From: Winogradskyella eckloniae
GTDB lineage: Bacteria; Bacteroidota; Bacteroidia; Flavobacteriales; Flavobacteriaceae
Length of the DNA stretch: 64,000 bases
Direction: 5' to 3'
NCBI RefSeq assembly: GCF_013249045.1
Contig: NZ_JABRWP010000010.1
Location: 62,001 to 126,000, forward strand
The translations under genes and the position numbers were made by a program. The notes below the pieces were generated by a model. The model did no database searches and had not been told where the DNA came from. It was given only the letters and a program-made list of their open reading frames with translations. Each line of letters opens with the position of its first letter. Within the stretch, counting starts at the first letter, position 1. Positions 1 through 64,000 of the stretch are shown here, piece after piece.

Positions 1-219
1 TTAGGGTTTGGCTCAGTGACTGCGGTTAACCCAAGACATGCTGGAGCTGCCGATATATCATTTACTTCAGAATATGTAGATATGGCCATTGATGGTTTAG
101 GACTAACAGGAGGTGGTGGAGATCATACAATCTATGAATCTGGTAATTTAAATACGGTAGAAAGACAAGCAAAAATTACCGCAGTATTAATGTATAGACT
201 AGTAAATTCTAAGTTTTAG
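1..219 (+). CDS. M20-family metallopeptidase, C-terminal end (partial)
   Basis: The frame is open from the first base, so the gene starts left of the window and only about the last 72 residues are present. The segment PRHAGAADISFTSEYV followed by DGLGLTGGGGDHTIYE matches the C-terminal part of the M20 glutamate carboxypeptidase/ArgE/DapE-type zinc peptidases. The His of the GGDHT stretch is the last metal ligand in that family. Members hydrolyse N-terminal or acyl-amino-acid amide bonds using a two-zinc site. The substrate cannot be told from this fragment. The stop is TAG at the right end, and the next gene follows after about 20 bases in the same direction. Confidence 0.75.
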   Translation, partial: LGFGSVTAVNPRHAGAADISFTSEYVDMAIDGLGLTGGGGDHTIYESGNLNTVERQAKITAVLMYRLVNSKF

Positions 220-242
220 AATACCATTTAAAATGATTTCTT

Positions 243-845
243 TTGGATTTATTTAATGCGGACATAAATTTAAACCACCTTCCATTTGATGGCATCGTTA
301 ATTATTATGGTCCTATAATGCCTATAAAAAAAGCTCAAGATTATTATGAAAGATTACTTCGTAATATTAATTGGGAAAATGATAAAGCCATACTATTTGG
401 GAAGCTTATTGTTACCAAGCGTAAGGTGGCTTGGTATGGAGATCAGGAGTTTAATTACACCTATTCTAACACTACAAAGTACGCCTTGCCTTGGACTACA
501 GAACTTTTAGAACTAAAGGAACTGGTAGAAAAGAAATCGGGAGAAACCTATAACTCTTGTTTGCTTAATTTATATCATACAGGCGAAGAAGGCATGGCAT
601 GGCATAGTGATGGAGAAAAAGATTTAAAAAAAAATGGTGCAATTGGCTCATTGAGTTTTGGTGCGGAACGTAAATTCATGTTTAAACATAAAGTGACCAA
701 ACAAAAGGTAGATTTTTATCTCGAAAAAGGAAGTCTTTTAGTAATGAAAGGAGCAACACAAACCAATTGGTTACACCGTTTACCACCAACTAAAAAAGTA
801 AAAAAACCAAGAATAAATCTAACGTTTAGAACCATAACGTTGTAA
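243..845 (+). CDS. AlkB-family 2-oxoglutarate/Fe(II) dioxygenase
   Basis: This 200-aa protein looks like an AlkB-type repair dioxygenase, which oxidatively removes alkyl groups from DNA or RNA bases. The iron site is visible as H121-S-D123 in AWHSDGE and H178 in WLHRLPP. The 2-oxoglutarate-binding arginines are R190 and R196 in PRINLTFR. The VAWYGD segment at about 62-67 is the usual substrate-lid motif. No in-frame ATG lies upstream (TGA at 234), so I chose the TTG at 243, which gives an N-terminus of normal length. The first in-frame ATG (318, residue 26) would remove conserved sequence. It is convergent with waaA and 14 bases from it. No adaptive-response ada gene is nearby. Confidence 0.85.
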   Translation: MDLFNADINLNHLPFDGIVNYYGPIMPIKKAQDYYERLLRNINWENDKAILFGKLIVTKRKVAWYGDQEFNYTYSNTTKYALPWTTELLELKELVEKKSGETYNSCLLNLYHTGEEGMAWHSDGEKDLKKNGAIGSLSFGAERKFMFKHKVTKQKVDFYLEKGSLLVMKGATQTNWLHRLPPTKKVKKPRINLTFRTITL

Positions 846-859
846 TTGAAAATATAGGT

Positions 860-2098
860 CTAAGCTTCTAAATATTTCATAATCTTATGGACAGCCCCTT
901 TGTTAGAATCTATATAGTTTTTATTAATATTACCTTGATTTTTTCTAAGCGTTTCGTCAGTAATTAATGTTGCTAAAGTAGTATTAAATGCAGTAGCATT
1001 GGGTACACTAATAACACCTTTTAAATCAATTAGCCTTTGCGCTTCAGGAAATTTATCGTAGTTTTTTCCTATTAGTATCGGAATGCCAAAAACAGCAGGT
1101 TCTAATATGTTATGCAGTCCTGTAGTACCAGCTCCTCCACCAACATAAGCCATATCAGCATAACGGTATACTTTGCTTAAATAGCCAATAGTATCTAGGA
1201 TAAAAACAGAATAGCTTGAAAGATCTAATTGGTCATTTAATTCAGAATAACAAACGGTTTCTACACGTAATTGTGATTTTAAAGAGGTGATATAACTAGG
1301 CTTTATGTTATGTGGAGCGATAACAAATTTTATATTCGGATTAGTATTAGAATTAATAAAATCGAGATATAGTTTATCATCCTCTGGCCATGTGCTTCCA
1401 AAAATAATACATGTTTTATTATTTTTAAAAGCTTCAATAAAGGCAACGGTATTGTCTGTGTTTAATTGGTTATTAACACGATCAAATCTTGTGTCACCAG
1501 AAACTGTTATTGTATTATAATCAATGGTTTCAAGTAATAATTTTGAATTTTTATCTTGAGTAAAAATATGGTTAAAGGCAAATAAGGCAGATTTGGTATA
1601 GCTGCCATACCATTTAAAAAATGTTTGATCTTTTCTAAAAACAGCAGAGATAAGTATCGCTTTTAATTGTCGTTTTTTGAGTTCATTTAAAAAGTTGGGC
1701 CAAATTTCGTACTTAACAAATAAGGTGTAATTAGGATTTGCTATATCTAGAAATTTTTTAGCATTTGCCTTGGTGTCTAAAGGTAAATAAACAACGACAT
1801 CCGCAATTTTAGCGTTCTTTCTAACCTCATATCCTGAAGGTGAAAAAAAAGTAAGGACTACTTTATAATTTGGGTATTTTGCCTTTAAAGCTTCAAAAAC
1901 AGGAAGTCCTTGTTCGTATTCTCCTAGCGAAGCACAATGAAACCAAAAAGTATGGTCTGTAGGTTTTATTGAATTTTGAAGTTGTAAATAGGTGTTTTTT
2001 CTACCATCAACACCTTGTTTCAATTTTGTATTGAATACGGCCAAAATTCGAATAAAAAAACTAGCGATATAAATTCCTATAGAATAGAGTGCTTTCAA
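860..2098 (-). CDS. waaA: 3-deoxy-D-manno-octulosonic acid (Kdo) transferase
   Basis: The 412-aa protein is a Kdo transferase, which moves Kdo from CMP-Kdo to lipid A precursor at the inner membrane. It has an N-terminal membrane anchor (about residues 5-20), then the family segment WFHCASLGEYEQGLPVFE, a glycosyltransferase-B fold, and the nucleotide-sugar side motifs YVGGGAGTTGLHNILEP and IGKNYDKFPEA near the C-terminus. The length is normal for bacterial WaaA. The gene stands alone on the minus strand and is divergent from a DegT/galE pair, which may serve surface polysaccharide synthesis. Confidence 0.92.
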   Translation of the reverse strand: MKALYSIGIYIASFFIRILAVFNTKLKQGVDGRKNTYLQLQNSIKPTDHTFWFHCASLGEYEQGLPVFEALKAKYPNYKVVLTFFSPSGYEVRKNAKIADVVVYLPLDTKANAKKFLDIANPNYTLFVKYEIWPNFLNELKKRQLKAILISAVFRKDQTFFKWYGSYTKSALFAFNHIFTQDKNSKLLLETIDYNTITVSGDTRFDRVNNQLNTDNTVAFIEAFKNNKTCIIFGSTWPEDDKLYLDFINSNTNPNIKFVIAPHNIKPSYITSLKSQLRVETVCYSELNDQLDLSSYSVFILDTIGYLSKVYRYADMAYVGGGAGTTGLHNILEPAVFGIPILIGKNYDKFPEAQRLIDLKGVISVPNATAFNTTLATLITDETLRKNQGNINKNYIDSNKGAVHKIMKYLEA

Positions 2099-2142
2099 AT
2101 ACTAATATTTATGCTAAAATACAGTTCTTTCAATTAATTACG

Positions 2143-2173
2143 TTGTTATAGCGCGTACAATTTTGTATTTTCG
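2143..2173 (+). promoter_or_regulatory. Candidate Bacteroidota promoter for the DegT-galE genes
   Basis: TTG at 2143-2145 and TATTTTCG at 2166-2173 are separated by 20 bases. This resembles the flavobacterial TTG-N19/20-TAnnTTTG promoter, with one mismatch in the second box. If used, it would leave a leader of about 200 nt before the start at 2379. In the rest of the 280-bp gap I see no gene or strong hairpin. Confidence 0.35.
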
Positions 2174-2378
2174 CTTAGCTCATCTGTACTTTTCGTTTTT
2201 AACCGAGAATGTAACAAAAAATATAGAATTGAACCTATTTTTGAAAAGGAGAGCTCATAATACATTAGAAATTAGCTAAACATATTAGGATTCTAGATTT
2301 TCACTACGCATAAGTATAAATTAAAGCTTACAGAGCAACTAGTGGTCTTAATTATTTACCAAAATGTAATCTTAGAGA

Positions 2379-3527
2379 ATGAAAAAAATTCAAATGGTTG
2401 ACCTTCAGGGTCAATATGCAAAAATAAAAGATGTTGTAGATCCTTCCATTGAAGAGGTAATGAATAGTGCAGCATTTATTAATGGTCCTAAAGTACATCA
2501 ATTTCAAAAAAATCTTGAAGACTATTTAGGCGTAAAACACGTTATTCCTTGTGCTAATGGTACAGATGCTTTGCAGATTGCTATGATGGGCTTAGGATTA
2601 CAGCCTGGAGACGAAGTGATTACGGCAGATTTTACATTTGCTGCAACTGTAGAAGTTATTGCATTATTGCAATTAACACCCGTTTTAGTGGATGTTGATC
2701 CAGTTACATTTAACATTGATGTTAATGCTATTAAAAAGGCAATTACCCCAAAAACAAAAGCGATAGTACCTGTACATCTGTTCGGTTTGCCAGCAGAGAT
2801 GGATGATATTATGGCATTGGCTAAGGCTCATAATCTTTTTGTTATTGAAGATAATGCGCAAGCTATTGGTGCAAGTTATACACATAGCGATGGCCGAAAA
2901 ACTAAAGCAGGTGTTATTGGAGATGTTGCATCGACCTCTTTTTTTCCTTCAAAAAACTTAGGTTGTTATGGTGATGGTGGTGCAATTTTCACAAATAATG
3001 ATGCTTTAGCACATCGTATTAGAGGGATTGTAAACCATGGAATGTATGAGCGTTATCATCATGATGTGGTAGGTGTAAACTCAAGGTTAGATTCTATACA
3101 AGCTGCCGTTTTAGATGCAAAACTACCACACCTTAATTCGTATAATACAGCAAGGCGTAGTGCAGCCAGAAAATATAATGAAGCCTTTAAAAATCATCCA
3201 AGTATTATTACACCGACAGGTTTAGATGCTGATGATCACAGTGATGAACACGTATTTCATCAATACACGTTAAATTTAAAAGGTGTAGATAGAGATGCTT
3301 TGGTTGCTCATTTGCAAAGCAATAACATACCTTGTGGTGTATATTATCCTATTCCATTGCATAGACAAAAAGCTTACAGCGATGAGCGTTATAATGAAGC
3401 TGATTTTACAGTAACTAATCAACTCGTAAAAACAGTAATTTCATTACCAATGCATACAGAATTAGATGATGAACAAATTAATTTTATAACAAGCACTGTG
3501 CTTAATTTTATAAATAGCAATTCTTAA
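2379..3527 (+). CDS. DegT/DnrJ/EryC1/StrS-family PLP aminotransferase
   Basis: This 382-aa enzyme belongs to the sugar aminotransferase family that transaminates nucleotide-linked keto-sugars with PLP. Family hallmarks are the N-terminal MVDLQGQYAKIKD, the PCANGTDALQIAM loop, the VIEDNAQAIGA segment carrying the PLP-contacting Asp, and the Schiff-base lysine in FFPSKNLGCYGDGGAIF. The C-terminal half has the HQYTLNLKGVDRDAL and YYPIPLHRQKAY motifs. The galE gene follows after three bases, so the two are co-transcribed and probably feed lipopolysaccharide or capsule sugar synthesis. The exact sugar product cannot be deduced. Confidence 0.88.
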   Translation: MKKIQMVDLQGQYAKIKDVVDPSIEEVMNSAAFINGPKVHQFQKNLEDYLGVKHVIPCANGTDALQIAMMGLGLQPGDEVITADFTFAATVEVIALLQLTPVLVDVDPVTFNIDVNAIKKAITPKTKAIVPVHLFGLPAEMDDIMALAKAHNLFVIEDNAQAIGASYTHSDGRKTKAGVIGDVASTSFFPSKNLGCYGDGGAIFTNNDALAHRIRGIVNHGMYERYHHDVVGVNSRLDSIQAAVLDAKLPHLNSYNTARRSAARKYNEAFKNHPSIITPTGLDADDHSDEHVFHQYTLNLKGVDRDALVAHLQSNNIPCGVYYPIPLHRQKAYSDERYNEADFTVTNQLVKTVISLPMHTELDDEQINFITSTVLNFINSNS

Positions 3528-3530
3528 AAC

Positions 3531-4550
3531 ATGAAAATATTAGTTACAGGAGGACTGGGTTTTATTGGTTCGCATACCGTTGTAGAATTACAGAATGAAG
3601 GATTTGACGTTGTAATTATTGACGATTTATCTAATTCTACAGTAAAAGTATTAGATGGTATTGAAGCGATATCAAAGAAAAAGCCACTTTTTGAACAATT
3701 AGATTTAAAAGTAAAATTAGACGTCCAAGATTTTTTTAAACGTCATAGTGATATTGTGGGCGTTATTCATTTTGCAGCAAGTAAAGCTGTAGGAGAAAGT
3801 GTAGAAGCACCCTTAAAGTATTATGAAAATAATATCACCACGTTAGTTTATTTGCTACAAGAATTAAAAGGGTTATCTAAAAAGAATTTTATTTTTAGTT
3901 CATCTTGTACAGTATATGGCCAAGCAGATGAATTACCAATTACAGAAAATGCACCTGTAAAACCTGCAGAGTCGCCATACGGTAATACAAAACAGATAGG
4001 CGAAGAAATTATAAGAGATACCTGTAAAGTTAACGATGATATCAATGCTATAGCCTTGAGGTATTTTAACCCAATTGGAGCGCATCCTTCTACTGAAATA
4101 GGCGAATTACCTATTGGAGTACCGCAAAATTTAGTGCCATTTATTACACAAACAGGTATAGGTATGCGTGAGCAACTTTCCGTTTTTGGTGGTGATTACC
4201 CAACATCAGATGGTACGTGTGTTAGGGATTATATTCATGTCGTTGATTTAGCGAAAGCTCATGTTGTAGCACTAAAGCGCTTGTTAGAACATAAAAACGA
4301 ATTAAATTATGAATTTTTTAATCTAGGAACAGGCAAAGGAAGTACTGTTTTAGAAGCCATACAATCCTTTGAACGCGTTTCTGGTAAGGTATTAAACTAT
4401 AAAATTGTAGACAGAAGAGAAGGCGATATTACAGCAGCATATGCAGAAACGACCAAAGCCAACAAAGTTCTTGGCTGGAAAACACAGTTAAATTTAGATG
4501 ATGCCATGGATTCTGCATGGAAATGGGAACAAAAAATTAGAAATACATAA
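3531..4550 (+). CDS. galE: UDP-glucose 4-epimerase
   Basis: The protein has 339 aa, normal for GalE, which interconverts UDP-glucose and UDP-galactose with bound NAD. The Rossmann start GGLGFIGSHT lies at residues 7-16. The short-chain dehydrogenase catalytic residues are in SSSCTVYG and SPYGNTKQ (Tyr and Lys of YxxxK). The C-terminal part has RYFNPIGAHPS and the substrate-binding DYPTSDGTCVRDYIHVVDLA. It lies three bases after the DegT aminotransferase and 10 bases before the amidohydrolase, so the three genes may form one transcript. Confidence 0.93.
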   Translation: MKILVTGGLGFIGSHTVVELQNEGFDVVIIDDLSNSTVKVLDGIEAISKKKPLFEQLDLKVKLDVQDFFKRHSDIVGVIHFAASKAVGESVEAPLKYYENNITTLVYLLQELKGLSKKNFIFSSSCTVYGQADELPITENAPVKPAESPYGNTKQIGEEIIRDTCKVNDDINAIALRYFNPIGAHPSTEIGELPIGVPQNLVPFITQTGIGMREQLSVFGGDYPTSDGTCVRDYIHVVDLAKAHVVALKRLLEHKNELNYEFFNLGTGKGSTVLEAIQSFERVSGKVLNYKIVDRREGDITAAYAETTKANKVLGWKTQLNLDDAMDSAWKWEQKIRNT

Positions 4551-4560
4551 AAATCAACTT

Positions 4561-5838
4561 ATGAAAATTTTACTTCGAATTCTTGTATTGCTTTGTTCAA
4601 TTTCGTTGACTGCACAAAATACTTATTTGCATTGCGGAAAATTAATAGATACAAAATCGGGTAAAATACTTAAGGAGAAAACAATCATAATTACTGGAAG
4701 TAAAATAAAGTCTATAGAAAACGGTTATTTAGATTCAACTAATAGTGAAGACGTAATGGTTGACTTAAAGTCTAAAACCGTTATGCCTGGTTTAATTGAT
4801 ATGCATGTTCATATCGAAGGAGAAACCAATCCTAAATCATATTTAGAAGATTATACATTAAATGACGCTGATATAGCGTACAACTCTGTGAACTACGCAA
4901 ATATTACATTAATGAGTGGTTTTACAACAGTAAGAGATTTAGGAGGATCTGGTGTAAATGTTTCCTTAAGAAATGCAATAAATGCCGGAAAAATAACTGG
5001 TCCAAGAATTTTTACAGCAGAAAAAGCATTAGCTACAACAGGAGGTCATGCAGATCCTACAAATGGCGCTAAAAAATCTATTATGGGAAATCCTGGACCT
5101 AAAGAAGGTGTTGTGAATGGTGTAGAAGATGCAAAAAAAGCAGTGAGACAACGTTATAAAAACGGAGCAGATCTAATTAAAATTACAGCAACAGGTGGCG
5201 TTTTAAGTGTGGCAAAAAGTGGCCAAAACCCACAGTTTTCTGTAGAAGAAATAAAAGCTATTTGTGAAACAGCTGATGATTACGGATTTCATGTTGCCGC
5301 ACATGCACATGGCGACGAAGGAATGCAACGTGCTATTTTGGGAGGTGTAAAAACTATAGAGCATGGTACGCTTATGAGCGAAGAAACCATGGCATTAATG
5401 AAAAAACATGATGTTTATTTAGTGCCTACAATAACAGCCGGAAAATTTGTGTCAGAAAAAGCAAAAATTGACGGTTATTATCCAGAAATTATTGTGCCTA
5501 AAGCATTAAATATTGGTCCTAAAATTCAAGATATGTTTGGAAGAGCCTATAAAGCTGGAGTTGGCATAGCATTCGGAACTGATGCTGCAGTTTTCTATCA
5601 TGGAGATAACGGTAAAGAATTTGGCTACATGGTTGAAGCTGGAATGCCTGAAATGGAGACGCTTCAAAGTGCCACCATTACAAATGCCATGTTGTTGAAA
5701 ATGGAAAATGAGATTGGACAAATTAAACCTAATTATATTGCCGATATTATTGCTGTAGATGAAGATCCAACTAAAAACATTTCTACAATGGAGAATGTCA
5801 CTTTTGTGATGAAAGAAGGTGTTATTTATAAGCAATAA
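4561..5838 (+). CDS. Exported amidohydrolase (imidazolonepropionase/Xaa-Pro dipeptidase-like)
   Basis: I start at the ATG at 4561 because it opens directly onto a signal peptide (MKILLRILVLLCSISLTAQ). An earlier in-frame ATG at 4498 would overlap galE and bury that signal. The 425-aa product is a metal-dependent amidohydrolase with the full set of ligands: HVH in IDMHVHIEG, a probable carbamylated Lys in DLIKITATGG, His in HVAAHAHGDE, His in KTIEHGTL and the catalytic Asp in FGTDAAV. Relatives include secreted Xaa-Pro dipeptidases and imidazolonepropionase-like enzymes. Substrate is unknown. It ends four bases from the convergent lspA gene. Confidence 0.85.
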   Translation: MKILLRILVLLCSISLTAQNTYLHCGKLIDTKSGKILKEKTIIITGSKIKSIENGYLDSTNSEDVMVDLKSKTVMPGLIDMHVHIEGETNPKSYLEDYTLNDADIAYNSVNYANITLMSGFTTVRDLGGSGVNVSLRNAINAGKITGPRIFTAEKALATTGGHADPTNGAKKSIMGNPGPKEGVVNGVEDAKKAVRQRYKNGADLIKITATGGVLSVAKSGQNPQFSVEEIKAICETADDYGFHVAAHAHGDEGMQRAILGGVKTIEHGTLMSEETMALMKKHDVYLVPTITAGKFVSEKAKIDGYYPEIIVPKALNIGPKIQDMFGRAYKAGVGIAFGTDAAVFYHGDNGKEFGYMVEAGMPEMETLQSATITNAMLLKMENEIGQIKPNYIADIIAVDEDPTKNISTMENVTFVMKEGVIYKQ

Positions 5839-5842
5839 ATAA

Positions 5843-6346
5843 TTAAGCAGATTGCTGTAATTTATTTTCTTTTTTTCTATGAAGAAAACCACTCCATAGT
5901 AACATAACCATTCCTAAAGACACAGAAAGATCGGCAACATTAAAAATTCCGGTTTTAAATACACCACCTAAATTAATAAAGAAAAAGTCAGTGACTTGAC
6001 CAAATACAATTCTGTCAAAAACATTTGCAATTCCACCACCAACAATACAACAAAAAGCAATTAAGCTTAATTTGTCTAGTTCTTTTGTTTTTACAATATA
6101 ATAGATAACGTAACCTAAAACAATTGTAGGTAACACTAACAAGAATATTAATCTAAGTGTAGGATTCATATCGCTTCCCATACCTAAAAAAGCACCTTTA
6201 TTTTCAACCCAAATTAATTGAAAATACTCGCCAATGACGTCTATTACTTTCTTAAATTCTAAGGTGTTTCGTACTATTACTTTAGAGATTTGATCAATAG
6301 CAATATTAAAAATAATAAGTAGTGTAATAAATAAGTTTCTATTCAA
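5843..6346 (-). CDS. lspA: Lipoprotein signal peptidase (signal peptidase II)
   Basis: The 167-aa inner-membrane aspartyl protease cleaves signal peptides from prolipoproteins. Four hydrophobic segments are evident. The two catalytic aspartates sit in the family motifs GGIANVFDRIVFGQVTDFF and FNVADLSVSLGM. The gene lies 12 bases downstream of fabD on the same strand and is probably co-transcribed. The window contains several lipoproteins that would be substrates, such as the alginate lyase and the head-GIN protein. Confidence 0.95.
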   Translation of the reverse strand: MNRNLFITLLIIFNIAIDQISKVIVRNTLEFKKVIDVIGEYFQLIWVENKGAFLGMGSDMNPTLRLIFLLVLPTIVLGYVIYYIVKTKELDKLSLIAFCCIVGGGIANVFDRIVFGQVTDFFFINLGGVFKTGIFNVADLSVSLGMVMLLWSGFLHRKKENKLQQSA

Positions 6347-6358
6347 AATAAATAAGAT

Positions 6359-7252
6359 TTAAGCATTAGTTTCGAACGTAGCTGATGCTGTTTCAGATGC
6401 TCTATTTATTTTCTTTACCAAACCTTGTAAAACTTTGCCAGGACCAACTTCAGTAAATAGCGTTGCGCCATCTTCTATCATTTGTTGCACAGACTGCGTC
6501 CAACGTACTGGTGCAGTTAATTGAGAAATTAAATTAGCTTTTATTTCGTTTTCATCAGTAATGGCAGAAGCGGTTACATTTTGATAAATTGGGCAATTTG
6601 GTTTACTAAATGTTGTGTTTTCAATCGCTGCTGCTAATTCTTCGCGAGCTGGTTCCATTAATGGCGAATGAAAAGCACCACCAACAGGTAATACTAAAGC
6701 GCGTCTTGCACCTGCTTCTTTTAGAGATTCACATGCTTTATTTATGGCTTCTACATCACCCGAAATAACTAATTGACCAGGGCAATTATAGTTTGCAGCA
6801 ACGACGACACCTTCTGTTGTAGCACATACTTTTTCTACAATGTCATCGTCTAAGCCTAAAACTGCAGCCATAGTACTTGGCTGTAACTCACAAGCCTTTT
6901 GCATTGCTTGAGCACGTTGTGAAACCAATTTTAATCCATCTTCAAAGGTTAAGGCTCCAGCAGCTACTAACGCCGAAAATTCTCCCAATGAATGACCAGC
7001 TACCATATCTGGTTTAAATTGCTCACCTAATGTTTTTGCTAAAATTACAGAGTGTAAAAAAATAGCAGGTTGCGTCACTTTTGTTTCTTTTAAATCTTCC
7101 GCAGAACCTTCAAACATAACATCTGTTATTGAAAAGCCTAAAATCTCATTTGCTTTTTCAAATAATTCTTGAGCTAAAGGTGAGTTTTCGTAAAGGTCTA
7201 ATCCCATTCCTGAGAATTGTGCTCCTTGACCAGGAAATATATATGCGTTCAT
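6359..7252 (-). CDS. fabD: Malonyl-CoA:ACP transacylase
   Basis: This 297-aa protein transfers malonyl groups from CoA to acyl carrier protein for fatty acid elongation. The N-terminal FPGQGAQFSGMG and the nucleophile serine in VAGHSLGEFSALV are intact, as are the arginine region SQRAQAMQ and the catalytic His in GGAFHSPLM. Length is typical. The window has no other fab genes beside it, so it is a solitary fabD paired only with lspA. Confidence 0.95.
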   Translation of the reverse strand: MNAYIFPGQGAQFSGMGLDLYENSPLAQELFEKANEILGFSITDVMFEGSAEDLKETKVTQPAIFLHSVILAKTLGEQFKPDMVAGHSLGEFSALVAAGALTFEDGLKLVSQRAQAMQKACELQPSTMAAVLGLDDDIVEKVCATTEGVVVAANYNCPGQLVISGDVEAINKACESLKEAGARRALVLPVGGAFHSPLMEPAREELAAAIENTTFSKPNCPIYQNVTASAITDENEIKANLISQLTAPVRWTQSVQQMIEDGATLFTEVGPGKVLQGLVKKINRASETASATFETNA

Positions 7253-7465
7253 TTTTATTAAAATTAGTTAGGCAAAAATAGATATAAAATATCAATTTAT
7301 ATAGTTCCTTAAATTTTGGTTATTTATTCAATTTAAACTTAATACTAAATAACGAAATGTTCTTTTGTATTCAGCTATATACCATACAATTCAACGGGTT
7401 GCCATTTTGTATTTAAGGTGCGTTTTTTTAAATGATCATTATTTTTAAAACGAGACAAAAGCTTA

Positions 7466-9019
7466 TTATTGACAAGCTGCTTCAGCACAACGCTCGCCAT
7501 CCATAGCTGCAGAAATAATTCCACCAGCATATCCACCACCTTCGCCACAAGGAAATAAATTAACAACTTCTGGATGTTCTAAAGTTTCTGTCCTTGGTAT
7601 ACTAACAGGTGATGAGGTTCTAGATTCTACACCAATAATATTAGCTTCTTCGGTATAGTATCCTTTCATTTTCTGTCCAAAAGCTTTAAATCCTTTTCTT
7701 AATGAACCACCAATTATTTTAGGTAATAAAGAGTGTAATGGAGCGGAATTTAGGCCTGGTTGATAAGACGTTTCGTTTAGGCTAGTTGATGTTTTTCCTT
7801 CCACAAAATCCGTTAGTTTTTGTGCAGGTGCAGATTGTTTTCGCCCTCCAGAAGTAAAGGCTAAACGTTCTAAATCTTTCTGATATTCTAGAGCTTTTAG
7901 AGCACCAAAATGCTCGTATTTATATAAATCTTTATCTGCGTTTATTTCGGTAACAATACCTGAGTTGGCGAATTTATTATTTCGTTTAGAAGGCGACATT
8001 CCGTTAACAACGACTTCACCATTGGCTGTTGCAGCAGGTACAATAAAACCACCTGGACACATACAAAAGGAATAGACACCTCTATTATTTATTTGTTCTA
8101 CCAAACTATATGCAGCAGCAGGCAATAATTCGTCTCTTGGTTCACCTGTACAGTGGTACTGAATGCCATCAATAACCTCTTGCGGATGTTCTACGCGCAC
8201 TCCCATGGCAAACGATTTCGCTTCAAGTTTAATGTTTTTGTCATGCAATAAATAGAATATATCTCTTGCCGAATGACCTGTTGCTAAAATTACCTTTTCT
8301 ACATCAAGTTCTTTTCCGTCTAAAAGTTGAAGCGCAACAATCTTATTATTTTTTATTGTGAAATCCGATACGCGAGATTCAAAATGAACTTCGCCACCAT
8401 GTTTTATAATGGTTTCGCGAATATTAGATACCACTTTAGGTAATTTATTTGTGCCAATATGCGGATGCGCATCGACTAAAATTTGATCGGTTGCACCATG
8501 AAATACTAAGTTTTCAAACACTCTACGAACATCTCCTCGTTTTAAACTACGAGTGTATAATTTTCCGTCAGAATAGGTGCCAGCACCACCTTCGCCAAAA
8601 CAATAATTAGAATCGTCATTAACAAAATGGTCTTGGTTAATGGCTTTTAAATCGCGTCGTCTATCTTTTACATTTTTTCCGCGTTCTAAAACAATGGGCT
8701 TAAAACCTAATTCTATACAACGCAATGCGGCATACATTCCTGCTGGTCCAAAACCAATAATATGAATAGGTTTTGCATGAGAAACATCTTTATAATCAAA
8801 GTGATATTCTGAGGTTTCTGGCATGGGTTCATTAATGTAAACTTCAACCTTGTAGTTAAAAATGATATTTCGCTTACGCGCATCAATCGATTTTCTTAGA
8901 ATTTTAATTCCGGTAATTTCAGAAGTCTTCACATCCATAAGGTAAGCCGCTTTTTTAAGTATCTTATCTGGCTGTTTTTCTTCGTGTAAATTGATGCGTA
9001 ATTGTAAGGCTCTAATCAT
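7466..9019 (-). CDS. FAD-dependent dehydrogenase-like protein (COG2509 type)
   Basis: The 517-aa protein begins with a short N-terminal domain (about residues 1-90), then a dinucleotide-binding motif IIGFGPAGMYAALRCIELG at about 95-115. It also has the family motif NYCFGEGGAGTYSDGKLYTR, the CMCPGGFIVPAA stretch, and the C-terminal FAD closure PCGEGGGYAGGIISAAMDG. These are hallmarks of a conserved bacterial FAD protein family with no firmly established reaction. The start ATG opens onto MIRALQLRIN, as in relatives. The gene has its own promoter region upstream, divergent from the App1-like gene. Confidence 0.85.
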   Translation of the reverse strand: MIRALQLRINLHEEKQPDKILKKAAYLMDVKTSEITGIKILRKSIDARKRNIIFNYKVEVYINEPMPETSEYHFDYKDVSHAKPIHIIGFGPAGMYAALRCIELGFKPIVLERGKNVKDRRRDLKAINQDHFVNDDSNYCFGEGGAGTYSDGKLYTRSLKRGDVRRVFENLVFHGATDQILVDAHPHIGTNKLPKVVSNIRETIIKHGGEVHFESRVSDFTIKNNKIVALQLLDGKELDVEKVILATGHSARDIFYLLHDKNIKLEAKSFAMGVRVEHPQEVIDGIQYHCTGEPRDELLPAAAYSLVEQINNRGVYSFCMCPGGFIVPAATANGEVVVNGMSPSKRNNKFANSGIVTEINADKDLYKYEHFGALKALEYQKDLERLAFTSGGRKQSAPAQKLTDFVEGKTSTSLNETSYQPGLNSAPLHSLLPKIIGGSLRKGFKAFGQKMKGYYTEEANIIGVESRTSSPVSIPRTETLEHPEVVNLFPCGEGGGYAGGIISAAMDGERCAEAACQ

Positions 9020-9144
9020 GTGGCGAAATTAATTATAATAATGAAGACTTATAGTTTATACATCTAAATTTAGATAAAATAGTTAAGATGATTTTTTAGC
9101 ACTCTAGATTTTACTATCTTGAAAAATATTAAAAATATTTTCAT

Positions 9145-10149
9145 TTGAGCTGGTTAAAGAAAGATCCTTTACAGATTATTGCTTTTCAAGGATACGGAAC
9201 AGATACTCATTTTTATGCACGTGGAAGAGCATTAGAAGATGAGTCCATAGATCTAGATGAACAGCATATTTGGCACCTTATTGTAAATACTTGGAAACGA
9301 TTTGAAACCGATGAAATTAAAAATGTTGGCGTGCGAATTAAGTTGCCAAACAATAAAATTCTTAAAGGTGTAACAGATCAAAAAGGGTATTATAAGTTTG
9401 AAGAAAACTTAGAAAATTTAAAATCACTTACCAATGAAGAAGGTTGGCTGTCGTTTGTATTGTCTTATGATAGTGCCAATTTAAAGCGTACCATTCAGAA
9501 TAAAAACAGGTTTCCTGGTGAGGTGTTAATTCCATCTACTAAAGCGCAATTTGGTGTAGCAAGCGATATAGATGATACCATTTTGCATACAGGTGTTGCA
9601 TCTACTTTAAAATGGAAAGTAATTTATAATTCTATATTTAAGCATGCTAAAAATAGAATTCCTTTAGAAGGTGCGGCAGAATTTTATCACAAGTTACATC
9701 GTGGAGCGTCTGGAGAAAATGCAAATCCTATATTTTATGTTAGTCATAGTCCATGGAATTTGTATCGTTATTTAGAATTGTTTCTAAGACAAAACAAATT
9801 TCCTAAAGGTCCTATTTTATTAAGAAGTTTAAGTAATTTTTTGAAAAAGAAACCGCAAGATGAAAAACCTCAAAAGCAAAAAGAAATTCTTAACCTTTTA
9901 AAAACCTATCCTAACTTGCCATTTATTTTAATAGGAGATAGTGGAGAGCATGATCCTGATATCTATATGGAAATTGCTGAAGAATTTCCAGAAAGAATAT
10001 TGGCGATATACTTAAGGAACGTAAAACATAAAAAGAAGATGTTACGCGTAAAAAGTCTTTCTGAGAATTTTAAAACAACGCCTATGTTACTCGTAGAAAA
10101 TAGCAATCAGGCCATTGAGCATGCCAGAATACACGGGTTTATTGCTTAG
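9145..10149 (+). CDS. App1-family phosphatidate phosphatase-like protein (DUF2183)
   Basis: The 334-aa protein has the DxDxT phosphatase signature in ASDIDDTILHTG at about residue 137, then YVSHSPWNLY and LIGDSGEHDPDIY. These match the App1/DUF2183 phosphatidate phosphatase domain of the HAD superfamily. The N-terminal 120 residues include a predicted beta-rich transthyretin-like segment (GVRIKLPNNKILKGVTDQKG). The only reasonable start is TTG at 9145. Its stop overlaps the stop of the convergent deoxynucleoside kinase by four bases. The substrate may be a phospholipid, but the bacterial members are little studied. Confidence 0.8.
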   Translation: MSWLKKDPLQIIAFQGYGTDTHFYARGRALEDESIDLDEQHIWHLIVNTWKRFETDEIKNVGVRIKLPNNKILKGVTDQKGYYKFEENLENLKSLTNEEGWLSFVLSYDSANLKRTIQNKNRFPGEVLIPSTKAQFGVASDIDDTILHTGVASTLKWKVIYNSIFKHAKNRIPLEGAAEFYHKLHRGASGENANPIFYVSHSPWNLYRYLELFLRQNKFPKGPILLRSLSNFLKKKPQDEKPQKQKEILNLLKTYPNLPFILIGDSGEHDPDIYMEIAEEFPERILAIYLRNVKHKKKMLRVKSLSENFKTTPMLLVENSNQAIEHARIHGFIA

Positions 10150-10760
10150 AATAATCCGTTAATTTGTGCATCAATTTTATTAATGATACCTCCTAAGTCT
10201 TCAGGATTAGCAACAAAATCTAAATTGTCTACATCTATAATTAATAAATTTCCTTTATCGTATTTAGAAATCCAAGCCTCGTAGCGTTCATTAAGTCGAC
10301 TTAAATAATCGATACTAATAGTGTTTTCGTAATCGCGTCCTCTTTTATGGATTTGTGCGACTAAATTAGGTATAGAACTACGTAAGTAAATAAGTAAATC
10401 TGGTCCTTTTACAAAAGATTCCATTAATTCAAATAACGAAGAATAATTTTCAAAATCACGATTGGTCATTAAACCCATGGCGTGTAAGTTGGGTGCAAAA
10501 ATATGTGCATCCTCATAGATTGTTCTGTCTTGAATGATATCTTTACCGCTATCGTGAATTTGGTTAACTTGTCTAAATCTACTATTTAAAAAATAGACCT
10601 GTAGGTTAAAACTCCAACGTTCCATCTGATTATAAAAATCATCTAAATACGGATTATCAACTACATCTTCTAATTGTGCTTCCCACTTAAAATGTTTCGC
10701 TAGTAATTTTGTAAGTGTAGTTTTTCCGGCTCCAATATTTCCTGCAACGGCTACATGCAT
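10146..10760 (-). CDS. Deoxynucleoside kinase
   Basis: The 204-aa protein is a dGK/dCK-type deoxynucleoside kinase that phosphorylates salvaged deoxynucleosides. Visible motifs are the P-loop GNIGAGKTT at residues 7-15, the substrate residues in LEDVVDNPYLDDFY, the DRTIYEDAHIFA segment equivalent to the ERS/DRS motif, and the lid arginines in HKRGRDYE. Which base it prefers cannot be deduced. It lies three bases downstream of a secreted protein gene in the same operon. Other nucleotide genes (a nucleoside transporter, thyA and DHFR) are elsewhere in the window. Confidence 0.9.
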   Translation of the reverse strand: MHVAVAGNIGAGKTTLTKLLAKHFKWEAQLEDVVDNPYLDDFYNQMERWSFNLQVYFLNSRFRQVNQIHDSGKDIIQDRTIYEDAHIFAPNLHAMGLMTNRDFENYSSLFELMESFVKGPDLLIYLRSSIPNLVAQIHKRGRDYENTISIDYLSRLNERYEAWISKYDKGNLLIIDVDNLDFVANPEDLGGIINKIDAQINGLF

Positions 10761-10763
10761 AAT

Positions 10764-11558
10764 CTAATCTAATTTTAATTGGTATTGATATAGTAAATTT
10801 TCTCGGTAAATATACACCGTTTCATTGGTTACCAAAAACTGTTTTATTAACATTTTTGGATGTTTAACAGGTAATATTTCTGTTTGGTTTTTTTCTAAGA
10901 TAAACAAAGAATCTTCTTTTTTTAAAACCAAATGCGCTTCGTTAAATGCCAAACTTTCGTAGCCTGTGTTTTTCAGTTTTCTTATTAAGCTTCCAAAATA
11001 ATTATAGATATAAAGATAATTTTCAGTGAGTAAGAAGCAATAATTATAATCGCTTTTTAAATCTAATACTTTAGATTGTACTGGTACTGTTTTTAGTTTG
11101 GTTTTGTTTGAAGCATAATCGTATAATTCTAAATATTGAAAATCTTCATTAAATAACCAAAGTGTATTGTTGTAGCCAGAAGATACAAAAGATACATTTT
11201 TGTAAGTAGTGTTAGAATTAAAATCTATTTTAGAAATTTCTGCCAAGCGATTATCTAAAATTATAACGGTATTAAAATCTTTGTAAAACAGATTTAATTT
11301 TAAAGGGTTAAAGGTGTTTGCTGACGAAATTTCGCCCAATTGAAAATTAGAATAACTAATTATGGTGTCCTTTGTTTTTTTATGGAAGGTGTTATTTTCC
11401 GTTGAATAATAGATGGTTTTGTAATTATCTATTCCAAAAATAGATTTCGCTTTTATTGTGGTAGAATCTTTTAAGGTTGCAGTAGCCTGTTGCGAGTTGT
11501 TTTCTTGAGAAAAGCCCAAAAAACTTGATATTAATAATAAAAGGAAAAGCTTTTGCAT
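10764..11558 (-). CDS. Exported protein of unknown function, beta-propeller-like
   Basis: The 264-aa product has a clear signal peptide (MQKLFLLLLISSFLGFSQ). The rest is rich in short alternating hydrophobic strands such as TVIILDNRLAEISKID, NTLWLFNEDFQYLELYD and CFLLTENYLYIYNYFG, a pattern suggesting a small beta-propeller or similar repeat sheet. No catalytic motif is recognisable. Its stop is three bases from the start of the deoxynucleoside kinase gene, so the two are co-transcribed, although a shared role is not obvious. Comparable proteins are found beside this kinase in other flavobacteria as far as I recall; this is not checked. Confidence 0.65.
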   Translation of the reverse strand: MQKLFLLLLISSFLGFSQENNSQQATATLKDSTTIKAKSIFGIDNYKTIYYSTENNTFHKKTKDTIISYSNFQLGEISSANTFNPLKLNLFYKDFNTVIILDNRLAEISKIDFNSNTTYKNVSFVSSGYNNTLWLFNEDFQYLELYDYASNKTKLKTVPVQSKVLDLKSDYNYCFLLTENYLYIYNYFGSLIRKLKNTGYESLAFNEAHLVLKKEDSLFILEKNQTEILPVKHPKMLIKQFLVTNETVYIYRENLLYQYQLKLD

Positions 11559-11653
11559 AGAGTTTTACCACTTAAGACTGAAAAATACAAAATTGTATGA
11601 GTATATAACGCTTTAGGGTTGTAGTAATTTTAAATGCAAATAATTTATTAGGA

Positions 11654-12337
11654 TTAAAACGTTAATTTATAGCCAAATCCACGCACATTAATAATCTGTA
11701 TGTTTTGGTCTTTTTGTAATTTTTTACGCAGTTTACTGATAAAAACATCCATGCTTCTTGCGGTGAAAAAATCATCAGTTCCCCAAAGTTTATTCAGAAT
11801 TAAAGAACGGTCTAAAACCTGATTTTTATTTTTGATGAGATGAAACAATAAATGTGCTTCTCTGTGAGTGAGTTGAACGGACTCCTCATCCACATAGCTC
11901 AATTGTTGTTTAGGAAAATCGAAAGTGAATTGACCAAGCGTTATACGCTCAGCTATTTTTTGCGTTTTAGTTCTATCTACTAAATTATGCACTCTAACAA
12001 TAAGTTCTTCCATGCTAAACGGTTTTTTTAGGTAGTCATTGCCGCCAATAGAAAAGCCTTCAACCACATCTGCAGTTTGAGATTTTGCCGTTAAAAATAT
12101 AATTGGGATAGTATCATCTATAGCTCTAATGTCTTTAGCTAAAGTAAAACCATCTTTTTTAGGCATCATAACATCTAGGACTAAAATATCTGGAGTTTCA
12201 GTTTGATATTTTTTAAGAGCAATGTCTCCATTTTCGCAGAGGATAACCTCAAAATTTCGAGTTTCTAAACTCTCTTTTATAATCTGTCCTAATGCGGCTT
12301 CGTCCTCAGCCAATAAGAGTTTAATTTTATTAGCCAT
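11654..12337 (-). CDS. OmpR/PhoB-family response regulator
   Basis: The 227-aa protein has a receiver domain (residues 1-120) with acidic pocket E11-D12 and phospho-acceptor D55 in ILVLDVMMPKKDG, the conserved Thr and Lys in IFLTAKS and NDYLKKPF, and a C-terminal winged-helix DNA-binding domain (about 130-227) ending in INVRGFGYKLTF. The gene start overlaps the end of the histidine kinase gene by eight bases, so the pair is translationally coupled. OmpR-type regulators bind tandem half-sites about 10-11 bp apart. Three such hexamers lie upstream of the kinase gene at 13882-13907, and the divergent GLPGLI genes are the natural targets. Confidence 0.92.
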   Translation of the reverse strand: MANKIKLLLAEDEAALGQIIKESLETRNFEVILCENGDIALKKYQTETPDILVLDVMMPKKDGFTLAKDIRAIDDTIPIIFLTAKSQTADVVEGFSIGGNDYLKKPFSMEELIVRVHNLVDRTKTQKIAERITLGQFTFDFPKQQLSYVDEESVQLTHREAHLLFHLIKNKNQVLDRSLILNKLWGTDDFFTARSMDVFISKLRKKLQKDQNIQIINVRGFGYKLTF

Positions 12338-13841
12338 TGGGAAGTGTAATTTTAAAAGTGGTTAAATTTTTATTTAATTCTAAATCTATAGAACCTTTAT
12401 GTTTTTCTATAATCGTTTTGGTGTAGTATAAACCAATTCCAAAGCCTTTTACATCGTGTTGGTTGCCTTTAGGTACGCGATAAAATTTATCGAAAATTTG
12501 TGCTTTATTGGTTTTAGTTAGGCTGTTTCCGTTATCAGAAATTAAAATTGTAGAATGCGTTTTGTTGGTCTTAAACGTAATAGTAATTTCTTCTCCACCA
12601 TATTTTATGGCATTATCTAAAATGTTATTTAAAGCATTTTCAATATGAAATAAGTCGGCAAAAACGATGACGTTTTCAAGTTGAGAATTACATCGTATGG
12701 CTTTTTCTGGAAATTGAATTTTATAACGATTGGTTAGCGTTACTAGTAGTTCTGATAGGTTAAAGTTTTCTTTTTTTAGCTCTAAGTTATTGCTGTCTAA
12801 GGTTGCGGTTTCAAGCATTTTTTCAACCATAATGTTTAATTTACCTAATTGTTCTGATGACATATTTAGATACTTCTTGGTCTTCTCTTTGTCTTCAATG
12901 GCATTAAAATTATTTATACTTTCTATGGCTGCACTAATGGTCGCTATGGGCGTTTTAAACTCGTGAGTAATATTACTAATAAGATCGTTTTTTACTTCGG
13001 CTAGTTGCTTTTGGTCACGTATAATTTTTAAAAGATAAAATAAGATGCTAATGACAGCAAGTATAAGAAGTGTAGAGATGAGTAAGCCTCCCAAAATCCG
13101 TTTTAGAATCACTTTAGTTGTATTGCTGAAGTCTATTTGTAATGTACTGTTATCTGGTAAAAAAGTGGATTTAGAGGTGGTTGATAAAATTTCAGAGTCT
13201 TCTGAAAATGTAGGCGTTGTAGGTGATGCTTTTTTTTCAAGGAAGTTTTTAAAAAAATTCTCATTTTTAAAATGTAAAACAAAATCAACATTTAACTGTT
13301 TTCGGGTAAGTTCATTATAAAGTAGACTATCTAGTTTTATTAAATTGATACTATCATTATTAATAGAAAACATAACCTTAGATGTTAACATTTCAATTTT
13401 TGAAGCCTTTAGACTATCGCTTTGTTTTGGTTCTGTAAATAAGTGTTTGTTGTTTTTAATGCGTTTTTGCAGCATTAAGGAGTCTGCTTTGAGTCCTTTA
13501 ATAATTGTAATACCATCAATGGTATTCGGTTCAATGTCGTTTAGATTTGTAAATTCTTTATCGGATTCTTTAATGTTTTTTAGTAGGTTAGAAAGTTTTT
13601 GATTTTCTTTTAAGTCGCCTATTTTTTTGTCGTTTTCAAAAAACACGCTAAACGTTGTGCGCTCTGCTAAATCCGCATAATAGTCATCTACGGCTTTATC
13701 TAAACTAATTTGTACATCGTTAATGAGTTGTCGTTTGCTCGTTTGGTAATTTTTATAATTCCAATAGACTTGTATACTAATTGTAACAAGGATAACAACA
13801 ACAATGGTGTACAAAACCCACTTGTATCTTCTATCATTCAT
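12330..13841 (-). CDS. Membrane sensor histidine kinase
   Basis: The 503-aa kinase has TM1 at about residues 8-24, a periplasmic sensor region of about 220 residues, and TM2 at about 250-271. The dimerisation box follows, with phospho-acceptor H293 in NITHEFKTPIATISA. The ATPase domain has the N box (NALNNILDNAIKYGG), G1 (ISDNGNSL) and G2 (GFGIGLYYTKTIIEKHKGS). No recognisable PAS or Cache signature can be read in the periplasmic part, so the stimulus is unknown. It is co-transcribed with the response regulator and divergent from two GLPGLI genes and a barrel protein, suggesting an envelope signal. Confidence 0.92.
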   Translation of the reverse strand: MNDRRYKWVLYTIVVVILVTISIQVYWNYKNYQTSKRQLINDVQISLDKAVDDYYADLAERTTFSVFFENDKKIGDLKENQKLSNLLKNIKESDKEFTNLNDIEPNTIDGITIIKGLKADSLMLQKRIKNNKHLFTEPKQSDSLKASKIEMLTSKVMFSINNDSINLIKLDSLLYNELTRKQLNVDFVLHFKNENFFKNFLEKKASPTTPTFSEDSEILSTTSKSTFLPDNSTLQIDFSNTTKVILKRILGGLLISTLLILAVISILFYLLKIIRDQKQLAEVKNDLISNITHEFKTPIATISAAIESINNFNAIEDKEKTKKYLNMSSEQLGKLNIMVEKMLETATLDSNNLELKKENFNLSELLVTLTNRYKIQFPEKAIRCNSQLENVIVFADLFHIENALNNILDNAIKYGGEEITITFKTNKTHSTILISDNGNSLTKTNKAQIFDKFYRVPKGNQHDVKGFGIGLYYTKTIIEKHKGSIDLELNKNLTTFKITLPNG

Positions 13842-13881
13842 ACACCAAATGTATAAAGTAAAACTTTAGCAGTCACAATGG

Positions 13882-13907
13882 GTTAACACTCGTTAACGTT
13901 GGTTAAC
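13882..13907. promoter_or_regulatory. Triple GTTAAC operator, 10-bp phased
   Basis: GTTAAC occurs at 13882-13887, 13892-13897 and 13902-13907, exactly one helical turn apart. The site lies in the 126-bp gap between the divergent histidine kinase (start 13841) and the first GLPGLI gene (start 13968). Tandem direct half-sites with 10-11 bp period are the usual binding form of OmpR/PhoB regulators, and the kinase's own regulator is of this type. A further GGTTAACC lies at 15897-15904 before the barrel gene. Binding by this regulator is an inference. Confidence 0.6.
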
Positions 13908-13967
13908 ATAAATAGTGGTTTGATTTTTAGATAATTGTAGTATATTAATCAAAAAACATACTATATC

Positions 13968-14828
13968 ATGAAAAATCTCTCAATTCTATTCTCATTGTTA
14001 TTTATTCTTGTGGCATCATCAGTTTTAGCTCAAGATTTTCAAGGCGTCGCGACTTACCGAACGCAACGCAAAATTGATATTAAAATGGATAGCACTAAGA
14101 TGAATGATGCTATGCAAACCAAAATGATTGAAATGATGAAAAAAGGATTTCAGAAGACGTATACATTAACCTTTGATAAAACATCATCTTTATACAAGCA
14201 AGAAGTAGAATTAGATAAGCCTCAAGTGGGTGGAGAAATGACGATGTCTTTTGGGAATAGTGGTGACGATGTCTTTTATAAGAATATAAAGGATAAGAAT
14301 TATGTAGATCAAAAAGAAACCATGGGAAAAAAGTTTTTAATTAAAGATTCAATAACGACTATTGAGTGGAAATTAGAGACAGACACAAAACATATTGGCG
14401 AGTATACTTGTTTCAAGGCCACTTACATTAAGCAGGTACCTAAAAGAAAAAAAATCAATTTTAGTAGTAATTCAAATAAAAAAACGGAGGAAGCTGATGA
14501 GAATAAAGACGAAGCGGTAGAAATGGAAGATCGTATCATTACGGCTTGGTATACACCTCAAATACCAGTGAGTAATGGACCTGCAAAATACCAAGGTTTA
14601 CCAGGATTAATATTAGAGGTTCATGACGGAACGCTTACTGTGATTTGTAGCCAAATCATTATAAATCCTGAAGAAAAAGTAGAGATTGTAGAACCTACAA
14701 AAGGAAAAGAAGTAAACCAAAAAGAATATAACGACATTATGGACAAGAAAACCAAGGAAATGATGGAGCGTTATGCACCTCGTAAAGGTGGTAAAGGCGA
14801 AAGCTTTAGTATTACAATAGGAGGTTAA
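13968..14828 (+). CDS. GLPGLI-family exported protein
   Basis: The 286-aa protein has a signal peptide (MKNLSILFSLLFILVASSVLAQ) followed directly by DFQGVATY. It carries the diagnostic GLPGLI motif at about residues 210-215 (YQGLPGLILEVHDG), preceded by AWYTPQIPVSNGP. This is a Bacteroidota-specific exported family of unknown function. A lysine/glutamate-rich linker lies at about 160-187. The paralogue downstream shares the same layout, including the GKKFLI and IGEYTCFKATY segments. The gene is the first of three on the plus strand facing the two-component operon and has the triple GTTAAC site upstream. Confidence 0.88.
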   Translation: MKNLSILFSLLFILVASSVLAQDFQGVATYRTQRKIDIKMDSTKMNDAMQTKMIEMMKKGFQKTYTLTFDKTSSLYKQEVELDKPQVGGEMTMSFGNSGDDVFYKNIKDKNYVDQKETMGKKFLIKDSITTIEWKLETDTKHIGEYTCFKATYIKQVPKRKKINFSSNSNKKTEEADENKDEAVEMEDRIITAWYTPQIPVSNGPAKYQGLPGLILEVHDGTLTVICSQIIINPEEKVEIVEPTKGKEVNQKEYNDIMDKKTKEMMERYAPRKGGKGESFSITIGG

Positions 14829-14848
14829 TAGTATTAACATAAGTTTAA

Positions 14849-14870
14849 CAAGTAAAGGTTTTACTTTTTG
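14849..14870 (+). terminator. Weak terminator-like hairpin after the first GLPGLI gene
   Basis: AAGTAAA (14850-14856) pairs with TTTACTT (14860-14866) across a three-base loop and runs into a short T tract. With seven A/T-rich pairs it is weak and could give partial readthrough to the second GLPGLI gene. Confidence 0.4.
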
Positions 14871-14942
14871 TGTTTTACTGAGTCTTACCAGATGTAAGAT
14901 TAACTAATTTTGTTATTCAGTAAAAAACTTAGAATATTATAA

Positions 14943-15851
14943 ATGAAAAAATTACCATTAAAAGTTGCTCTGTTATTAACTGTATTTTTAACGAGTGCAT
15001 CCGTATTTGCTCAAGATTTTCAAGGAAAAGCGTATTACCAATCTAAAATCACTATGGATATGGAGGGCATTGGAGGACCAGATGCTAGTCCTGAACGAAA
15101 AAAGCAAATAGCAGAACGTATGAAAAGCTTTTTAGAAAAGGAGTATGTGTTAACCTTTAATCAGGCTGAATCCATTTATAAAGAAGAAGAGAAATTGGCA
15201 GCTCCAGGTGGTGGAAGAGGATTTGGAGGATTTGGAGCAAGTTTAACAGGTGGTCCAAAATATAAAAATGTAAAAACTAAAGAGGTTATTACGGATCAAG
15301 AATTTTTTGGTAAAAAGTTTTTAATTGTAGACGAATTAAAAAACTTAGAGTGGAAAATGGGTACAGAGACCAAACAAATTGGTCAGTATACATGTTTTAA
15401 GGCAACCGCAACCACCACATCTGATGCGTTTGATTTTAGTGTTTTTAGACGACGTGGTAGAGGAGGAAGAGGAAATGATAGAGAGGAAAGCACAAAAGAA
15501 AAGGATAGTACAAAGCGTGAGGTAAAAGACAAAACGAAGGACTCAGAAACTAAAGCACCAAAAACAATAGAAGTCGTGGCTTGGTATTCACCACAAATAC
15601 CAGTGAACCAAGGACCAGATGGATATTGGGGATTACCAGGCTTAATATTAGAAGTGAATGCAGACCGAACAACTATTTTGTGTACAAAAATTGTTCTAAA
15701 TCCTGAGGAGAAAGAAGCTATAGATAAGCCTAAAAAAGGTGATGAAGTTACACAGGCGGAATACAATGACATTGTAACAAAAAAAATGAAAGAAATGCAA
15801 GAATTGCGTGGCGGAAGAGGTGGCCGAGGAGGTGGCCGAGGACGTAACTAA
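14943..15851 (+). CDS. GLPGLI-family exported protein with Arg/Gly-rich segments
   Basis: This 302-aa paralogue of the preceding gene starts with a signal peptide ending in SASVFAQ and then DFQGKAYY. The GLPGLI motif is at residues 230-235 (YWGLPGLILEVNAD), preceded by AWYSPQIPVNQGP. It differs in three low-complexity insertions: a Gly/Phe-rich stretch at about 88-100, a basic RRRGRGGRG run at about 170 followed by a charged Lys/Glu/Asp linker, and a C-terminal tail GGRGGRGGGRGRN. Function of the family is unknown. It probably works with its neighbour and the barrel protein downstream. Confidence 0.88.
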   Translation: MKKLPLKVALLLTVFLTSASVFAQDFQGKAYYQSKITMDMEGIGGPDASPERKKQIAERMKSFLEKEYVLTFNQAESIYKEEEKLAAPGGGRGFGGFGASLTGGPKYKNVKTKEVITDQEFFGKKFLIVDELKNLEWKMGTETKQIGQYTCFKATATTTSDAFDFSVFRRRGRGGRGNDREESTKEKDSTKREVKDKTKDSETKAPKTIEVVAWYSPQIPVNQGPDGYWGLPGLILEVNADRTTILCTKIVLNPEEKEAIDKPKKGDEVTQAEYNDIVTKKMKEMQELRGGRGGRGGGRGRN

Positions 15852-15951
15852 TTTAGAGTCATTTTTATTTTCGCAACCACATATCAATGAGTAAGGGTTA
15901 ACCAAAAATTGATAAAGCAAAAAATAAATACAACAATCACAACCAAATTAT

Positions 15952-18675
15952 ATGAAGAATGTTTTAGCGCTATTATGTATAGTAATAGCAAGTAGTTCCT
16001 TTGCCCAAATAAAGCTGCAAGGTGTCGTAAAAGATAGTATAGGTACACCTTTAGAACTCGCCAATGTAATCGCAATTAACAAAGATTCTAATTCATTAGA
16101 GTCTTACGGTATAACCGATGCCAGCGGAAAATTTGTATTGTCTTTAACAAAGAATACCTTATACAATATTCAAATTAGTTATATCGGCTTAAAATCTATT
16201 GATGAAACCATACAAACAAAAGATGTCGATATAACAAGAAACTTTAGTATGGTTGCTGATAATATGCTCGATGCTGTAGAGATTACCTACGAAATGCCAG
16301 TAACTATAAAAGGAGATACATTAATCTATAATGCAGATTCCTTTAAAAATGGGTCTGAACGGAAACTAGAAGATGTCCTTAAAAAACTGCCTGGTGTAGA
16401 AATAAATGATGATGGACAAGTTGAGGTAGAAGGAAAGGTTGTAGATAAATTAATGGTTAACGGAAAAGATTTCTTTGATGGCGACTCAAAATTGGCTACA
16501 AAAAACATCCCATCTAACGCTGTTGATAAAGTACAAGTATTACGAAATTACTCGGAAGTTGGTCAGTTAAGTGGTGTGCAGAATAACCAAGATAACGTGG
16601 CAATAAATATTAAATTAAAGGAAGGTAAAGAAAACTTTTGGTTTGGTGATGTTACAGTAGGAGGAGGTGTAGCGCCTTCACCAAACGATAATTTGTATTT
16701 AGCACAGCCCAAATTATTTTATTACAGTCCAAAGTATAGTATTAATGTTATTGGAGATTTAAATAACGTAGGTGAAGTTGTATTAACAGGTAGAGACCTT
16801 AGAAATTTTGGAGGAGGATTTAGACCACCTAGTAACAATAGTGGTACAAGTATCAATCTTGGAGATAATGGATTACAAGGTCTAACCAACTTGGGAGATG
16901 CTCAAAGTATAGAATCTAAATTAGGTGCTATTAATTTTAGCTATGCACCAAATAAGGCATTAGACCTTAGTGGATTTATTATCTACAATGCCAATAGGTT
17001 AAAAACAAGACAGGAGAGTTTTGTACGTTATACAGATTCGGATTTAGGAATTCCAGATGAAGAAACAGAACAAACCGGACGAGAAGCAACCAATCAAGGC
17101 TTAGCGAAACTAAGTGCTAGTTATAAACCAAATGTAAATAACCAATTAAATTATGATGTTTTAGGTCGTATTTCTGATGACTCTGAAATGAATAATGAAT
17201 TTTCTACAGTAGTTGGTACAACCAATCAGTTAGATGAAGCAAAACCATATAGTATTAATCAAAACGTTAACTACTATTACACCCTAAATGAAACAAATAT
17301 TTTTGCTTTTGAAGCGCAACATTTATTAAAAGATGAAGATCCATTTTACAATGTTGTAGGTTTAAAAGATGAAGATGCTTTTGAAAACACTGCTAGTGCA
17401 TTAGGATTAGATGTTAACCAGAATGACTATAATCTTAATCAAGAAAGACGAATAAAATCTAATCAATTAGATGCTAAATTAGATTACTATAATATCTTAA
17501 ATTCTAAAAGTAATATCAATTTTACTTTAGGAACCATATTGAGTAATCAACAATTTGACTCTAATATATTTCAATTTTTAGATGATGGTACATTCTTTGA
17601 CCCAACAGCGACGTTAACAAATGATGGTGATTTGTTACGAAACGAAAATGATATAGAATATAATTTTAGTGATGTGTACTTAGGGCTTCATTACACCTTA
17701 AAAACAGGTAAGTTTACCATTACTCCTGGGTTTTCAGTACATGCTTATGGAAATAAAAACACGCAGTTTGGAACAACTTACGAAGATAATTTCTTAAGAT
17801 TACTTCCAGATTTTGAAACAAGAATTCAGTTTAAAAAGAGTGAAAGTTTAACCCTAAGTTATAATATGCAAAACTCCTTTACAGATGTTACGAGTTTAGC
17901 AGAAGGGTTAGTATTAAATAATTACAATAGTATACAATATGGAGAACCAAATTTGCAAAATGCACTTTCTCATAACATCAGTCTGCGTTATTTTAGCTTT
18001 AACCTTTTTAATTACACTAATGTTTTTGCGTTCTTTAACTACAATAAAAATATAGATCAAATTAGATCACTTACAGATTTTGATAATGTTATTAGAACAA
18101 GCACTTATTTTAATTCTAATTTTGCAGATGAAAGTGTGTCTACCTTTGGGCGTATACAACGTACATTTGGAAAGTTAAGAGCTAGTTTAAGAGCTAACTT
18201 TAACTATAGTAAAATAAATCAATTTGTGCAGGATGAAAGATCGGTAAATGAGAGTTTTACTCAAAGTTACACACCAGAATTGAGTACTAATTTTAGAGAG
18301 TGGCCAAACGTTACTTTAAAATACCGTCATAGTATCAGTAATACAAATCAAGGAGGCGATGATATTAAGTATACTACGAGTGCGCCATCTGTAGAGTTTG
18401 ATGCTTACATTTGGGATTCGTTAACGTTAAAAACAGATTACGCTTACACGAATCAAAGTAGTAATATTGCACCTTCAGAGTCTTACCAAACGTGGAATGC
18501 TAGTTTAGCGTATCGAAAAGATCAAGATGCTAAATGGGAATACCAAATTAAAGCAAGTAACCTTTTAAACATAGATTCTAACGTAAATAATGGGTCTAGT
18601 AATATTTCGGTTTACAGTTCTGAAACCTTTATTTTGCCAAGGTTTATTACTTTTAGATTGACTTATACTTTGTAA
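15952..18675 (+). CDS. Outer-membrane beta-barrel protein with carboxypeptidase-regulatory-like N-terminal domain
   Basis: The 907-aa protein has a signal peptide (ending ASSSFAQ), a carboxypeptidase-regulatory-like beta-sandwich at about residues 22-100 (LQGVVKDSIGTPLELANVIA), and then a plug-like region (LEDVLKKLPGVEINDDGQVEV). About 650 residues of alternating amphipathic strands follow, ending in FRLTYTL with a terminal aromatic/Leu typical of barrels. It resembles TonB-receptor-like proteins with the CarboxypepD_reg and OMP_b-brl_3 architecture, but no clear TonB box is visible. It is the third gene facing the two-component operon, and a GGTTAACC lies 48 bases before its start. Confidence 0.85.
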   Translation: MKNVLALLCIVIASSSFAQIKLQGVVKDSIGTPLELANVIAINKDSNSLESYGITDASGKFVLSLTKNTLYNIQISYIGLKSIDETIQTKDVDITRNFSMVADNMLDAVEITYEMPVTIKGDTLIYNADSFKNGSERKLEDVLKKLPGVEINDDGQVEVEGKVVDKLMVNGKDFFDGDSKLATKNIPSNAVDKVQVLRNYSEVGQLSGVQNNQDNVAINIKLKEGKENFWFGDVTVGGGVAPSPNDNLYLAQPKLFYYSPKYSINVIGDLNNVGEVVLTGRDLRNFGGGFRPPSNNSGTSINLGDNGLQGLTNLGDAQSIESKLGAINFSYAPNKALDLSGFIIYNANRLKTRQESFVRYTDSDLGIPDEETEQTGREATNQGLAKLSASYKPNVNNQLNYDVLGRISDDSEMNNEFSTVVGTTNQLDEAKPYSINQNVNYYYTLNETNIFAFEAQHLLKDEDPFYNVVGLKDEDAFENTASALGLDVNQNDYNLNQERRIKSNQLDAKLDYYNILNSKSNINFTLGTILSNQQFDSNIFQFLDDGTFFDPTATLTNDGDLLRNENDIEYNFSDVYLGLHYTLKTGKFTITPGFSVHAYGNKNTQFGTTYEDNFLRLLPDFETRIQFKKSESLTLSYNMQNSFTDVTSLAEGLVLNNYNSIQYGEPNLQNALSHNISLRYFSFNLFNYTNVFAFFNYNKNIDQIRSLTDFDNVIRTSTYFNSNFADESVSTFGRIQRTFGKLRASLRANFNYSKINQFVQDERSVNESFTQSYTPELSTNFREWPNVTLKYRHSISNTNQGGDDIKYTTSAPSVEFDAYIWDSLTLKTDYAYTNQSSNIAPSESYQTWNASLAYRKDQDAKWEYQIKASNLLNIDSNVNNGSSNISVYSSETFILPRFITFRLTYTL

Positions 18676-18699
18676 ATATTTTAATTTTTAAAATTGAAA

Positions 18700-18737
18700 A
18701 GCTTTCAATTCATATATAGAATTGAAGGCTTTTTTTA
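18700..18737. terminator. Terminator between convergent genes
   Basis: AGCTTTCAATT (18700-18710) pairs with AATTGAAGGCT (18720-18730), 11 pairs including one G-U, followed by seven T residues on the plus strand. A-rich sequence on the other side may let it work in both directions between the barrel gene and the broken lipoprotein gene. Confidence 0.75.
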
Positions 18738-18752
18738 TTTTTTTATAGATTT

Positions 18753-20573
18753 TTAATAATCTCTCAAAACGTGTACAACACCATTTATAGTATGTTGAGT
18801 ATCATCAAAAATTTCGAAATCTCCACTGAAATTAATATCTATATACTCACCAACAGCTCCAAGAGAAGTTAGGTTGTATGTAATATTGTCTGTAGAAGCC
18901 ATGTTTAAACACTCTCGAAGCGTAAAACCTGTGTCACTTCTGTCATTTGTGTTATACCAATCTAAAAAGTCATAAGTCCCTTCATAATTTGAATCATTTA
19001 AAGCTCCAAACATAAAAAAGCAAATTTCATTATCTTGAACTGGATAATATGCAATTTTAAGTTCTGGATGAATATGATAAGAAGTTGACGGAATTACATC
19101 AAGAATAGCAGTGAAATTACCTGTAAAAGAAACCAAATCTTCATTGTCAATTCTATATTGAATAAATTCTGTGATAGTATTACAGGCACTAATAGTTCCA
19201 ATATTAGTTAAAGGTGTAGTAAACGTATAGTTGATATTATCCGTGGTTTGAAGATTTAAAAAATCACTACCTTTAATTTGGAATGTATTATCATCAGTAC
19301 AACGTAATAAATTAATTTCAAATGTACCATCATCAACAGTATTAGTGAATGTTTGATTTGCATAGAACAATTGTACATAGCCATCAGTTACCATATTGTC
19401 ATTACAGGTGTAAAAGTTTCCGATAATAGATTCAACAACAATATCGTCATTTTCTGGTAAAGTAACTGTGATACTAGAATCTGAATTAAATGGCCCTATG
19501 ATATCAGAAAATAAAGTTTCATTATCACAAGGATCATAACTGTAAATATCTATTTCTAACGATTCTCCACTAGGTACCATTCCGCAAAGCTCACCTTGGT
19601 TATTTATATAGCCTGTACGAGCACCATAAGTAGCACTTGTAATAGTAACAGCAAGGTTCCTTAATAAGTTGTTTTCAATGTCTGTAGTTGTAACACAAAG
19701 CGCAATAGTTTCAGCAGGAATATCCCAATTCCAAAAAGAGAAATGAGATACAGTGCCAACATACATATTGCCTTGCAACGTTGCTTCTCCTTCTTCTTTC
19801 CAATAGCCATTCACTTCATCAAAATACCATAATGGAATCGTTGCAGGTGCAATAGACATTAAACTGGCATCAACCTGTATTTTAATTTCAGAAGTAGAGC
19901 CTTCTGCTAAATTTAATTCTTCTCCACCAGAACCTCTTAATTCTACAGCCAGCATGCCAAGAGTCTGTAACATACGTTCTGCACCTTCTTCATTTTGAGC
20001 ATATAACATACCAGGCATTTGTATCGTCATATCTTCATTTACAGGGTCTAAATGATGCATTATAATATCTACCGATCCAAAGTAAGCAGAGCCATCTTCT
20101 TCAATAAAATTGCCATCAAAGCTAACCGAACTTCCATTTGCTAAAGATACAGTTTCACTATTACCTCTATTTACTGTGCCAACGATGTTAGCCTCTAATA
20201 GCATAATTGTAACTTTATTCGTTCCGTTAGATGGTATTATGCTGCGAGATCCATGAATATAGCCTATTTTATCTGCTTTGATGTAACCAAAACGTTCTTT
20301 TACATTGGCATCTTTAATTAAAAACACACCATTATTATCTGTAATAGCTGTGTCATTGCCTATAGTAATTGTAACACCTTCAATTGGGTTATTGTTAGTG
20401 TCAACGATGTTGCCTAGAAAATCTCTTGAAATGGTATTTCCAAAGTATTCAGAAAATGTATTTGGGATTATTTCCTATTGATCTCCTCCTGGATTTCCAT
20501 CATCTTTTTCACAAGAGTTAAATGAAAGATAAAATAATAGAAGAATTGTAAGTAAAACTTTGTTTGATTTCAT
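18753..20573 (-). pseudogene. Lipoprotein with carboxypeptidase-regulatory-like domain, interrupted by an in-frame TAG
   Basis: Reading the minus strand from ATG at 20573 gives a lipoprotein signal (MKSNKVLLTILLLFYLSFNSC, Cys21), then EKDDGNPGGDQ and a TAG at 20477-20475 as codon 33. The same frame then stays open to 18753 for 573 codons with clearly coding content: GNIVDTNNNPIEGVTITIGN is a carboxypeptidase-regulatory-like domain, followed by a long beta-rich region with HFSFWNWDIPAE. One substitution therefore separates the export signal from the body. Without it the protein would be 606 aa. Internal initiation (GTG at 20327) would give a 524-aa product without a signal. A sequencing error, recent pseudogenisation or stop readthrough are all possible. 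Confidence 0.8.
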
Positions 20574-20649
20574 AGCTGATTATCTGTGGTTATATTCAAT
20601 AGATTGGAAAAGCTCAAAATGGTTGCGTCTAAATTCTTACAACAAAAAA

Positions 20650-20678
20650 AGAACCTCATAAAATTATTATGAGGTTCT
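20650..20678 (-). terminator. Terminator of the membrane pyrophosphatase gene
   Basis: AGAACCTCATAA (20650-20661) and TTATGAGGTTCT (20667-20678) form a perfect 12-bp stem with a five-base loop. On the minus strand it is followed by seven T residues, as expected for termination of the gene ending at 20708. Confidence 0.85.
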
Positions 20679-20707
20679 ATATTAAAGTATAATTATGTTG
20701 ACTACTA

Positions 20708-23125
20708 TTATTTAGAAATATCAACACTTTCTATAGTTCTTTTAGTCTTGCCATCAGAATTGTTTATAGATGTTTCAAAAGCAGCTAATTCTTGTTTTAC
20801 TTCGGCTTCTGTACCTTCAAAAATAATAGTTTCTACAACCTTTTTTCCATTCTTAATCGTGGAATAGTCAACAGTAGCTTTTGCTAAATCTTGCGAAGCA
20901 ATAGTCATTTCTATAGAAACGTCTTCTTCATTGCTAGCTAAACCAGTTTCTTCAGTGTGTCCTCCTAAAATAGGAGCAATCACTAAACCAATTAAACAGG
21001 TCAATTTAATTAAGATGTTCATTGATGGCCCTGAAGTATCTTTAAAAGGATCACCAACAGTATCACCAGTTACAGCAGCTTTATGTGCTTCAGAACCTTT
21101 ATAGGTCATTTCTCCATTGATTTCTACTCCAGCTTCAAAAGATTTCTTTGCGTTGTCCCAAGCACCACCTGCATTGTTTTGGAAAATTGCCCATAGTACA
21201 CCAGAAACAGTTACACCAGCCATATAGCCACCTAACATTTCTGCAATGGCTAAAGAATCCATTCCAAAAATCATTGGAACAAAAGCGATAATTAAAGGGA
21301 AACCAATAGTTAATAAACCAGGTAACATCATCTCTTTTAAAGATGCTTTAGTAGAAATCGCAACACATTTGTCATATTCTGGTTTTCCAGTACCTTCCAT
21401 AATTCCAGGAATGTCTTTAAACTGACGACGTACTTCATGTACCATTTCCATGGCTGCTTTTCCTACGGCATTCATAGCTAAAGCAGAAAATACGACAGGT
21501 ACCATTCCACCAACAAATAACATTGCTAAAACAGGTGCTTTAAATATATTAATACCGTCAATACCAGTAAAAGTTACGTAAGCAGCAAATAAGGCTAAAG
21601 ATGTTAATGCCGCAGACGCAATGGCAAAGCCTTTTCCTGTTGCTGCAGTGGTATTACCAACTGAATCTAAAATATCTGTACGTTCTCTTACTATTGGTTC
21701 TTGTTCACTCATTTCTGCAATACCTCCAGCATTATCAGATATTGGTCCAAATGCATCAATAGCTAATTGCATTGCAGTTGTTGCCATCATGGCAGAGGCC
21801 GCTAATGCTACTCCATAAAATCCTGCAAATGCATAAGATGCCCAAATTGCACCTGCAAATAAGAGAACAGAAGGGAAGGTTGAAATCATTCCTGTTGCTA
21901 ATCCTGAAATTATATTAGTACCAGCACCTGTAGATGATTGTTGTACAATTTTTAAAATAGGACGTTTCCCTAATCCTGTGTAGTACTCAGTAACAGATGA
22001 AATAACAGCACCAACAAATAAACCTACTAAGGTGGCGTAGAAAACGCGCATTGCAGAAATATCAACTAAACCTTCACCAAAGAATTCCATACGCATGGTT
22101 TCTGGTAACATATATTTACATAACCCAAAACAGGCTAGAGCAACTAAAATAATAGACGTCCAGTTACCTTTATTTAAAGCTCCCATGACTTGAGATTCTT
22201 TAGCCTCATTGTTATTTATTTTTACCAGCATTGTGCCTATAATTGATATAATAATACCTACACCAGCAATGGCCATAGGTAACAAGATAGGACCAATACC
22301 ACCAAATGCATCAGAGATTGCGCCTCCCATATCTTTTATAACATAGTTTCCTAAAACCATAGCTGCTAAAACAGTTGCGACATAAGAGCCAAATAAATCT
22401 GCTCCCATACCAGCGACATCACCAACATTATCACCTACGTTATCTGCAATAGTAGCAGGATTACGAGGATCATCCTCTGGAATACCTGCTTCAACCTTAC
22501 CTACTAAATCGGCTCCAACATCGGCAGCTTTTGTATAAATTCCACCACCAACTCTAGCAAATAAAGCGATAGATTCTGCACCTAAAGAAAAACCAGCTAA
22601 TGTTTCTAATACAATGGTCATATCCATGGTGTTGGTCCAAACGCCACCCATAAATACATGGAAAAAAACGATAAAGAAAACAGTTAATCCTAATACGGCT
22701 AAACCCGCAACACCTAGTCCCATAACTGTACCACCTCCAAAAGAAATTTTTAGTGCATTTGGTAAACTTGTACGTGCAGCTTGTGTTGTTCTAACATTGG
22801 TTTTGGTTGCTATTTTCATACCTATATTTCCAGCAAAGGCAGAAAAGACAGCTCCGAATATAAATGCGATGACGATTAACCAATGTGTGGTTGGTACTAT
22901 AAAAGACACAATGGCAAGAAGTATACTTACTATGACAACAAATATACCTAGTAATTTGTATTCTGCATTTAAAAAGGCTAGAGCACCTTCATAAATATGA
23001 TCTGAAATCTCTTTCATTTTGCCGTTCCCAGCATCTTGCTTCATTACCCATGCTTGTTTAATTATCATATAAATTAAACCTAAAGCTGCCAAAGCTATTG
23101 GCATATAAATCATCATTGATTCCAT
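20708..23125 (-). CDS. hppA: Membrane-bound ion-pumping pyrophosphatase, K+-dependent type
   Basis: The 805-aa, about 16-helix protein hydrolyses pyrophosphate and pumps Na+ and/or H+ across the membrane. The pyrophosphate-binding signature [21 protein letters not shown] is followed by [15 protein letters not shown]. The cation-type determinant reads [10 protein letters not shown]. An Ala here (rather than Lys) is the mark of K+-dependent enzymes, which include the Na+ pumps. The C-terminal 75 residues are a soluble extension (from about GHTEETG to the end) with repeated acidic strands. A soluble pyrophosphatase gene lies immediately upstream with its own terminator. Confidence 0.93.
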
Positions 23126-23189
23126 ACGTTTTTTAAATTTTGATTAGTTTTTTGCTCGGCAAAAGTAGTAAAATGAATCAAATTTTACG

Positions 23190-23225
23190 AAAAAAGCAAT
23201 ATCAATTACTTGATATTGCTTTTTT
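23190..23225. terminator. Bidirectional terminator between ppa and hppA
   Basis: AAAAAAGCAATATCAA (23190-23205) and its perfect complement (23210-23225) form a 16-bp stem with loop TTAC, with A and T runs at the flanks. It separates the two pyrophosphatase genes on the same strand, so they are probably transcribed separately. Confidence 0.85.
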
Positions 23226-23283
23226 GATAATTTAATGGGTAAATATTTATAATTCCGAAAACGATGTAGTTTCGGCAATTTTA

Positions 23284-23811
23284 TTAAATAGTGAATGTAC
23301 GTTTCTTTTTGTGTTCACTTTCGTCGTAACGCTTAACACATTCCTGATAAATTTGTACAGCCTCTTCTGCATTTCCCCAATCACCTACATCTACTTTCTT
23401 TTTTTCTAAGTCCTTGTAAACTCTAAAAAAGTGTTCAATTTCTTTTAATCGATGTGGATTTAGGTCACTTATATCTTTATTATTACTCCATATAGGATCT
23501 GATACTGGCACGCAGATTATTTTTTCATCTGGCCCTTTTTCATCGGTCATATGAAAAACGCCAATTGGACGCACTTCCATAACGACCATTGGAAAAGTAG
23601 GTTGATGACCTAATACTAAAACATCTAAAGGATCACTATCTAGTGCTAACGTTTCAGGTATAAAACCGTAATCACCTGGATACATCATAGAAGAGAAAAG
23701 CATACGGTCAAAACGGATTTTATGTAATGTAAAATCGTATTCGTATTTATTTCGACTTCCTTTAGGGATTTCAATTAAGACATCAAAGGTTATTTCTGGA
23801 GTTTCAGACAT
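23284..23811 (-). CDS. ppa: Soluble inorganic pyrophosphatase, family I
   Basis: The 175-aa cytosolic enzyme hydrolyses pyrophosphate to phosphate with Mg2+. Family I markers are EIPKGSRNKYEYD, YPGDYGFIPETLALDSDPLDVLVLG containing the metal-binding Asp cluster DSDPLDV, and EHFFRVYKDLEKKKV. Length is normal. The membrane pyrophosphatase gene lies downstream across a terminator, so this genome keeps both a heat-dissipating and an energy-conserving pyrophosphatase side by side. Confidence 0.95.
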   Translation of the reverse strand: MSETPEITFDVLIEIPKGSRNKYEYDFTLHKIRFDRMLFSSMMYPGDYGFIPETLALDSDPLDVLVLGHQPTFPMVVMEVRPIGVFHMTDEKGPDEKIICVPVSDPIWSNNKDISDLNPHRLKEIEHFFRVYKDLEKKKVDVGDWGNAEEAVQIYQECVKRYDESEHKKKRTFTI

Positions 23812-23937
23812 GTTAAATTTATTTAATTATTTACAAAAAGAATACCTTTTTTAATTGCGTAATTCTTACTTTAATTTAGAGTGTAAATATAACGTAATGT
23901 GGTGTTTTTGCCAAAGGAATGGCTGGCATAATTAATT

Positions 23938-26448
23938 CTAAAAATAAAACCCAAAACTACCAGTGATTCCAAATCTTCTGGCATCTACATGGTCTAAGTA
24001 ATTGCCTCTAAAGTTAAAATCTAATCGCAATACTTTAAAAATGTTGGCAACACCAAAGCTGTATTCGTAATACATTCTGCTGTCTGGTGCTATTAAAGGA
24101 ATTTCAACAGGATTGCCTGTTGTGTTTAATGCTATGTTATCATCTGATAATTCTCCCCAAACACCTCGTAAGCCTAATATAGCTCTAAGGTTATATTTTT
24201 TTAAGAACGGAATTCGAGAGAAAATACGTCCATTAAAATTATGTTCTAAATGTACGGAACTATAGGTGTCCGTTACAAATTCATAAAAATCTAACTGAGG
24301 AAAGGTATTATATATAGAAAAATAGGTTTGGTTACCTGGTACTACATTAAGTAAGGCAAGTGGAACATCACCAAAGGTTTTGCCAGCCTCTATAGAGGTT
24401 GTTAGTCGGCCAAATCCTCCAATTTGCCATGGTTGAATATAAGAAAACTGAACTTTGGTATAATCAAAATCACTACTAAACCAATTGCGATCACCTCGAC
24501 TGATCTGTGCAAATAATCGTGCAAAATTACTGTTCTTTTCTCTGCGCTCTACTCCAAATCCTGTCATTTCTCGGTTAGGGAAATAGGATAGGGATAAGCG
24601 CGATTCAAATTGGTTTATTTCTGAAGAAATACCAGTATTTGATTCAATATCATTATAATCTAAACTAAAGGTTGGTGAAGCAGAACGAAGTTGTCTATAG
24701 CTTCCGTCTAACCGTATTTCAAAATTTCTTGCTGGTTCTACGGAAATTCCTAGGTTGGTTAATCTAATGCTTGTGAGTTTGTCATTAGAGCCTGTCCCTA
24801 TAATTGATGACGATGCTAAACTTCTGCCTAAAACGTCGGTAGAACTTGTGAGGCTTGCTCCAATTTGTTCTACATCTCGTCTATTTCCTCCAAAAATTGT
24901 GAGTCTGCTTCGCTTGTTCAATAACCATTTACCTGAAATGCCGTATTTAAATTTATCGTCTTTAAAGCCATATGCTAAAAAACCTTCTATTCGCCATAAA
25001 TCGTTAGGACCAAAGTAGGTTCTTCCTCCTGTTCTTAGTCTAATACCTTCTACTTCGTTATAGCCAAAGGTTGAGAAAATTGGACCATAATCGAGATTTA
25101 AACTTGGGAATTCAATATAACCTGAAGCTAAAATACTTCCTAAGTTATACATTCTTTTGAATTTTTTTACAGTTTTTAGGGTGTCTAGCATTTTATAAAC
25201 GCCTTTCTCATCCTTACTTAATTCTTCTAATCTATTTGTTTCCCAAAAGTCATCTTCTCTATTGTAAACGTCTTCTTCATAATTATAGACGACCTTGTCA
25301 TAGTATTTTTCATCTTTTTCCTGGTCAAATTTATAATTGTCATATATCGTAGTACGTTTTCCGTAGATACCTCGAGATTTCTCTTTTTTATTCATGGAAA
25401 AGTCAGACAAGAAATAATCGCGTTTTATGAGAAATAATGAATCATTTAATACATCAAATTCTTGTTCTATATAGATTTCTTTTACCCAATTGATATTGGC
25501 ACTTTTTGAAGCTTGTAGATTGATTTCTTTAATTGCATATGTAGAATCATTTACCCAGAAATCGCCTTTAAAGGTTAGTTCGTTTTTCCGTCTTGGGTAG
25601 TATATAATATTATAACACCATCTGTTATCTATAAAGGCACTGTCGGATAATACATAATTATAGGTTTGTACACCTGTTCTGCTTAAAGGGCTTACAAAAC
25701 TCTTATCAAAAAACTTTAAGTAATTGTCATAGACACTATATTCTGAATAGAGATCATCAATAAAATCAATAATTATCTGATTGTTACTGAAACCAGAATT
25801 TTTATTTCCAATTAAGTCTTCACGTTCTTTGTTAATGACATTATCTCCTGCGATTTTTTTTACGGATTCATTTAAGAAAATAGGAAGGTAGGTTTTTCCG
25901 GTAACGTTAGAAGTGTCTACCTCTTCAAAAACAAATTCCATCCCTTTAAAAAGCTTACTTTTAATTAAAGCGCTATCAATAGTATTGAGATCGAACTCTA
26001 CTTTTTCGTATTGATCGTATTCGTATTGTTTAAACTGACTTAATCCATTTGCGCGTTTACGTTCCCATATTTTCTTTAGAATTCGTATTGCGGGATTTTC
26101 TGATGCTTTTTTAGATTGTTTTCCAGTTACAATTAAAACTTCATCTAACGAAGATTCTTCTTCTATTAGCGTAAACTTTAGCTCGTAATTAATCCTTTTT
26201 GTTAACGGAATTTCGATGGTTTTAAAACCAACAAATGATATCACTACGGTTTCCCAGTTTTCTTCAGATTCTAAATAAAATTTACCATCTTCATTAGTAA
26301 TGGTTCCTATTGTAGACCCTTTAAACATAACATTGGCAAAAGGAATAGGAGTGTTGCCCTCATCAATGACATGACCGCTTACTTTTGTTTGCCCAAAGGC
26401 AGAGAAAAGACTGAGTCCAAAAAAAATAAAAAGTAGTTTCAATTTCAT
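23938..26448 (-). CDS. DUF5686-type outer-membrane protein with carboxypeptidase-regulatory-like domain
   Basis: The 836-aa protein has a signal peptide (MKLKLLFIFFGLSLFSAFGQ), a carboxypeptidase-regulatory-like domain at about 22-95 (VSGHVIDEGNTPIPFANVMF), and then a long region with PAIRILKKIWERKRANG typical of the DUF5686 family. The C-terminal 350 residues are strand-rich and end in GITGSFGFYF, a barrel-like terminus with a final Phe. These proteins are common in Bacteroidota outer membranes and their function is not established. It follows pdhB on the same strand but with a terminator between. Confidence 0.82.
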   Translation of the reverse strand: MKLKLLFIFFGLSLFSAFGQTKVSGHVIDEGNTPIPFANVMFKGSTIGTITNEDGKFYLESEENWETVVISFVGFKTIEIPLTKRINYELKFTLIEEESSLDEVLIVTGKQSKKASENPAIRILKKIWERKRANGLSQFKQYEYDQYEKVEFDLNTIDSALIKSKLFKGMEFVFEEVDTSNVTGKTYLPIFLNESVKKIAGDNVINKEREDLIGNKNSGFSNNQIIIDFIDDLYSEYSVYDNYLKFFDKSFVSPLSRTGVQTYNYVLSDSAFIDNRWCYNIIYYPRRKNELTFKGDFWVNDSTYAIKEINLQASKSANINWVKEIYIEQEFDVLNDSLFLIKRDYFLSDFSMNKKEKSRGIYGKRTTIYDNYKFDQEKDEKYYDKVVYNYEEDVYNREDDFWETNRLEELSKDEKGVYKMLDTLKTVKKFKRMYNLGSILASGYIEFPSLNLDYGPIFSTFGYNEVEGIRLRTGGRTYFGPNDLWRIEGFLAYGFKDDKFKYGISGKWLLNKRSRLTIFGGNRRDVEQIGASLTSSTDVLGRSLASSSIIGTGSNDKLTSIRLTNLGISVEPARNFEIRLDGSYRQLRSASPTFSLDYNDIESNTGISSEINQFESRLSLSYFPNREMTGFGVERREKNSNFARLFAQISRGDRNWFSSDFDYTKVQFSYIQPWQIGGFGRLTTSIEAGKTFGDVPLALLNVVPGNQTYFSIYNTFPQLDFYEFVTDTYSSVHLEHNFNGRIFSRIPFLKKYNLRAILGLRGVWGELSDDNIALNTTGNPVEIPLIAPDSRMYYEYSFGVANIFKVLRLDFNFRGNYLDHVDARRFGITGSFGFYF

Positions 26449-26458
26449 AATAAAAAAT

Positions 26459-26512
26459 AAACTTCATCAACAACCATGCTAATTTAATTGCTTAGGGTTG
26501 TTAATGAAGTTT
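26459..26512 (-). terminator. Terminator hairpin downstream of pdhB
   Basis: AAACTTCAT-CA-ACAACC (26459-26475) pairs with GGTTGT-TA-ATGAAGTTT (26496-26512). On the minus-strand RNA the central position is a G-U pair, giving a 17-bp stem followed by a T-rich stretch. On the plus strand it would be a mismatch, which marks the minus strand as the functional one. Confidence 0.7.
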
Positions 26513-26534
26513 ATAAAACGCAGAATTCTGCAAT

Positions 26535-27512
26535 TTATTTGTACATCACTTTTTTTACTGCTTTAATAACGTCTTCGCTATTAGGTAACCATTCTGCTAA
26601 TAATACAGGAGAATATGGTGCAGGTGTATCTGCGGTGTTTATTTTTACAATAGGTGCGTCTAGGTAATCAAAGGCTTCAGACTGCACTAAATAAGTGATT
26701 TCAGTTGATACGTTTCCAAAAGGCCACGCTTCTTCTAAAATAACTAATCTATTGGTTTTTTTTACAGATTCTAAGATTGCTTTGCGATCTAAAGGACGTA
26801 CTGTACGTAAATCTAAAATTTCACAAGATATACCTTCTTTAGCCAATTCATCAGCAGCTTTATAGGCTTCTTTTATAATTTTACCAAACGATACAATAGT
26901 AACATCAGTTCCTTCGCGTTTAATGTCTGCAACACCAATAGGAACAACATATTCGCCTTCTGGTACTTCACCTTTATCACCATACATCTGCTCACTCTCC
27001 ATAAAAATAACAGGATCGTCATCTCTAATGGCCGCTTTTAATAAGCCTTTAGCATCATAAGGATTAGAAGGGACTATAACTTTTAAACCAGGTGTGTTAG
27101 CAAACCAGTTTTCAAAGGCCTGTGAGTGTGTAGCTCCTAATTGACCTGCTGAAGCAGTAGGTCCTCTAAAAACAATTGGGCACTTAAATTGCCCACCAGA
27201 CATTTGTCTAATTTTTGCTGCGTTGTTTATAATTTGATCAATACCAACCAATGAGAAGTTAAAAGTCATATATTCTACAATAGGACGGTTGCCTGTCATT
27301 GTAGATCCGATAGCGATACCTGCAAAACCAAGCTCAGCAATTGGTGTATCAATAACACGTTTTGCACCAAACTCATCTAACATACCTTTTGATGCTTTGT
27401 ACGCACCATTATATTCTGCTACTTCTTCACCCATAAGATAAATACTTTCATCTCTGCGCATTTCTTCGCTCATGGCTTCACAAATAGCTTCTCTAAATTG
27501 AATTGTCTTCAT
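26535..27512 (-). CDS. pdhB: Pyruvate dehydrogenase E1 component, beta subunit
   Basis: The 325-aa protein is the beta subunit of the thiamine-diphosphate E1 enzyme that decarboxylates pyruvate. It has the usual start MKTIQFREAICEAMSEEMRRD, the thiamine-binding-side sequence LMGEEVAEYNGAYK, the GPTASAGQLGATHSQAFE loop, and the C-terminal transketolase domain with ILDLRTVRPLD and LILVEEAWP-like VILEEAWPFGNV. The alpha subunit gene is not adjacent in this window. Separate location of E1-beta is seen in related genomes as far as I know. Confidence 0.93.
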   Translation of the reverse strand: MKTIQFREAICEAMSEEMRRDESIYLMGEEVAEYNGAYKASKGMLDEFGAKRVIDTPIAELGFAGIAIGSTMTGNRPIVEYMTFNFSLVGIDQIINNAAKIRQMSGGQFKCPIVFRGPTASAGQLGATHSQAFENWFANTPGLKVIVPSNPYDAKGLLKAAIRDDDPVIFMESEQMYGDKGEVPEGEYVVPIGVADIKREGTDVTIVSFGKIIKEAYKAADELAKEGISCEILDLRTVRPLDRKAILESVKKTNRLVILEEAWPFGNVSTEITYLVQSEAFDYLDAPIVKINTADTPAPYSPVLLAEWLPNSEDVIKAVKKVMYK

Positions 27513-27630
27513 GTTTATTTTTTTGTTCGAATAGCAAAAATAATAATTATTGCTTATATAATAACATTAAATGTGTTTCGAATAATGAAAAAAATTGTAA
27601 ATTTATTTATAAATAAATAATTAAAATTCC

Positions 27631-28713
27631 ATGATTGATAAGAATTGCGTTTTTCTATGTTTGCTAGTTATTGTTTCTAACTATGTTTTGGGACAAGAAA
27701 CAATTCTATGTCCTTTGCAGTCGGATATTCTGAAAATAGAAAATTCTACTAATATTCCCACTATTTCATATAATACTGATGACACTATTTCTTTAACATT
27801 TTCGGAACAGTACGTAACTGATATTTTTGCCGAGTATACCATTTATGATTTTTATCAAACTTTTCCTGATACGAGTGGTGCACTTTTAGATTATTATACT
27901 GTGGTGCATGGAAATAAGGATTTAATTAATGAAGTGTATCTTACTGTACCACAAAACGTGCTATATATTGAAAATGATTATCCTTTTGGAGCTATTAATA
28001 ATAACATTATCAATTTAGTAGACGGTAAAACATTTAGAGTCATAAAGACTTGCAGTGATAATCCTGAGACTGGTCAGTACTGTTCGGATACAGAAGCAAC
28101 TGTGCCAGAGACTTTAGATATTAATATTAAGTTCTCCTATAATTCCGTTACAGATATTATGAATATTGAAACTGCGGATAGTACTTCGCCTTGTGGCAAT
28201 TATTTTTCAGTAGATTATAAAGGGTTTTCAACGGGAATGCAGCTATGGTACTCAAATCCAGGTATTATTTCAGAATCTAGTCCCAGTGAATCTTGTCATA
28301 GTTTTGAAGAAAAATTATATCAAATTCTAGGTGTTGAATGTCAGGGTTTGAATGTTGGTGGTTTATCAATTTATACAGAAGTCGATACAGGTAATTTAAT
28401 ATTGAATAGAGAGACAGCGGTGTTTTCTTCAGATTTGGTAGTGTTACAAGAAAATAATCTTTCGATAACTGAAAACGATTTAGATGATATAGAACTTTTT
28501 CAAATTAAGAATAATCCGTATTTACAATCTAGTCATCTCAATGATCAACTTTTTAGTATTCGCATTTATGATATTTCAGGTCAACACATATTGACAGCTG
28601 AAAAGTTTGAGGAAAACAGCGTAAATATTTCAAATCTATCAACAGGGTTATATTTCATTAATGTAATAGATGTAGATAATCGACAAAAAATCTTCAAATT
28701 TTTGAAAAATTGA
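27631..28713 (+). CDS. Secreted protein with type IX secretion sorting domain
   Basis: The 360-aa protein has a signal peptide (MIDKNCVFLCLLVIVSNYVLGQ), a middle section of unknown fold with six or more cysteines (for example KTCSDNPETGQYCSD and CHSFEEKLYQILGVEC), and a C-terminal T9SS type A domain of about 75 residues (LFSIRIYDISGQHILT, then NISNLSTGLYFINVIDVDN, ending KIFKFLKN). It is therefore predicted to be exported across the outer membrane and processed or anchored there. No enzyme motif can be seen. It is divergent from pdhB. Confidence 0.8.
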   Translation: MIDKNCVFLCLLVIVSNYVLGQETILCPLQSDILKIENSTNIPTISYNTDDTISLTFSEQYVTDIFAEYTIYDFYQTFPDTSGALLDYYTVVHGNKDLINEVYLTVPQNVLYIENDYPFGAINNNIINLVDGKTFRVIKTCSDNPETGQYCSDTEATVPETLDINIKFSYNSVTDIMNIETADSTSPCGNYFSVDYKGFSTGMQLWYSNPGIISESSPSESCHSFEEKLYQILGVECQGLNVGGLSIYTEVDTGNLILNRETAVFSSDLVVLQENNLSITENDLDDIELFQIKNNPYLQSSHLNDQLFSIRIYDISGQHILTAEKFEENSVNISNLSTGLYFINVIDVDNRQKIFKFLKN

Positions 28714-28831
28714 CAGTTTAATCCCGTAATACTGACATTTTGAAAATTTTATTATGCACGCATAGTAAAATTTCAATATTTATATTTATCTTCGTCCTGA
28801 ATAAGTAGACGTTTAAATAAATCATTTTTAT

Positions 28832-29578
28832 ATGAAAATATTAGTATGTATTAGCCACGTGCCAGATACAACCTCAAAGATTAATTTTACAGAAAGCGAT
28901 TCAAAATTTGACACTAATGGAGTGCAATTTGTAATCAACCCTAATGACGAATTTGGTCTTACACGTGCCATGTGGTTCAAAGAAAAGCAAGGTGCAAGTG
29001 TAGATGTTGTAAATGTAGGTGGCCCAGAAACTGAACCAACCTTAAGAAAAGCATTAGCGATAGGAGCAGATGCTGCCATTAGAGTGAATGCACCTGCAAC
29101 AGATGGTTATGCGGTGGCAAAACAATTAGCAAAGGTTGTAAATGACGGTAGTTATGATTTGGTTATAGCTGGCAGAGAATCTATAGATTATAACGGAGCA
29201 ATGGTCCCAGGCATGTTAGCTGGCATGATTGGAGCAAATTTTATAGCCAATTGTATTGGTTTAGAAGTTGAAGGAACGACGATCACGGCTGTTAGAGAAA
29301 TTGATGGCGGAAAAGAAACAGTAAGTTCTGCTTTGCCTTTAGTTATTGGAGGTCAAAAAGGCTTAGTAGAAGAAAGTGATTTACGTATACCAAACATGAG
29401 AGGTATTATGATGGCACGTAAAAAGCCATTAACAGTAGTAGACGCAGTAGAGGCTCATGCTGGTACAAAAGCCGTAAGTTTTGAAAAACCAGCTCCTAAA
29501 GGTGCGGTAAAACTTGTTGATGCTGATAATATAGATGAATTAGTCAGCTTACTACATAACGAAGCTAAAGTGATTTAG
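28832..29578 (+). CDS. etfB: Electron transfer flavoprotein, beta subunit
   Basis: The 248-aa protein pairs with EtfA to carry electrons from acyl-CoA and other dehydrogenases to the quinone pool. Family features are MKILVCISHVPDTTSKI, the NPNDEFGLTRAMWFKE segment, GRESIDYNGAMVPGMLAGMI with the AMP/FAD-side loop, and the C-terminal RIPNMRGIMMARKKPL recognition loop. EtfA follows after about 100 bases on the same strand. A TATCTTCG box at about 28787-28794 could be part of its promoter. Confidence 0.95.
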   Translation: MKILVCISHVPDTTSKINFTESDSKFDTNGVQFVINPNDEFGLTRAMWFKEKQGASVDVVNVGGPETEPTLRKALAIGADAAIRVNAPATDGYAVAKQLAKVVNDGSYDLVIAGRESIDYNGAMVPGMLAGMIGANFIANCIGLEVEGTTITAVREIDGGKETVSSALPLVIGGQKGLVEESDLRIPNMRGIMMARKKPLTVVDAVEAHAGTKAVSFEKPAPKGAVKLVDADNIDELVSLLHNEAKVI

Positions 29579-29679
29579 TGGAATTATTTTTTTCCGAACT
29601 GGTTTCGGAATCTTAAAACATTAAAGAAAGTATTAATATGTTCTTGATAGAGATTCAAGAAAATTTATAAATAAAATTT

Positions 29680-30642
29680 ATGTCAATTCTAGTATATACA
29701 GAATCCGAAAACGGAAAATTAAAAAAAACAGCTTTAGAAGTTGTCTCTTATGCTAAAGCTGTAGCAGACCAAATGGGTGGATCCGTAACAGCTGTTGTAA
29801 TAAATGCAGAAGAAGCAGAATCGCTTGGAAATTATGGCGCTTCAAAAGTACTTCTAGTGAAAGACGACAGTTTAAAATCTTTTGATGCGAAGAAATATGC
29901 AGCGACCATAGCAGAAGCGGCAAAAAACGAAGATGCAAAAGTTATTATAGTAAGTTCTAGTGCAGATAGTAAATATTTAGCACCATTATTAGCGGTTGGT
30001 TTAGAAGCAGGATATGTTTCTAATGTGGTAGCCGCACCATCAAGTACGTCTCCTTTTACGGTAAAGCATACAGCGTTTACAAATAAAGCATTTTCTAATT
30101 CTGAAATAACAACAGATGTAAAGCTTGTTGGATTATCTAATAATTCTTTTGGAATAGTAGAGGTTTCAGGTAGCGCTATTGTCGAAGATTTTAGTCCAGC
30201 AATTCCAGATTCTGGTGTTTCTGTTGTGTCAGTAGATAAAGCAACAGATAAAGTAAGTATTGCAGATGCAGAAGTTGTTGTTTCAGGAGGAAGAGGACTT
30301 AAAGGACCAGAGAATTGGGGAATGATTGAAGAATTAGCTGAGGTATTAGGTGCAGCAACGGCATGTTCTAAGCCAGTTTCAGATTTAGGATGGCGACCAC
30401 ATAGCGAACACGTTGGGCAAACAGGTAAGCCTGTGGCATCAAATTTATATATTGCCATTGGTATTTCTGGAGCTATTCAGCATTTAGCAGGTATTAATTC
30501 TTCAAAAGTAAAAGTGGTTATAAATACAGATCCAGAAGCACCTTTCTTTAAGGCTGCAGATTATGGTGTTGTAGGAGATGCATTTGAGGTTGTACCAAAA
30601 TTAATTGAAAAATTAAAGGCTTTTAAAGCTGCAAATGCATAA
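29680..30642 (+). CDS. etfA: Electron transfer flavoprotein, alpha subunit
   Basis: The 320-aa protein has the N-terminal domain (MSILVYTESENGKLKKTALE) and the C-terminal FAD domain with VVSGGRGLKGPENWGMIEELAEVLGAA, SKPVSDLGWRPHSEHVGQTGKPV and the closing YIAIGISGAIQHLAGINSS. It is complete and of usual size. It forms a heterodimer with the etfB product just upstream. Its end is followed by a 185-bp gap that contains the large inverted-repeat structure described separately. Confidence 0.95.
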   Translation: MSILVYTESENGKLKKTALEVVSYAKAVADQMGGSVTAVVINAEEAESLGNYGASKVLLVKDDSLKSFDAKKYAATIAEAAKNEDAKVIIVSSSADSKYLAPLLAVGLEAGYVSNVVAAPSSTSPFTVKHTAFTNKAFSNSEITTDVKLVGLSNNSFGIVEVSGSAIVEDFSPAIPDSGVSVVSVDKATDKVSIADAEVVVSGGRGLKGPENWGMIEELAEVLGAATACSKPVSDLGWRPHSEHVGQTGKPVASNLYIAIGISGAIQHLAGINSSKVKVVINTDPEAPFFKAADYGVVGDAFEVVPKLIEKLKAFKAANA

Positions 30643-30698
30643 TTTTATTACCTTTAAACTTCAATACATAGTCCATTTCGTATGGATTAAGTAACAAT

Positions 30699-30812
30699 AA
30701 GGACTGTTTAAATTTAGAAATTTCTTCTATACTAACCTTTTATCGAAAGTATAGAAGAAATTAACCAAATCTGTAATTTACAGTTGGTAAAGTCCAAATT
30801 TAAACGGTTCTT
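30699..30812. repeat. Three-way-junction inverted-repeat element (structured RNA or MITE-like)
   Basis: Outer arms AAGGACTGTTTAAATTT (30699-30715) and AAATTTAAACGGTTCTT (30796-30812) pair over 17 positions with two G-U pairs. Inside, AATTTCTTCTATACT (30719-30733) and its perfect 15-base complement (30748-30762) form one hairpin. ACCAA-at-CTGTAA with TTACAG-TTGGT (30764-30788) forms a second. Together they make a tight three-way junction that ends 15 bases before the bifunctional nuclease gene. I do not recognise it as a known riboswitch or insertion sequence. Confidence 0.75.
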
Positions 30813-30827
30813 TGTGTTTTATAAATT

Positions 30828-31442
30828 ATGAGTTTAGTTCGATTAAATATAAAAGGCATTTCTTACAGTCAAACCCAAAATGGTGCCTACGCTTTAATAC
30901 TTAATGAAGTTGATGGAGATCGAAAGTTGCCAATAGTTATTGGTGCTTTTGAAGCCCAATCTATCGCTATTGCTTTAGAAAAAGAAATTCGTCCGCCACG
31001 TCCACTAACACATGATTTATTTAAAAACTTCGCAGATCGATTTGACATTGTCGTAAAACAAGTCATCATTCATAAATTAGTTGATGGTGTATTTTACTCT
31101 AGCTTAATTTGTGAACGCGATAAAATTGAAGAAATTATTGATGCCAGAACGAGTGATGCTATAGCTTTAGCACTGCGTTTTCAAGCACCAATATTTACCT
31201 ATAAAAACATTTTAGATAAAGCTGGTATATATCTTAAAGTTAATCCTAAAAAGGATGATGAAGAACAAGATAGTATACTTGTTGACGACCTCATTGTCGA
31301 AGAAATTGAAGCCGCTTCCTTAGAGCAAGATGGCTATAAAAACACCTCTTTAGATGAGCTCAATGCACTATTAGATGAGGCTGTAAATAATGAAGATTAT
31401 GAAACAGCAGCCAAAATTAGAGACGAAATATCTAAACGCTAA
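30828..31442 (+). CDS. Bifunctional nuclease (DUF151/BFN) family protein with UVR motif
   Basis: The 204-aa protein has an N-terminal BFN domain (LVRLNIKGISYSQTQNGAYA, then RKLPIVIGAFEAQSIAIALE and DARTSDAIALALRF) and a C-terminal UVR-type helical hairpin (LDEAVNNEDYETAAKIRDEI). BFN proteins have been reported to have nuclease activity in a few systems, but the bacterial role is not settled. The UVR motif suggests a protein-protein contact. It starts 15 bases after the three-way-junction element and is 15 bases from the nucleoside transporter gene, with which it is co-transcribed. Confidence 0.88.
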   Translation: MSLVRLNIKGISYSQTQNGAYALILNEVDGDRKLPIVIGAFEAQSIAIALEKEIRPPRPLTHDLFKNFADRFDIVVKQVIIHKLVDGVFYSSLICERDKIEEIIDARTSDAIALALRFQAPIFTYKNILDKAGIYLKVNPKKDDEEQDSILVDDLIVEEIEAASLEQDGYKNTSLDELNALLDEAVNNEDYETAAKIRDEISKR

Positions 31443-31457
31443 CCAATATTACATTTT

Positions 31458-33170
31458 ATGAATTATTTTTTCAAGGCCCTTCTTGCAATCTTCATTGGAT
31501 TAACCTCAATTACAGCTCAAGAACTTGAAAAAACATGGGAATCTACCGAATCTGGAAGTGCATATAAAATCTTAGAATTTAATAATGGAGAATTTAACTT
31601 TTCTTCAGACACTAATACCAGTTTAAAAGGTGATTATATGTACCAGAATAATTTATTGGTCCTATATCATAATGACTCATTAAACTCAATTAAAAGGTAT
31701 AAAATAACAGAATTAACGGATTCTACTTTGGTCTTTTCTGGGCGTGAGATGCGATTTAATCTTATCTCAAAAAAAGCGATCGAATCAACTGATGAAACCA
31801 TTGTGGAAGACACCATAATACCTAATCAAGGCTTTTCTTTTACAAGTTTATGGCGAGGCGCTTTAGGCATGGTAACCTTGATTTTTATCGCATTTTTATT
31901 CAGTAGTAACCGACGAGCAGTTAATTGGAAAACAGTTGGAATTGGATTATTATTTCAACTCATTATTGCAGTAGGTGTTCTAAAAGTGGATGTCGTTAAA
32001 TCGGCATTTGAATTTGTTGGTCAAGGTTTTATTGCTATTCTAGGATTTACTCAAGCTGGTAGTGAATTTTTGTTTGGTGGCATGTTAGATGTCAACTCTT
32101 TTGGATACATATTTGCGTTTCAAGTATTACCAACCATTATATTTTTCTCTGCCTTTACATCAGTGCTATTTTATTTAGGACTAATTCAGAAAATTGTAAA
32201 AGGAATGGGCTGGTTGTTATCTAAAATTTTAGGGATTTCAGGAGCTGAAAGTTTAAGTGTTGCAGGTAATATTTTCTTAGGTCAGACTGAAGCGCCACTG
32301 CTTATAAAAGCGTATTTAGAGAAAATGAATAAGTCTGAGATTCTATTAGTTATGATAGGTGGAATGGCCACAGTGGCAGGTGCTGTTTTAGCGGCTTATA
32401 TTGGATTTTTAGGAGGTGAAGATGAAGCTTTACAGTTGTTTTATGCTAAGCACTTATTGGCGGCATCAGTAATGGCTGCACCAGGAGCAATAGTTATTTC
32501 AAAAATATTATTTCCACAAACAGAAGCTGTCAATACAGATGTTACGGTGTCTCAAGAAAAGATAGGATCTAATATATTGGAAGCCATTGCAAACGGTACC
32601 ACAGAGGGCTTAAAATTAGCTGTAAATGTAGGCGCAATGCTATTGGTGTTTGTAGCAATTATAGCCATGGTAAATGGTATACTCGGAGGTATTGCAGGCT
32701 TTGATGGTATTATTATTGAAAGTTGGAATATACATTGGCATTTTACCTCGCTCAATGAAATTATAGCAGAAAACACACCATATGATGGCTTGTCTTTAGA
32801 ATTTATTTTAGGCTATGTATTTGCACCATTAATGTGGTTAATTGGTGTCGCCAAAGAAGATATGGCTTTAATGGGGCAACTGCTTGGAATTAAATTAGCT
32901 GCTAGTGAATTTATAGGTTATATACAATTAGCAGATTTAAAGAATGCAGCGAGTGCTACGCATTTAACGTACGAAAAATCAATAATCATGGCAACTTATA
33001 TGTTGTGTGGTTTTGCCAATTTTGCTTCAATAGGTATACAAATAGGAGGTATAGGTTCTTTAGCTCCAGGTCAACGTAAACAATTATCTAAATTTGGAAT
33101 GAAAGCATTAGTTGGTGGTACTTTAGCGTCATTGGTGTCTGCTACAATTGCAGGTATGATAATTGGGTAG
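31458..33170 (+). CDS. CNT-family nucleoside transporter with exported N-terminal domain
   Basis: The C-terminal 430 residues of this 570-aa protein are a concentrative nucleoside transporter: FVFQVLPTIIFFSAFTSVLFYLG-type core, GQTEAPLLIKAYLEKM with the substrate-binding GQTEAP, and the later MATYMLCGFANFASIGIQIGG. These proteins import nucleosides with H+ or Na+. Unusually, the first about 130 residues contain a signal-like segment (ending LTSITAQ) and a small soluble beta-rich domain (EKTWESTESGSAYKILEF to VEDTIIPNQGF) before the first transporter helix, so a periplasmic domain is attached. Salvaged nucleosides could feed the deoxynucleoside kinase. Confidence 0.88.
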   Translation: MNYFFKALLAIFIGLTSITAQELEKTWESTESGSAYKILEFNNGEFNFSSDTNTSLKGDYMYQNNLLVLYHNDSLNSIKRYKITELTDSTLVFSGREMRFNLISKKAIESTDETIVEDTIIPNQGFSFTSLWRGALGMVTLIFIAFLFSSNRRAVNWKTVGIGLLFQLIIAVGVLKVDVVKSAFEFVGQGFIAILGFTQAGSEFLFGGMLDVNSFGYIFAFQVLPTIIFFSAFTSVLFYLGLIQKIVKGMGWLLSKILGISGAESLSVAGNIFLGQTEAPLLIKAYLEKMNKSEILLVMIGGMATVAGAVLAAYIGFLGGEDEALQLFYAKHLLAASVMAAPGAIVISKILFPQTEAVNTDVTVSQEKIGSNILEAIANGTTEGLKLAVNVGAMLLVFVAIIAMVNGILGGIAGFDGIIIESWNIHWHFTSLNEIIAENTPYDGLSLEFILGYVFAPLMWLIGVAKEDMALMGQLLGIKLAASEFIGYIQLADLKNAASATHLTYEKSIIMATYMLCGFANFASIGIQIGGIGSLAPGQRKQLSKFGMKALVGGTLASLVSATIAGMIIG

Positions 33171-33183
33171 AAAACAGCCCCTT

Positions 33184-33210
33184 TGTCCTGCGGACATTTC
33201 CCCAGAGAGG
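33184..33210. repeat. REP-like intergenic palindrome
   Basis: TGTCC-TGC-GGACA (33184-33196) is followed by a CCCC...GAGAGG stretch, directly after the transporter gene. Sequences of this type (a hairpin carrying GTCC/GGAC next to TTTCCCC and AGGGGAAA-like ends) are common repeated extragenic elements in flavobacterial genomes as I recall them. The similar small palindrome CTTCCC-ATT-GGGAAG at 33344-33358 lies at the other end of the same gap. Only one copy is in the window, so repetition is not shown here. Confidence 0.4.
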
Positions 33211-33373
33211 AAAATTCAATATTGAGAATAGCTACGCAATTCGTTAATAACTTTTGATATCTGACTATCAGTATTAAGAATTATTTTAATGCATTTTAAT
33301 TAAATTCGTTTCCTAAATATATTCTTAATTATTTTGAAAGTTTCTTCCCATTGGGAAGACGGAAGATGGGCTT

Positions 33374-34198
33374 ATGAAACAATACCACGACTTAGTAAAA
33401 CACGTCCTAGCCGAAGGCAACGACAAAGGTGATAGAACAGGAACAGGAACGAAAAGTGTTTTTGGTTACCAAATGCGTTTTGATTTAAGCGAAGGTTTCC
33501 CAATGGTAACGACTAAAAAGTTGCATCTAAAATCTATAATCTATGAATTGCTTTGGTTTTTAAAAGGGGATACCAATACCAAATATTTAACCGAAAATGG
33601 TGTGAGAATTTGGAATGAATGGGCTGATGAAAATGGCGATTTAGGACCAGTTTATGGTCATCAATGGCGTAATTGGGCGAGTGAAGAAATTGACCAAATA
33701 AAAGAGGTTATTGCAACTTTACAAAATAATCCAAACAGTCGTAGAATGTTGGTTTCGGCATGGAATCCTTCTGTTTTACCAGATACTTCAAAGTCATTTT
33801 CAGAAAATGTAGCCAACGGAAAAGCGGCATTGCCTCCATGTCATGCATTCTTTCAATTTTATGTAGCAGACGGGAAATTATCGTGTCAATTGTATCAGCG
33901 TAGTGCAGATATCTTCTTAGGAGTGCCTTTTAATATTGGGTCTTATGCATTATTTACCATGATGATGGCGCAAGTTTGTGGTTACGAAGCTGGTGATTTT
34001 ATTCACACATTTGGTGATGCGCATATTTATAACAATCATCGAGAGCAATTAGAATTGCAAATATCTAGAGCTCCAAGACCATTGCCGAAAATGATTTTAA
34101 ATCCTGAAGTAAAAGATATTTTCGACTTTAAATTCGAAGATTTTACCTTAGTAGATTATAATCCGCATCCACATATTAAAGGTAAGGTCGCCGTTTAG
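33374..34198 (+). CDS. thyA: Thymidylate synthase
   Basis: The 274-aa enzyme makes dTMP from dUMP with methylene-tetrahydrofolate. It has the folate/nucleotide motif [18 protein letters not shown] at about residues 18-35, the catalytic Cys in [13 protein letters not shown], and [19 protein letters not shown] and [12 protein letters not shown]. Length is close to the E. coli enzyme. It is classical ThyA, so dihydrofolate is a by-product; the DHFR-fusion gene that would regenerate it lies about 1.2 kb downstream on the same strand. Confidence 0.96.
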
Positions 34199-34207
34199 AT
34201 ATACTGC

Positions 34208-34696
34208 ATGAAAATATTTCTTATAAGTTTTGTTGTATTGTCTTGCGTCCTTATTAGTTGGCAAGGAAAGGCCGTTGATCAATATAAATTTGATTCTATT
34301 TCAACTAAAACGTCATTGCTAAGGCAAGGTACAATGGGCAACGTAAAAATAGAAGAAAAAACATATCCTGTTTACAGAGGTTGCGACAAAAATTTAAGCT
34401 TTGAAGAAACCAAAAAATGCACTACAGAAAAAATTATAAATTATATAAAAGTTAGCTTTAATTATGAGTTAGCTGATAAAGCGTTTCCTACGGCAAAAGA
34501 AACTCAGTTTCAAGTCGATTTTATTATAAATGAGAAAGGAAAAACGGAAGAGATTAATGTTAAAGCACACCATAAGGCGGTTGCCATGGATGTAATTCAA
34601 CTTATAAAAAGGATGCCTAAATTTAAAACGGTAGGCACTACCAACGGACAACCCGTTAAAACACCTTTTAGTGCATTAATGACAGTATACCTTTGA
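34208..34696 (+). CDS. Small exported protein with TonB-C-like domain
   Basis: The 162-aa product has an N-terminal hydrophobic segment (MKIFLISFVVLSCVLISWQG) and then a soluble domain. The second half (TQFQVDFIINEKGKTEEINVKA, then VIQLIKRMPKFKTVGT and TPFSALMTVYL) resembles the C-terminal domain of TonB-like proteins seen in many Bacteroidota proteins of unknown role. Two cysteines in YRGCDKN and KKCTTEK could form a disulfide. It starts nine bases after thyA and is likely co-transcribed, but there is no evident functional link. Confidence 0.65.
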   Translation: MKIFLISFVVLSCVLISWQGKAVDQYKFDSISTKTSLLRQGTMGNVKIEEKTYPVYRGCDKNLSFEETKKCTTEKIINYIKVSFNYELADKAFPTAKETQFQVDFIINEKGKTEEINVKAHHKAVAMDVIQLIKRMPKFKTVGTTNGQPVKTPFSALMTVYL

Positions 34697-34704
34697 TTAG
34701 AAAA

Positions 34705-34737
34705 CAAAAAAGCATCTCAAAAATTAATTGAGACGCT
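34705..34737 (-). terminator. Terminator of the CBM48-like gene
   Basis: On the minus strand AGCGTCTCAA (34737-34728) pairs with TTGAGATGCT (34720-34711) over 10 positions including one G-U, and then runs into six T residues. The pair is a mismatch on the plus strand, so it is mainly a minus-strand terminator for the gene ending at 34768. Confidence 0.75.
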
Positions 34738-34767
34738 TTGTAAATGTCTTAATGTAAGAACTTTTTC

Positions 34768-35070
34768 TTATAAATTAATAACGCTGTTCTCTGCTCCAGC
34801 AAAATCATTCCAAGCATAAGAATCTGCTTGCTCATCGTTTTGGTAAATTTTACCATCAACGAGATATTTAAATTCATAAGAATTGTCTTTCTCTAAATCA
34901 ACAGTGCCTTTGAAAGTTCCGTTCTTTAATTTTTTTAATTTTGTAGCTTTTTTAGTGTTCCATTCATTGAAGGTTCCTAATACAACTACACTTTTCGCCT
35001 CCTCTGCAGGTACAGAAAATGTTACCTTACAAACTGGTTTACTTTTTAAATACTGCTTTTTAATTGCCAT
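34768..35070 (-). CDS. Isoamylase early-set / CBM48-like domain protein
   Basis: This 100-aa protein is a single beta-sandwich of the isoamylase N-terminal/AMPK glycogen-binding type: VCKVTFSVPAEEAKSVVVLGTFNEW, KLKKLKNGTFKGTVDLEKDNSYEFKYLVDGKIY and SYAWNDFAGAENSVINL. The two tryptophans and Lys/Asn positions of that fold are present. It is widespread as a free-standing protein in flavobacteria. It probably binds a glucan, but no carbohydrate gene is adjacent. It has its own upstream gap of 287 bp shared with the divergent DHFR-fusion gene. Confidence 0.82.
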   Translation of the reverse strand: MAIKKQYLKSKPVCKVTFSVPAEEAKSVVVLGTFNEWNTKKATKLKKLKNGTFKGTVDLEKDNSYEFKYLVDGKIYQNDEQADSYAWNDFAGAENSVINL

Positions 35071-35357
35071 AATAAATAATTTAATAACGATGCAAAAGTA
35101 TAAAACAAACGCACACGTTTATTTGATTAAGCCACTAAAAACTAAAGAATTATGAATTTCGCAGTATTATGTTTGGTTTTTGTCTAAGTAAGTAATAAAT
35201 AAACATATATTTTAATGTATTAGTAATTGCTTTGAGCGATTCTTTGTGCTTGATTTTCAGCGATATCGATTTCGAAATTGAAAATATTTTTAACTCTGTG
35301 TATTACAACTGAAAAAAAGTTAAAAAAAAGGTATATTTATACTATTAAATAACAGTT

Positions 35358-36290
35358 ATGTTTGGAAAGAAAAAACAAATTTCTACTATAGATAAAGACC
35401 AGTTAGAGCTTATAGAAAATGCTCAAAAGCGAATTAAGCAAAAGAAGCGTCTATATATTCATTTTGTTATTTTTTTAATCGGTTCAGTATTATTAATCTT
35501 ATCTGAAACCGTTTTAGGAATTGGTAAAAATTTAAAAATTGCTGGTATCAATTGGTTTGTGTTTGCAATTATCGGTTGGTTGTTTTTACTGATATATCAT
35601 TTTGTAAGTGTTTTTATTACTAATAAATTTATGGGCAAGGCTTGGGAAAAACAGCAGCTTGATAAACTCGTAAATCAACAACAAAATAGAATTGAAAAGT
35701 TAAAGCAAAACTTTTTAAAAGAGGAAACGAAAATGGCGCAGACCCAAGCGTATAATGAAAGTAAGGCTGATGTTGTGAGTTCGGAAAAAAAAAAGACTTC
35801 TGAGTTGACGATTATTGTAGCAGCAGGAGAAAATAATGCCATAGGTAAAGACAATAAGTTAATTTGGCATTTAAGTGATGATCTGAAACACTTTAAGGCG
35901 TTGACTAATGGACATCATATTATTATGGGGCGTAAAACGTTTGAAAGTTTCCCAAAACCTTTGCCAAATAGAACTCATATTGTTATCACTAGACAGAAAG
36001 ATTATCAGGTGCCTGATGGAATCATTACGGTTAACTCTTTAGAAGATGCTCTAGATGCTGCTAGATTTGATACGCAACCTTTTATAATAGGAGGCGGTGA
36101 GATTTACAAACAAGCAATGTCTATTGCTGATAAAATTGAAATAACAAGGGTGCATTCTGTTTTTGAAAATGCAGATACTTTTTTTCCAGACATTGATAAA
36201 ACAAAGTGGAAAGAAGTAAACAGAACAACGCATGAAGCCGACGAAAAACATGCTTACGCGTTTTCATTTATCACCTATTTAAAAATGTAA
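35358..36290 (+). CDS. Dihydrofolate reductase fused to an N-terminal 2TM domain
   Basis: The 310-aa protein has a basic N-terminus, two membrane helices (about 33-53 and 65-88) of the 2TM domain type with a MGKAWEKQQLDKLVNQQQ tail, a charged linker, and a complete DHFR from about residue 149: IIVAAGENNAIGKDNKLIWHL-like start, SDDLKHFKALTNG with the catalytic acid, IIMGRKTFESFPKPLPNR, and IIGGGEIYKQAM. It reduces dihydrofolate with NADPH, here at the membrane. No stop separates the parts. An internal ATG at residue 126 could also yield a soluble form. Its position downstream of thyA fits folate recycling. Confidence 0.9.
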   Translation: MFGKKKQISTIDKDQLELIENAQKRIKQKKRLYIHFVIFLIGSVLLILSETVLGIGKNLKIAGINWFVFAIIGWLFLLIYHFVSVFITNKFMGKAWEKQQLDKLVNQQQNRIEKLKQNFLKEETKMAQTQAYNESKADVVSSEKKKTSELTIIVAAGENNAIGKDNKLIWHLSDDLKHFKALTNGHHIIMGRKTFESFPKPLPNRTHIVITRQKDYQVPDGIITVNSLEDALDAARFDTQPFIIGGGEIYKQAMSIADKIEITRVHSVFENADTFFPDIDKTKWKEVNRTTHEADEKHAYAFSFITYLKM

Positions 36291-36311
36291 TAGGATAACC
36301 ATAAATAAAAA

Positions 36312-36350
36312 AACACCCTAACTAAATTTATGTTAGGGTGTTTTTTTTTG
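36312..36350. terminator. Bidirectional terminator between the DHFR fusion and metK
   Basis: AACACCCTAAC (36312-36322) and GTTAGGGTGTT (36332-36342) form a perfect 11-bp stem with a nine-base loop, flanked by A and T runs on either side. It serves the convergent DHFR-fusion and metK genes. Confidence 0.9.
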
Positions 36351-36367
36351 AATGAATGAGATAGCTC

Positions 36368-37621
36368 TTATAAGTTAAAAGCCTTTTTTACTTTATCTAC
36401 ATAGTCTAGTTTTTCCCAAGTGAATAATTCAACGTCTAAGTCAATGGTTTCACCATTTGGTTGCTGAAAAGATTTACTAACAATTTCATTTTGTCTTCCC
36501 ATATGGCCATATGCGGCTGTTTCGCTATACATGGGTTGACGTAATTTTAAGCGCTCTTCAATTGCTGCTGGTCTCATATCAAAAAGTTGTTCTACTTTCT
36601 TAGCAATTTCGCCATCCGTTAAATTAAATGGGCAAGTACCATAAGTTTCAATAAAAATTCCCATTGGTTCTACAACACCTATAGCATAAGAAACTTGCAC
36701 TAATACTTCTTCACACAAGCCTGCTGCAACTAGGTTTTTTGCAATATGTCTAGTAGCATAAGCGGCACTTCGATCTACTTTACTTGGATCTTTACCTGAA
36801 AATGCACCACCACCATGAGCGCCTTTACCACCATACGTATCTACAATAATTTTTCTACCTGTTAAACCAGTGTCACCATGAGGACCACCAATTACAAATT
36901 TCCCTGTAGGATTAATATGGTATGTAATATCGCTATTAAATAAGGGCTTTATATGCTCTGGTAACTTCGCTACAACTCTAGGAATTAAGACGTCTATAAT
37001 ATCCGTTCTAATTTTAGATAGCATTGCTTCGTCTTCGTCAAATTCATCATGTTGGGTAGAAACTACAATAGCATCTATGCGTTGAGGTGTGTTATCATCG
37101 CTATATTCAATGGTCACTTGGCTTTTAGAATCTGGTCTTAAATAAGTTATGTCCTTATTTTCGCGACGTAATTCAGCAAGTTCAATTAAAATTCTATGTG
37201 ACAAATCTAATGCAAGCGGCATATAGTTGTCGGTTTCGTTGGTCGCATAACCAAACATCATACCTTGGTCACCTGCACCTTGTTCTTCTTTTGTTGCTCT
37301 ATCTACACCACGATTAATCTCTTCAGACTGCTCGTGTATAGCAGAAAAAACACCACAAGAATTACCATCAAACATATACTCACTTTTAGTATAGCCAATT
37401 TTATTAATTGTATCTCTAGCTATTTTTTGAACGTCTAAGTACGTTTTTGATTTTACTTCACCAGCTAATACAACTTGCCCTGTAGTTACTAATGTTTCAC
37501 AAGCCACCTTTGATTCCTTATCAAAGGCTAAAAAGTTATCGATTAATGCATCGCTAATTTGGTCTGCTACTTTGTCTGGATGTCCTTCAGAAACACTTTC
37601 TGAAGTAAATAAATATGCCAT
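36368..37621 (-). CDS. metK: S-adenosylmethionine synthase
   Basis: The 417-aa enzyme makes SAM from methionine and ATP. The start [21 protein letters not shown] contains the catalytic His and Asp, followed by [12 protein letters not shown] and the P-loop-like [19 protein letters not shown]. Length is a little over the 384 of E. coli, as in Bacteroidota. Its leader (about 150 nt) contains a SAM-II-like aptamer, which would shut the gene down when SAM is high. Confidence 0.96.
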
Positions 37622-37691
37622 AAATCCTATTTTTAGGTTAGAGTCGTTGAAAAAAAATAAGATTGCAAATTTGCTAGAGAAGTTCTAAACT

Positions 37692-37768
37692 TTACTGCTT
37701 TAGCATTTTTTGTTTCAGTTGAATTTTTCAACGTCAGAGGTTGCAATCAGATCAAATTTTTCCTCTAA
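37692..37768 (-). promoter_or_regulatory. SAM-II-like riboswitch in the metK leader
   Basis: On the minus strand AGAGG (37766-37762) pairs with CCTCT (37740-37736) to form P1. Its loop holds TTTGATCTGATTGCAA. After a small inserted hairpin (GTTGAA-AAA-TTCAAC, 37732-37718) comes AAATGCTAAAGCAG (37708-37695), whose CAG pairs with the loop CTG as the pseudoknot P2. The order P1, UUGCAA, UGCUAAA and pseudoknot closely follows the SAM-II class known from alpha-proteobacteria and Bacteroidota. The motif begins about 150 nt and ends about 70 nt before the metK start. The rest of the 374-bp gap on this side holds only promoter-like boxes. Confidence 0.75.
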
Positions 37769-37783
37769 AATGTTTTGATACCA

Positions 37784-37791
37784 CAAAAGTA
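37784..37791 (-). promoter_or_regulatory. Promoter box for metK
   Basis: TACTTTTG on the minus strand fits the flavobacterial TAnnTTTG promoter box exactly. Transcription would start about eight bases downstream, just before the first strand of the SAM-II-like P1 helix. No clear TTG box is seen 19-20 bases upstream. Confidence 0.5.
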
Positions 37792-37870
37792 GAAAAATTA
37801 AATGAACTTTAAATTCATTTCAGTTTTTTTTATGATTTAACAACATTAATTATTTATGCCTGATTTTTAC

Positions 37871-37878
37871 TACTTTTG
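37871..37878 (+). promoter_or_regulatory. Promoter box for the alginate lyase gene
   Basis: TACTTTTG fits TAnnTTTG on the plus strand, about 118 bases before the alginate lyase start. It lies back to back with the metK promoter box in the same intergenic region. Confidence 0.45.
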
Positions 37879-37995
37879 AGCGAAGCCTTATAAATCTCTC
37901 AACTCAAAGTTTTTATATTTAATGCAAAGGCTCAATTGAAAACGCGAAAGGTGTTTTCTTGAAGAATAACAGTATATAATTAAAAGAATAAATAA

Positions 37996-39198
37996 ATGAA
38001 AGTTTTAACACGTCTCTACATCTTGGTGTTTTTTATGGTTTTGTGTAATTGTAGTTCTAAAGATTCTGATGAAGTAGAACAGCATGAAAATTTAACAATG
38101 TCAGCAATTACAGAGTTCTCGGCTAACGAACAAACACAATATGTATCTGTAGTTTCGAATTTAGATTGGAGTGCAAGTACCACTGCAGATTGGATTTCGG
38201 TGTCTCCATCTAGTGGTGAAAATAGTGGTACATTATATATAACAGTACAACCTAATGAAACAGCAACTATTAGAACAGGTGTGGTAAGTGTTATAGGTGG
38301 AAGCATTTCTAGAGCCCTAACTATTTCTCAAGCTGCAGGAGCAGAAAGCTCTGGTTTAAATCCTAATCTGGCACCTTCAGAAAATTTTGATTTATCAACA
38401 TGGAAGTTAAGTATACCAGATGATCAAGGAAACGGAACCGCATCGACTATTACAGTTAGTGAAATAAATCAAGGCTATCAAAACAGTGCATACTTCTATA
38501 CAGCTGCGGATGGTGGTATGGTTTTTAAATGTCCTGTGGCTGGGTTTACCACATCTACAAACACCAGTTATACCAGAGTAGAATTACGTGAGATGTTAAG
38601 AGGAACAAATACAAGTATAGGTACACAAGGTGTTAATGGAAACAACTGGGTTTTTGGTACAGCACCTGCTGCAGATATTAATGCAGCTGCCGCTTACGAT
38701 GGTGAAATGAACGCTACACTAGCCGTAAATCATGTTACTACAACAGGAAGTAATAGTCATGTTGGACGTGTCATTATTGGTCAAATACATGCCAATGATG
38801 ATGAGCCCATTAGATTATATTATAGAAAGTTACCGAATAATACATTAGGGTCCATATATTTTGCGCACGAACCTACAGATGGCAATGGCGATGAGCAATG
38901 GCATGAAATGATAGGCTCTAGGAGTAATAATATTGCTAATCCAGAAGATGGTATTGCATTAAATGAAGTATTTAGTTACACAATAAAAGTTATAGGTGAT
39001 AGTTTAACGTGTACCATAAAAAGAGAAGGTAAGGCTGATGTTATAAAAACTATTGATATGGTAAACAGTGGTTTTAATGTAGGCGGACAGTACATGTATT
39101 TTAAAGCAGGTCTGTATCAAGCCAACAACACTGGTAATGATGATGACTATGTACAGGCAACATTTTATGAATTAAATAAATCACATACCGTAAATTAG
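37996..39198 (+). CDS. Alginate lyase lipoprotein (PL7) with BACON domain
   Basis: The 400-aa protein has a lipoprotein signal (Cys19 in VLCNCSSKDSD), a BACON domain at about residues 38-113 (VSVVSNLDWSASTTADWISV and ALTISQAAG), and a polysaccharide lyase family 7 domain at about 130-395. The PL7 hallmarks are all present: RVELREMLR for the substrate Arg/Glu, GQIHAND as the QIH motif, and YFKAGLYQAN near the end. It is predicted to cleave alginate by beta-elimination at the cell surface. No SusCD pair or other carbohydrate genes surround it, which is unusual for this family in Bacteroidota. Confidence 0.9.
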   Translation: MKVLTRLYILVFFMVLCNCSSKDSDEVEQHENLTMSAITEFSANEQTQYVSVVSNLDWSASTTADWISVSPSSGENSGTLYITVQPNETATIRTGVVSVIGGSISRALTISQAAGAESSGLNPNLAPSENFDLSTWKLSIPDDQGNGTASTITVSEINQGYQNSAYFYTAADGGMVFKCPVAGFTTSTNTSYTRVELREMLRGTNTSIGTQGVNGNNWVFGTAPAADINAAAAYDGEMNATLAVNHVTTTGSNSHVGRVIIGQIHANDDEPIRLYYRKLPNNTLGSIYFAHEPTDGNGDEQWHEMIGSRSNNIANPEDGIALNEVFSYTIKVIGDSLTCTIKREGKADVIKTIDMVNSGFNVGGQYMYFKAGLYQANNTGNDDDYVQATFYELNKSHTVN

Positions 39199-39231
39199 TA
39201 TTTCACTTTATAAACTACTTACATTCGCAAT

Positions 39232-39642
39232 ATGTTATCAAAAAAGACAAAATACGGAATAAAGGCCTTAGTGTATTTGGCGAAGCAAGAAGATAGAATG
39301 CCTGTGCAAATTTCTGTTATTTCTAAATCAGAAAATATCTCGCGTAAATTTTTAGAAAGTATTTTATTGTCTTTAAGAAAGAATGGATTGTTAGGATCAA
39401 AAAAAGGAAAAGGAGGAGGTTATTACTTATTAAAAGATCCCAAAGACATTCCTATGACAACTGTAATGAGGTTATTAGAAGGTCCTATTGCAATGGTGCC
39501 TTGTGTGAGTTTAAATTTTTATGAAAAATGCGATGATTGCCTAGATGAAGAGGCATGCGCCGTAAATAAACTTATGCTAAAAGTACGTGATAATACTTTA
39601 GATATTTTTAGAAATACAACCTTGGCAGACTTGTCTAATTAA
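39232..39642 (+). CDS. Rrf2-family transcriptional regulator
   Basis: The 136-aa protein has the family's winged helix (MLSKKTKYGIKALVYLAKQ, then ISVISKSENISRKFLESILL) and wing sequence GSKKGKGGGYYLLKDP. A cysteine cluster follows at C91, C100, C103 and C109. This spacing differs from IscR, but the residues could hold an Fe-S cluster or act as a thiol sensor. Rrf2 members include CymR, which represses cysteine genes in Bacillus. Position directly before the sulfate assimilation genes and a palindrome at 39721-39739 suggest that it controls them. Confidence 0.9.
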   Translation: MLSKKTKYGIKALVYLAKQEDRMPVQISVISKSENISRKFLESILLSLRKNGLLGSKKGKGGGYYLLKDPKDIPMTTVMRLLEGPIAMVPCVSLNFYEKCDDCLDEEACAVNKLMLKVRDNTLDIFRNTTLADLSN

Positions 39643-39707
39643 CAAATTCTTAATATTTAGTGCTTATTTTTTCGAAATTTTTATAAGATTTTTTGAAATA
39701 AATGTTT

Positions 39708-39739
39708 TATGTTTGTATTATCCTATTAAATCGATAGGA
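39708..39739 (+). promoter_or_regulatory. Promoter box and palindromic operator upstream of cysH
   Basis: TATGTTTG at 39708-39715 fits the TAnnTTTG promoter box. Immediately downstream TCCTAT-taaatcg-ATAGGA (39721-39739) is a perfect six-base inverted repeat, which would cover the expected start of transcription. The CC...GG layout in an A/T background resembles operators of Rrf2 regulators such as CymR. It lies 66 bases after the Rrf2 gene's end codon and 119 bases before cysH. The leader after it shows no strong hairpin. Confidence 0.6.
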
Positions 39740-39857
39740 ATTAAAGAATAGTAAATTAATAGCAACGCATTAAAAGTATAACATAAGGCCATCAGAATTC
39801 AAACACATTAAAGATTGGTACTTATGGAATGCACTTTAGAAAATATATAATCAAATA

Positions 39858-40478
39858 ATGATAGACATTGATATAGACGTTTGGAACAAGAAATTAAGGG
39901 ATAAAACACCTGTCGAAATTGCAGAATGGGCTTTAAAGCTTACGGATAATTATATTGTAACCACAAGTTTTGGAATATATTCTTCTGTTTTATTAAGTAC
40001 AATGTCTCAACTCGATAAAGATATCCGCGTAGTTTGGTGTGATACACTTTATAATCAACCGACTACTTACGAGCATGCAGAAAAATTAATAGAAAAGTAT
40101 AATCTAAATATTCATAAGTATCAAAGTTTATATACTAAAGAGGAGATTGATGCTACTATAGGTTTACCAAGTTTAGAAGATGATAATCATGCTGTGTTTT
40201 CGGAAGCCGTAAAATTAGAACCGTTTAGGAGAGCTTTAAAGGAGCAAAATCCAGACATATGGTTTACAAATATTAGAGTTAGACAAACAGAATATAGAGA
40301 CAAGAAAGATATTTTAAGTTATAGTAAAGATGGCATTCTTAAAGTCAGTCCATTTTACTATTGGAGTAATGAAGATTTAGATCAATATATTGAAGAACGT
40401 CAATTGGCCAAAAACAATTACTACTTCGATCCAATAAAAGCATTACTTAATAGAGAATGTGGCATTCACCTTCAATAA
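39858..40478 (+). CDS. cysH: Phosphoadenylyl-sulfate (PAPS-type) reductase
   Basis: The 206-aa protein reduces activated sulfate to sulfite with thioredoxin. Visible features are TSFGIYSSVLLS (the PP-loop equivalent), VVWCDTLYNQPTTYEHAEKL, the RVRQTEYR arginines, and the catalytic Cys201 in RECGIHLQ at the C-terminus. The extra CC-CxxC iron-sulfur cysteines of APS reductases are missing, so it should use PAPS. It is slightly shorter than E. coli CysH (244). It begins the sulfur assimilation operon, nine bases before the sulfite reductase. No cysD, cysN or cysC lies in the cluster. Confidence 0.88.
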   Translation: MIDIDIDVWNKKLRDKTPVEIAEWALKLTDNYIVTTSFGIYSSVLLSTMSQLDKDIRVVWCDTLYNQPTTYEHAEKLIEKYNLNIHKYQSLYTKEEIDATIGLPSLEDDNHAVFSEAVKLEPFRRALKEQNPDIWFTNIRVRQTEYRDKKDILSYSKDGILKVSPFYYWSNEDLDQYIEERQLAKNNYYFDPIKALLNRECGIHLQ

Positions 40479-40487
40479 CTACAACAC

Positions 40488-42581
40488 ATGCAAAGTTTTA
40501 GAACAGAAATAGAAAATCCGGTAGTAGAAAAGGATATCATTGAATTAGCTAATAAAATTGAGCTTTTTAACACTGGTAAAATTGATGAGGAAAAGTTTAG
40601 AAGTCTTCGATTAGCGCGAGGTGTATATGGACAGCGCCAAGAAGGTGTGCAAATGATTAGAATTAAGTTGCCATATGGTAAGGTAATGAGTAATCAGCTG
40701 CGCAGAATTTCTGAAGTTTCAGACGAGTATTCTAGAGGTAGATTACATATCACAACACGTCAAGATATACAGATTCACCATGTAGATTTAAACAGAACGC
40801 CAGAATTATGGGCAGAGTTAGAACGTGATGACGTTACCTTAAGAGAAGCTTGTGGTAATGTCGTAAGAAATGTAACCGCTTCAGAAACGGCTGGTATTGA
40901 TGTCAATGAGCCTTTTGATGTGTCACCATATGCAGATGCCTTATTTAAGTTCTTTTTACGTAACCCAATTTGTCAAGAAATGGGGCGTAAATTCAAAGTA
41001 TCTTTTTCTGCAACAGATGAAGATACTGGCTTATCGTATTTACATGATTTGGGTTTTATTGCCAAAATTGAAAATGGTATACGAGGATTTAAAGTTATGG
41101 CAGCTGGTGGTTTAGGGTCGCAACCACGTCACGCAGAAATATTATATGATTTTTTACCTTCAGATAAAATAATTCCAGTAATGGAAGGCGTACTACGTGT
41201 GTTTGATCGTTATGGAGAGCGTAAAAGCCGTGCTAAAGCTCGAATGAAATTTTTATTAAAAGACATCGGACTAGAGGCTTTTAGAAAATTAATTGAGGAA
41301 GAGCAAAAAGCAATTGAATTTAAAAGCGTTGCCATTGATGCAGCATCTTATGTAGCTTCAACTCCTGTTTCAGTAGAAGCACCAAAGGTTGAAATAAAAA
41401 ATGAAGCAGCATTTAACTTATGGAAGTCAACAAATTTAATTCCTCAAAAGCAAAGCGGTTATGTAGCTATAGGAATCAAAGTATTATTAGGTGATTTTTA
41501 TACTGATAAAGCACGTTTATTAGCAGACTTGGTAGATAAATATGCAGCAGGTGAGATAAGATTAACCTTGCGACAAAATATTGTAATACCGTTTGTAAAA
41601 GAAGAATTGATTCCGTTGTTCTATCAAGAATTAGAAAAATTAAATTTTGTAGAAGCTGGTTATAATAAAGCCGTTGATATTACAGCCTGTCCAGGAACAG
41701 ATACTTGTAATCTAGGTATAGCGAGCAGTACAGGAATTTCTGTAGAGTTAGAAAGAGTCATAAAAGCAGAATATCCTCAGTATTTAAAAAACGAAGATCT
41801 TATTATTAAAATTAGTGGTTGCATGAATGCTTGTGGACAGCATAATATGGCCAACATAGGTTTTCAAGGGATGACAGTAAGAACACCAGATAAATTAGTT
41901 GCACCTGCATTACAGGTCTTATTAGGTGGTGGAAATTTAGGAAATGGTAACGGAATATTTGCTGATAAGGTTGTAAAAGTACCTAGTAAAAGAGGACCTG
42001 AAGCATTAAGACGTGTTTTAAATGATTTTGAAGCTAATGCTAACGGTAAACCTTTTGTAGAGTATTATAAAGAAAAAGGAGAAAAGTATTTCTATGATTT
42101 CTTAAGTGATTTACAAGATGTTTCTAATCTAACTCAAGAAGATTTTATTGATTGGGGAGAGGAAGAAAAATATGTTAAGGAAATCGGTATTGGTGAATGT
42201 GCAGGAGTCGTTATTGATTTAATTGCAACATTGTTTTTAGAGAGCGATGAAAAAATAGCCAATGCTAAAGAAGCTTACGACAATAAAGTCTATTCAGGTG
42301 CAATTTATTATGCATATCAATCCATGGTAAATTCAGCAAAAGCATCATTGTTAGCAGAAAATAAGAAAACAAATACACATGCCAGTATTATTTCTCAATT
42401 TGATGAACTCTTTGTCGCATCTGGGAAAATTGCGTTAGGCTCGTCGTTTGCAGATATTATTTACCAAATAAAAGCCTATGCACCTCAACAAGATTTTGCA
42501 AAAAATTATATAAATGCAGCACAACAATTTTTAACTAACGTAAGGGAATATAGAGCCTCTCAGGTTGCAGTAAATATCTAA
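40488..42581 (+). CDS. Ferredoxin-type sulfite reductase fused to a C-terminal HEPN domain
   Basis: The 697-aa protein has the two-repeat nitrite/sulfite reductase structure (about residues 1-560): RGVYGQRQEGVQMIRIKLP, RLHITTRQDIQIHHV, then the second repeat with ITLRQN-like IRLTLRQNIVIPFV. The siroheme/4Fe-4S cysteines are in TACPGTDTCNLGIAS and ISGCMNACGQHNMA. It reduces sulfite to sulfide with electrons from ferredoxin. From about 565 to 697 an all-helical HEPN-like domain follows (YSGAIYYAYQSMVNSAKASLL and NKKTNTHASIISQF); the RNase-type RxxxxH arginine is not evident. Ferredoxin and a reductase are in the same operon. Confidence 0.88.
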   Translation: MQSFRTEIENPVVEKDIIELANKIELFNTGKIDEEKFRSLRLARGVYGQRQEGVQMIRIKLPYGKVMSNQLRRISEVSDEYSRGRLHITTRQDIQIHHVDLNRTPELWAELERDDVTLREACGNVVRNVTASETAGIDVNEPFDVSPYADALFKFFLRNPICQEMGRKFKVSFSATDEDTGLSYLHDLGFIAKIENGIRGFKVMAAGGLGSQPRHAEILYDFLPSDKIIPVMEGVLRVFDRYGERKSRAKARMKFLLKDIGLEAFRKLIEEEQKAIEFKSVAIDAASYVASTPVSVEAPKVEIKNEAAFNLWKSTNLIPQKQSGYVAIGIKVLLGDFYTDKARLLADLVDKYAAGEIRLTLRQNIVIPFVKEELIPLFYQELEKLNFVEAGYNKAVDITACPGTDTCNLGIASSTGISVELERVIKAEYPQYLKNEDLIIKISGCMNACGQHNMANIGFQGMTVRTPDKLVAPALQVLLGGGNLGNGNGIFADKVVKVPSKRGPEALRRVLNDFEANANGKPFVEYYKEKGEKYFYDFLSDLQDVSNLTQEDFIDWGEEEKYVKEIGIGECAGVVIDLIATLFLESDEKIANAKEAYDNKVYSGAIYYAYQSMVNSAKASLLAENKKTNTHASIISQFDELFVASGKIALGSSFADIIYQIKAYAPQQDFAKNYINAAQQFLTNVREYRASQVAVNI

Positions 42582-42585
42582 AATT

Positions 42586-43359
42586 ATGACACCAAGATTA
42601 ACCATAGTCGGCGCAGGTCCAGGCGATATAGATTTAATTACAGTTAAGGCGATTAAAGTAATTAAGTCTGCAAATGTCATTTTATACGATGCACTTGTTA
42701 ATGTAGAATTATTAGAATACGCTTCACCCAATGCCGAATTAATTTTTGTAGGTAAACAAAAAGGATGTTATGCGTATCATCAAAATCAAATCAATGAACT
42801 TATCGTAGAACGTGCTTTAAAATTTGGACACGTTGTTCGGTTAAAAGGAGGAGATCCGTTTATTTTTGGTCGTGGTTCAGAAGAATTAGAGTACGCTAAA
42901 GAATACGCTATAGAAGTGGCATTTGTGCCAGGTGTATCATCTTCTGCGGCTGTACCAGCATCGCAAGGAATTCCATTGACCAAACGCCATGTTTCCGAAA
43001 GTTTTTGGGTCATTACAGGAACAACGCAGTCGCATAAAATTTCAGGAGATATTGCCTTAGCAGCCAAATCTACGGCAACGGTTGTCATCTTAATGGGCAT
43101 GAGTAAGCTTTCAGAAATTGTACAAATATTTTCAAATGTAGGGAAGTCAGAAACGCCTATCGCCATTATACAAAATGGAACACGAGTAAATGAAAAAGTT
43201 GGTATTGGAACGATTTCAAATATAGAAGCTATAGTTGAAGAAAAACAGTTAACCAATCCTGCGATAATAATTATAGGAGACGTTGTCAACGCACGTGTAG
43301 ATCTTTCAGATATTTATTCTAGAGCAGATTTAGCGTATCAAAAAGCCAAAAGTGCTTAA
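42586..43359 (+). CDS. cobA: Uroporphyrinogen-III C-methyltransferase
   Basis: The 257-aa SUMT adds two methyl groups from SAM to uroporphyrinogen III, giving precorrin-2 for siroheme. Family motifs are VGAGPGDIDLITVKAIKVI, VLYDALV-like VILYDALVNVELLEY, VVRLKGGDPFIFGRGSEE, VPGVSSSAAVPASQGIPLTKR and the VILMGMSKL stretch. It is four bases downstream of the sulfite reductase, whose prosthetic group it helps to make. The dehydrogenase/ferrochelatase that completes siroheme (Met8/CysG N-terminal type) is not in the cluster. Confidence 0.93.
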   Translation: MTPRLTIVGAGPGDIDLITVKAIKVIKSANVILYDALVNVELLEYASPNAELIFVGKQKGCYAYHQNQINELIVERALKFGHVVRLKGGDPFIFGRGSEELEYAKEYAIEVAFVPGVSSSAAVPASQGIPLTKRHVSESFWVITGTTQSHKISGDIALAAKSTATVVILMGMSKLSEIVQIFSNVGKSETPIAIIQNGTRVNEKVGIGTISNIEAIVEEKQLTNPAIIIIGDVVNARVDLSDIYSRADLAYQKAKSA

Positions 43360-43408
43360 TAAAAATAAAAAACAAATTGATTAAGAATTAGTCGAAAAAA
43401 GATAGATT

Positions 43409-44458
43409 ATGATTAAAACAGATATACTAATAATAGGAGCAGGACCAACAGGTTTATTCACAGTATTTGAAGCCGGTTTGTTAAAATTAAAGTGCCATTT
43501 AATTGATGCGTTACCACAACCTGGTGGTCAATGTTCTGAATTGTATCCTAAAAAACCAATTTATGATATTCCTGGATTTCCAGAAATACTAGCCGGTGAT
43601 TTAACGTCCAATTTATTGCAACAAGGGAAACAATTTCAACCTGGATTTACCTTAGGAGAACGTGCAGAAACTATAGAAAAACAAGAAGATGGTAGTTTTA
43701 TAGTTACAACAAATAAGGGGACACAACACCATGCCCCAATTGTTGCTATTGCAGGAGGATTAGGTAGTTTTGAGCCAAGAAAACCAAAATTAGACAACAT
43801 AGAAAAATATGAAGATAAAGGTGTGGCTTATTTTATCAAAGATCCAGAAGTTTATCGTGATAAAAAAGTAGTCATCGCAGGTGGAGGAGATTCTGCTTTA
43901 GATTGGAGTATTTTTCTCGCAGATGTAGCAGAAGAAGTTACGTTAGTGCATAGACGAAATGAATTTAGAGGTGCATTAGATTCTGTAGAACGTGCGCAAG
44001 AATTAAAATTAATTAATAAAATTAATATCATTACACCTGCAGAAATTACAGCATTACATGGTGATGAAAAAATTGAAGGTGTTTCTATAACTAAAGATGG
44101 ACAAACTGAAAGAATAGATGCAGATGCCTTTATTCCGTTATTTGGTTTATCTCCAAAATTAGGACCTATTGGTGATTGGGGACTTGAGATAGAGAAAAAT
44201 GCGATAAAAGTAGATACTTTAGATTATCAAACCAACATTCCTGGTATCTATGCGATTGGTGATGTAAATACTTATGAAGGAAAATTAAAATTAATACTTT
44301 GTGGTTTTCATGAAGCTACATTAATGTGCCAATCTGCTTATAAAAGATTAAATCCTGGTAAAAAGTTTGTACTTAAGTATACAACGGTGAGTGGTATTGA
44401 TGGATTTGATGGTACAAGAAAAGAGTCTCCAAAAGCAGTTGTAAAGGCTATTGTATAA
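43409..44458 (+). CDS. Thioredoxin-reductase-like ferredoxin-NADP+ reductase
   Basis: The 349-aa flavoprotein has two dinucleotide sites: FAD at ILIIGAGPTGLFTVFEAGLL and NAD(P) at VVIAGGGDSALDWSI, followed by VHRRNEFRGA, which suits NADPH. The C-terminal IPGIYAIGDVNTYEGKLKLI closes the FAD domain. The CxxC redox pair of true thioredoxin reductases is absent, and the PGGQCSELYPKKPIYDIPGFP segment is that of type 2 ferredoxin-NADP+ reductases. The ferredoxin gene overlaps its stop by one base, and the pair should supply electrons to the sulfite reductase. Confidence 0.88.
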   Translation: MIKTDILIIGAGPTGLFTVFEAGLLKLKCHLIDALPQPGGQCSELYPKKPIYDIPGFPEILAGDLTSNLLQQGKQFQPGFTLGERAETIEKQEDGSFIVTTNKGTQHHAPIVAIAGGLGSFEPRKPKLDNIEKYEDKGVAYFIKDPEVYRDKKVVIAGGGDSALDWSIFLADVAEEVTLVHRRNEFRGALDSVERAQELKLINKINIITPAEITALHGDEKIEGVSITKDGQTERIDADAFIPLFGLSPKLGPIGDWGLEIEKNAIKVDTLDYQTNIPGIYAIGDVNTYEGKLKLILCGFHEATLMCQSAYKRLNPGKKFVLKYTTVSGIDGFDGTRKESPKAVVKAIV

Positions 44459-44787
44459 TGCAAGACGTTACCATATATATAACGGATAGAGAAGGTGAAA
44501 AGCATACTGTTTTAGCACCTACAGATATGGCCATGAACTTAATGGAAGTTGTAAGAACTTATGAGTTAGCGCCAGAGGGAACGATTGGTGTATGTGGCGG
44601 AATGGCAATGTGTGCATCTTGTCAATGCTATGTGACTTCAGATCATAAAATAAATGCTATGGAGGATGAAGAAGATGCCATGTTATCTGAAGCGTTTAAC
44701 GTTAAAGAAAATAGTAGACTAAGTTGTCAGATTCCTATTACCGAAGCTTTAAATGAGTTAGAAATAGAATTGGCTCCAGACGTTTAA
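44458..44787 (+). CDS. 2Fe-2S ferredoxin
   Basis: The 109-aa protein is an adrenodoxin/plant-like 2Fe-2S ferredoxin. Its cluster ligands are visible as Cys in GVCGGMAMCASCQCYV and a further Cys in RLSCQIPIT. It starts inside the stop of the reductase gene (TAATG), so translation is coupled. The most likely role is carrying electrons from the upstream reductase to the sulfite reductase. A terminator hairpin follows, closing the operon. Confidence 0.9.
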   Translation: MQDVTIYITDREGEKHTVLAPTDMAMNLMEVVRTYELAPEGTIGVCGGMAMCASCQCYVTSDHKINAMEDEEDAMLSEAFNVKENSRLSCQIPITEALNELEIELAPDV

Positions 44788-44810
44788 ATTTGTTTTAATT
44801 AATTTAATTT

Positions 44811-44848
44811 AGCCAGTTGTCATGATATAATGAGTAACTGGCTTTTTT
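44811..44848 (+). terminator. Terminator after the sulfite reduction operon
   Basis: AGCCAGTT (44811-44818) pairs with AACTGGCT (44836-44843) and is extended internally by TCAT/ATGA. Six T residues follow. It separates the cysH-to-ferredoxin operon from cysE and cysM. Confidence 0.85.
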
Positions 44849-44939
44849 AGTTTGTAGAATTATTAAAATGAAAACCGTAAACTCCGTTGTAAATTAGCGA
44901 CAGATTTAACGATAAAGTTTAAAATTAAGTTTTAAAAAT

Positions 44940-45677
44940 ATGGATGCTTCTATGCATATACCCAATGGATTTAAGGAACAAGTAGAAGAATTAGCTAAAG
45001 CATTATTCTATTGTGTTGTAGAAACTTCTGTAAATGAAGATCTACAATTAGAAAAATTAAAATCGTCCTTTTTTGAAATATCTAAAGGTTTGGATTGTGG
45101 TGTTTGCGAATTAAAATGGGAACAATTTAAGCAAGGGTTAAAAACACTCAGACCTATTCTAAGATTAGATGCAGAAGCTGCATTTAATAATGATCCTGCA
45201 GCAAAAAGTTTAAGAGAAGTTTACCTCGCTTATCCAGGTTTTTATGCTATAACAATGTATAGAATTAGTCATGTTTTATGGAATATTAAAATTCCTATTT
45301 TACCTAGAATGATTAGTGAATATGCGCACGGTGTAACAGGTACAGATATCCATCCTGGCGCTAAAATTGGACAATCATTTTTTATAGATCATGCTACAGG
45401 TGTTGTCATTGGAGAAACGGCTGTTATCCATAATAATGTCATAATTTACCAAGGTGTTACATTAGGAGGCATTAAAGTAGAGAAAGATATGGAAGGCGAA
45501 AAACGGCATCCAACAATTCTAGATAATGTGACCATATATGCAAATGCTACGATTTTAGGAGGTGATGTCGTTATCGGAAAAAATAGCACTATTGGTGCAA
45601 ATGTTTGGATTACTCAATCTATACCAGAAGGATCATTGGTAACCTATAAATCAGATATAAGAATTTCTAATAAATAA
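44940..45677 (+). CDS. cysE: Serine O-acetyltransferase
   Basis: The 245-aa protein acetylates serine with acetyl-CoA, the first step of cysteine synthesis. An N-terminal helical part (1-115) is followed by a left-handed beta-helix with hexapeptide repeats: IHPGAKIGQSFFIDHATGVVIGETAVI, then NVIIYQGVTLGGIKV and TILGGDVVIGKNSTIGANVWI. The catalytic His is in the FIDHATG loop. It is the shorter EpsC-type form. The cysM gene follows after five bases. The ATG at 44940 suits the family, with MDASMHIPNGF at the start. Confidence 0.92.
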   Translation: MDASMHIPNGFKEQVEELAKALFYCVVETSVNEDLQLEKLKSSFFEISKGLDCGVCELKWEQFKQGLKTLRPILRLDAEAAFNNDPAAKSLREVYLAYPGFYAITMYRISHVLWNIKIPILPRMISEYAHGVTGTDIHPGAKIGQSFFIDHATGVVIGETAVIHNNVIIYQGVTLGGIKVEKDMEGEKRHPTILDNVTIYANATILGGDVVIGKNSTIGANVWITQSIPEGSLVTYKSDIRISNK

Positions 45678-45682
45678 ACGTA

Positions 45683-46564
45683 ATGAGTATTTTAAATCAA
45701 ATAGGTAATACGCCATTAGTAGAAACTATAAATTTAGTAACTAAACCTCAAGTAAAACTACTTTTAAAATTAGAAGGAAATAATCCAGGTGGCAGTGTAA
45801 AGGATAGGCCAGCCTATAATATGATTTCTGAAGCTATAAAACGAGGTGACATAAAAAAAGGAGATCGTTTGGTAGAGGCTACAAGTGGTAATACAGGTAT
45901 TGCTCTAGCTTATGTTGCGCAATCTTTTGGTTTAAAAATGGCATTAGTTATGCCAGAAAACTCAACAGAAGAGCGGGTTAAAACCATGCGAGCATATGGT
46001 GCGGAAGTCATTTTAACTTCAGCAGAACAAGGTATAGAAGGCTCTAGAGACGTTGCGTTTAGCATGAGAGATCAACAAGGCTATACATTGTTAAATCAGT
46101 TTGAAAACAACGATAATTGGATGGCACATTACAAAACCACAGGACCAGAAATTTGGAGAGACACCAAAGGAAAAATCACTCATTTTGTGTCTGCCATGGG
46201 AACGACTGGCACTATAATGGGAACCTCTACATTTTTAAAAGAACAGAATAAGGCTATTCAAATTATAGGCGCACAACCAGAAGATGGATCAAGAATTCCT
46301 GGCATAAGAAAATGGTCGCCAGAATATGTGCCTAGTATTTTCAATAGATCAAAAGTAGATCAGGTTATTGAAGTCAGTGAGCAAGTTGCAAAAGCGACTA
46401 CAAAAAGACTCGCCAAAGAAGAAGGTATTTTTGCGGGTATGAGTAGTGGTGGATCTGTGGCCACAGCTTTAAAATTAATTGAAACCATAGAAAAAGGGGT
46501 TGTGGTCGCTATTGTTTGTGATAGAGGCGATCGTTACCTGTCTTCAACACTTTTTGATGACTAA
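45683..46564 (+). CDS. cysM: Cysteine synthase B-type (O-acetylserine sulfhydrylase)
   Basis: The 293-aa PLP enzyme combines O-acetylserine with sulfide to form cysteine. The PLP lysine is in GNNPGGSVKDRPAYNMI, the asparagine loop is VEATSGNTGIALAYV, and the phosphate-binding loop is SAMGTTGTIMGTSTFLK. The C-terminus has EEGIFAGMSSGGSVATAL. The Cys-synthase pattern with NPGGSVKDRP rather than NPAFSVKDRIG points to the CysM subtype. It completes the path started by cysH and cysE, in an operon with cysE. Confidence 0.92.
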   Translation: MSILNQIGNTPLVETINLVTKPQVKLLLKLEGNNPGGSVKDRPAYNMISEAIKRGDIKKGDRLVEATSGNTGIALAYVAQSFGLKMALVMPENSTEERVKTMRAYGAEVILTSAEQGIEGSRDVAFSMRDQQGYTLLNQFENNDNWMAHYKTTGPEIWRDTKGKITHFVSAMGTTGTIMGTSTFLKEQNKAIQIIGAQPEDGSRIPGIRKWSPEYVPSIFNRSKVDQVIEVSEQVAKATTKRLAKEEGIFAGMSSGGSVATALKLIETIEKGVVVAIVCDRGDRYLSSTLFDD

Positions 46565-46651
46565 GTTTTCATAACAATTTGATTGATTTTACTTAACAAA
46601 GAAGTCATTTTAATAGGTGAAATTCGCACTGTAATTTAAAACCCCAAAGCG

Positions 46652-46750
46652 ATGAGATTACTCAGAAAAAAGAATAAAGAATTTAAGTTTTTTGTTCAGA
46701 TTTTAATGTTAGCTATTATTTCTTTGATAGCTGCGTATTTTGTAAAATAG
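46652..46750 (+). CDS. Possible 32-aa small membrane protein
   Basis: In the 250-bp gap after cysM a short frame reads MRLLRKKNKEFKFFVQILML and then a hydrophobic stretch ending AYFVK, followed by TAG. The layout (seven basic residues in the first 12, then one membrane helix of about 18 residues) is typical of small inner-membrane proteins. There is an AACCCCAAAGCG sequence before it rather than a Shine-Dalgarno site, as is normal here. Coding status is uncertain. It could be tested by conservation among relatives. Confidence 0.45.
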   Translation: MRLLRKKNKEFKFFVQILMLAIISLIAAYFVK

Positions 46751-46814
46751 ACTTCTTTAGGCTTTGCATCATTAATCATAATTATTGATTATTTTTACTC
46801 ATCAATAATTCTCC

Positions 46815-47903
46815 ATGCAAAAACTAATTATTTCGTTTTTTTTGTTCTCTTGTATAGTACTGAGTGCCCAAAAAGAAACAAATAATTCATACATAGATTT
46901 TAATTATTTTAGAGGTAATATTGCGCTTCATAATAATGATATTCTTCATTTGATAAATAACCATCCCGAAGGTTTTATTTTTAGTTGGAATAAAAAAACG
47001 TTTGGCAATCAAAGTTGGGAGCAACGCTATGGTTATCCAGATTACGGTGTGTCTTTTGCGTATCAAACCTATAACAATGACATATTAGGAAATAACTATG
47101 CCTTATATGCGCATTATAATTTTTATTTTTTTAGACGTCATCTCATGTTGCGTATTGCTCAAGGATTAGCATATAATACCAATCCTTATGATAAGTACAC
47201 TAATCCCAAAAATGTGGCCTTTGGTTCTGATATTTTAAGTGCCACTTATGTAATGCTCAATTATAAAAAGGAGCGTCTTTTTAAGCGTTTTGGGATACAG
47301 GCAGGTTTAACCTTTACGCATTATTCTAATGCCAACATTAAAGCGCCGAATACCAGTGTAAATACCATGTTAGTAAATGCAGGACTAACCTATAATTTAG
47401 ATGCAGAAGATGCCGTGTTTAAAACCACAGCTGTAGATTCGTTTCCAAAGAAGATAAAGTTTAACATGGCGTTTAGATCTGGTATTAATCAAAGTGATAT
47501 TGTTGGTAGTAAACAATATCCGTTTTATATATTTTCTGGTTATGCAGATAAAAGATTGAGTGCTATAAGCGCGGTACAGTTTGGTACAGATGTCTTTTTT
47601 TCTAATTTTTTAAAAGAATTAATTTACTATAGGTCCATTGCTTTTCCGGAAGATGAGGTGTCTGGAGATGAAGACTATAAACGAGTTGGTGTTTTTCTTG
47701 GACACGAACTATTTATAAATAGATTATCTGTAATTTCTCAATTAGGTTACTATGTGTATTATCCATATGATTTTGAAGGTCGAACTTATATAAGAGTAGG
47801 TTTAAAGCGATATTTTGGTCAAAAAATCTTTGGAGCCGTAACCTTAAAATCTCATGGAGCGAAAGCAGAAGCTGTAGAGTTTGGTTTAGGTATAAGACTT
47901 TAA
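46815..47903 (+). CDS. PagL-like acyloxyacyl hydrolase (lipid A deacylase), outer membrane
   Basis: The 362-aa protein has a signal peptide (MQKLIISFFLFSCIVLSAQ) and a barrel-like strand pattern. The catalytic His-Ser of the lipid A 3-O-deacylase PagL family appears to be H169 and S171 in FTHYSNANIKAPNTSVN. The upstream RIAQGLAYNTNPYDKYTNPKN segment also fits that family. The Bacteroidota members are longer than Proteobacterial PagL (about 160-190 aa) and their activity is generally inferred. It is co-transcribed with a head-GIN lipoprotein four bases downstream. Confidence 0.8.
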   Translation: MQKLIISFFLFSCIVLSAQKETNNSYIDFNYFRGNIALHNNDILHLINNHPEGFIFSWNKKTFGNQSWEQRYGYPDYGVSFAYQTYNNDILGNNYALYAHYNFYFFRRHLMLRIAQGLAYNTNPYDKYTNPKNVAFGSDILSATYVMLNYKKERLFKRFGIQAGLTFTHYSNANIKAPNTSVNTMLVNAGLTYNLDAEDAVFKTTAVDSFPKKIKFNMAFRSGINQSDIVGSKQYPFYIFSGYADKRLSAISAVQFGTDVFFSNFLKELIYYRSIAFPEDEVSGDEDYKRVGVFLGHELFINRLSVISQLGYYVYYPYDFEGRTYIRVGLKRYFGQKIFGAVTLKSHGAKAEAVEFGLGIRL

Positions 47904-47907
47904 AACA

Positions 47908-48651
47908 ATGAAAAAAATAGTTTACATCGTTATTCTTTTTCTTTTTGCATGTAATAGTGAAGAGGTAAATGATTGTTTTCAGACTTCCGGAATTACTGTG
48001 GAACAAGAGGTTGTTGTATCAAATTTTGAAAGCATTTTGGTAAATAGAGATATAGAATTAATCATTACCGAAGGGTCAGAATATAAGGTCACAGTACAAA
48101 CTGGAGAAAATTTAATTAATGATGTGGTAGTGGAAATTGCAGGTAGTCAATTGGTTTTAACAGATAATAATTCATGTAATTTTGTACGATCTTATGGTGT
48201 AACAAAAGTATTTGTAGAGGCACCAAACCTCAATGAAATAAGAACATCTTCTCAATATTCGGTGTCTTCAATTGGTGTTTTAAATTATAGCGCACTAACG
48301 CTATTGTCTGAAGATTATAATGGAGGCAGTGATTTTACTGTTGGAGACTTTATACTTTCGATTAATTCTAGTCAACTCAACGTTGTGTCTAATAATTTGT
48401 CATTCTTTTATATTAATGGCTATGTAGATACTTTGGTTGTTGGTTTTTATTCGGGAGTTGGTCGATTTGAAGGCGAAAATTTAATAGCAGAAAATGTTTC
48501 CATTTATCATCGAGGGAGCAATGATATTATTGTAAATCCGCAACAGTCATTATCAGGAACACTATTAGGAACAGGTGATTTAATAGCTGTAAATCAACCT
48601 GCAAATATTGATGTAGAGCAATTATATACTGGTCAGCTTATTTTTAATTAA
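47908..48651 (+). CDS. Head-GIN (DUF2807) domain lipoprotein
   Basis: The 247-aa protein has a lipoprotein signal with Cys15 (ILFLFACNSEE) and then a right-handed beta-helix-like auto-transporter adhesin head domain, DUF2807: VVVSNFESILVNRDIELIITEG, and later VFVEAPNLNEIRTSSQYSVSS. The repeated short Ser/Asn/Val strands continue to the end. Such proteins sit in the cell envelope of Bacteroidota, and their function is unknown. It is in an operon with the PagL-like gene upstream. Confidence 0.82.
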   Translation: MKKIVYIVILFLFACNSEEVNDCFQTSGITVEQEVVVSNFESILVNRDIELIITEGSEYKVTVQTGENLINDVVVEIAGSQLVLTDNNSCNFVRSYGVTKVFVEAPNLNEIRTSSQYSVSSIGVLNYSALTLLSEDYNGGSDFTVGDFILSINSSQLNVVSNNLSFFYINGYVDTLVVGFYSGVGRFEGENLIAENVSIYHRGSNDIIVNPQQSLSGTLLGTGDLIAVNQPANIDVEQLYTGQLIFN

Positions 48652-48743
48652 ATGAATACTTGCTAAATTTGCTAAACGAGGCGCAAATTATTATTTTGCT
48701 TAAATTGAAAACATGACCAATCCGAAGCGCCACAACTAGATTT

Positions 48744-49745
48744 ATGCCAAACACACTAAAATATATAGACTTATTTTCTGGAGCTGGAGGATTTTCTTTA
48801 GGTTTTGATAACTCAGGTTTTCAGAATGTTTTTTCCGTTGATATAGAACCCAATTTTTGTAAAACCTACAAGCATAATTTTGCAGATCATCAGCTCATAG
48901 AAAAAGACATTTGCGATTTGTCTAATGCAGAAATAGAATATTTAAAAGACAATAATGAGATTGATGTTGTCATTGGAGGACCACCTTGTCAAGGCTTTAG
49001 CATGGCAGGCAATATTGGTAGAAAATTTATCGATGATCCTAGAAACAGATTATTTAAAGAATTTGTAAGAGTTGTAAAAGTAGTAAAGCCAAAATTCTTT
49101 GTTATGGAAAATGTGGCAAGGCTATATACTTATAATAAAGGAACAATAAGAGAGGAGATCATTTCAGATTTTAAAAAATTGGGTTATACTGTAGATTGTA
49201 AGATTCTTAATTCCGCGGATTATGGTGTGCCACAAGTGAGGAATCGTGTTATTTTTATAGGCTCTTTAAAGGCACAAGATATTGTTTTTCCACCTGCTGA
49301 AGTAGCACAATATATATCAGTAAAAGAAGCATTATCTGCTTACCCTAAATTGGCCTCTGGTGAAGAATCAACCAAAGTGCCTAACCATATTGCCATGTCA
49401 CATTCTGAGCAAATGCTTACTAAAATGAGTTACGTATCAGATGGTGGAGATCGAAATGAAATCCCAGAACATATAAGACCAAAGTCTGGTGATATTAGAA
49501 AATATATAAAGTATGCCAGTGATAAACCTTCGGTTTGTGTTACAGGTGATATGCGCAAAATCTTTCATTACGAACAAAATAGAGCTTTAACCGTTAGAGA
49601 GCTCGCTAAGTTGCAATCATTTCCAGATGATTTTGTGTTTAAAGGCACCAGAATATCGCAACAACAACAAGTAGGAAATTCGGTTCCGCCAAAAATGGCA
49701 GAAGCCATAGCAAGAGTCATTATTAAAATGAGTCATCAGGATTAG
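48744..49745 (+). CDS. DNA (cytosine-5) methyltransferase of a type II R-M system
   Basis: The 333-aa protein has all main m5C methyltransferase motifs: I (IDLFSGAGGFSLGF), IV with catalytic Cys82 (GGPPCQGFSMAG), VI (FVMENVARL), VIII (VPQVRNRVIFIG), and IX-X with QVGNSVPPKMAEAIA at the end. The target-recognition region between VIII and IX is short (about residues 190-290), so specificity cannot be predicted. A nuclease-like gene follows 43 bases downstream. Together they form a probable restriction-modification system located between a lipoprotein gene and gldA. Confidence 0.92.
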   Translation: MPNTLKYIDLFSGAGGFSLGFDNSGFQNVFSVDIEPNFCKTYKHNFADHQLIEKDICDLSNAEIEYLKDNNEIDVVIGGPPCQGFSMAGNIGRKFIDDPRNRLFKEFVRVVKVVKPKFFVMENVARLYTYNKGTIREEIISDFKKLGYTVDCKILNSADYGVPQVRNRVIFIGSLKAQDIVFPPAEVAQYISVKEALSAYPKLASGEESTKVPNHIAMSHSEQMLTKMSYVSDGGDRNEIPEHIRPKSGDIRKYIKYASDKPSVCVTGDMRKIFHYEQNRALTVRELAKLQSFPDDFVFKGTRISQQQQVGNSVPPKMAEAIARVIIKMSHQD

Positions 49746-49788
49746 AATTCCGTACTTGGTTTTTATTGTATGTTTTAGTTTTCTAAAT

Positions 49789-50283
49789 ATGATTAAAATA
49801 CAAGTAACAGAGCAAGATAAGTTGTTTGCAAAGCAACAAATAGAGGCTTTTAAGAAAATAAAAGCTGGCAGTTGGCGCTATAAAAATGTTGAGGCTTGGC
49901 GTGGTATAGTTTGCGAATTATTAGCGAGTCAATGGCTCGCAGAAAAATTTAGCATAGACCAATTAGCAAAAGGACTTGATGATTCTGGTATAATTGATGA
50001 GTGCGATATGATTATCAATTCTAAAAAGGTTGAAATAAAATCCGCAACAAAAAATTACTTTAAATATTTAATGCCAAAAATTCATGATGTTAGAGATCAG
50101 CCAAAGGATATTTATATTGGTGTTAAATACAATGAAACTGTTGAGCCCAACGAAATACAAATTATAGGCTCCATAAAACGATCTGAGATTTTAAAGTTTC
50201 CGGTAAAGCAAAATAAAGGCGCACCATATTATGAAGTGCCATTAACTAAATTACTGCCAATAAGACCAAGCACATTTAGTTAA
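49789..50283 (+). CDS. Candidate type II restriction endonuclease, PD-(D/E)xK fold
   Basis: I start at the ATG at 49789 because the frame upstream of it (from 49756) gives an unrelated hydrophobic stretch. The 164-aa protein carries a plausible nuclease core: D73 in IIDECDMII followed by E82-I-K84 in VEIKSATKNYF, the D-(x)n-ExK pattern. Nothing else in it is recognised. It lies directly downstream of a cytosine methyltransferase and in the same direction, so a cognate restriction enzyme is the best reading. Restriction enzymes diverge quickly, which would explain the lack of a named match. Confidence 0.7.
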   Translation: MIKIQVTEQDKLFAKQQIEAFKKIKAGSWRYKNVEAWRGIVCELLASQWLAEKFSIDQLAKGLDDSGIIDECDMIINSKKVEIKSATKNYFKYLMPKIHDVRDQPKDIYIGVKYNETVEPNEIQIIGSIKRSEILKFPVKQNKGAPYYEVPLTKLLPIRPSTFS

Positions 50284-50296
50284 AATCGAGGTCGTT

Positions 50297-50485
50297 TTAC
50301 CAAATTAATAGTCCAATAATTATTGCGATTATGGCACAACCGACACGTCTATTCCAATCTTCTTTTAATATCATGTGAAACGGTTTTTTGCCCATAAAAA
50401 AACACCAACGAAATGCAGCACCAATAAGTTTTGGCAAGGACTCAATAATTCCTGTAAATAAAACTTCAACGATAAATTCGCCCAT
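50297..50485 (-). CDS. Small membrane protein of unknown function
   Basis: The 62-aa protein starts MGEFIVEVLFTGIIESLPKL and ends in a hydrophobic helix (CAIIAIIIGLLIW), with a basic middle (FFMGKKPFHMILKEDW). It lies four bases downstream of gldA on the same strand and so is probably co-transcribed with it. I do not recognise the family, and a link with gliding is only contextual. Confidence 0.6.
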   Translation of the reverse strand: MGEFIVEVLFTGIIESLPKLIGAAFRWCFFMGKKPFHMILKEDWNRRVGCAIIAIIIGLLIW

Positions 50486-50489
50486 TAAT

Positions 50490-51383
50490 TTAGCTTGTTA
50501 ATTCTCTAAACAAACTTTCTAAACTCGCGTTTTTCTGATTCAGTTGTAAAATCTTCAATTCATTGTCGTGTGCAAAATCAAAAACATGAGAACGCATATC
50601 TTCTTTTGTAGAGAATGTAATTTCATATACAAAACTATGCGTGTTTTTTACAGCAGTAACTTTTGGCAATTTTAACAGAAAAGCATCTTCAACTCTGTAG
50701 TCAAACTCAACAATAACAATTTGTTCTTGGCCTTCTCTTAAATCTTTTAAATACTTGTCTGCAACAACTTCTCCTTTATTAATAATAATAACGCGGTCGC
50801 ACATGGCTTCAACCTCTTGCATAATATGAGTAGAGAGAAACACAGTTTTTTCTTTACCTATGGTTTTTATAAGATTTCTAATATCAACTAATTGATTTGG
50901 GTCTAAACCGGTTGTGGGTTCATCTAAGATTAAAACATCAGGATTATGTAACATAGCATTTGCCAAACCAACACGTTGTCTGTAGCCTTTAGAAAGCTGA
51001 TTGATTTTTTTGTGAGCTTCTGGTGTTAAGCCTGTTAATTCAATAACGTCATTAATTCTAGACTTTGGCGTGCCGTAAACATTAGCATTAAAGTTTAAAT
51101 ACTCTTTTACATATAAATCTGTGTAAAGCGGATTATGTTCTGGTAAATAACCAACACAGCTCTGTACACTCGTTTTATCTGTAGCCACATCAAATCCGTT
51201 AACGTTGGCAGAACCTTCAGAAGCGTCTATATAGGTGGTTAGAATTTTCATCATGGTAGATTTGCCAGCACCATTTGGGCCCAAGAAACCAACAATTTCA
51301 GCATCTTTAACGTTAAAGGATACATCGTTAAGTGCTTTTTGATCTTTATATATTTTAGTAATGTTTTTTACTTCAATCGCCAT
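50490..51383 (-). CDS. gldA: Gliding-motility-associated ABC transporter ATPase GldA
   Basis: The 297-aa ATPase has Walker A (LGPNGAGKST at about 35-44), the signature LSKGYRQRVGLANAM, Walker B (VLILDEPTTGLDPN), and the switch His in FLSTHIMQEVEAMCDRV. Its C-terminal 80 residues are an extension typical of this group, ending SLESLFRELTS. In Flavobacterium johnsoniae GldA works with GldF and GldG in gliding. Those two genes are not in the window, as is usual when gldA stands apart. A general multidrug or Na+ export ATPase is the alternative. Confidence 0.8.
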   Translation of the reverse strand: MAIEVKNITKIYKDQKALNDVSFNVKDAEIVGFLGPNGAGKSTMMKILTTYIDASEGSANVNGFDVATDKTSVQSCVGYLPEHNPLYTDLYVKEYLNFNANVYGTPKSRINDVIELTGLTPEAHKKINQLSKGYRQRVGLANAMLHNPDVLILDEPTTGLDPNQLVDIRNLIKTIGKEKTVFLSTHIMQEVEAMCDRVIIINKGEVVADKYLKDLREGQEQIVIVEFDYRVEDAFLLKLPKVTAVKNTHSFVYEITFSTKEDMRSHVFDFAHDNELKILQLNQKNASLESLFRELTS

Positions 51384-51534
51384 ATAAGAAGAATTTTATT
51401 CAAAAATAGGTAAATCAGAATATTGAACCTCTTTTTTTATTAAATCTTTAAAACTTTAGGAAAAATTATAAAAAATCATTTCTACAATTTTGATTTGTAA
51501 AAATAATAATTACATTAGCTGTATAATTACAACA

Positions 51535-51585
51535 ATGAACATTTCTAAAGCATATTATAACTGGTTTTATTTCTTTTTTAGCTAA
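51535..51585 (+). CDS. Phe/Tyr/Trp-rich leader peptide of the pheA attenuator
   Basis: ATG at 51535 opens a 16-codon frame reading MNISKAYYNWFYFFFS, then TAA. Eight of the 16 residues are aromatic (Y7, Y8, W10, F11, Y12, F13-F15). It lies 135 bases before pheA and directly before the antiterminator and terminator hairpins. Such a peptide is the classic sensor of an amino-acid attenuator: scarce charged tRNA-Phe or Tyr stalls the ribosome on these codons. The AT-rich upstream region gives no strong ribosome site. Confidence 0.75.
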   Translation: MNISKAYYNWFYFFFS

Positions 51586-51660
51586 AGGAACGAGACTGAA
51601 TATGTATTATTTAAATATAAATTATAAAGTCTCGATTTAATCGGGACTTTTTTTTGTGCA
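51586..51660 (+). promoter_or_regulatory. Transcription attenuator of the Phe/Tyr operon
   Basis: CGAGACT (51591-51597) can pair with AGTCTCG (51628-51634) as an antiterminator. That same strand also forms the terminator stem, AGTCTCGAT (51628-51636) with ATCGGGACT (51640-51648), loop TTA, nine pairs including one G-U, then eight T residues. The CGAGACT strand starts five bases after the leader stop codon. A ribosome finishing the peptide would cover it, allowing termination; one stalled on Phe/Tyr codons would leave it free, allowing readthrough into pheA. The rest of the 337-bp gap, between gldA and the leader, shows no other gene. Confidence 0.8.
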
Positions 51661-51720
51661 ACAACGAAAAAAAAATGTTTCTTGAAGCGATCAAGACCTA
51701 AAACAATAAGACGATAAAGT

Positions 51721-52548
51721 TTGAAAAAGCCAATTGCAATACAAGGCATAAAAGGATCATTTCACCATGAAGTGGTTCAGAATTATTTTAATGTAGATTC
51801 TGAAGTTGTAGAATGTATGTCATTTGATAGCGTAGTGAATGCGTTATTAGAAAAGAAAACCGATGAGGTAGTTATGGCATTAGAAAATTCTATAGCAGGT
51901 TCAATTATTCCTAATTATGCACTTATTGATAGTTATAATTTAAGCATTGTCGGTGAATATTATTTGGGTATAGAACATTGTTTAATGGCCTTAGGAGGTC
52001 AAACTATTGAAGACATAAAAGAAGTGCATTCTCACCCAATGGCATTACTACAGTGTAAGTCTTTTTTTAGAGCTTATCCGCATTTAAAATTAGTAGAAGC
52101 AAAAGACACAGCAGATGTGGCTAAACAAATTGCTGAGCAACAAATAAAAGGCATTGCTGCCATAGCTAGTAAAAATGCGGCGGCCTTATATGGCATTAAT
52201 TTATTAGCAGAAAGTATACAAACCATAAAACATAACGAGACAAGGTTTGTAATTGTAAAACGCAACGACCTACAAAAAGATAAAAGTGTAATAAATAAGG
52301 CATCATTAAAATTTGAATTAGATCACAAAAGAGGAAGTTTAGCGGCTATATTAAATGTATTAAGTGATTGCAGACTGAATCTAACAAAAATACAATCCTT
52401 ACCAAAAATAGAAACACCTTGGAAATATGCTTTTTTCGTAGATGTCACTTTTGATACGTATAAGGATTACGAAAAAGCCATTGCTATATTGAGTTTAATG
52501 GCAGAGAATTTTAAAATTCTGGGAGAATATAAAAACGCAAGACGATGA
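51721..52548 (+). CDS. pheA: Prephenate dehydratase
   Basis: The 275-aa enzyme converts prephenate to phenylpyruvate for phenylalanine. The N-terminal dehydratase part has IQGIKGSFHHEV, VMALENSIAGSI and VKRNDL-type ending; the conserved TRF appears as NETRFVIV. The C-terminal part (about 190-270) is an ACT domain (FELDHKRGSLAAILNVLSD) that senses phenylalanine. The first possible start is the TTG at 51721, since an in-frame TAA lies at 51715. It has no chorismate mutase domain; that activity is at the end of the operon. The aminotransferase start overlaps its stop (ATGA). Confidence 0.92.
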   Translation: MKKPIAIQGIKGSFHHEVVQNYFNVDSEVVECMSFDSVVNALLEKKTDEVVMALENSIAGSIIPNYALIDSYNLSIVGEYYLGIEHCLMALGGQTIEDIKEVHSHPMALLQCKSFFRAYPHLKLVEAKDTADVAKQIAEQQIKGIAAIASKNAAALYGINLLAESIQTIKHNETRFVIVKRNDLQKDKSVINKASLKFELDHKRGSLAAILNVLSDCRLNLTKIQSLPKIETPWKYAFFVDVTFDTYKDYEKAIAILSLMAENFKILGEYKNARR

Positions 52549-53687
52549 TAGAAGTAGCAAAACGTTTACAAAACGTTGAAGAATATTACTTTTCTAAAAA
52601 ACTAAGGGAAGTTGCGCTTTTAAAAGCACAAGGAAAACCGATTATTAATCTAGGTATTGGGAGTCCAGATTTAGAACCTCCTTTTAAAGCCTCTATGGTA
52701 TTACAAGATAGTTTGGCAGATGAAAAAGCACACCAGTATCAAAGTTACCAAGGGTTACCAGAACTAAGAGAAGAAATAGCAAACTTTTATTGCAGACAAT
52801 ATAATGTTCATCTAAGTGCGCAAACTGAGGTACTGCCATTAATGGGTAGCAAAGAAGGTATTATGCATATTTCTATGGCTTTTTTAAATAAAGGCGATAA
52901 AGTTTTAGTACCAAATCCTGGGTATCCAACCTATTCTTCTGTCACTAAATTATTAGAAGCAAAACCAATTTATTACGACTTAAAGGAAGCTAACAATTGG
53001 CAGCCAGATTTTAGTGCCTTGGAGCGTTTAGATTTAAAACGTGTAAAGATTATGTGGATTAACTATCCACACATGCCAACGGGTAGCAAAGCGGATAATA
53101 AGTTTTATGATAAAATAATTGCTTTTGGAAAACGACACGATATATTAATTGTAAACGACAATCCATATAGCTTTATATTAAATAACAACCCAATTAGTAT
53201 TCTAAGATATCAAGATGCAAAAGAAGTTTGTTTAGAGCTCAATTCATTGAGTAAAACGTTTAATATGGCTGGTTGGCGTGTAGGCATGTTGGCTGGTAGT
53301 TACGATTTTGTAAGTGCTGTATTGCGTGTAAAGAGCAACATGGATTCTGGGATGTTTTATGGCATTCAAAAAGGTGCGATAGAAGCCTTGAAATGTTCAG
53401 ATATGTGGTTTCAAAGTTTAAACAGTGTTTACCACACCAGAAGAGAATTAATTTGGGAATTAGCAGATAGTCTTAATTGTACCTATGACAAAGAAGCTGC
53501 AGGTTTATTTGTTTGGGCAAAGTTACCACCACATATAAAATCTGAAGAATTTACAGACATGGTCCTAAAAGAGCATTCCATATTTATGACGCCAGGAACT
53601 GTGTTTGGTAGTAATGGCGAAGGCTATGTGCGTTTTTCATTATGTGCCACAGAAGAAATAATTAAAGAAGCAATTGCAAGAGTTTAG
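52545..53687 (+). CDS. Class I/II PLP-dependent aminotransferase of the aromatic pathway
   Basis: The 380-aa protein is an aspartate-aminotransferase-like enzyme with LGIGSPDLEPPFKASM, the VNDNPYSFIL segment bearing the PLP Asp/Tyr, the Schiff-base lysine in SLSKTFNMAGWRVG, and VRFSLCATEEII near the end. Placed between prephenate dehydratase and prephenate dehydrogenase, it most likely transaminates phenylpyruvate and 4-hydroxyphenylpyruvate to Phe and Tyr. It overlaps the pheA stop by four bases and ends five bases before tyrA. Confidence 0.88.
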   Translation: MIEVAKRLQNVEEYYFSKKLREVALLKAQGKPIINLGIGSPDLEPPFKASMVLQDSLADEKAHQYQSYQGLPELREEIANFYCRQYNVHLSAQTEVLPLMGSKEGIMHISMAFLNKGDKVLVPNPGYPTYSSVTKLLEAKPIYYDLKEANNWQPDFSALERLDLKRVKIMWINYPHMPTGSKADNKFYDKIIAFGKRHDILIVNDNPYSFILNNNPISILRYQDAKEVCLELNSLSKTFNMAGWRVGMLAGSYDFVSAVLRVKSNMDSGMFYGIQKGAIEALKCSDMWFQSLNSVYHTRRELIWELADSLNCTYDKEAAGLFVWAKLPPHIKSEEFTDMVLKEHSIFMTPGTVFGSNGEGYVRFSLCATEEIIKEAIARV

Positions 53688-53692
53688 TTAGA

Positions 53693-54544
53693 ATGAATAA
53701 GATTTTTATTATAGGAGTTGGGTTAATTGGCGGAAGTTTTGCTTTAGATATTAAAAAGTTAAATCCAGAATGTACAATTTATGGTATAGACAAAAATGAA
53801 GCACATTTAGAAGAAGCGATAGCGTTAAAGGTAATTGATAAGTCTGCTCAATTTGAAGAGGTACAACATGCTGATCTGGTTATTTTATCAATTCCGGTGG
53901 ATGGTGCCATTGCGGTTTTACCAAAGGTGTTAGACCTTGTGTCAGATAATACCATTGTCTTTGATGTAGGTTCTACCAAAGAAGACATATGTGCTCAGGT
54001 AAAAAGTCATCCTAAACGCAGAAATTATTTAGCCGTTCATCCTATAGCTGGTACCGAATATTCTGGGCCAAAAGCAGCATTGCATGGTTTGTATAAAAAT
54101 AAAACAAATATTATTTGTGAGGTAGAAGAAACAGCGTTTAAGCTTCAAGAAAAAGCATTGAAATTATTTACAGATTTAGGCATGCGAATTCGATATATGA
54201 ATCCGCAAGCGCATGACAAGCACATTGCTTACGTATCGCATTTGTCTCACATTAGCGCCTTTATGCTTGGTAAAACAGTGATTGACAAAGAAAAAAATGA
54301 ACGCGATATATTTGATATGGCAGGTAGTGGTTTTGCCAGTACAGTGCGTTTGGCTAAAAGTTCACCAGCCATGTGGACGCCAATTTTTAAGCAAAATAAA
54401 ACCAATGTTATAGAAACGCTAAATGAATACATTAATAATTTAAAGCATTTTAAAAGCTTAATGGAAAATGAAGATTTTGAAGCCGTTTTTAACGAAATGG
54501 AAACAACAAATCATATAAAAGACATATTAAACGGAATACAATAG
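53693..54544 (+). CDS. tyrA: Prephenate dehydrogenase
   Basis: The 283-aa NAD(P)-dependent enzyme oxidises prephenate to 4-hydroxyphenylpyruvate for tyrosine. The Rossmann motif GVGLIGGSFALDI is at about residues 7-20. HPIAGTEYSGPKAA carries the catalytic histidine, and the helical domain has HIAYVSHLSHISAFML and GSGFASTVRLAKSSPAMW. It is close to the typical length. It is third in the operon with pheA and the aminotransferase. Confidence 0.94.
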   Translation: MNKIFIIGVGLIGGSFALDIKKLNPECTIYGIDKNEAHLEEAIALKVIDKSAQFEEVQHADLVILSIPVDGAIAVLPKVLDLVSDNTIVFDVGSTKEDICAQVKSHPKRRNYLAVHPIAGTEYSGPKAALHGLYKNKTNIICEVEETAFKLQEKALKLFTDLGMRIRYMNPQAHDKHIAYVSHLSHISAFMLGKTVIDKEKNERDIFDMAGSGFASTVRLAKSSPAMWTPIFKQNKTNVIETLNEYINNLKHFKSLMENEDFEAVFNEMETTNHIKDILNGIQ

Positions 54545-54563
54545 TAATTAGATTAATAATAAA

Positions 54564-55646
54564 ATGGAAAACAAAAAAGAAATGAGAACATGGTTAGATG
54601 ATATGAAATTAGATCATCCTCTAGTCATAGCAGGACCATGTAGTGCAGAAACCGAAGAGCAAGTCTTAAAAATTGCTCACGAGCTAAAAGATACAGATGT
54701 TAGTTATTACAGAGCTGGTATTTGGAAACCAAGAACACGACCTGGAAATTTTGAAGGTGTTGGAGCGCTTGGGTTAAAATGGCTACAAAAGGTTAAGGCA
54801 GAAACTGGTATGAAAACCTGTACAGAGGTTGCAAATGCTAATCACGTAAAATTGGCTTTAGAGCATGATATCGATTTGTTATGGATTGGCGCTCGTTCAA
54901 CTGTAAGTCCTTTTATTATGCAAGAAATTGCGGATGCCTTACAAGGCACAGATAAAATTGTACTTGTTAAAAATCCGGTAAATCCAGATTTAGCGTTATG
55001 GTTAGGAGGTATAGAACGATTATATACAGCAGGTATAAAAAACTTAGGAGCAATACATAGAGGGTTTTCTACTTACGAGAAATCTAAATACAGAAATATC
55101 CCAGAATGGCAATTGGCTATTGAATTTCAAAATAAATTTCCAGACTTACCATTAATAAACGATCCGTCGCATATTACAGGTAATAGAGATATGATTTTTG
55201 ATGTCTCTCAAACAGCACTAGATCTTAATTTTGATGGATTAATGATTGAAACTCACTTTGATCCTGAAAACGCGTGGAGTGATGCGGCTCAGCAAGTAAC
55301 GCCAAGTAGTTTGGTTCAGATAATGAACGATTTAAAAATTAGAAAAGAAACAGATCCTGAAGCTGAGTATAATTCTGAATTAAATAATTTAAGAGCTCAG
55401 ATTGATGTAGTAGATAACCAAGTTTTAGATTTACTTGGTAAGCGAATGAAAGTTGCTGAGGGTATAGGCGCTCTTAAAAAGCAAAAGAATGTTGCCGTGT
55501 TACAAAGTAAACGTTGGAACGAGATTTTAGGTAAAATGGTGTTAGAAGGTGAAGAAAGAGGATTGAGCGAAGAATTTATTTTACGCATGTTTAAAGCTGT
55601 GCATCAAGAATCTATTAATCGTCAAGAAAAGATTATAAACGGCTAA
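54564..55646 (+). CDS. Bifunctional DAHP synthase (type I-beta) / chorismate mutase
   Basis: The 360-aa protein has an N-terminal DAHP synthase (about 1-265) that joins phosphoenolpyruvate and erythrose-4-phosphate. Motifs are VIAGPCSAETEEQ, YRAGIWKPRTRPGNFEGVG, the substrate/metal region IGARSTVSPF and LVKNPVNPD, and DPSHITGNRD. The C-terminal 90 residues are an AroQ chorismate mutase (LNNLRAQIDVVDNQVLDLLGKRM). It is the last gene of the Phe/Tyr operon, so both ends of the pathway from central carbon to prephenate are controlled by the attenuator. A strong terminator follows. Confidence 0.93.
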   Translation: MENKKEMRTWLDDMKLDHPLVIAGPCSAETEEQVLKIAHELKDTDVSYYRAGIWKPRTRPGNFEGVGALGLKWLQKVKAETGMKTCTEVANANHVKLALEHDIDLLWIGARSTVSPFIMQEIADALQGTDKIVLVKNPVNPDLALWLGGIERLYTAGIKNLGAIHRGFSTYEKSKYRNIPEWQLAIEFQNKFPDLPLINDPSHITGNRDMIFDVSQTALDLNFDGLMIETHFDPENAWSDAAQQVTPSSLVQIMNDLKIRKETDPEAEYNSELNNLRAQIDVVDNQVLDLLGKRMKVAEGIGALKKQKNVAVLQSKRWNEILGKMVLEGEERGLSEEFILRMFKAVHQESINRQEKIING

Positions 55647-55668
55647 TTAAATTTAGTGATTATTTAAA

Positions 55669-55696
55669 AAGGCTCGCCATTGGTGAGCCTTTTTTA
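55669..55696 (+). terminator. Terminator of the Phe/Tyr operon
   Basis: GGCTCGCC and GGTGAGCC (55671-55689) form an eight-pair stem with one G-U and loop ATT, followed by seven T residues. A run of five A residues precedes it. Confidence 0.85.
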
Positions 55697-55796
55697 TGAG
55701 GCGCGTTTACTCACTGAAAAGGAGCATTCACGTATTGTTGGTTTTTATAAATAGGGTTTCAAGCTAAGTTTGAGGTATGAACCAAAACCAATAACC

Positions 55797-56426
55797 ATGA
55801 AAAAAATGACTTTATTAGCCGTTGTGCTTTGTTTTAACTTAGTAGCCATGGCGCAAATTTCAATTACAGGAACTGTCACTAATGATTCCATTCCGTTAGA
55901 ATCTGCTAATGTTTTTATTAAAAATTCTACAAAAGGCATTGCTACTAATGCAATTGGTGAGTTTAAACTTAAAGCTATAAAAGGAGATACCTTATCTATT
56001 TCGTATTTAGGCTACAAAACCAAAGAGGTGGTTTTAGATAAAACACATAACTTAGATATAAATCTTGAAGAGGATAGTTTTGATGAGGTTGTATTGATAG
56101 CTTATGGAAGTCATAGGCGTACATCATTATGCTGTGGAGGAATAAGAATCTGTGAGCTTCATATTGATAATAAATCAAATAATAAAAACAAACTCTTTCC
56201 AAATCCTTCATCTAACGGTATATTTCAATTGCAATTAAATGAAGATTATGATAACGTTGAGATTTCAATAGCAAATATGTCTGGTAGAATTATTCAAAAT
56301 TCAACATTTCAAAAATTCAATAATCCAATAGATATTAATGTATCCGAATTTTCATCAGGTGTTTATTTAGTAAACATTATTGCAGATGGAAAACGACTAA
56401 AAACCATAAAAGCTGTAAAACTTTAA
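55797..56426 (+). CDS. Small secreted protein: carboxypeptidase-regulatory-like domain plus T9SS tail
   Basis: I start at the ATG at 55797, where MKKMTLLAVVLCFNLVAMAQ is a signal peptide; the frame also reads nine codons upstream to 55770. The 209-aa product has a carboxypeptidase-regulatory-like domain (about 23-95, ITGTVTNDSIPLESANVFIK), then a cysteine motif SLCCGGIRICEL, and a T9SS type A C-terminal domain (NKLFPNPSSNGIFQLQLNED to TIKAVKL). The beta-sandwich domain is normally the front of an outer-membrane receptor, so its pairing with a secretion tail is unusual. Function unknown. Confidence 0.78.
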   Translation: MKKMTLLAVVLCFNLVAMAQISITGTVTNDSIPLESANVFIKNSTKGIATNAIGEFKLKAIKGDTLSISYLGYKTKEVVLDKTHNLDINLEEDSFDEVVLIAYGSHRRTSLCCGGIRICELHIDNKSNNKNKLFPNPSSNGIFQLQLNEDYDNVEISIANMSGRIIQNSTFQKFNNPIDINVSEFSSGVYLVNIIADGKRLKTIKAVKL

Positions 56427-56431
56427 AAAAA

Positions 56432-56459
56432 AAAGGCTCGCAACATACGAGCCTTTTTT
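56432..56459. terminator. Terminator between the T9SS cargo and the following convergent gene
   Basis: GGCTCG (56435-56440) and CGAGCC (56448-56453) form a six-pair G/C-rich stem with a seven-base loop and are flanked by A and T runs. It probably acts in both directions. Confidence 0.8.
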
Positions 56460-56471
56460 AATAACCTTGAA

Positions 56472-56963
56472 TTAAAAATGTTTTTTAAATGTATATCTTG
56501 TAATAAATATACCTTGATTGTCACCTTTACCGCCTACACTTTCAACACCTGTGTTTATAAAAGCCAATTCCCAACCTTCTGCAACCATAGTATTTATTTT
56601 TGATGTCATTACAGCATCGTTGGCTGCTATATTTTGAAATCGAATACCTCCTAAGTTATAAAAGTTTAGAAGTTTGGTTTCTTCATAATCTTTTACTCTT
56701 ATCTCTCCTCTATTTGATTTGTTTTTATTATCACTATCCTTATCATCGGTTCTAACGGTTGTGTAATCTTTATAGTCTTTAACTTCATTTGCAGATATCA
56801 TACGAGAACGACCCAGACCATTTGGGACAATAGATTCTACAACGGTTACAACCTTGTACTCAACTTGAGCTAACGATTCTTCATCAGCAGTTTTAGCATT
56901 AATAAACGACAGTGAAACAAATCCAAGGACAATTAATCCTGTAAATAATAAATTTTTTTTCAT
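56472..56963 (-). CDS. Small exported protein of unknown function
   Basis: The 163-aa protein has a signal peptide-like start (MKKNLLFTGLIVLGFVSLSF). The body includes VEYKVVTVVESIVPNGLG and, near the end, VAEGWELAFINTGVES then ITRYTFKKHF. The YKVV...GWEL layout is reminiscent of DUF4177-like proteins, but the match is weak. A charged, Asp/Lys-rich patch lies in the middle (DDKDSDNKNKSN). It is monocistronic, convergent with the T9SS cargo gene and divergent from rsgA. Confidence 0.55.
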   Translation of the reverse strand: MKKNLLFTGLIVLGFVSLSFINAKTADEESLAQVEYKVVTVVESIVPNGLGRSRMISANEVKDYKDYTTVRTDDKDSDNKNKSNRGEIRVKDYEETKLLNFYNLGGIRFQNIAANDAVMTSKINTMVAEGWELAFINTGVESVGGKGDNQGIFITRYTFKKHF

Positions 56964-57048
56964 ATTTTCTTAATTTAATTGATTAGTACAACAATTTAAT
57001 GATTTTTTGGTTTAAAATCGTTTCTTTGTTATCGTATAAAAAGAGTTA

Positions 57049-57999
57049 ATGACAGGCACAGTATATAAATCTACAGGGAGTTGGTACACCGTAAAAACCA
57101 TGAATGGAAATTTCTATGAATGTAGAATAAAAGGCCGTTTTAGGTTACAAGGAATAAAAAGTACAAATCCTATTGCTGTTGGAGATATTGTAGAGATTCA
57201 ACTAGAAACTAAAAACAATACGGAAACTGGTGTTATTAATAGAATAGAAGAACGAAAAAATTACATTGTACGTAAGTCTGTAAATTTATCAAAGCAAACC
57301 CATATCATTGCATCTAATGTAGACCAAGTGTTTTTGTTGGTGACTATAGATAATCCACCAACTTTTACCACCTTTATAGATCGTTTTTTGGTAACAGCAG
57401 AAGCTTATTCCATAAACACTGTTTTATTATTTAACAAAATTGATGCTTACAATGAAGATGTCTTGTTAGAGGTTAAGTATTTAGAGAGTATATATCGTGC
57501 TATAGGCTATGAATGTATTGAGATATCTGCAACCACAGGTCACCAGATTGATAAAGTAAAGAGATTAATGGAAGGTAAGGTCAGTATGTTTGCTGGTCAC
57601 TCAGGTGTTGGCAAATCTACTTTAGTTAACGCTATAGAACCGTCCTTAGATTTAAAAACAAAAGCCATTTCTGTCCAACATAGCCAAGGACAGCACACTA
57701 CGACTTTTGCAGAAATGTTCGATTTAAGTTTTGATGCCAAGATTATAGACACACCAGGAATTAAGGGCTTTGGTATAGTAGATATGGAGCGCGAAGAAGT
57801 TGGCGATTATTTTCCGGAATTTTTTGCTCTAAAGCAAGATTGTAAGTTTAATAATTGTATTCATCTAAACGAACCTAAATGTGCAGTAAAAGATGCTTTA
57901 GAAGCAGATGAAATTTCATACTCTAGATACAAAAGTTATGTTCAAATTTTAGAGGGTGAAGACGAGCATTACCGAACAGATAATTATGATAACGAATGA
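57049..57999 (+). CDS. rsgA: Ribosome small-subunit-dependent GTPase RsgA
   Basis: The 316-aa protein is a ribosome biogenesis GTPase that acts on the 30S subunit. An N-terminal OB domain (1-75) is followed by a circularly permuted GTPase: NKIDAYN as G4 appears first, then P-loop GHSGVGKSTL, then DTPGIKGFG as G3. The C-terminal zinc finger holds Cys and His in CKFNNCIHLNEPKC. It overlaps dtd by four bases (ATGA). Confidence 0.95.
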   Translation: MTGTVYKSTGSWYTVKTMNGNFYECRIKGRFRLQGIKSTNPIAVGDIVEIQLETKNNTETGVINRIEERKNYIVRKSVNLSKQTHIIASNVDQVFLLVTIDNPPTFTTFIDRFLVTAEAYSINTVLLFNKIDAYNEDVLLEVKYLESIYRAIGYECIEISATTGHQIDKVKRLMEGKVSMFAGHSGVGKSTLVNAIEPSLDLKTKAISVQHSQGQHTTTFAEMFDLSFDAKIIDTPGIKGFGIVDMEREEVGDYFPEFFALKQDCKFNNCIHLNEPKCAVKDALEADEISYSRYKSYVQILEGEDEHYRTDNYDNE

Positions 58000-58448
58000 A
58001 AGTAGTCCTACAAAGAGTATCAGAAGCAAGTGTTACCATTGAAGGTGAAAGGGTCGCCGAAATTGGTAAAGGACTTCTAATTTTGGTTGGTATTGTAAAT
58101 GAAGATACGCAAGAGGATATCAATTGGCTTTGCAATAAAATTGTTAACCTTCGTGTTTTTCCGGATGAAGAAGGTGTAATGAATACATCGCTAAAAACGT
58201 CTAATGGTGACGTTATTGTAGTCAGTCAATTTACACTGCAGGCGAGTACCAAAAAAGGCAATCGCCCAAGTTACATTAAAGCAGCAAAACCAGATGTAGC
58301 CATTCCAATTTATGAATCGTTTAAAGCAACCTTACAAAAAGTCTTAGAAAAACCAATACAAACTGGTGAGTTTGGAGCAGATATGAAGGTTAGATTGCTC
58401 AATGATGGACCAGTCACTATTCTAATAGATTCTAAGCAAAAAGAATAA
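57996..58448 (+). CDS. dtd: D-aminoacyl-tRNA deacylase
   Basis: The 150-aa enzyme clears D-amino acids and glycine from mischarged tRNA. Start MKVVLQRVSEASVTIEGERV, the catalytic-loop sequence SQFTLQASTKKGNRPSY and the C-terminal NDGPVTILID with the Gly-cis-Pro of the family are present. Length is standard. Its start overlaps the rsgA stop, and its stop overlaps the next start by one base (TAATG), so the three genes are translationally coupled. Confidence 0.95.
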   Translation: MKVVLQRVSEASVTIEGERVAEIGKGLLILVGIVNEDTQEDINWLCNKIVNLRVFPDEEGVMNTSLKTSNGDVIVVSQFTLQASTKKGNRPSYIKAAKPDVAIPIYESFKATLQKVLEKPIQTGEFGADMKVRLLNDGPVTILIDSKQKE

Positions 58449-58972
58449 TGGCTTCAATTTTTGGTCATGGTTTTGTCGCTTACACTATAGCGAAAGTTGT
58501 AGATTCTACGTCTCATAGATTACTAGTAGGCTTAGCGATAGGATCTGCAATGTTACCAGATATTGATGTGTTGGCGTTTAGTTTTGGTATTGATTATCAC
58601 GATCCTTTAGGTCATAGAGGATTTACTCATTCTATTTTGTTTGCAATTATTTGGAGCTGTATTTTGGCATTTATTTTTGGAAAATCAAGAAAATTAATGT
58701 TTGCAGTTGTTTTGTTTTTATCCACCATTTCTCATGGTCTATTAGATGCGATGACTACAGGAGGAGAAGGTGTAGGTTTCTTAATACCGCTAGATCATTC
58801 AAGATACTTTTTTCCATTGCGACCTATTAAAGTTTCTCCAATTGGGATCGAAAATTTTTTTTCAGAATGGGGCGTTAAGGTGATCTTAAGTGAGCTTCAG
58901 TTTATAATTTTACCTTGCATTATTGTTTTAGTTGTGCTATATGTTTTTAAAAAACTAAATTTCAAGAAATAA
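58448..58972 (+). CDS. YdjM-like inner-membrane metal-dependent hydrolase
   Basis: The 174-aa membrane protein has four hydrophobic segments and the DUF457/YdjM family motifs: SIFGHGFVAYTIAKVV, MLPDIDVLAF, HRGFTHSILFAI and SHGLLDAMTTGG with conserved His and Asp residues suggesting a metal site. Family members are annotated as LexA-controlled inner-membrane hydrolases without a known substrate. It is coupled to dtd upstream. It is the last gene of the rsgA-dtd operon. Confidence 0.85.
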   Translation: MASIFGHGFVAYTIAKVVDSTSHRLLVGLAIGSAMLPDIDVLAFSFGIDYHDPLGHRGFTHSILFAIIWSCILAFIFGKSRKLMFAVVLFLSTISHGLLDAMTTGGEGVGFLIPLDHSRYFFPLRPIKVSPIGIENFFSEWGVKVILSELQFIILPCIIVLVVLYVFKKLNFKK

Positions 58973-59093
58973 CTTACAGTCAGAGGTCTACATCGTTGTT
59001 AAAAATTGTTTCGTAGGAATTTTAAGATGAAAAAAATTGCTAGAAATAAATATACGTTTTATATTGTAGCACCTAACCAACTGTAATCTACAT

Positions 59094-60998
59094 ATGCCTC
59101 AATTAAAATTTAAGTTACTTTCACTTACCTTATTCTTATCTGTTTTTAGTTTTTCTCAATCTAGTGATGTGTATAATGCATTAGTCGTTCCTGTTGAGTT
59201 AAAGGAAAAGGCTAATGCTGTAGTTAGATACCAGAAAAAAACCGTTGAGATTTTAGGCTTAGACAAAATAAAAGTAACCAATAAAAGAGTGACTACAGTG
59301 CTCAATAAGAGTGGTAAAAAACATGTTAATGCCTATGCCTATTATGATGGAACCAGAGATATACAAGCTATGGAAGCCCATATTTACGACGCTTTTGGGA
59401 AGGAGATTAAAAAATATAAAAAAAGAGATTTTGTCGATGCCAGTGCAGTAAGCGATTTTTCAATTTACGAGGATGACCGTGTAAAATACCTCGATTATAT
59501 TCCATTAAACTATCCGTATACAGTAGAGTACACCTCTGAAATTGTGTATACAAGCACAGCTTTTTTTCCAAGCTGGTATCCTATTGATGGCTATTATTTA
59601 GGCGTTCAGCATTCGGATTATGAAATTATCAATACAGCAGGAATAGCATTAAAATCGAAGAAAGAAAATTTTGAGAATTATAATATTAAGGAAATATCAG
59701 AACATCATTTTCTGGCCGAAAACATAAACGGAATTAAGTACGAAGCCTATACACCAGATTTTCAGAATATGATTCCACGATTTAAAGTAGCCTTGCGACA
59801 TTTTGAAATGGTAGGTGTTAAAGGCTCTAACGAAAATTGGAGTGATTTTGGGCAATGGATGTACGATAAATTACTTACAGGTACAGATTACATTCCGGAC
59901 GAAACTAAAAACCATGTAAAAAAAATTACTGAAGGTGTAGATGATAAAATAGAACGTGCAAAAATAATTTACCAGTATATGCAGAACAAAACACGGTACA
60001 TTAGTATACAGGTAGGTATTGGTGGATGGAAACCAATGTTTGCAAATGATGTAGATAAGTTGGGTTATGCAGATTGTAAAGGTTTAACTAATTATACAAA
60101 AGCACTATTAGAAGCGGTAGATGTACCCTCATATTATACAGTAGTATATGGCGGACGAAGTTTAAGAGATATCGATAGTGAGTTTTCATCAGTTGAAGGC
60201 AACCATGTTATTCTATGTGTACCTAATGAAGATGAAAATATATTTTTAGAGTGTACAAGCCAATCTAATCCATTTGGGTTTACAGCGGGTTTTACAGATG
60301 ATAGAGATGTGTTATTAATAAAGCCAGAAGGTGGTGAAATAGTGCATACCAAAATTTATGATGCAGAAGATAGCGTACAAAACACTACAGCGCAGGTTGT
60401 CTTAGATGCCAACGGTAGTTTTACCGCAGATGTTACTATAGAAACCACAGGTTTTCAATATAACCTGCATACAGGTATTGAGACCCAAAGCGAAAGAGAT
60501 CAACATTTACACTACAAAGACTATTGGGATAATATAAATAATTTAACCATCGGTCAAATCGCTATTGAAAACGATAAGGACAATGTTATATATACTGAAA
60601 ACGTAAAAATTGAATCTGAGAATTATGCGTCAAAAAGTGGAACTCGACTTATTTTTCAGCCTAACCTGTTTAATAAAGTAACTGATATTCCACCACGATA
60701 TACAGAGCGTAAGTTAGAGTTCAAAATTGATAGAGCATTTAAAGATACGGACGAATTTATTATTCAATTACCCGAAGGCTTAACCGTTGAAGCCATGACA
60801 GATGCTAAAGAGATAACCACTAAATTTGGAAGTTATAATTTTAAAATTGAAGCTCTAGAAGGTAACAAATTAAAGTATACAAGAACCTATATTTTACTTA
60901 AAGGAAATTATCCAAAAGAAGACTACAAGGCTTTTAGAGCGTTTAGAAAACAAATCGTAAAACACGATAAAAGTAAAGTCGTTTTAATTCAGTCTTAG
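59094..60998 (+). CDS. DUF3857/transglutaminase-like exported protein (copy 1)
   Basis: The 634-aa protein has a signal peptide (ending VFSFSQ), an N-terminal DUF3857 domain (about 25-190) and a transglutaminase-like core with the Cys-His-Asp pattern: YMQNKTRYISIQVGIGGW, YADCKGLTNYTKALLEAV with Cys, and GNHVILCVP with His. A third beta-rich domain completes it. The family is widespread in Bacteroidota; activity and substrate are unknown. A paralogue follows after 48 bases, and the pair is co-transcribed with mazG. Confidence 0.85.
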   Translation: MPQLKFKLLSLTLFLSVFSFSQSSDVYNALVVPVELKEKANAVVRYQKKTVEILGLDKIKVTNKRVTTVLNKSGKKHVNAYAYYDGTRDIQAMEAHIYDAFGKEIKKYKKRDFVDASAVSDFSIYEDDRVKYLDYIPLNYPYTVEYTSEIVYTSTAFFPSWYPIDGYYLGVQHSDYEIINTAGIALKSKKENFENYNIKEISEHHFLAENINGIKYEAYTPDFQNMIPRFKVALRHFEMVGVKGSNENWSDFGQWMYDKLLTGTDYIPDETKNHVKKITEGVDDKIERAKIIYQYMQNKTRYISIQVGIGGWKPMFANDVDKLGYADCKGLTNYTKALLEAVDVPSYYTVVYGGRSLRDIDSEFSSVEGNHVILCVPNEDENIFLECTSQSNPFGFTAGFTDDRDVLLIKPEGGEIVHTKIYDAEDSVQNTTAQVVLDANGSFTADVTIETTGFQYNLHTGIETQSERDQHLHYKDYWDNINNLTIGQIAIENDKDNVIYTENVKIESENYASKSGTRLIFQPNLFNKVTDIPPRYTERKLEFKIDRAFKDTDEFIIQLPEGLTVEAMTDAKEITTKFGSYNFKIEALEGNKLKYTRTYILLKGNYPKEDYKAFRAFRKQIVKHDKSKVVLIQS

Positions 60999-61046
60999 AT
61001 CAATATCATCAATACATTTTATTAAATCCTAAACCAAAAACAACCT

Positions 61047-62996
61047 ATGAAGCACCTATTTATTTTATTAGCCTTTGCATTGATATCTAACAGTAGTATT
61101 GCTCAAAATTTTAATTTTGGAAAAGTTTCAAAGTCAGAATTAGAGGAAAAATATCATCCAAAAGATTCATCTACATCGGCTGCAATTTTATACAGAAATG
61201 AACGTATAAACTTTATTTATTCAAACAGCGACGGATTTGTACAAGAACGCGAAATCCATGAACGCATTAAAATATATAATAAAGAGGGCTTTGATTGGGC
61301 TACGAAAAAAGTGTATTTGTATAATGGAAATAATCGAGAATCTTTAAAAGGGCTAAAAGGGACGTCATACAATTTAGTAGATGGGAAAATTGAGAAAGAA
61401 AAATTAAAAAGTGATGGTAAATTTGAAGAAGCTTACAATGAATACACAAATATTAGTTCCTTTACCTTACCTAAGGTCAAAGAAGGGACTGTTATTGAGT
61501 ATAAGTATGTTATTACTTCGGCGAGATATAGTATTGATGATATTATTTTTCAATTTAGTATTCCTATTAATAACTTAGATATTAAAATAGCCACACCAGA
61601 ATACTATCTATATAACAAGCAGTATAATTTTCAGGCAATATATTTGCCAAAAATAGAGGAGTCTTCTAGAAACACTACAGTTCCTTTTAATTATAAAATA
61701 AATACAATATCAATCAATGAAGTTGATGTTCCTGCATTAAGAGAGGAGGCGTATTCTGGAAATTACAATAACTACAGAAGTAAAATGGCTATGGAGTTAA
61801 CAGGCTATTTAAATGCTGATAAGATAATAGAAAAAACATTTTCCTCGTCTTGGGAAGAGGTCTCTAAAACTATTTATGAGAGTGAAAATTTTGGAGGGCA
61901 ATTAAGTAGTTTTAATATTTATAAGGATGATGTAGCAGCAGTTCTTGCAGGAGTAAGTGATGATTTTGAAAAGGCTTTTTTAATTCAGAATTTAGTAAAA
62001 TCTAAGGTAAAATGGAATGGTGGATATGGTAAATACGCAAACAATGGTGTACGTTCTGCTTATAAAAACGGTGAGGGAAATGTCGGTGATATTAACTTAA
62101 TGATTGTGTCCATGCTACGCTCACAAGGTGTAAATGCAAACCCTGTTGTGCTCAGTACCAGGAGTAATGGTATTCCTCTTTTTCCATCAAGAGAAGGATT
62201 TAATTATGTGATCTGTAGTGTAGAAAGCGATGGAAAAATGTTGTTAATTGATGGTACAGAACAATATAGCACCAACAATATATTGCCACAACGTGTCTTA
62301 AATTGGCAAGGCCGTGTTATAACAGATAAAAATGCTTCGAGTTGGATAGATTTAAGAGCAAACACAATTTCAACGGAGTCTACTATGCTCAATGTGTCAA
62401 TAGATGAAGATTTTATGGCTACCGGAAAAGTGTCTCAACAACTTACCAATTACTCGGCCTATTTCTGTAGAAATAAGTATGCTTCTATGGTAAAAGAGGA
62501 TCAAATTAAATCTTTAGAAAAGAATAAAGGTGCCATAGAAATTAGTACGTTAACTATTGATAATTTAAAAGACGCCACACAACCAATAAAGGTGAGTTAT
62601 GAATATGAATTATCTGATGGTATTGACGAAGTAGGCGGTAAAGTATACTTGTCTCCATTATTATTTTTTGCTTTAAAAGAAAATCCTTTTAAATTGGAGG
62701 AACGTCAATATCCTATTGATTTTGTAGTACCTTATACGGATAAATATTTGGTAAATATTAAAATACCAGATGGCTATGTTGTAGAATCTCTTCCGCAATC
62801 TGAAATGTTAGAGTTTAAGGATGCTAATGTAAAGTATACCTACTTGCTAAAGTTAAATGGTTCTTATTTGCAATTAAAAGGGCAGATGGAAATTATTAAT
62901 CCCTTAATTTTACCTGCGGACTATAAAGATTTTAAGGAATTTTATAGTAAAATAGTAGAAAAGCAAACCGAACAAATAGTACTTACAAAAGCTTAG
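61047..62996 (+). CDS. DUF3857/transglutaminase-like exported protein (copy 2)
   Basis: The 649-aa paralogue of the upstream gene has a signal peptide (ending SNSSIAQ) and the same DUF3857 and transglutaminase-like layout. The nucleophile site is changed: at the place of YADCKGLT it reads NVGDINLMIVSML, so the Cys is missing, while FNYVICSVE keeps a Tyr where the first copy has His. It is therefore probably catalytically inactive or altered. It ends two bases before mazG. Confidence 0.8.
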   Translation: MKHLFILLAFALISNSSIAQNFNFGKVSKSELEEKYHPKDSSTSAAILYRNERINFIYSNSDGFVQEREIHERIKIYNKEGFDWATKKVYLYNGNNRESLKGLKGTSYNLVDGKIEKEKLKSDGKFEEAYNEYTNISSFTLPKVKEGTVIEYKYVITSARYSIDDIIFQFSIPINNLDIKIATPEYYLYNKQYNFQAIYLPKIEESSRNTTVPFNYKINTISINEVDVPALREEAYSGNYNNYRSKMAMELTGYLNADKIIEKTFSSSWEEVSKTIYESENFGGQLSSFNIYKDDVAAVLAGVSDDFEKAFLIQNLVKSKVKWNGGYGKYANNGVRSAYKNGEGNVGDINLMIVSMLRSQGVNANPVVLSTRSNGIPLFPSREGFNYVICSVESDGKMLLIDGTEQYSTNNILPQRVLNWQGRVITDKNASSWIDLRANTISTESTMLNVSIDEDFMATGKVSQQLTNYSAYFCRNKYASMVKEDQIKSLEKNKGAIEISTLTIDNLKDATQPIKVSYEYELSDGIDEVGGKVYLSPLLFFALKENPFKLEERQYPIDFVVPYTDKYLVNIKIPDGYVVESLPQSEMLEFKDANVKYTYLLKLNGSYLQLKGQMEIINPLILPADYKDFKEFYSKIVEKQTEQIVLTKA

Positions 62997-62998
62997 TT

Positions 62999-63325
62999 AT
63001 GGATATAAAAAATGCCCAAAAAGAAGTTGATAATTGGATAAAAGAACATGGAGTTCGGTATTTTAACGAGCTTACAAACATGGCGCAGTTAACTGAAGAA
63101 GTTGGCGAAGTAGCGCGTATTATTGCAAGACGTTATGGCGAACAAAGCGAAAAAGAAAGCGATAAAAATAAGGATCTAGGTGAAGAATTGTCTGATGTTG
63201 TTTTTGTTGTCTTGTGTTTAGCTAACCAAACAGGTATAGATCTACAAGCCGCTTTTGATAAAAAGATGGATAAAAAAACAAAAAGGGATCATAACCGACA
63301 TCATAACAATGAAAAATTAAAGTAA
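62999..63325 (+). CDS. MazG-like nucleotide pyrophosphohydrolase
   Basis: The 108-aa protein is a short, single-domain MazG-type all-alpha NTP pyrophosphatase that hydrolyses nucleotide triphosphates, probably aberrant dNTPs. Metal-binding acidic residues are visible in LTEEVGEVARII and DLGEELSDVVFVVLCLAN, the EExxE...ExxD pattern of the family. It begins two bases after the DUF3857 protein and is followed by a small membrane protein gene. Confidence 0.88.
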   Translation: MDIKNAQKEVDNWIKEHGVRYFNELTNMAQLTEEVGEVARIIARRYGEQSEKESDKNKDLGEELSDVVFVVLCLANQTGIDLQAAFDKKMDKKTKRDHNRHHNNEKLK

Positions 63326-63341
63326 ATCGTAAGAAACAAAG

Positions 63342-63659
63342 ATGATTTTGTTTTATGTGTTAGGAATTACGCTATTATCTGCAGTCGTAGCTTTCAAGTT
63401 GTTATATAAAGATAGCGTTAAAGCTAAAAACAGATTAGCATCGCAGTGGCAGTTGTTTTTAAAAGCTCAGTCTTTAAATGATGTTAAAGGGATTTGTAAA
63501 TTTGGAACACAATTAGTGTACAACAAACACCTTTCTCTTCATCAATTAAATGAAATGACTGATGTTATTAATGCTTATAATGAAGAACATCCAGAGCTTA
63601 AAAAGCTAAAAGCAGCACTGTTTAATAAAAAACGGCATTACAATCGTGAACTGCATTAA
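63342..63659 (+). CDS. Small membrane-anchored protein of unknown function
   Basis: The 105-aa protein has one N-terminal membrane helix (MILFYVLGITLLSAVVAF) and a soluble helical part with SLNDVKGICKFGTQLVYN and MTDVINAYNEEHPELKKLK. No motif is recognised. It sits 16 bases after mazG and about 180 bases before aroA, whose gap holds no clear feature. Confidence 0.6.
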   Translation: MILFYVLGITLLSAVVAFKLLYKDSVKAKNRLASQWQLFLKAQSLNDVKGICKFGTQLVYNKHLSLHQLNEMTDVINAYNEEHPELKKLKAALFNKKRHYNRELH

Positions 63660-63837
63660 TCCAATAGTTTTTACTTAATGGGTAAAATTAAGAACACTTC
63701 CATAATGCGTTAGTGTATAATTTAATGAAGGCTTTTTAATTACAGTCTGTAATTCTATTCACTATTTACTATCTTGGCATTTTATTAGAAATTTATATAA
63801 ATTTCTCTACAAAATTTGTTTAAGAAAAAAGCTTTAC

Positions 63838-64000
63838 ATGGACATTAGTATCCAATTATCAAAATTAAAACATAATCAAAGCGTTCAAATTACAGGTTCA
63901 AAGAGTGAATCTAACCGATTGCTTTTATTACAGGCATTATATCCACAAATAAACATAGACAATGTATCTAATTCAGATGATTCTGTTTTAATGCAAAAGG
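63838..64000 (+). CDS. aroA: 3-phosphoshikimate 1-carboxyvinyltransferase, N-terminal part (partial)
   Basis: The frame MDISIQLSKLKHNQSVQITG then KSESNRLLLLQAL runs to the window edge after 54 codons. The KSESNR motif is the shikimate-3-phosphate-binding lysine site of EPSP synthase (normally GSKSxxxR). It adds enolpyruvate to shikimate-3-phosphate in chorismate synthesis. It is not part of the Phe/Tyr operon at 51.7 kb, although it feeds it. The C-terminal domain is outside the window. Confidence 0.85.
   Translation, partial: MDISIQLSKLKHNQSVQITGSKSESNRLLLLQALYPQINIDNVSNSDDSVLMQK

What the first reader, a model, noticed from the sequence alone, without database searches (positions are those of the whole stretch)
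51535..51660. Peptide-leader attenuator controlling the whole Phe/Tyr branch in a flavobacterium
Seen: a 16-codon frame (51535-51585) with eight aromatic residues; then CGAGACT (51591-51597), which can pair with AGTCTCG (51628-51634); and that same strand forms a nine-pair terminator with eight T residues (51628-51655). The geometry fits ribosome-coupled attenuation exactly, because the antiterminator strand begins five bases after the stop codon. Known: peptide-leader attenuation of pheA is classic in Enterobacteria. Inference: this flavobacterium uses the same logic, without a Shine-Dalgarno site, to control pheA, the aminotransferase, tyrA and DAHP synthase-chorismate mutase together. The peptide also has one Trp and three Tyr, so it may read all three aromatic tRNAs.
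Basis: partly seen in the sequence, partly recalled or inferred. Interest (0 to 1): 0.78.

Follow-up and report, generated by a model that had tools for sequence, protein, structure and literature searches.

The report
Aromatic leader-peptide attenuator before pheA
A flavobacterium seems to switch its phenylalanine/tyrosine genes on or off by how fast a ribosome reads a tiny aromatic-rich peptide; nearly all related genera that were checked carry the same switch, and in some relatives that have lost the phenylalanine and tyrosine genes the peptide reads tryptophan instead.

Summary
It is a classic ribosome-mediated transcription attenuator: leader MNISKAYYNWFYFFFS (51535-51585), then three mutually exclusive stems. 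Of 80 titled relatives, 78 have the whole element and two are cut by contig ends. In one-per-genus sampling of the family 78 of 80 genera examined have an aromatic leader, as do 16 of 24 class members outside it. Own strands pair far better than strands swapped between genera.

A Flavobacterium psychrophilum transcriptome paper (PMC9723704) already notes a conserved 5' element before pheA and clues for leader-peptide attenuation. So this is a new, well-supported member of a known kind.

The fresh result is retuning. In 14 testable pheA-less relatives the leader before aroF (DAHP synthase) has tandem Trp codons in six and one Trp in a seventh; seven show no leader. Five of the six, and the one-Trp case, are the window's own locus without pheA-aminotransferase-tyrA. 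Two pheA-less genomes have a Tyr-run leader before an aromatic amino acid hydroxylase. No expression data were available.

The parts
51490..51518 (+). promoter-like element of Bacteroidota type: TTG (51490-51492), 18 nt, TACATTAG (51511-51518; cf. TAnnTTTG)
   Evidence: TAnnTT[TA]G within 60 nt of the leader ATG in 71 of 77 family genera and 78 of 79 rows of the titled set (window included), against 0.108 and 0.09 in shuffles; the promoter consensus itself is recalled
51535..51585 (+). leader ORF MNISKAYYNWFYFFFS, no Shine-Dalgarno
51546..51576 (+). strand 1 of the protector, inside the leader codons: 51546-51555 and 51564-51576
   Evidence: RNAalifold; 93.8% of cells paired, 0 of 500 shuffles as high; swap test
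51584..51609 (+). strand 2: pairs with strand 1 (51584-51596, 51600-51609) or, by CGAGACT 51591-51597, with strand 3
51628..51634 (+). strand 3 core AGTCTCG: antiterminator (with strand 2) or terminator (with strand 4)
   Evidence: 98.1% of cells paired; swap test
51626..51655 (+). intrinsic terminator: 11-pair stem 51626-51650 and U8 tract 51648-51655
   Evidence: 99.5% of cells paired
51721..52548 (+). pheA, prephenate dehydratase (TTG start)
   Evidence: Pfam PF00800 6.5e-57
52545..53687 (+). class I/II aminotransferase
   Evidence: PF00155
53693..54544 (+). tyrA, prephenate dehydrogenase
   Evidence: NF006307 above its cut-off
54564..55646 (+). aroF-type DAHP synthase fused to chorismate mutase
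   Evidence: PF00793 and PF01817
50490..51383 (-). gldA, divergent neighbour; the + strand terminator therefore cannot be its 3' end
   Evidence: TIGR03522 above its cut-off

Best explanation
A ribosome-mediated transcription attenuator controls pheA-aminotransferase-tyrA-aroF. Transcription starts shortly before a leader ORF rich in Phe and Tyr codons with one Trp codon. With enough charged aromatic tRNA the ribosome runs to the stop codon, masks strand 2 and leaves strands 3 and 4 free to form the terminator. When charged aromatic tRNA is short, the ribosome stalls in the run, which is strand 1 of the protector; strand 2 is freed, pairs with strand 3, the terminator cannot form and the operon is read. 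Without translation the 1:2 stem holds strand 2 and the terminator forms. Shown by sequence: the ORF, the three alternative stems, their conservation and genus-by-genus fit, the promoter motif, the gene order. Inferred: transcript start, stalling, termination, read-through, and which tRNAs matter (Phe and/or Tyr almost surely, Trp possibly).
For: Titled relatives: 78 of 80 have the whole element; L046 (cut) still shows the run and stems, L037 (cut) only strands 2-4. On 79 rows, cells paired: protector 93.8%, antiterminator 98.1%, terminator 99.5%. Family: 77 of 80 genera within 800 nt, 78 of 80 with G128, whose leader lies about 1.05 kb upstream. Chance control: at least 6 of 8 aromatics in 74 of 80 regions forward and 1 of 80 on the reverse strand; at least 5 of 8 in 77 and 7. 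Strand 2 against strand 3, own versus swapped between genera: 9.10 versus 7.45, sd 0.13, 200 permutations. Protector duplex: -18.45 versus -13.0 kcal/mol, sd 0.36, 1000 permutations. Outside the family: 16 of 24, swap test 0 of 500 as high, n = 15. Order and identity of the aromatics vary between genera, as expected for codon rather than peptide sensing. Codon identity follows the pathway in several pheA-less genomes. A covariance model has one strong site in the own genome, 132.4 bits, next 37.5, and a match at E <= 0.001 in 115 of 149 family genomes.
Against: No transcript, reporter or starvation data. The 2:3 stem shows no double changes within the close set, so its support comes from the cross-genus swap test. 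In the slid control of the protector some shifts have more pairs with a change on both sides (8 at -1, 7 at +3, 10 at +2, against 6), though far fewer cells pair (47.6-66.5%) and fewer cells change on both sides (8-44 against 66). None of the swap tests corrects for kinship. 25 of 77 genera have no Trp codon. Two of 80 genera with pheA show no leader: L102, where pheA lies far from aroF, and L119, where only 376 nt upstream are held. Eight of 24 class members outside the family show none.
Confidence: 0.93

Rival explanations
1. Nascent-peptide arrest: the aromatic peptide itself, perhaps with a free amino acid bound, stalls the ribosome (TnaC-like), rather than shortage of charged tRNA.
For: Within close relatives the peptide is nearly fixed (TYYNWFYFFFS and the like).
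Against: The near-fixity is explained by the codons being strand 1; between genera order and identity of the aromatics change, and leaders with Trp or Tyr codons stand before aroF or a hydroxylase in pheA-less genomes.
Confidence: 0.04
2. Trp is kept in the leader only because UGG pairs in or beside the protector, not to sense tRNA-Trp; the switch responds to Phe (and perhaps Tyr) only. (This rival concerns the range of sensing; it is compatible with attenuation as such.)
For: The last G of UGG lies in strand 1 here. In C. glutamicum a Phe-Tyr-Phe leader responds to Phe and not Tyr (PMC11802643, passage). Sensitivity falls with the fraction of control codons (PMC1183508, passages) and Trp is one of eight. 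The genome has its own WWW leader before trpE.
Against: Trp recurs at different places of the run in different genera and is enriched about 4-fold, like Tyr (background from one window, no correction for kinship). Tandem Trp stands before aroF where the Phe/Tyr genes are gone.
Confidence: 0.45
3. A plain promoter-terminator unit: constitutive premature termination without translation-dependent control.
For: Terminator and promoter motif exist.
Against: Does not explain the aromatic frame in 78 of 80 genera or the alternative stems and their fit. No Rfam riboswitch or T-box matches here at gathering score.
Confidence: 0.02

Closest known systems
pheL-pheA attenuator of E. coli
   Same: Leader ORF with control codons before pheA and transcription attenuation answering to charged tRNA-Phe (PMC11802643, passage; stem details recalled)
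   Different: Here no Shine-Dalgarno; Tyr and often Trp codons beside Phe; a four-gene branch including DAHP synthase; no match to any Rfam family at gathering score
5' element upstream of pheA in Flavobacterium psychrophilum (PMC9723704; passages and one section read)
   Same: Same gene, same family; the paper reports clues for leader-peptide attenuation before amino-acid operons, and conservation of the pheA and hisG elements in other genera, without Rfam hits
   Different: The section gives no peptide, stems or covariation, and its supplement could not be read here; that it is this element is inferred
aroR leader before aroF in Corynebacterium glutamicum (PMC11802643 and PMC4046766, passages)
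   Same: Aromatic leader controlling DAHP synthase
   Different: Phe-Tyr-Phe; other phylum; reported to respond to Phe and not Tyr
Classic trp and his attenuators
   Same: Same logic; this genome also has WWW (before a trpE-like gene) and HHHFH (before hisG) leaders, each followed by a hairpin and T tract
   Different: Amino acid sensed

Membership tests
ribosome-mediated (classic) transcription attenuator | short leader ORF with clustered codons for the operon's end products | tested here: met
ribosome-mediated (classic) transcription attenuator | mutually exclusive 1:2, 2:3 and 3:4 stems, 3:4 an intrinsic terminator | tested here: met
   by sequence and comparison only:
ribosome-mediated (classic) transcription attenuator | downstream genes make the amino acid(s) of the control codons | tested here: met
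ribosome-mediated (classic) transcription attenuator | leader lies on the operon's transcript | tested here: inconclusive
   promoter motif before the leader; no transcript data
ribosome-mediated (classic) transcription attenuator | read-through depends on ribosome stalling at control codons | not testable with these tools
   needs expression experiments
any Rfam 15 family, the enterobacterial Phe leader (name recalled) included | covariance-model match at gathering score | tested here: not met
   only SAM-II elsewhere in the window
T-box or known riboswitch | match to a known model at gathering score | tested here: not met

The most novel reading that the evidence does not exclude
Across Bacteroidia one promoter-leader-terminator cassette acts as a rewritable sensor of aromatic end products. 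The Phe/Tyr, often +Trp, leader reads the state of all aromatic tRNAs for the branch that holds DAHP synthase. When the Phe/Tyr genes are lost from the same locus, the control codons are swapped to tandem Trp, so that DAHP synthase follows the amino acid still made from it. In other pheA-less lineages a Tyr-run leader of the same build sits on an aromatic amino acid hydroxylase that would make Tyr from Phe.
Probability: 0.55. Interest if true: 0.68.

Novelty: new member of a known kind. Interest (0 to 1): 0.55.

Why it matters
In the papers seen here, leader-peptide attenuation in Bacteroidota rests on one paragraph about F. psychrophilum (PMC9723704) and a remark on B. thetaiotaomicron (PMC7366714, passage); a 2010 survey knew none outside Proteobacteria and Actinobacteria before its own Firmicutes case (PMC2965389, passage). 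Conservation over a family and into its class implies that in these bacteria ribosomes follow RNA polymerase closely enough, without Shine-Dalgarno sites, for attenuation to work (inference). The Trp and Tyr leaders are natural codon-swap experiments: they predict what each leader senses and can be tested with reporters.

Tried and rejected
Rfam scan: no match at this place. The first leader search, limited to 420 nt, missed L070, whose leader lies 646 nt upstream. The 800-nt limit missed G128, whose leader lies about 1.05 kb upstream behind repeats. The first scan of the pheA-less genomes, for Phe/Tyr/Trp density, showed nothing at 6 of 8 or more before aroF; a covariance-model hit at G033 and then a terminator-anchored search showed the Trp leaders. 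That first scan did list frames at 5 of 8; one, MRKISYFLYIWFQFTVRI in G041 (257 nt before aroF, no terminator found within 600 nt), may be a decayed leader. Other second hits of the model that I fetched (L222, L223, L224, L226) showed no aromatic, Trp or other clustered leader; many further weak second hits were not looked at, nor did I count how many of its hits lie next to pheA. G048's second strong hit lies at a contig end and is probably an overlap with its own pheA contig (inference). G062 is probably not truly pheA-less: a tyrA fragment lies beside aroF at its contig end, so it is left out of the 14; G116 has no sequence upstream of aroF. In front of ilvD of the own genome I saw no convincing leader. 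In the class set no reverse-strand control was run, and the hairpin found for L186 is doubtful. Literature: nine searches; in the listings, and in the passages of eight papers that I opened, I saw none describing this leader peptide, a Trp leader before aroF or a Tyr leader before a hydroxylase in Bacteroidota. The library holds open-licence papers only and supplements could not be read. A tree test of Trp gains and losses was not run.

Full report
What is there. Upstream, gldA runs the other way, so the + strand terminator at 51626-51655 cannot serve it. Downstream, pheA (TTG start), an aminotransferase, tyrA and a DAHP synthase-chorismate mutase fusion follow with overlaps or gaps of at most about 20 nt. 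The leader MNISKAYYNWFYFFFS is the only one of 912 short ATG frames in the window with 7 aromatics in a stretch of 8.

Anatomy. The leader codons 51546-51555 and 51564-51576 pair with 51600-51609 and 51584-51596. Strand 2 is therefore held by strand 1 (the aromatic codons), or by strand 3 (CGAGACT/AGTCTCG), or is left single when strand 3 pairs with strand 4. Paired cells: 93.8% (1:2), 98.1% (2:3), 99.5% (3:4). The 1:2 stem has 66 cells with changes on both sides against 32.5 in shuffles; in the slid controls 8-44 cells, though some slides have more pairs touched (up to 10 against 6). The 2:3 stem shows no double changes in this close set. The 1:2 stem offers a reason why the peptide is nearly fixed among near relatives: the codons are also a structural strand.

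Spread. Of the 80 loci of the genome scan, 78 have the whole element; two are cut by contig ends, L046 showing the run and the stems and L037 only strands 2-4. In all 80 the order is pheA-aminotransferase-tyrA-aroF, and in 77 gldA lies divergently upstream. One genome per genus of the family: 130 of 149 have pheA (the same 130 by Pfam PF00800). I fetched the upstream of 80 of these 130, the 63 most divergent and 17 others. An aromatic leader (at least 5 of 8) is present in 77 of 80 within 800 nt, and G128 has it further out, so 78 of 80; on the reverse strand 7 of 80 reach 5 of 8 and 1 of 80 reaches 6, against 77 and 74 forward. Of the 77, 76 have aroF within 4 kb of pheA on the same contig and one lies at a contig end (my comparison by eye). 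In the class, 27 of 99 genomes gave a pheA match. Of the 24 outside the family, 16 have a leader with at least 5 of 8 aromatics, 15 of these with a detected hairpin and T tract (that of L186 doubtful); eight have none.

Pairing specificity. Strand 2 fits its own strand 3 better than those of other genera: 9.10 against 7.45, sd 0.13, highest of 200 permutations 7.84. The leader run and what follows it pair at -18.45 kcal/mol on average, against -13.0 when halves are swapped (sd 0.36, best of 1000 permutations -14.17) and -10.96 with the second half shuffled. Outside the family 0 of 500 swaps reach the own value, n = 15. These tests need no alignment, but they do not correct for kinship.

Start and promoter. 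Only 1 of 77 leaders has a Shine-Dalgarno-like motif in the 12 nt before the ATG; A stands at -3 in 73%. TAnnTT[TA]G lies within 60 nt of the ATG in 71 of 77 genera against 11% in shuffles, ending 16-19 nt before it in 50 of the 71. With the recalled Bacteroidota promoter consensus this puts the transcript start roughly 10 nt before the ATG (inference).

Stop codon. In 65 of 77 genera the frame runs through strand 2 and stops after it; in 8 the stop overlaps strand 2 and in 4 it precedes it, as in the window. A ribosome at the stop should mask strand 2 in either layout (footprint recalled; not computed genus by genus), so the mechanism need not change, but 'five bases after the stop' is a local feature.

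Which amino acids. Leaders of the 77 genera hold 25.9% Phe, 14.5% Tyr and 3.1% Trp against 4.92, 4.04 and 0.76% in 51 window ORFs: enrichments of about 5, 3.6 and 4 fold. 52 of 77 have Trp, 12.0 expected. His is not enriched (0.4% against 1.62%). Trp occurs at several positions of the run. This suggests, but does not prove, Trp sensing. The Corynebacterium aroR case (response to Phe, not Tyr; PMC11802643, passage) warns that a codon in the run need not be sensed.

Retuning. Of 149 genomes 19 lack pheA by both searches, and none of the 19 has tyrA above cut-off (G089 and G079 have weak matches below it). Some of the 19 are incomplete assemblies. 16 have aroF. G116 has no upstream sequence and G062 is probably an assembly break, leaving 14. 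Within 600 nt before aroF, 7 of 14 have a terminator with a short ORF in front; six of these carry tandem Trp (for example MYNTSLYWWHPYKL, MTTRSNFWWHHITN, MTNNNTWWSNSKFYLKR) and one (G101) a single Trp. These seven genomes are 99-100% complete. None of the 14 has a Phe/Tyr-type run of at least 6 of 8 aromatics before aroF; G041 has a weak frame of 5 of 8 without a terminator. Of 1139 short ORFs scanned around such loci 8 contain WW, and 7 of these are frames of the leaders themselves. In six of the seven the locus is the window's own, gldA divergent, then leader, aroF, rsgA, dtd, with pheA-aminotransferase-tyrA gone from it; G033 has another setting. Five of these six have WW and one a single Trp. 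The shared setting suggests one origin for those and a separate one for G033; I did not test this on a tree. The other 7 of 14 show no leader before aroF. Two of them, G042 and G089 (82% complete), have a Tyr-run leader with terminator (MKNLNNTYYYYPILTRRIGQ; MKTNRIYTIYMYTFYHRWRAR) before a short protein of the phenylalanine hydroxylase family (PF00351). Three pheA-bearing genomes with the short form show none, and of 18 long forms looked at 17 show none, the one hit being frames of ordinary composition about 0.6 kb upstream; distances there are from the domain match, not the gene start. Two Tyr cases are few.

Own genome. The leader model has one strong site (132.4 bits; next 37.5). A trpE-like gene and hisG have their own leaders, MKINTNHIWWWNFSNAC and MTTIQFHHHFHTSNQAR, each followed by a hairpin and T tract. 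So this bacterium seems to use the mechanism repeatedly.

Prior knowledge. PMC9723704 (passages and one section) reports in F. psychrophilum clues for leader-peptide attenuation before amino-acid operons and a pheA element conserved in other genera without Rfam hits. PMC7366714 (passages) notes possible leader peptides in B. thetaiotaomicron. The kind is therefore known and its presence in flavobacteria was already suspected; anatomy, pairing tests, spread and codon rewriting are what this work adds, as far as the nine paper searches show.

Verdict. Ordinary in mechanism, strongly supported by comparison, and more interesting for its evolution than for its novelty.

Noticed in passing
window 37690-37771 (-): SAM-II riboswitch, 54.7 bits.
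   Followed up: no
L192 (own genome, upstream of G000:C26:1060-2397): Trp leader MKINTNHIWWWNFSNAC and a hairpin with T tract before a trpE-like gene.
   Followed up: partly
L191 (own genome, upstream of G000:C24:210114-210653): His leader MTTIQFHHHFHTSNQAR and a hairpin with T tract before hisG.
   Followed up: partly
L221 (G003:C4:25571-25715, minus): Leader MNKNLNIMCRCMMCINYAGDTIV with a terminator-like hairpin before a gene resembling O-acetylhomoserine sulfhydrylase (named by eye): a possible Met/Cys leader.
   Followed up: no
L229 and L231: Tyr-run leaders with terminators before short PF00351 hydroxylases in two pheA-less genomes.
   Followed up: partly
L197, L198, L202, L205, L206, L207: Tandem-Trp leaders with terminators before aroF in pheA-less genomes.
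   Followed up: yes
G012, G039, G063, G090: Genera in which pheA is followed directly by aroF and tyrA is not found; their leaders keep Tyr codons.
   Followed up: no
L070 upstream of pheA; L134 and L214: Repeats between leader and pheA push the leader 0.65-1.05 kb away; whether the switch still works there is open.
   Followed up: no
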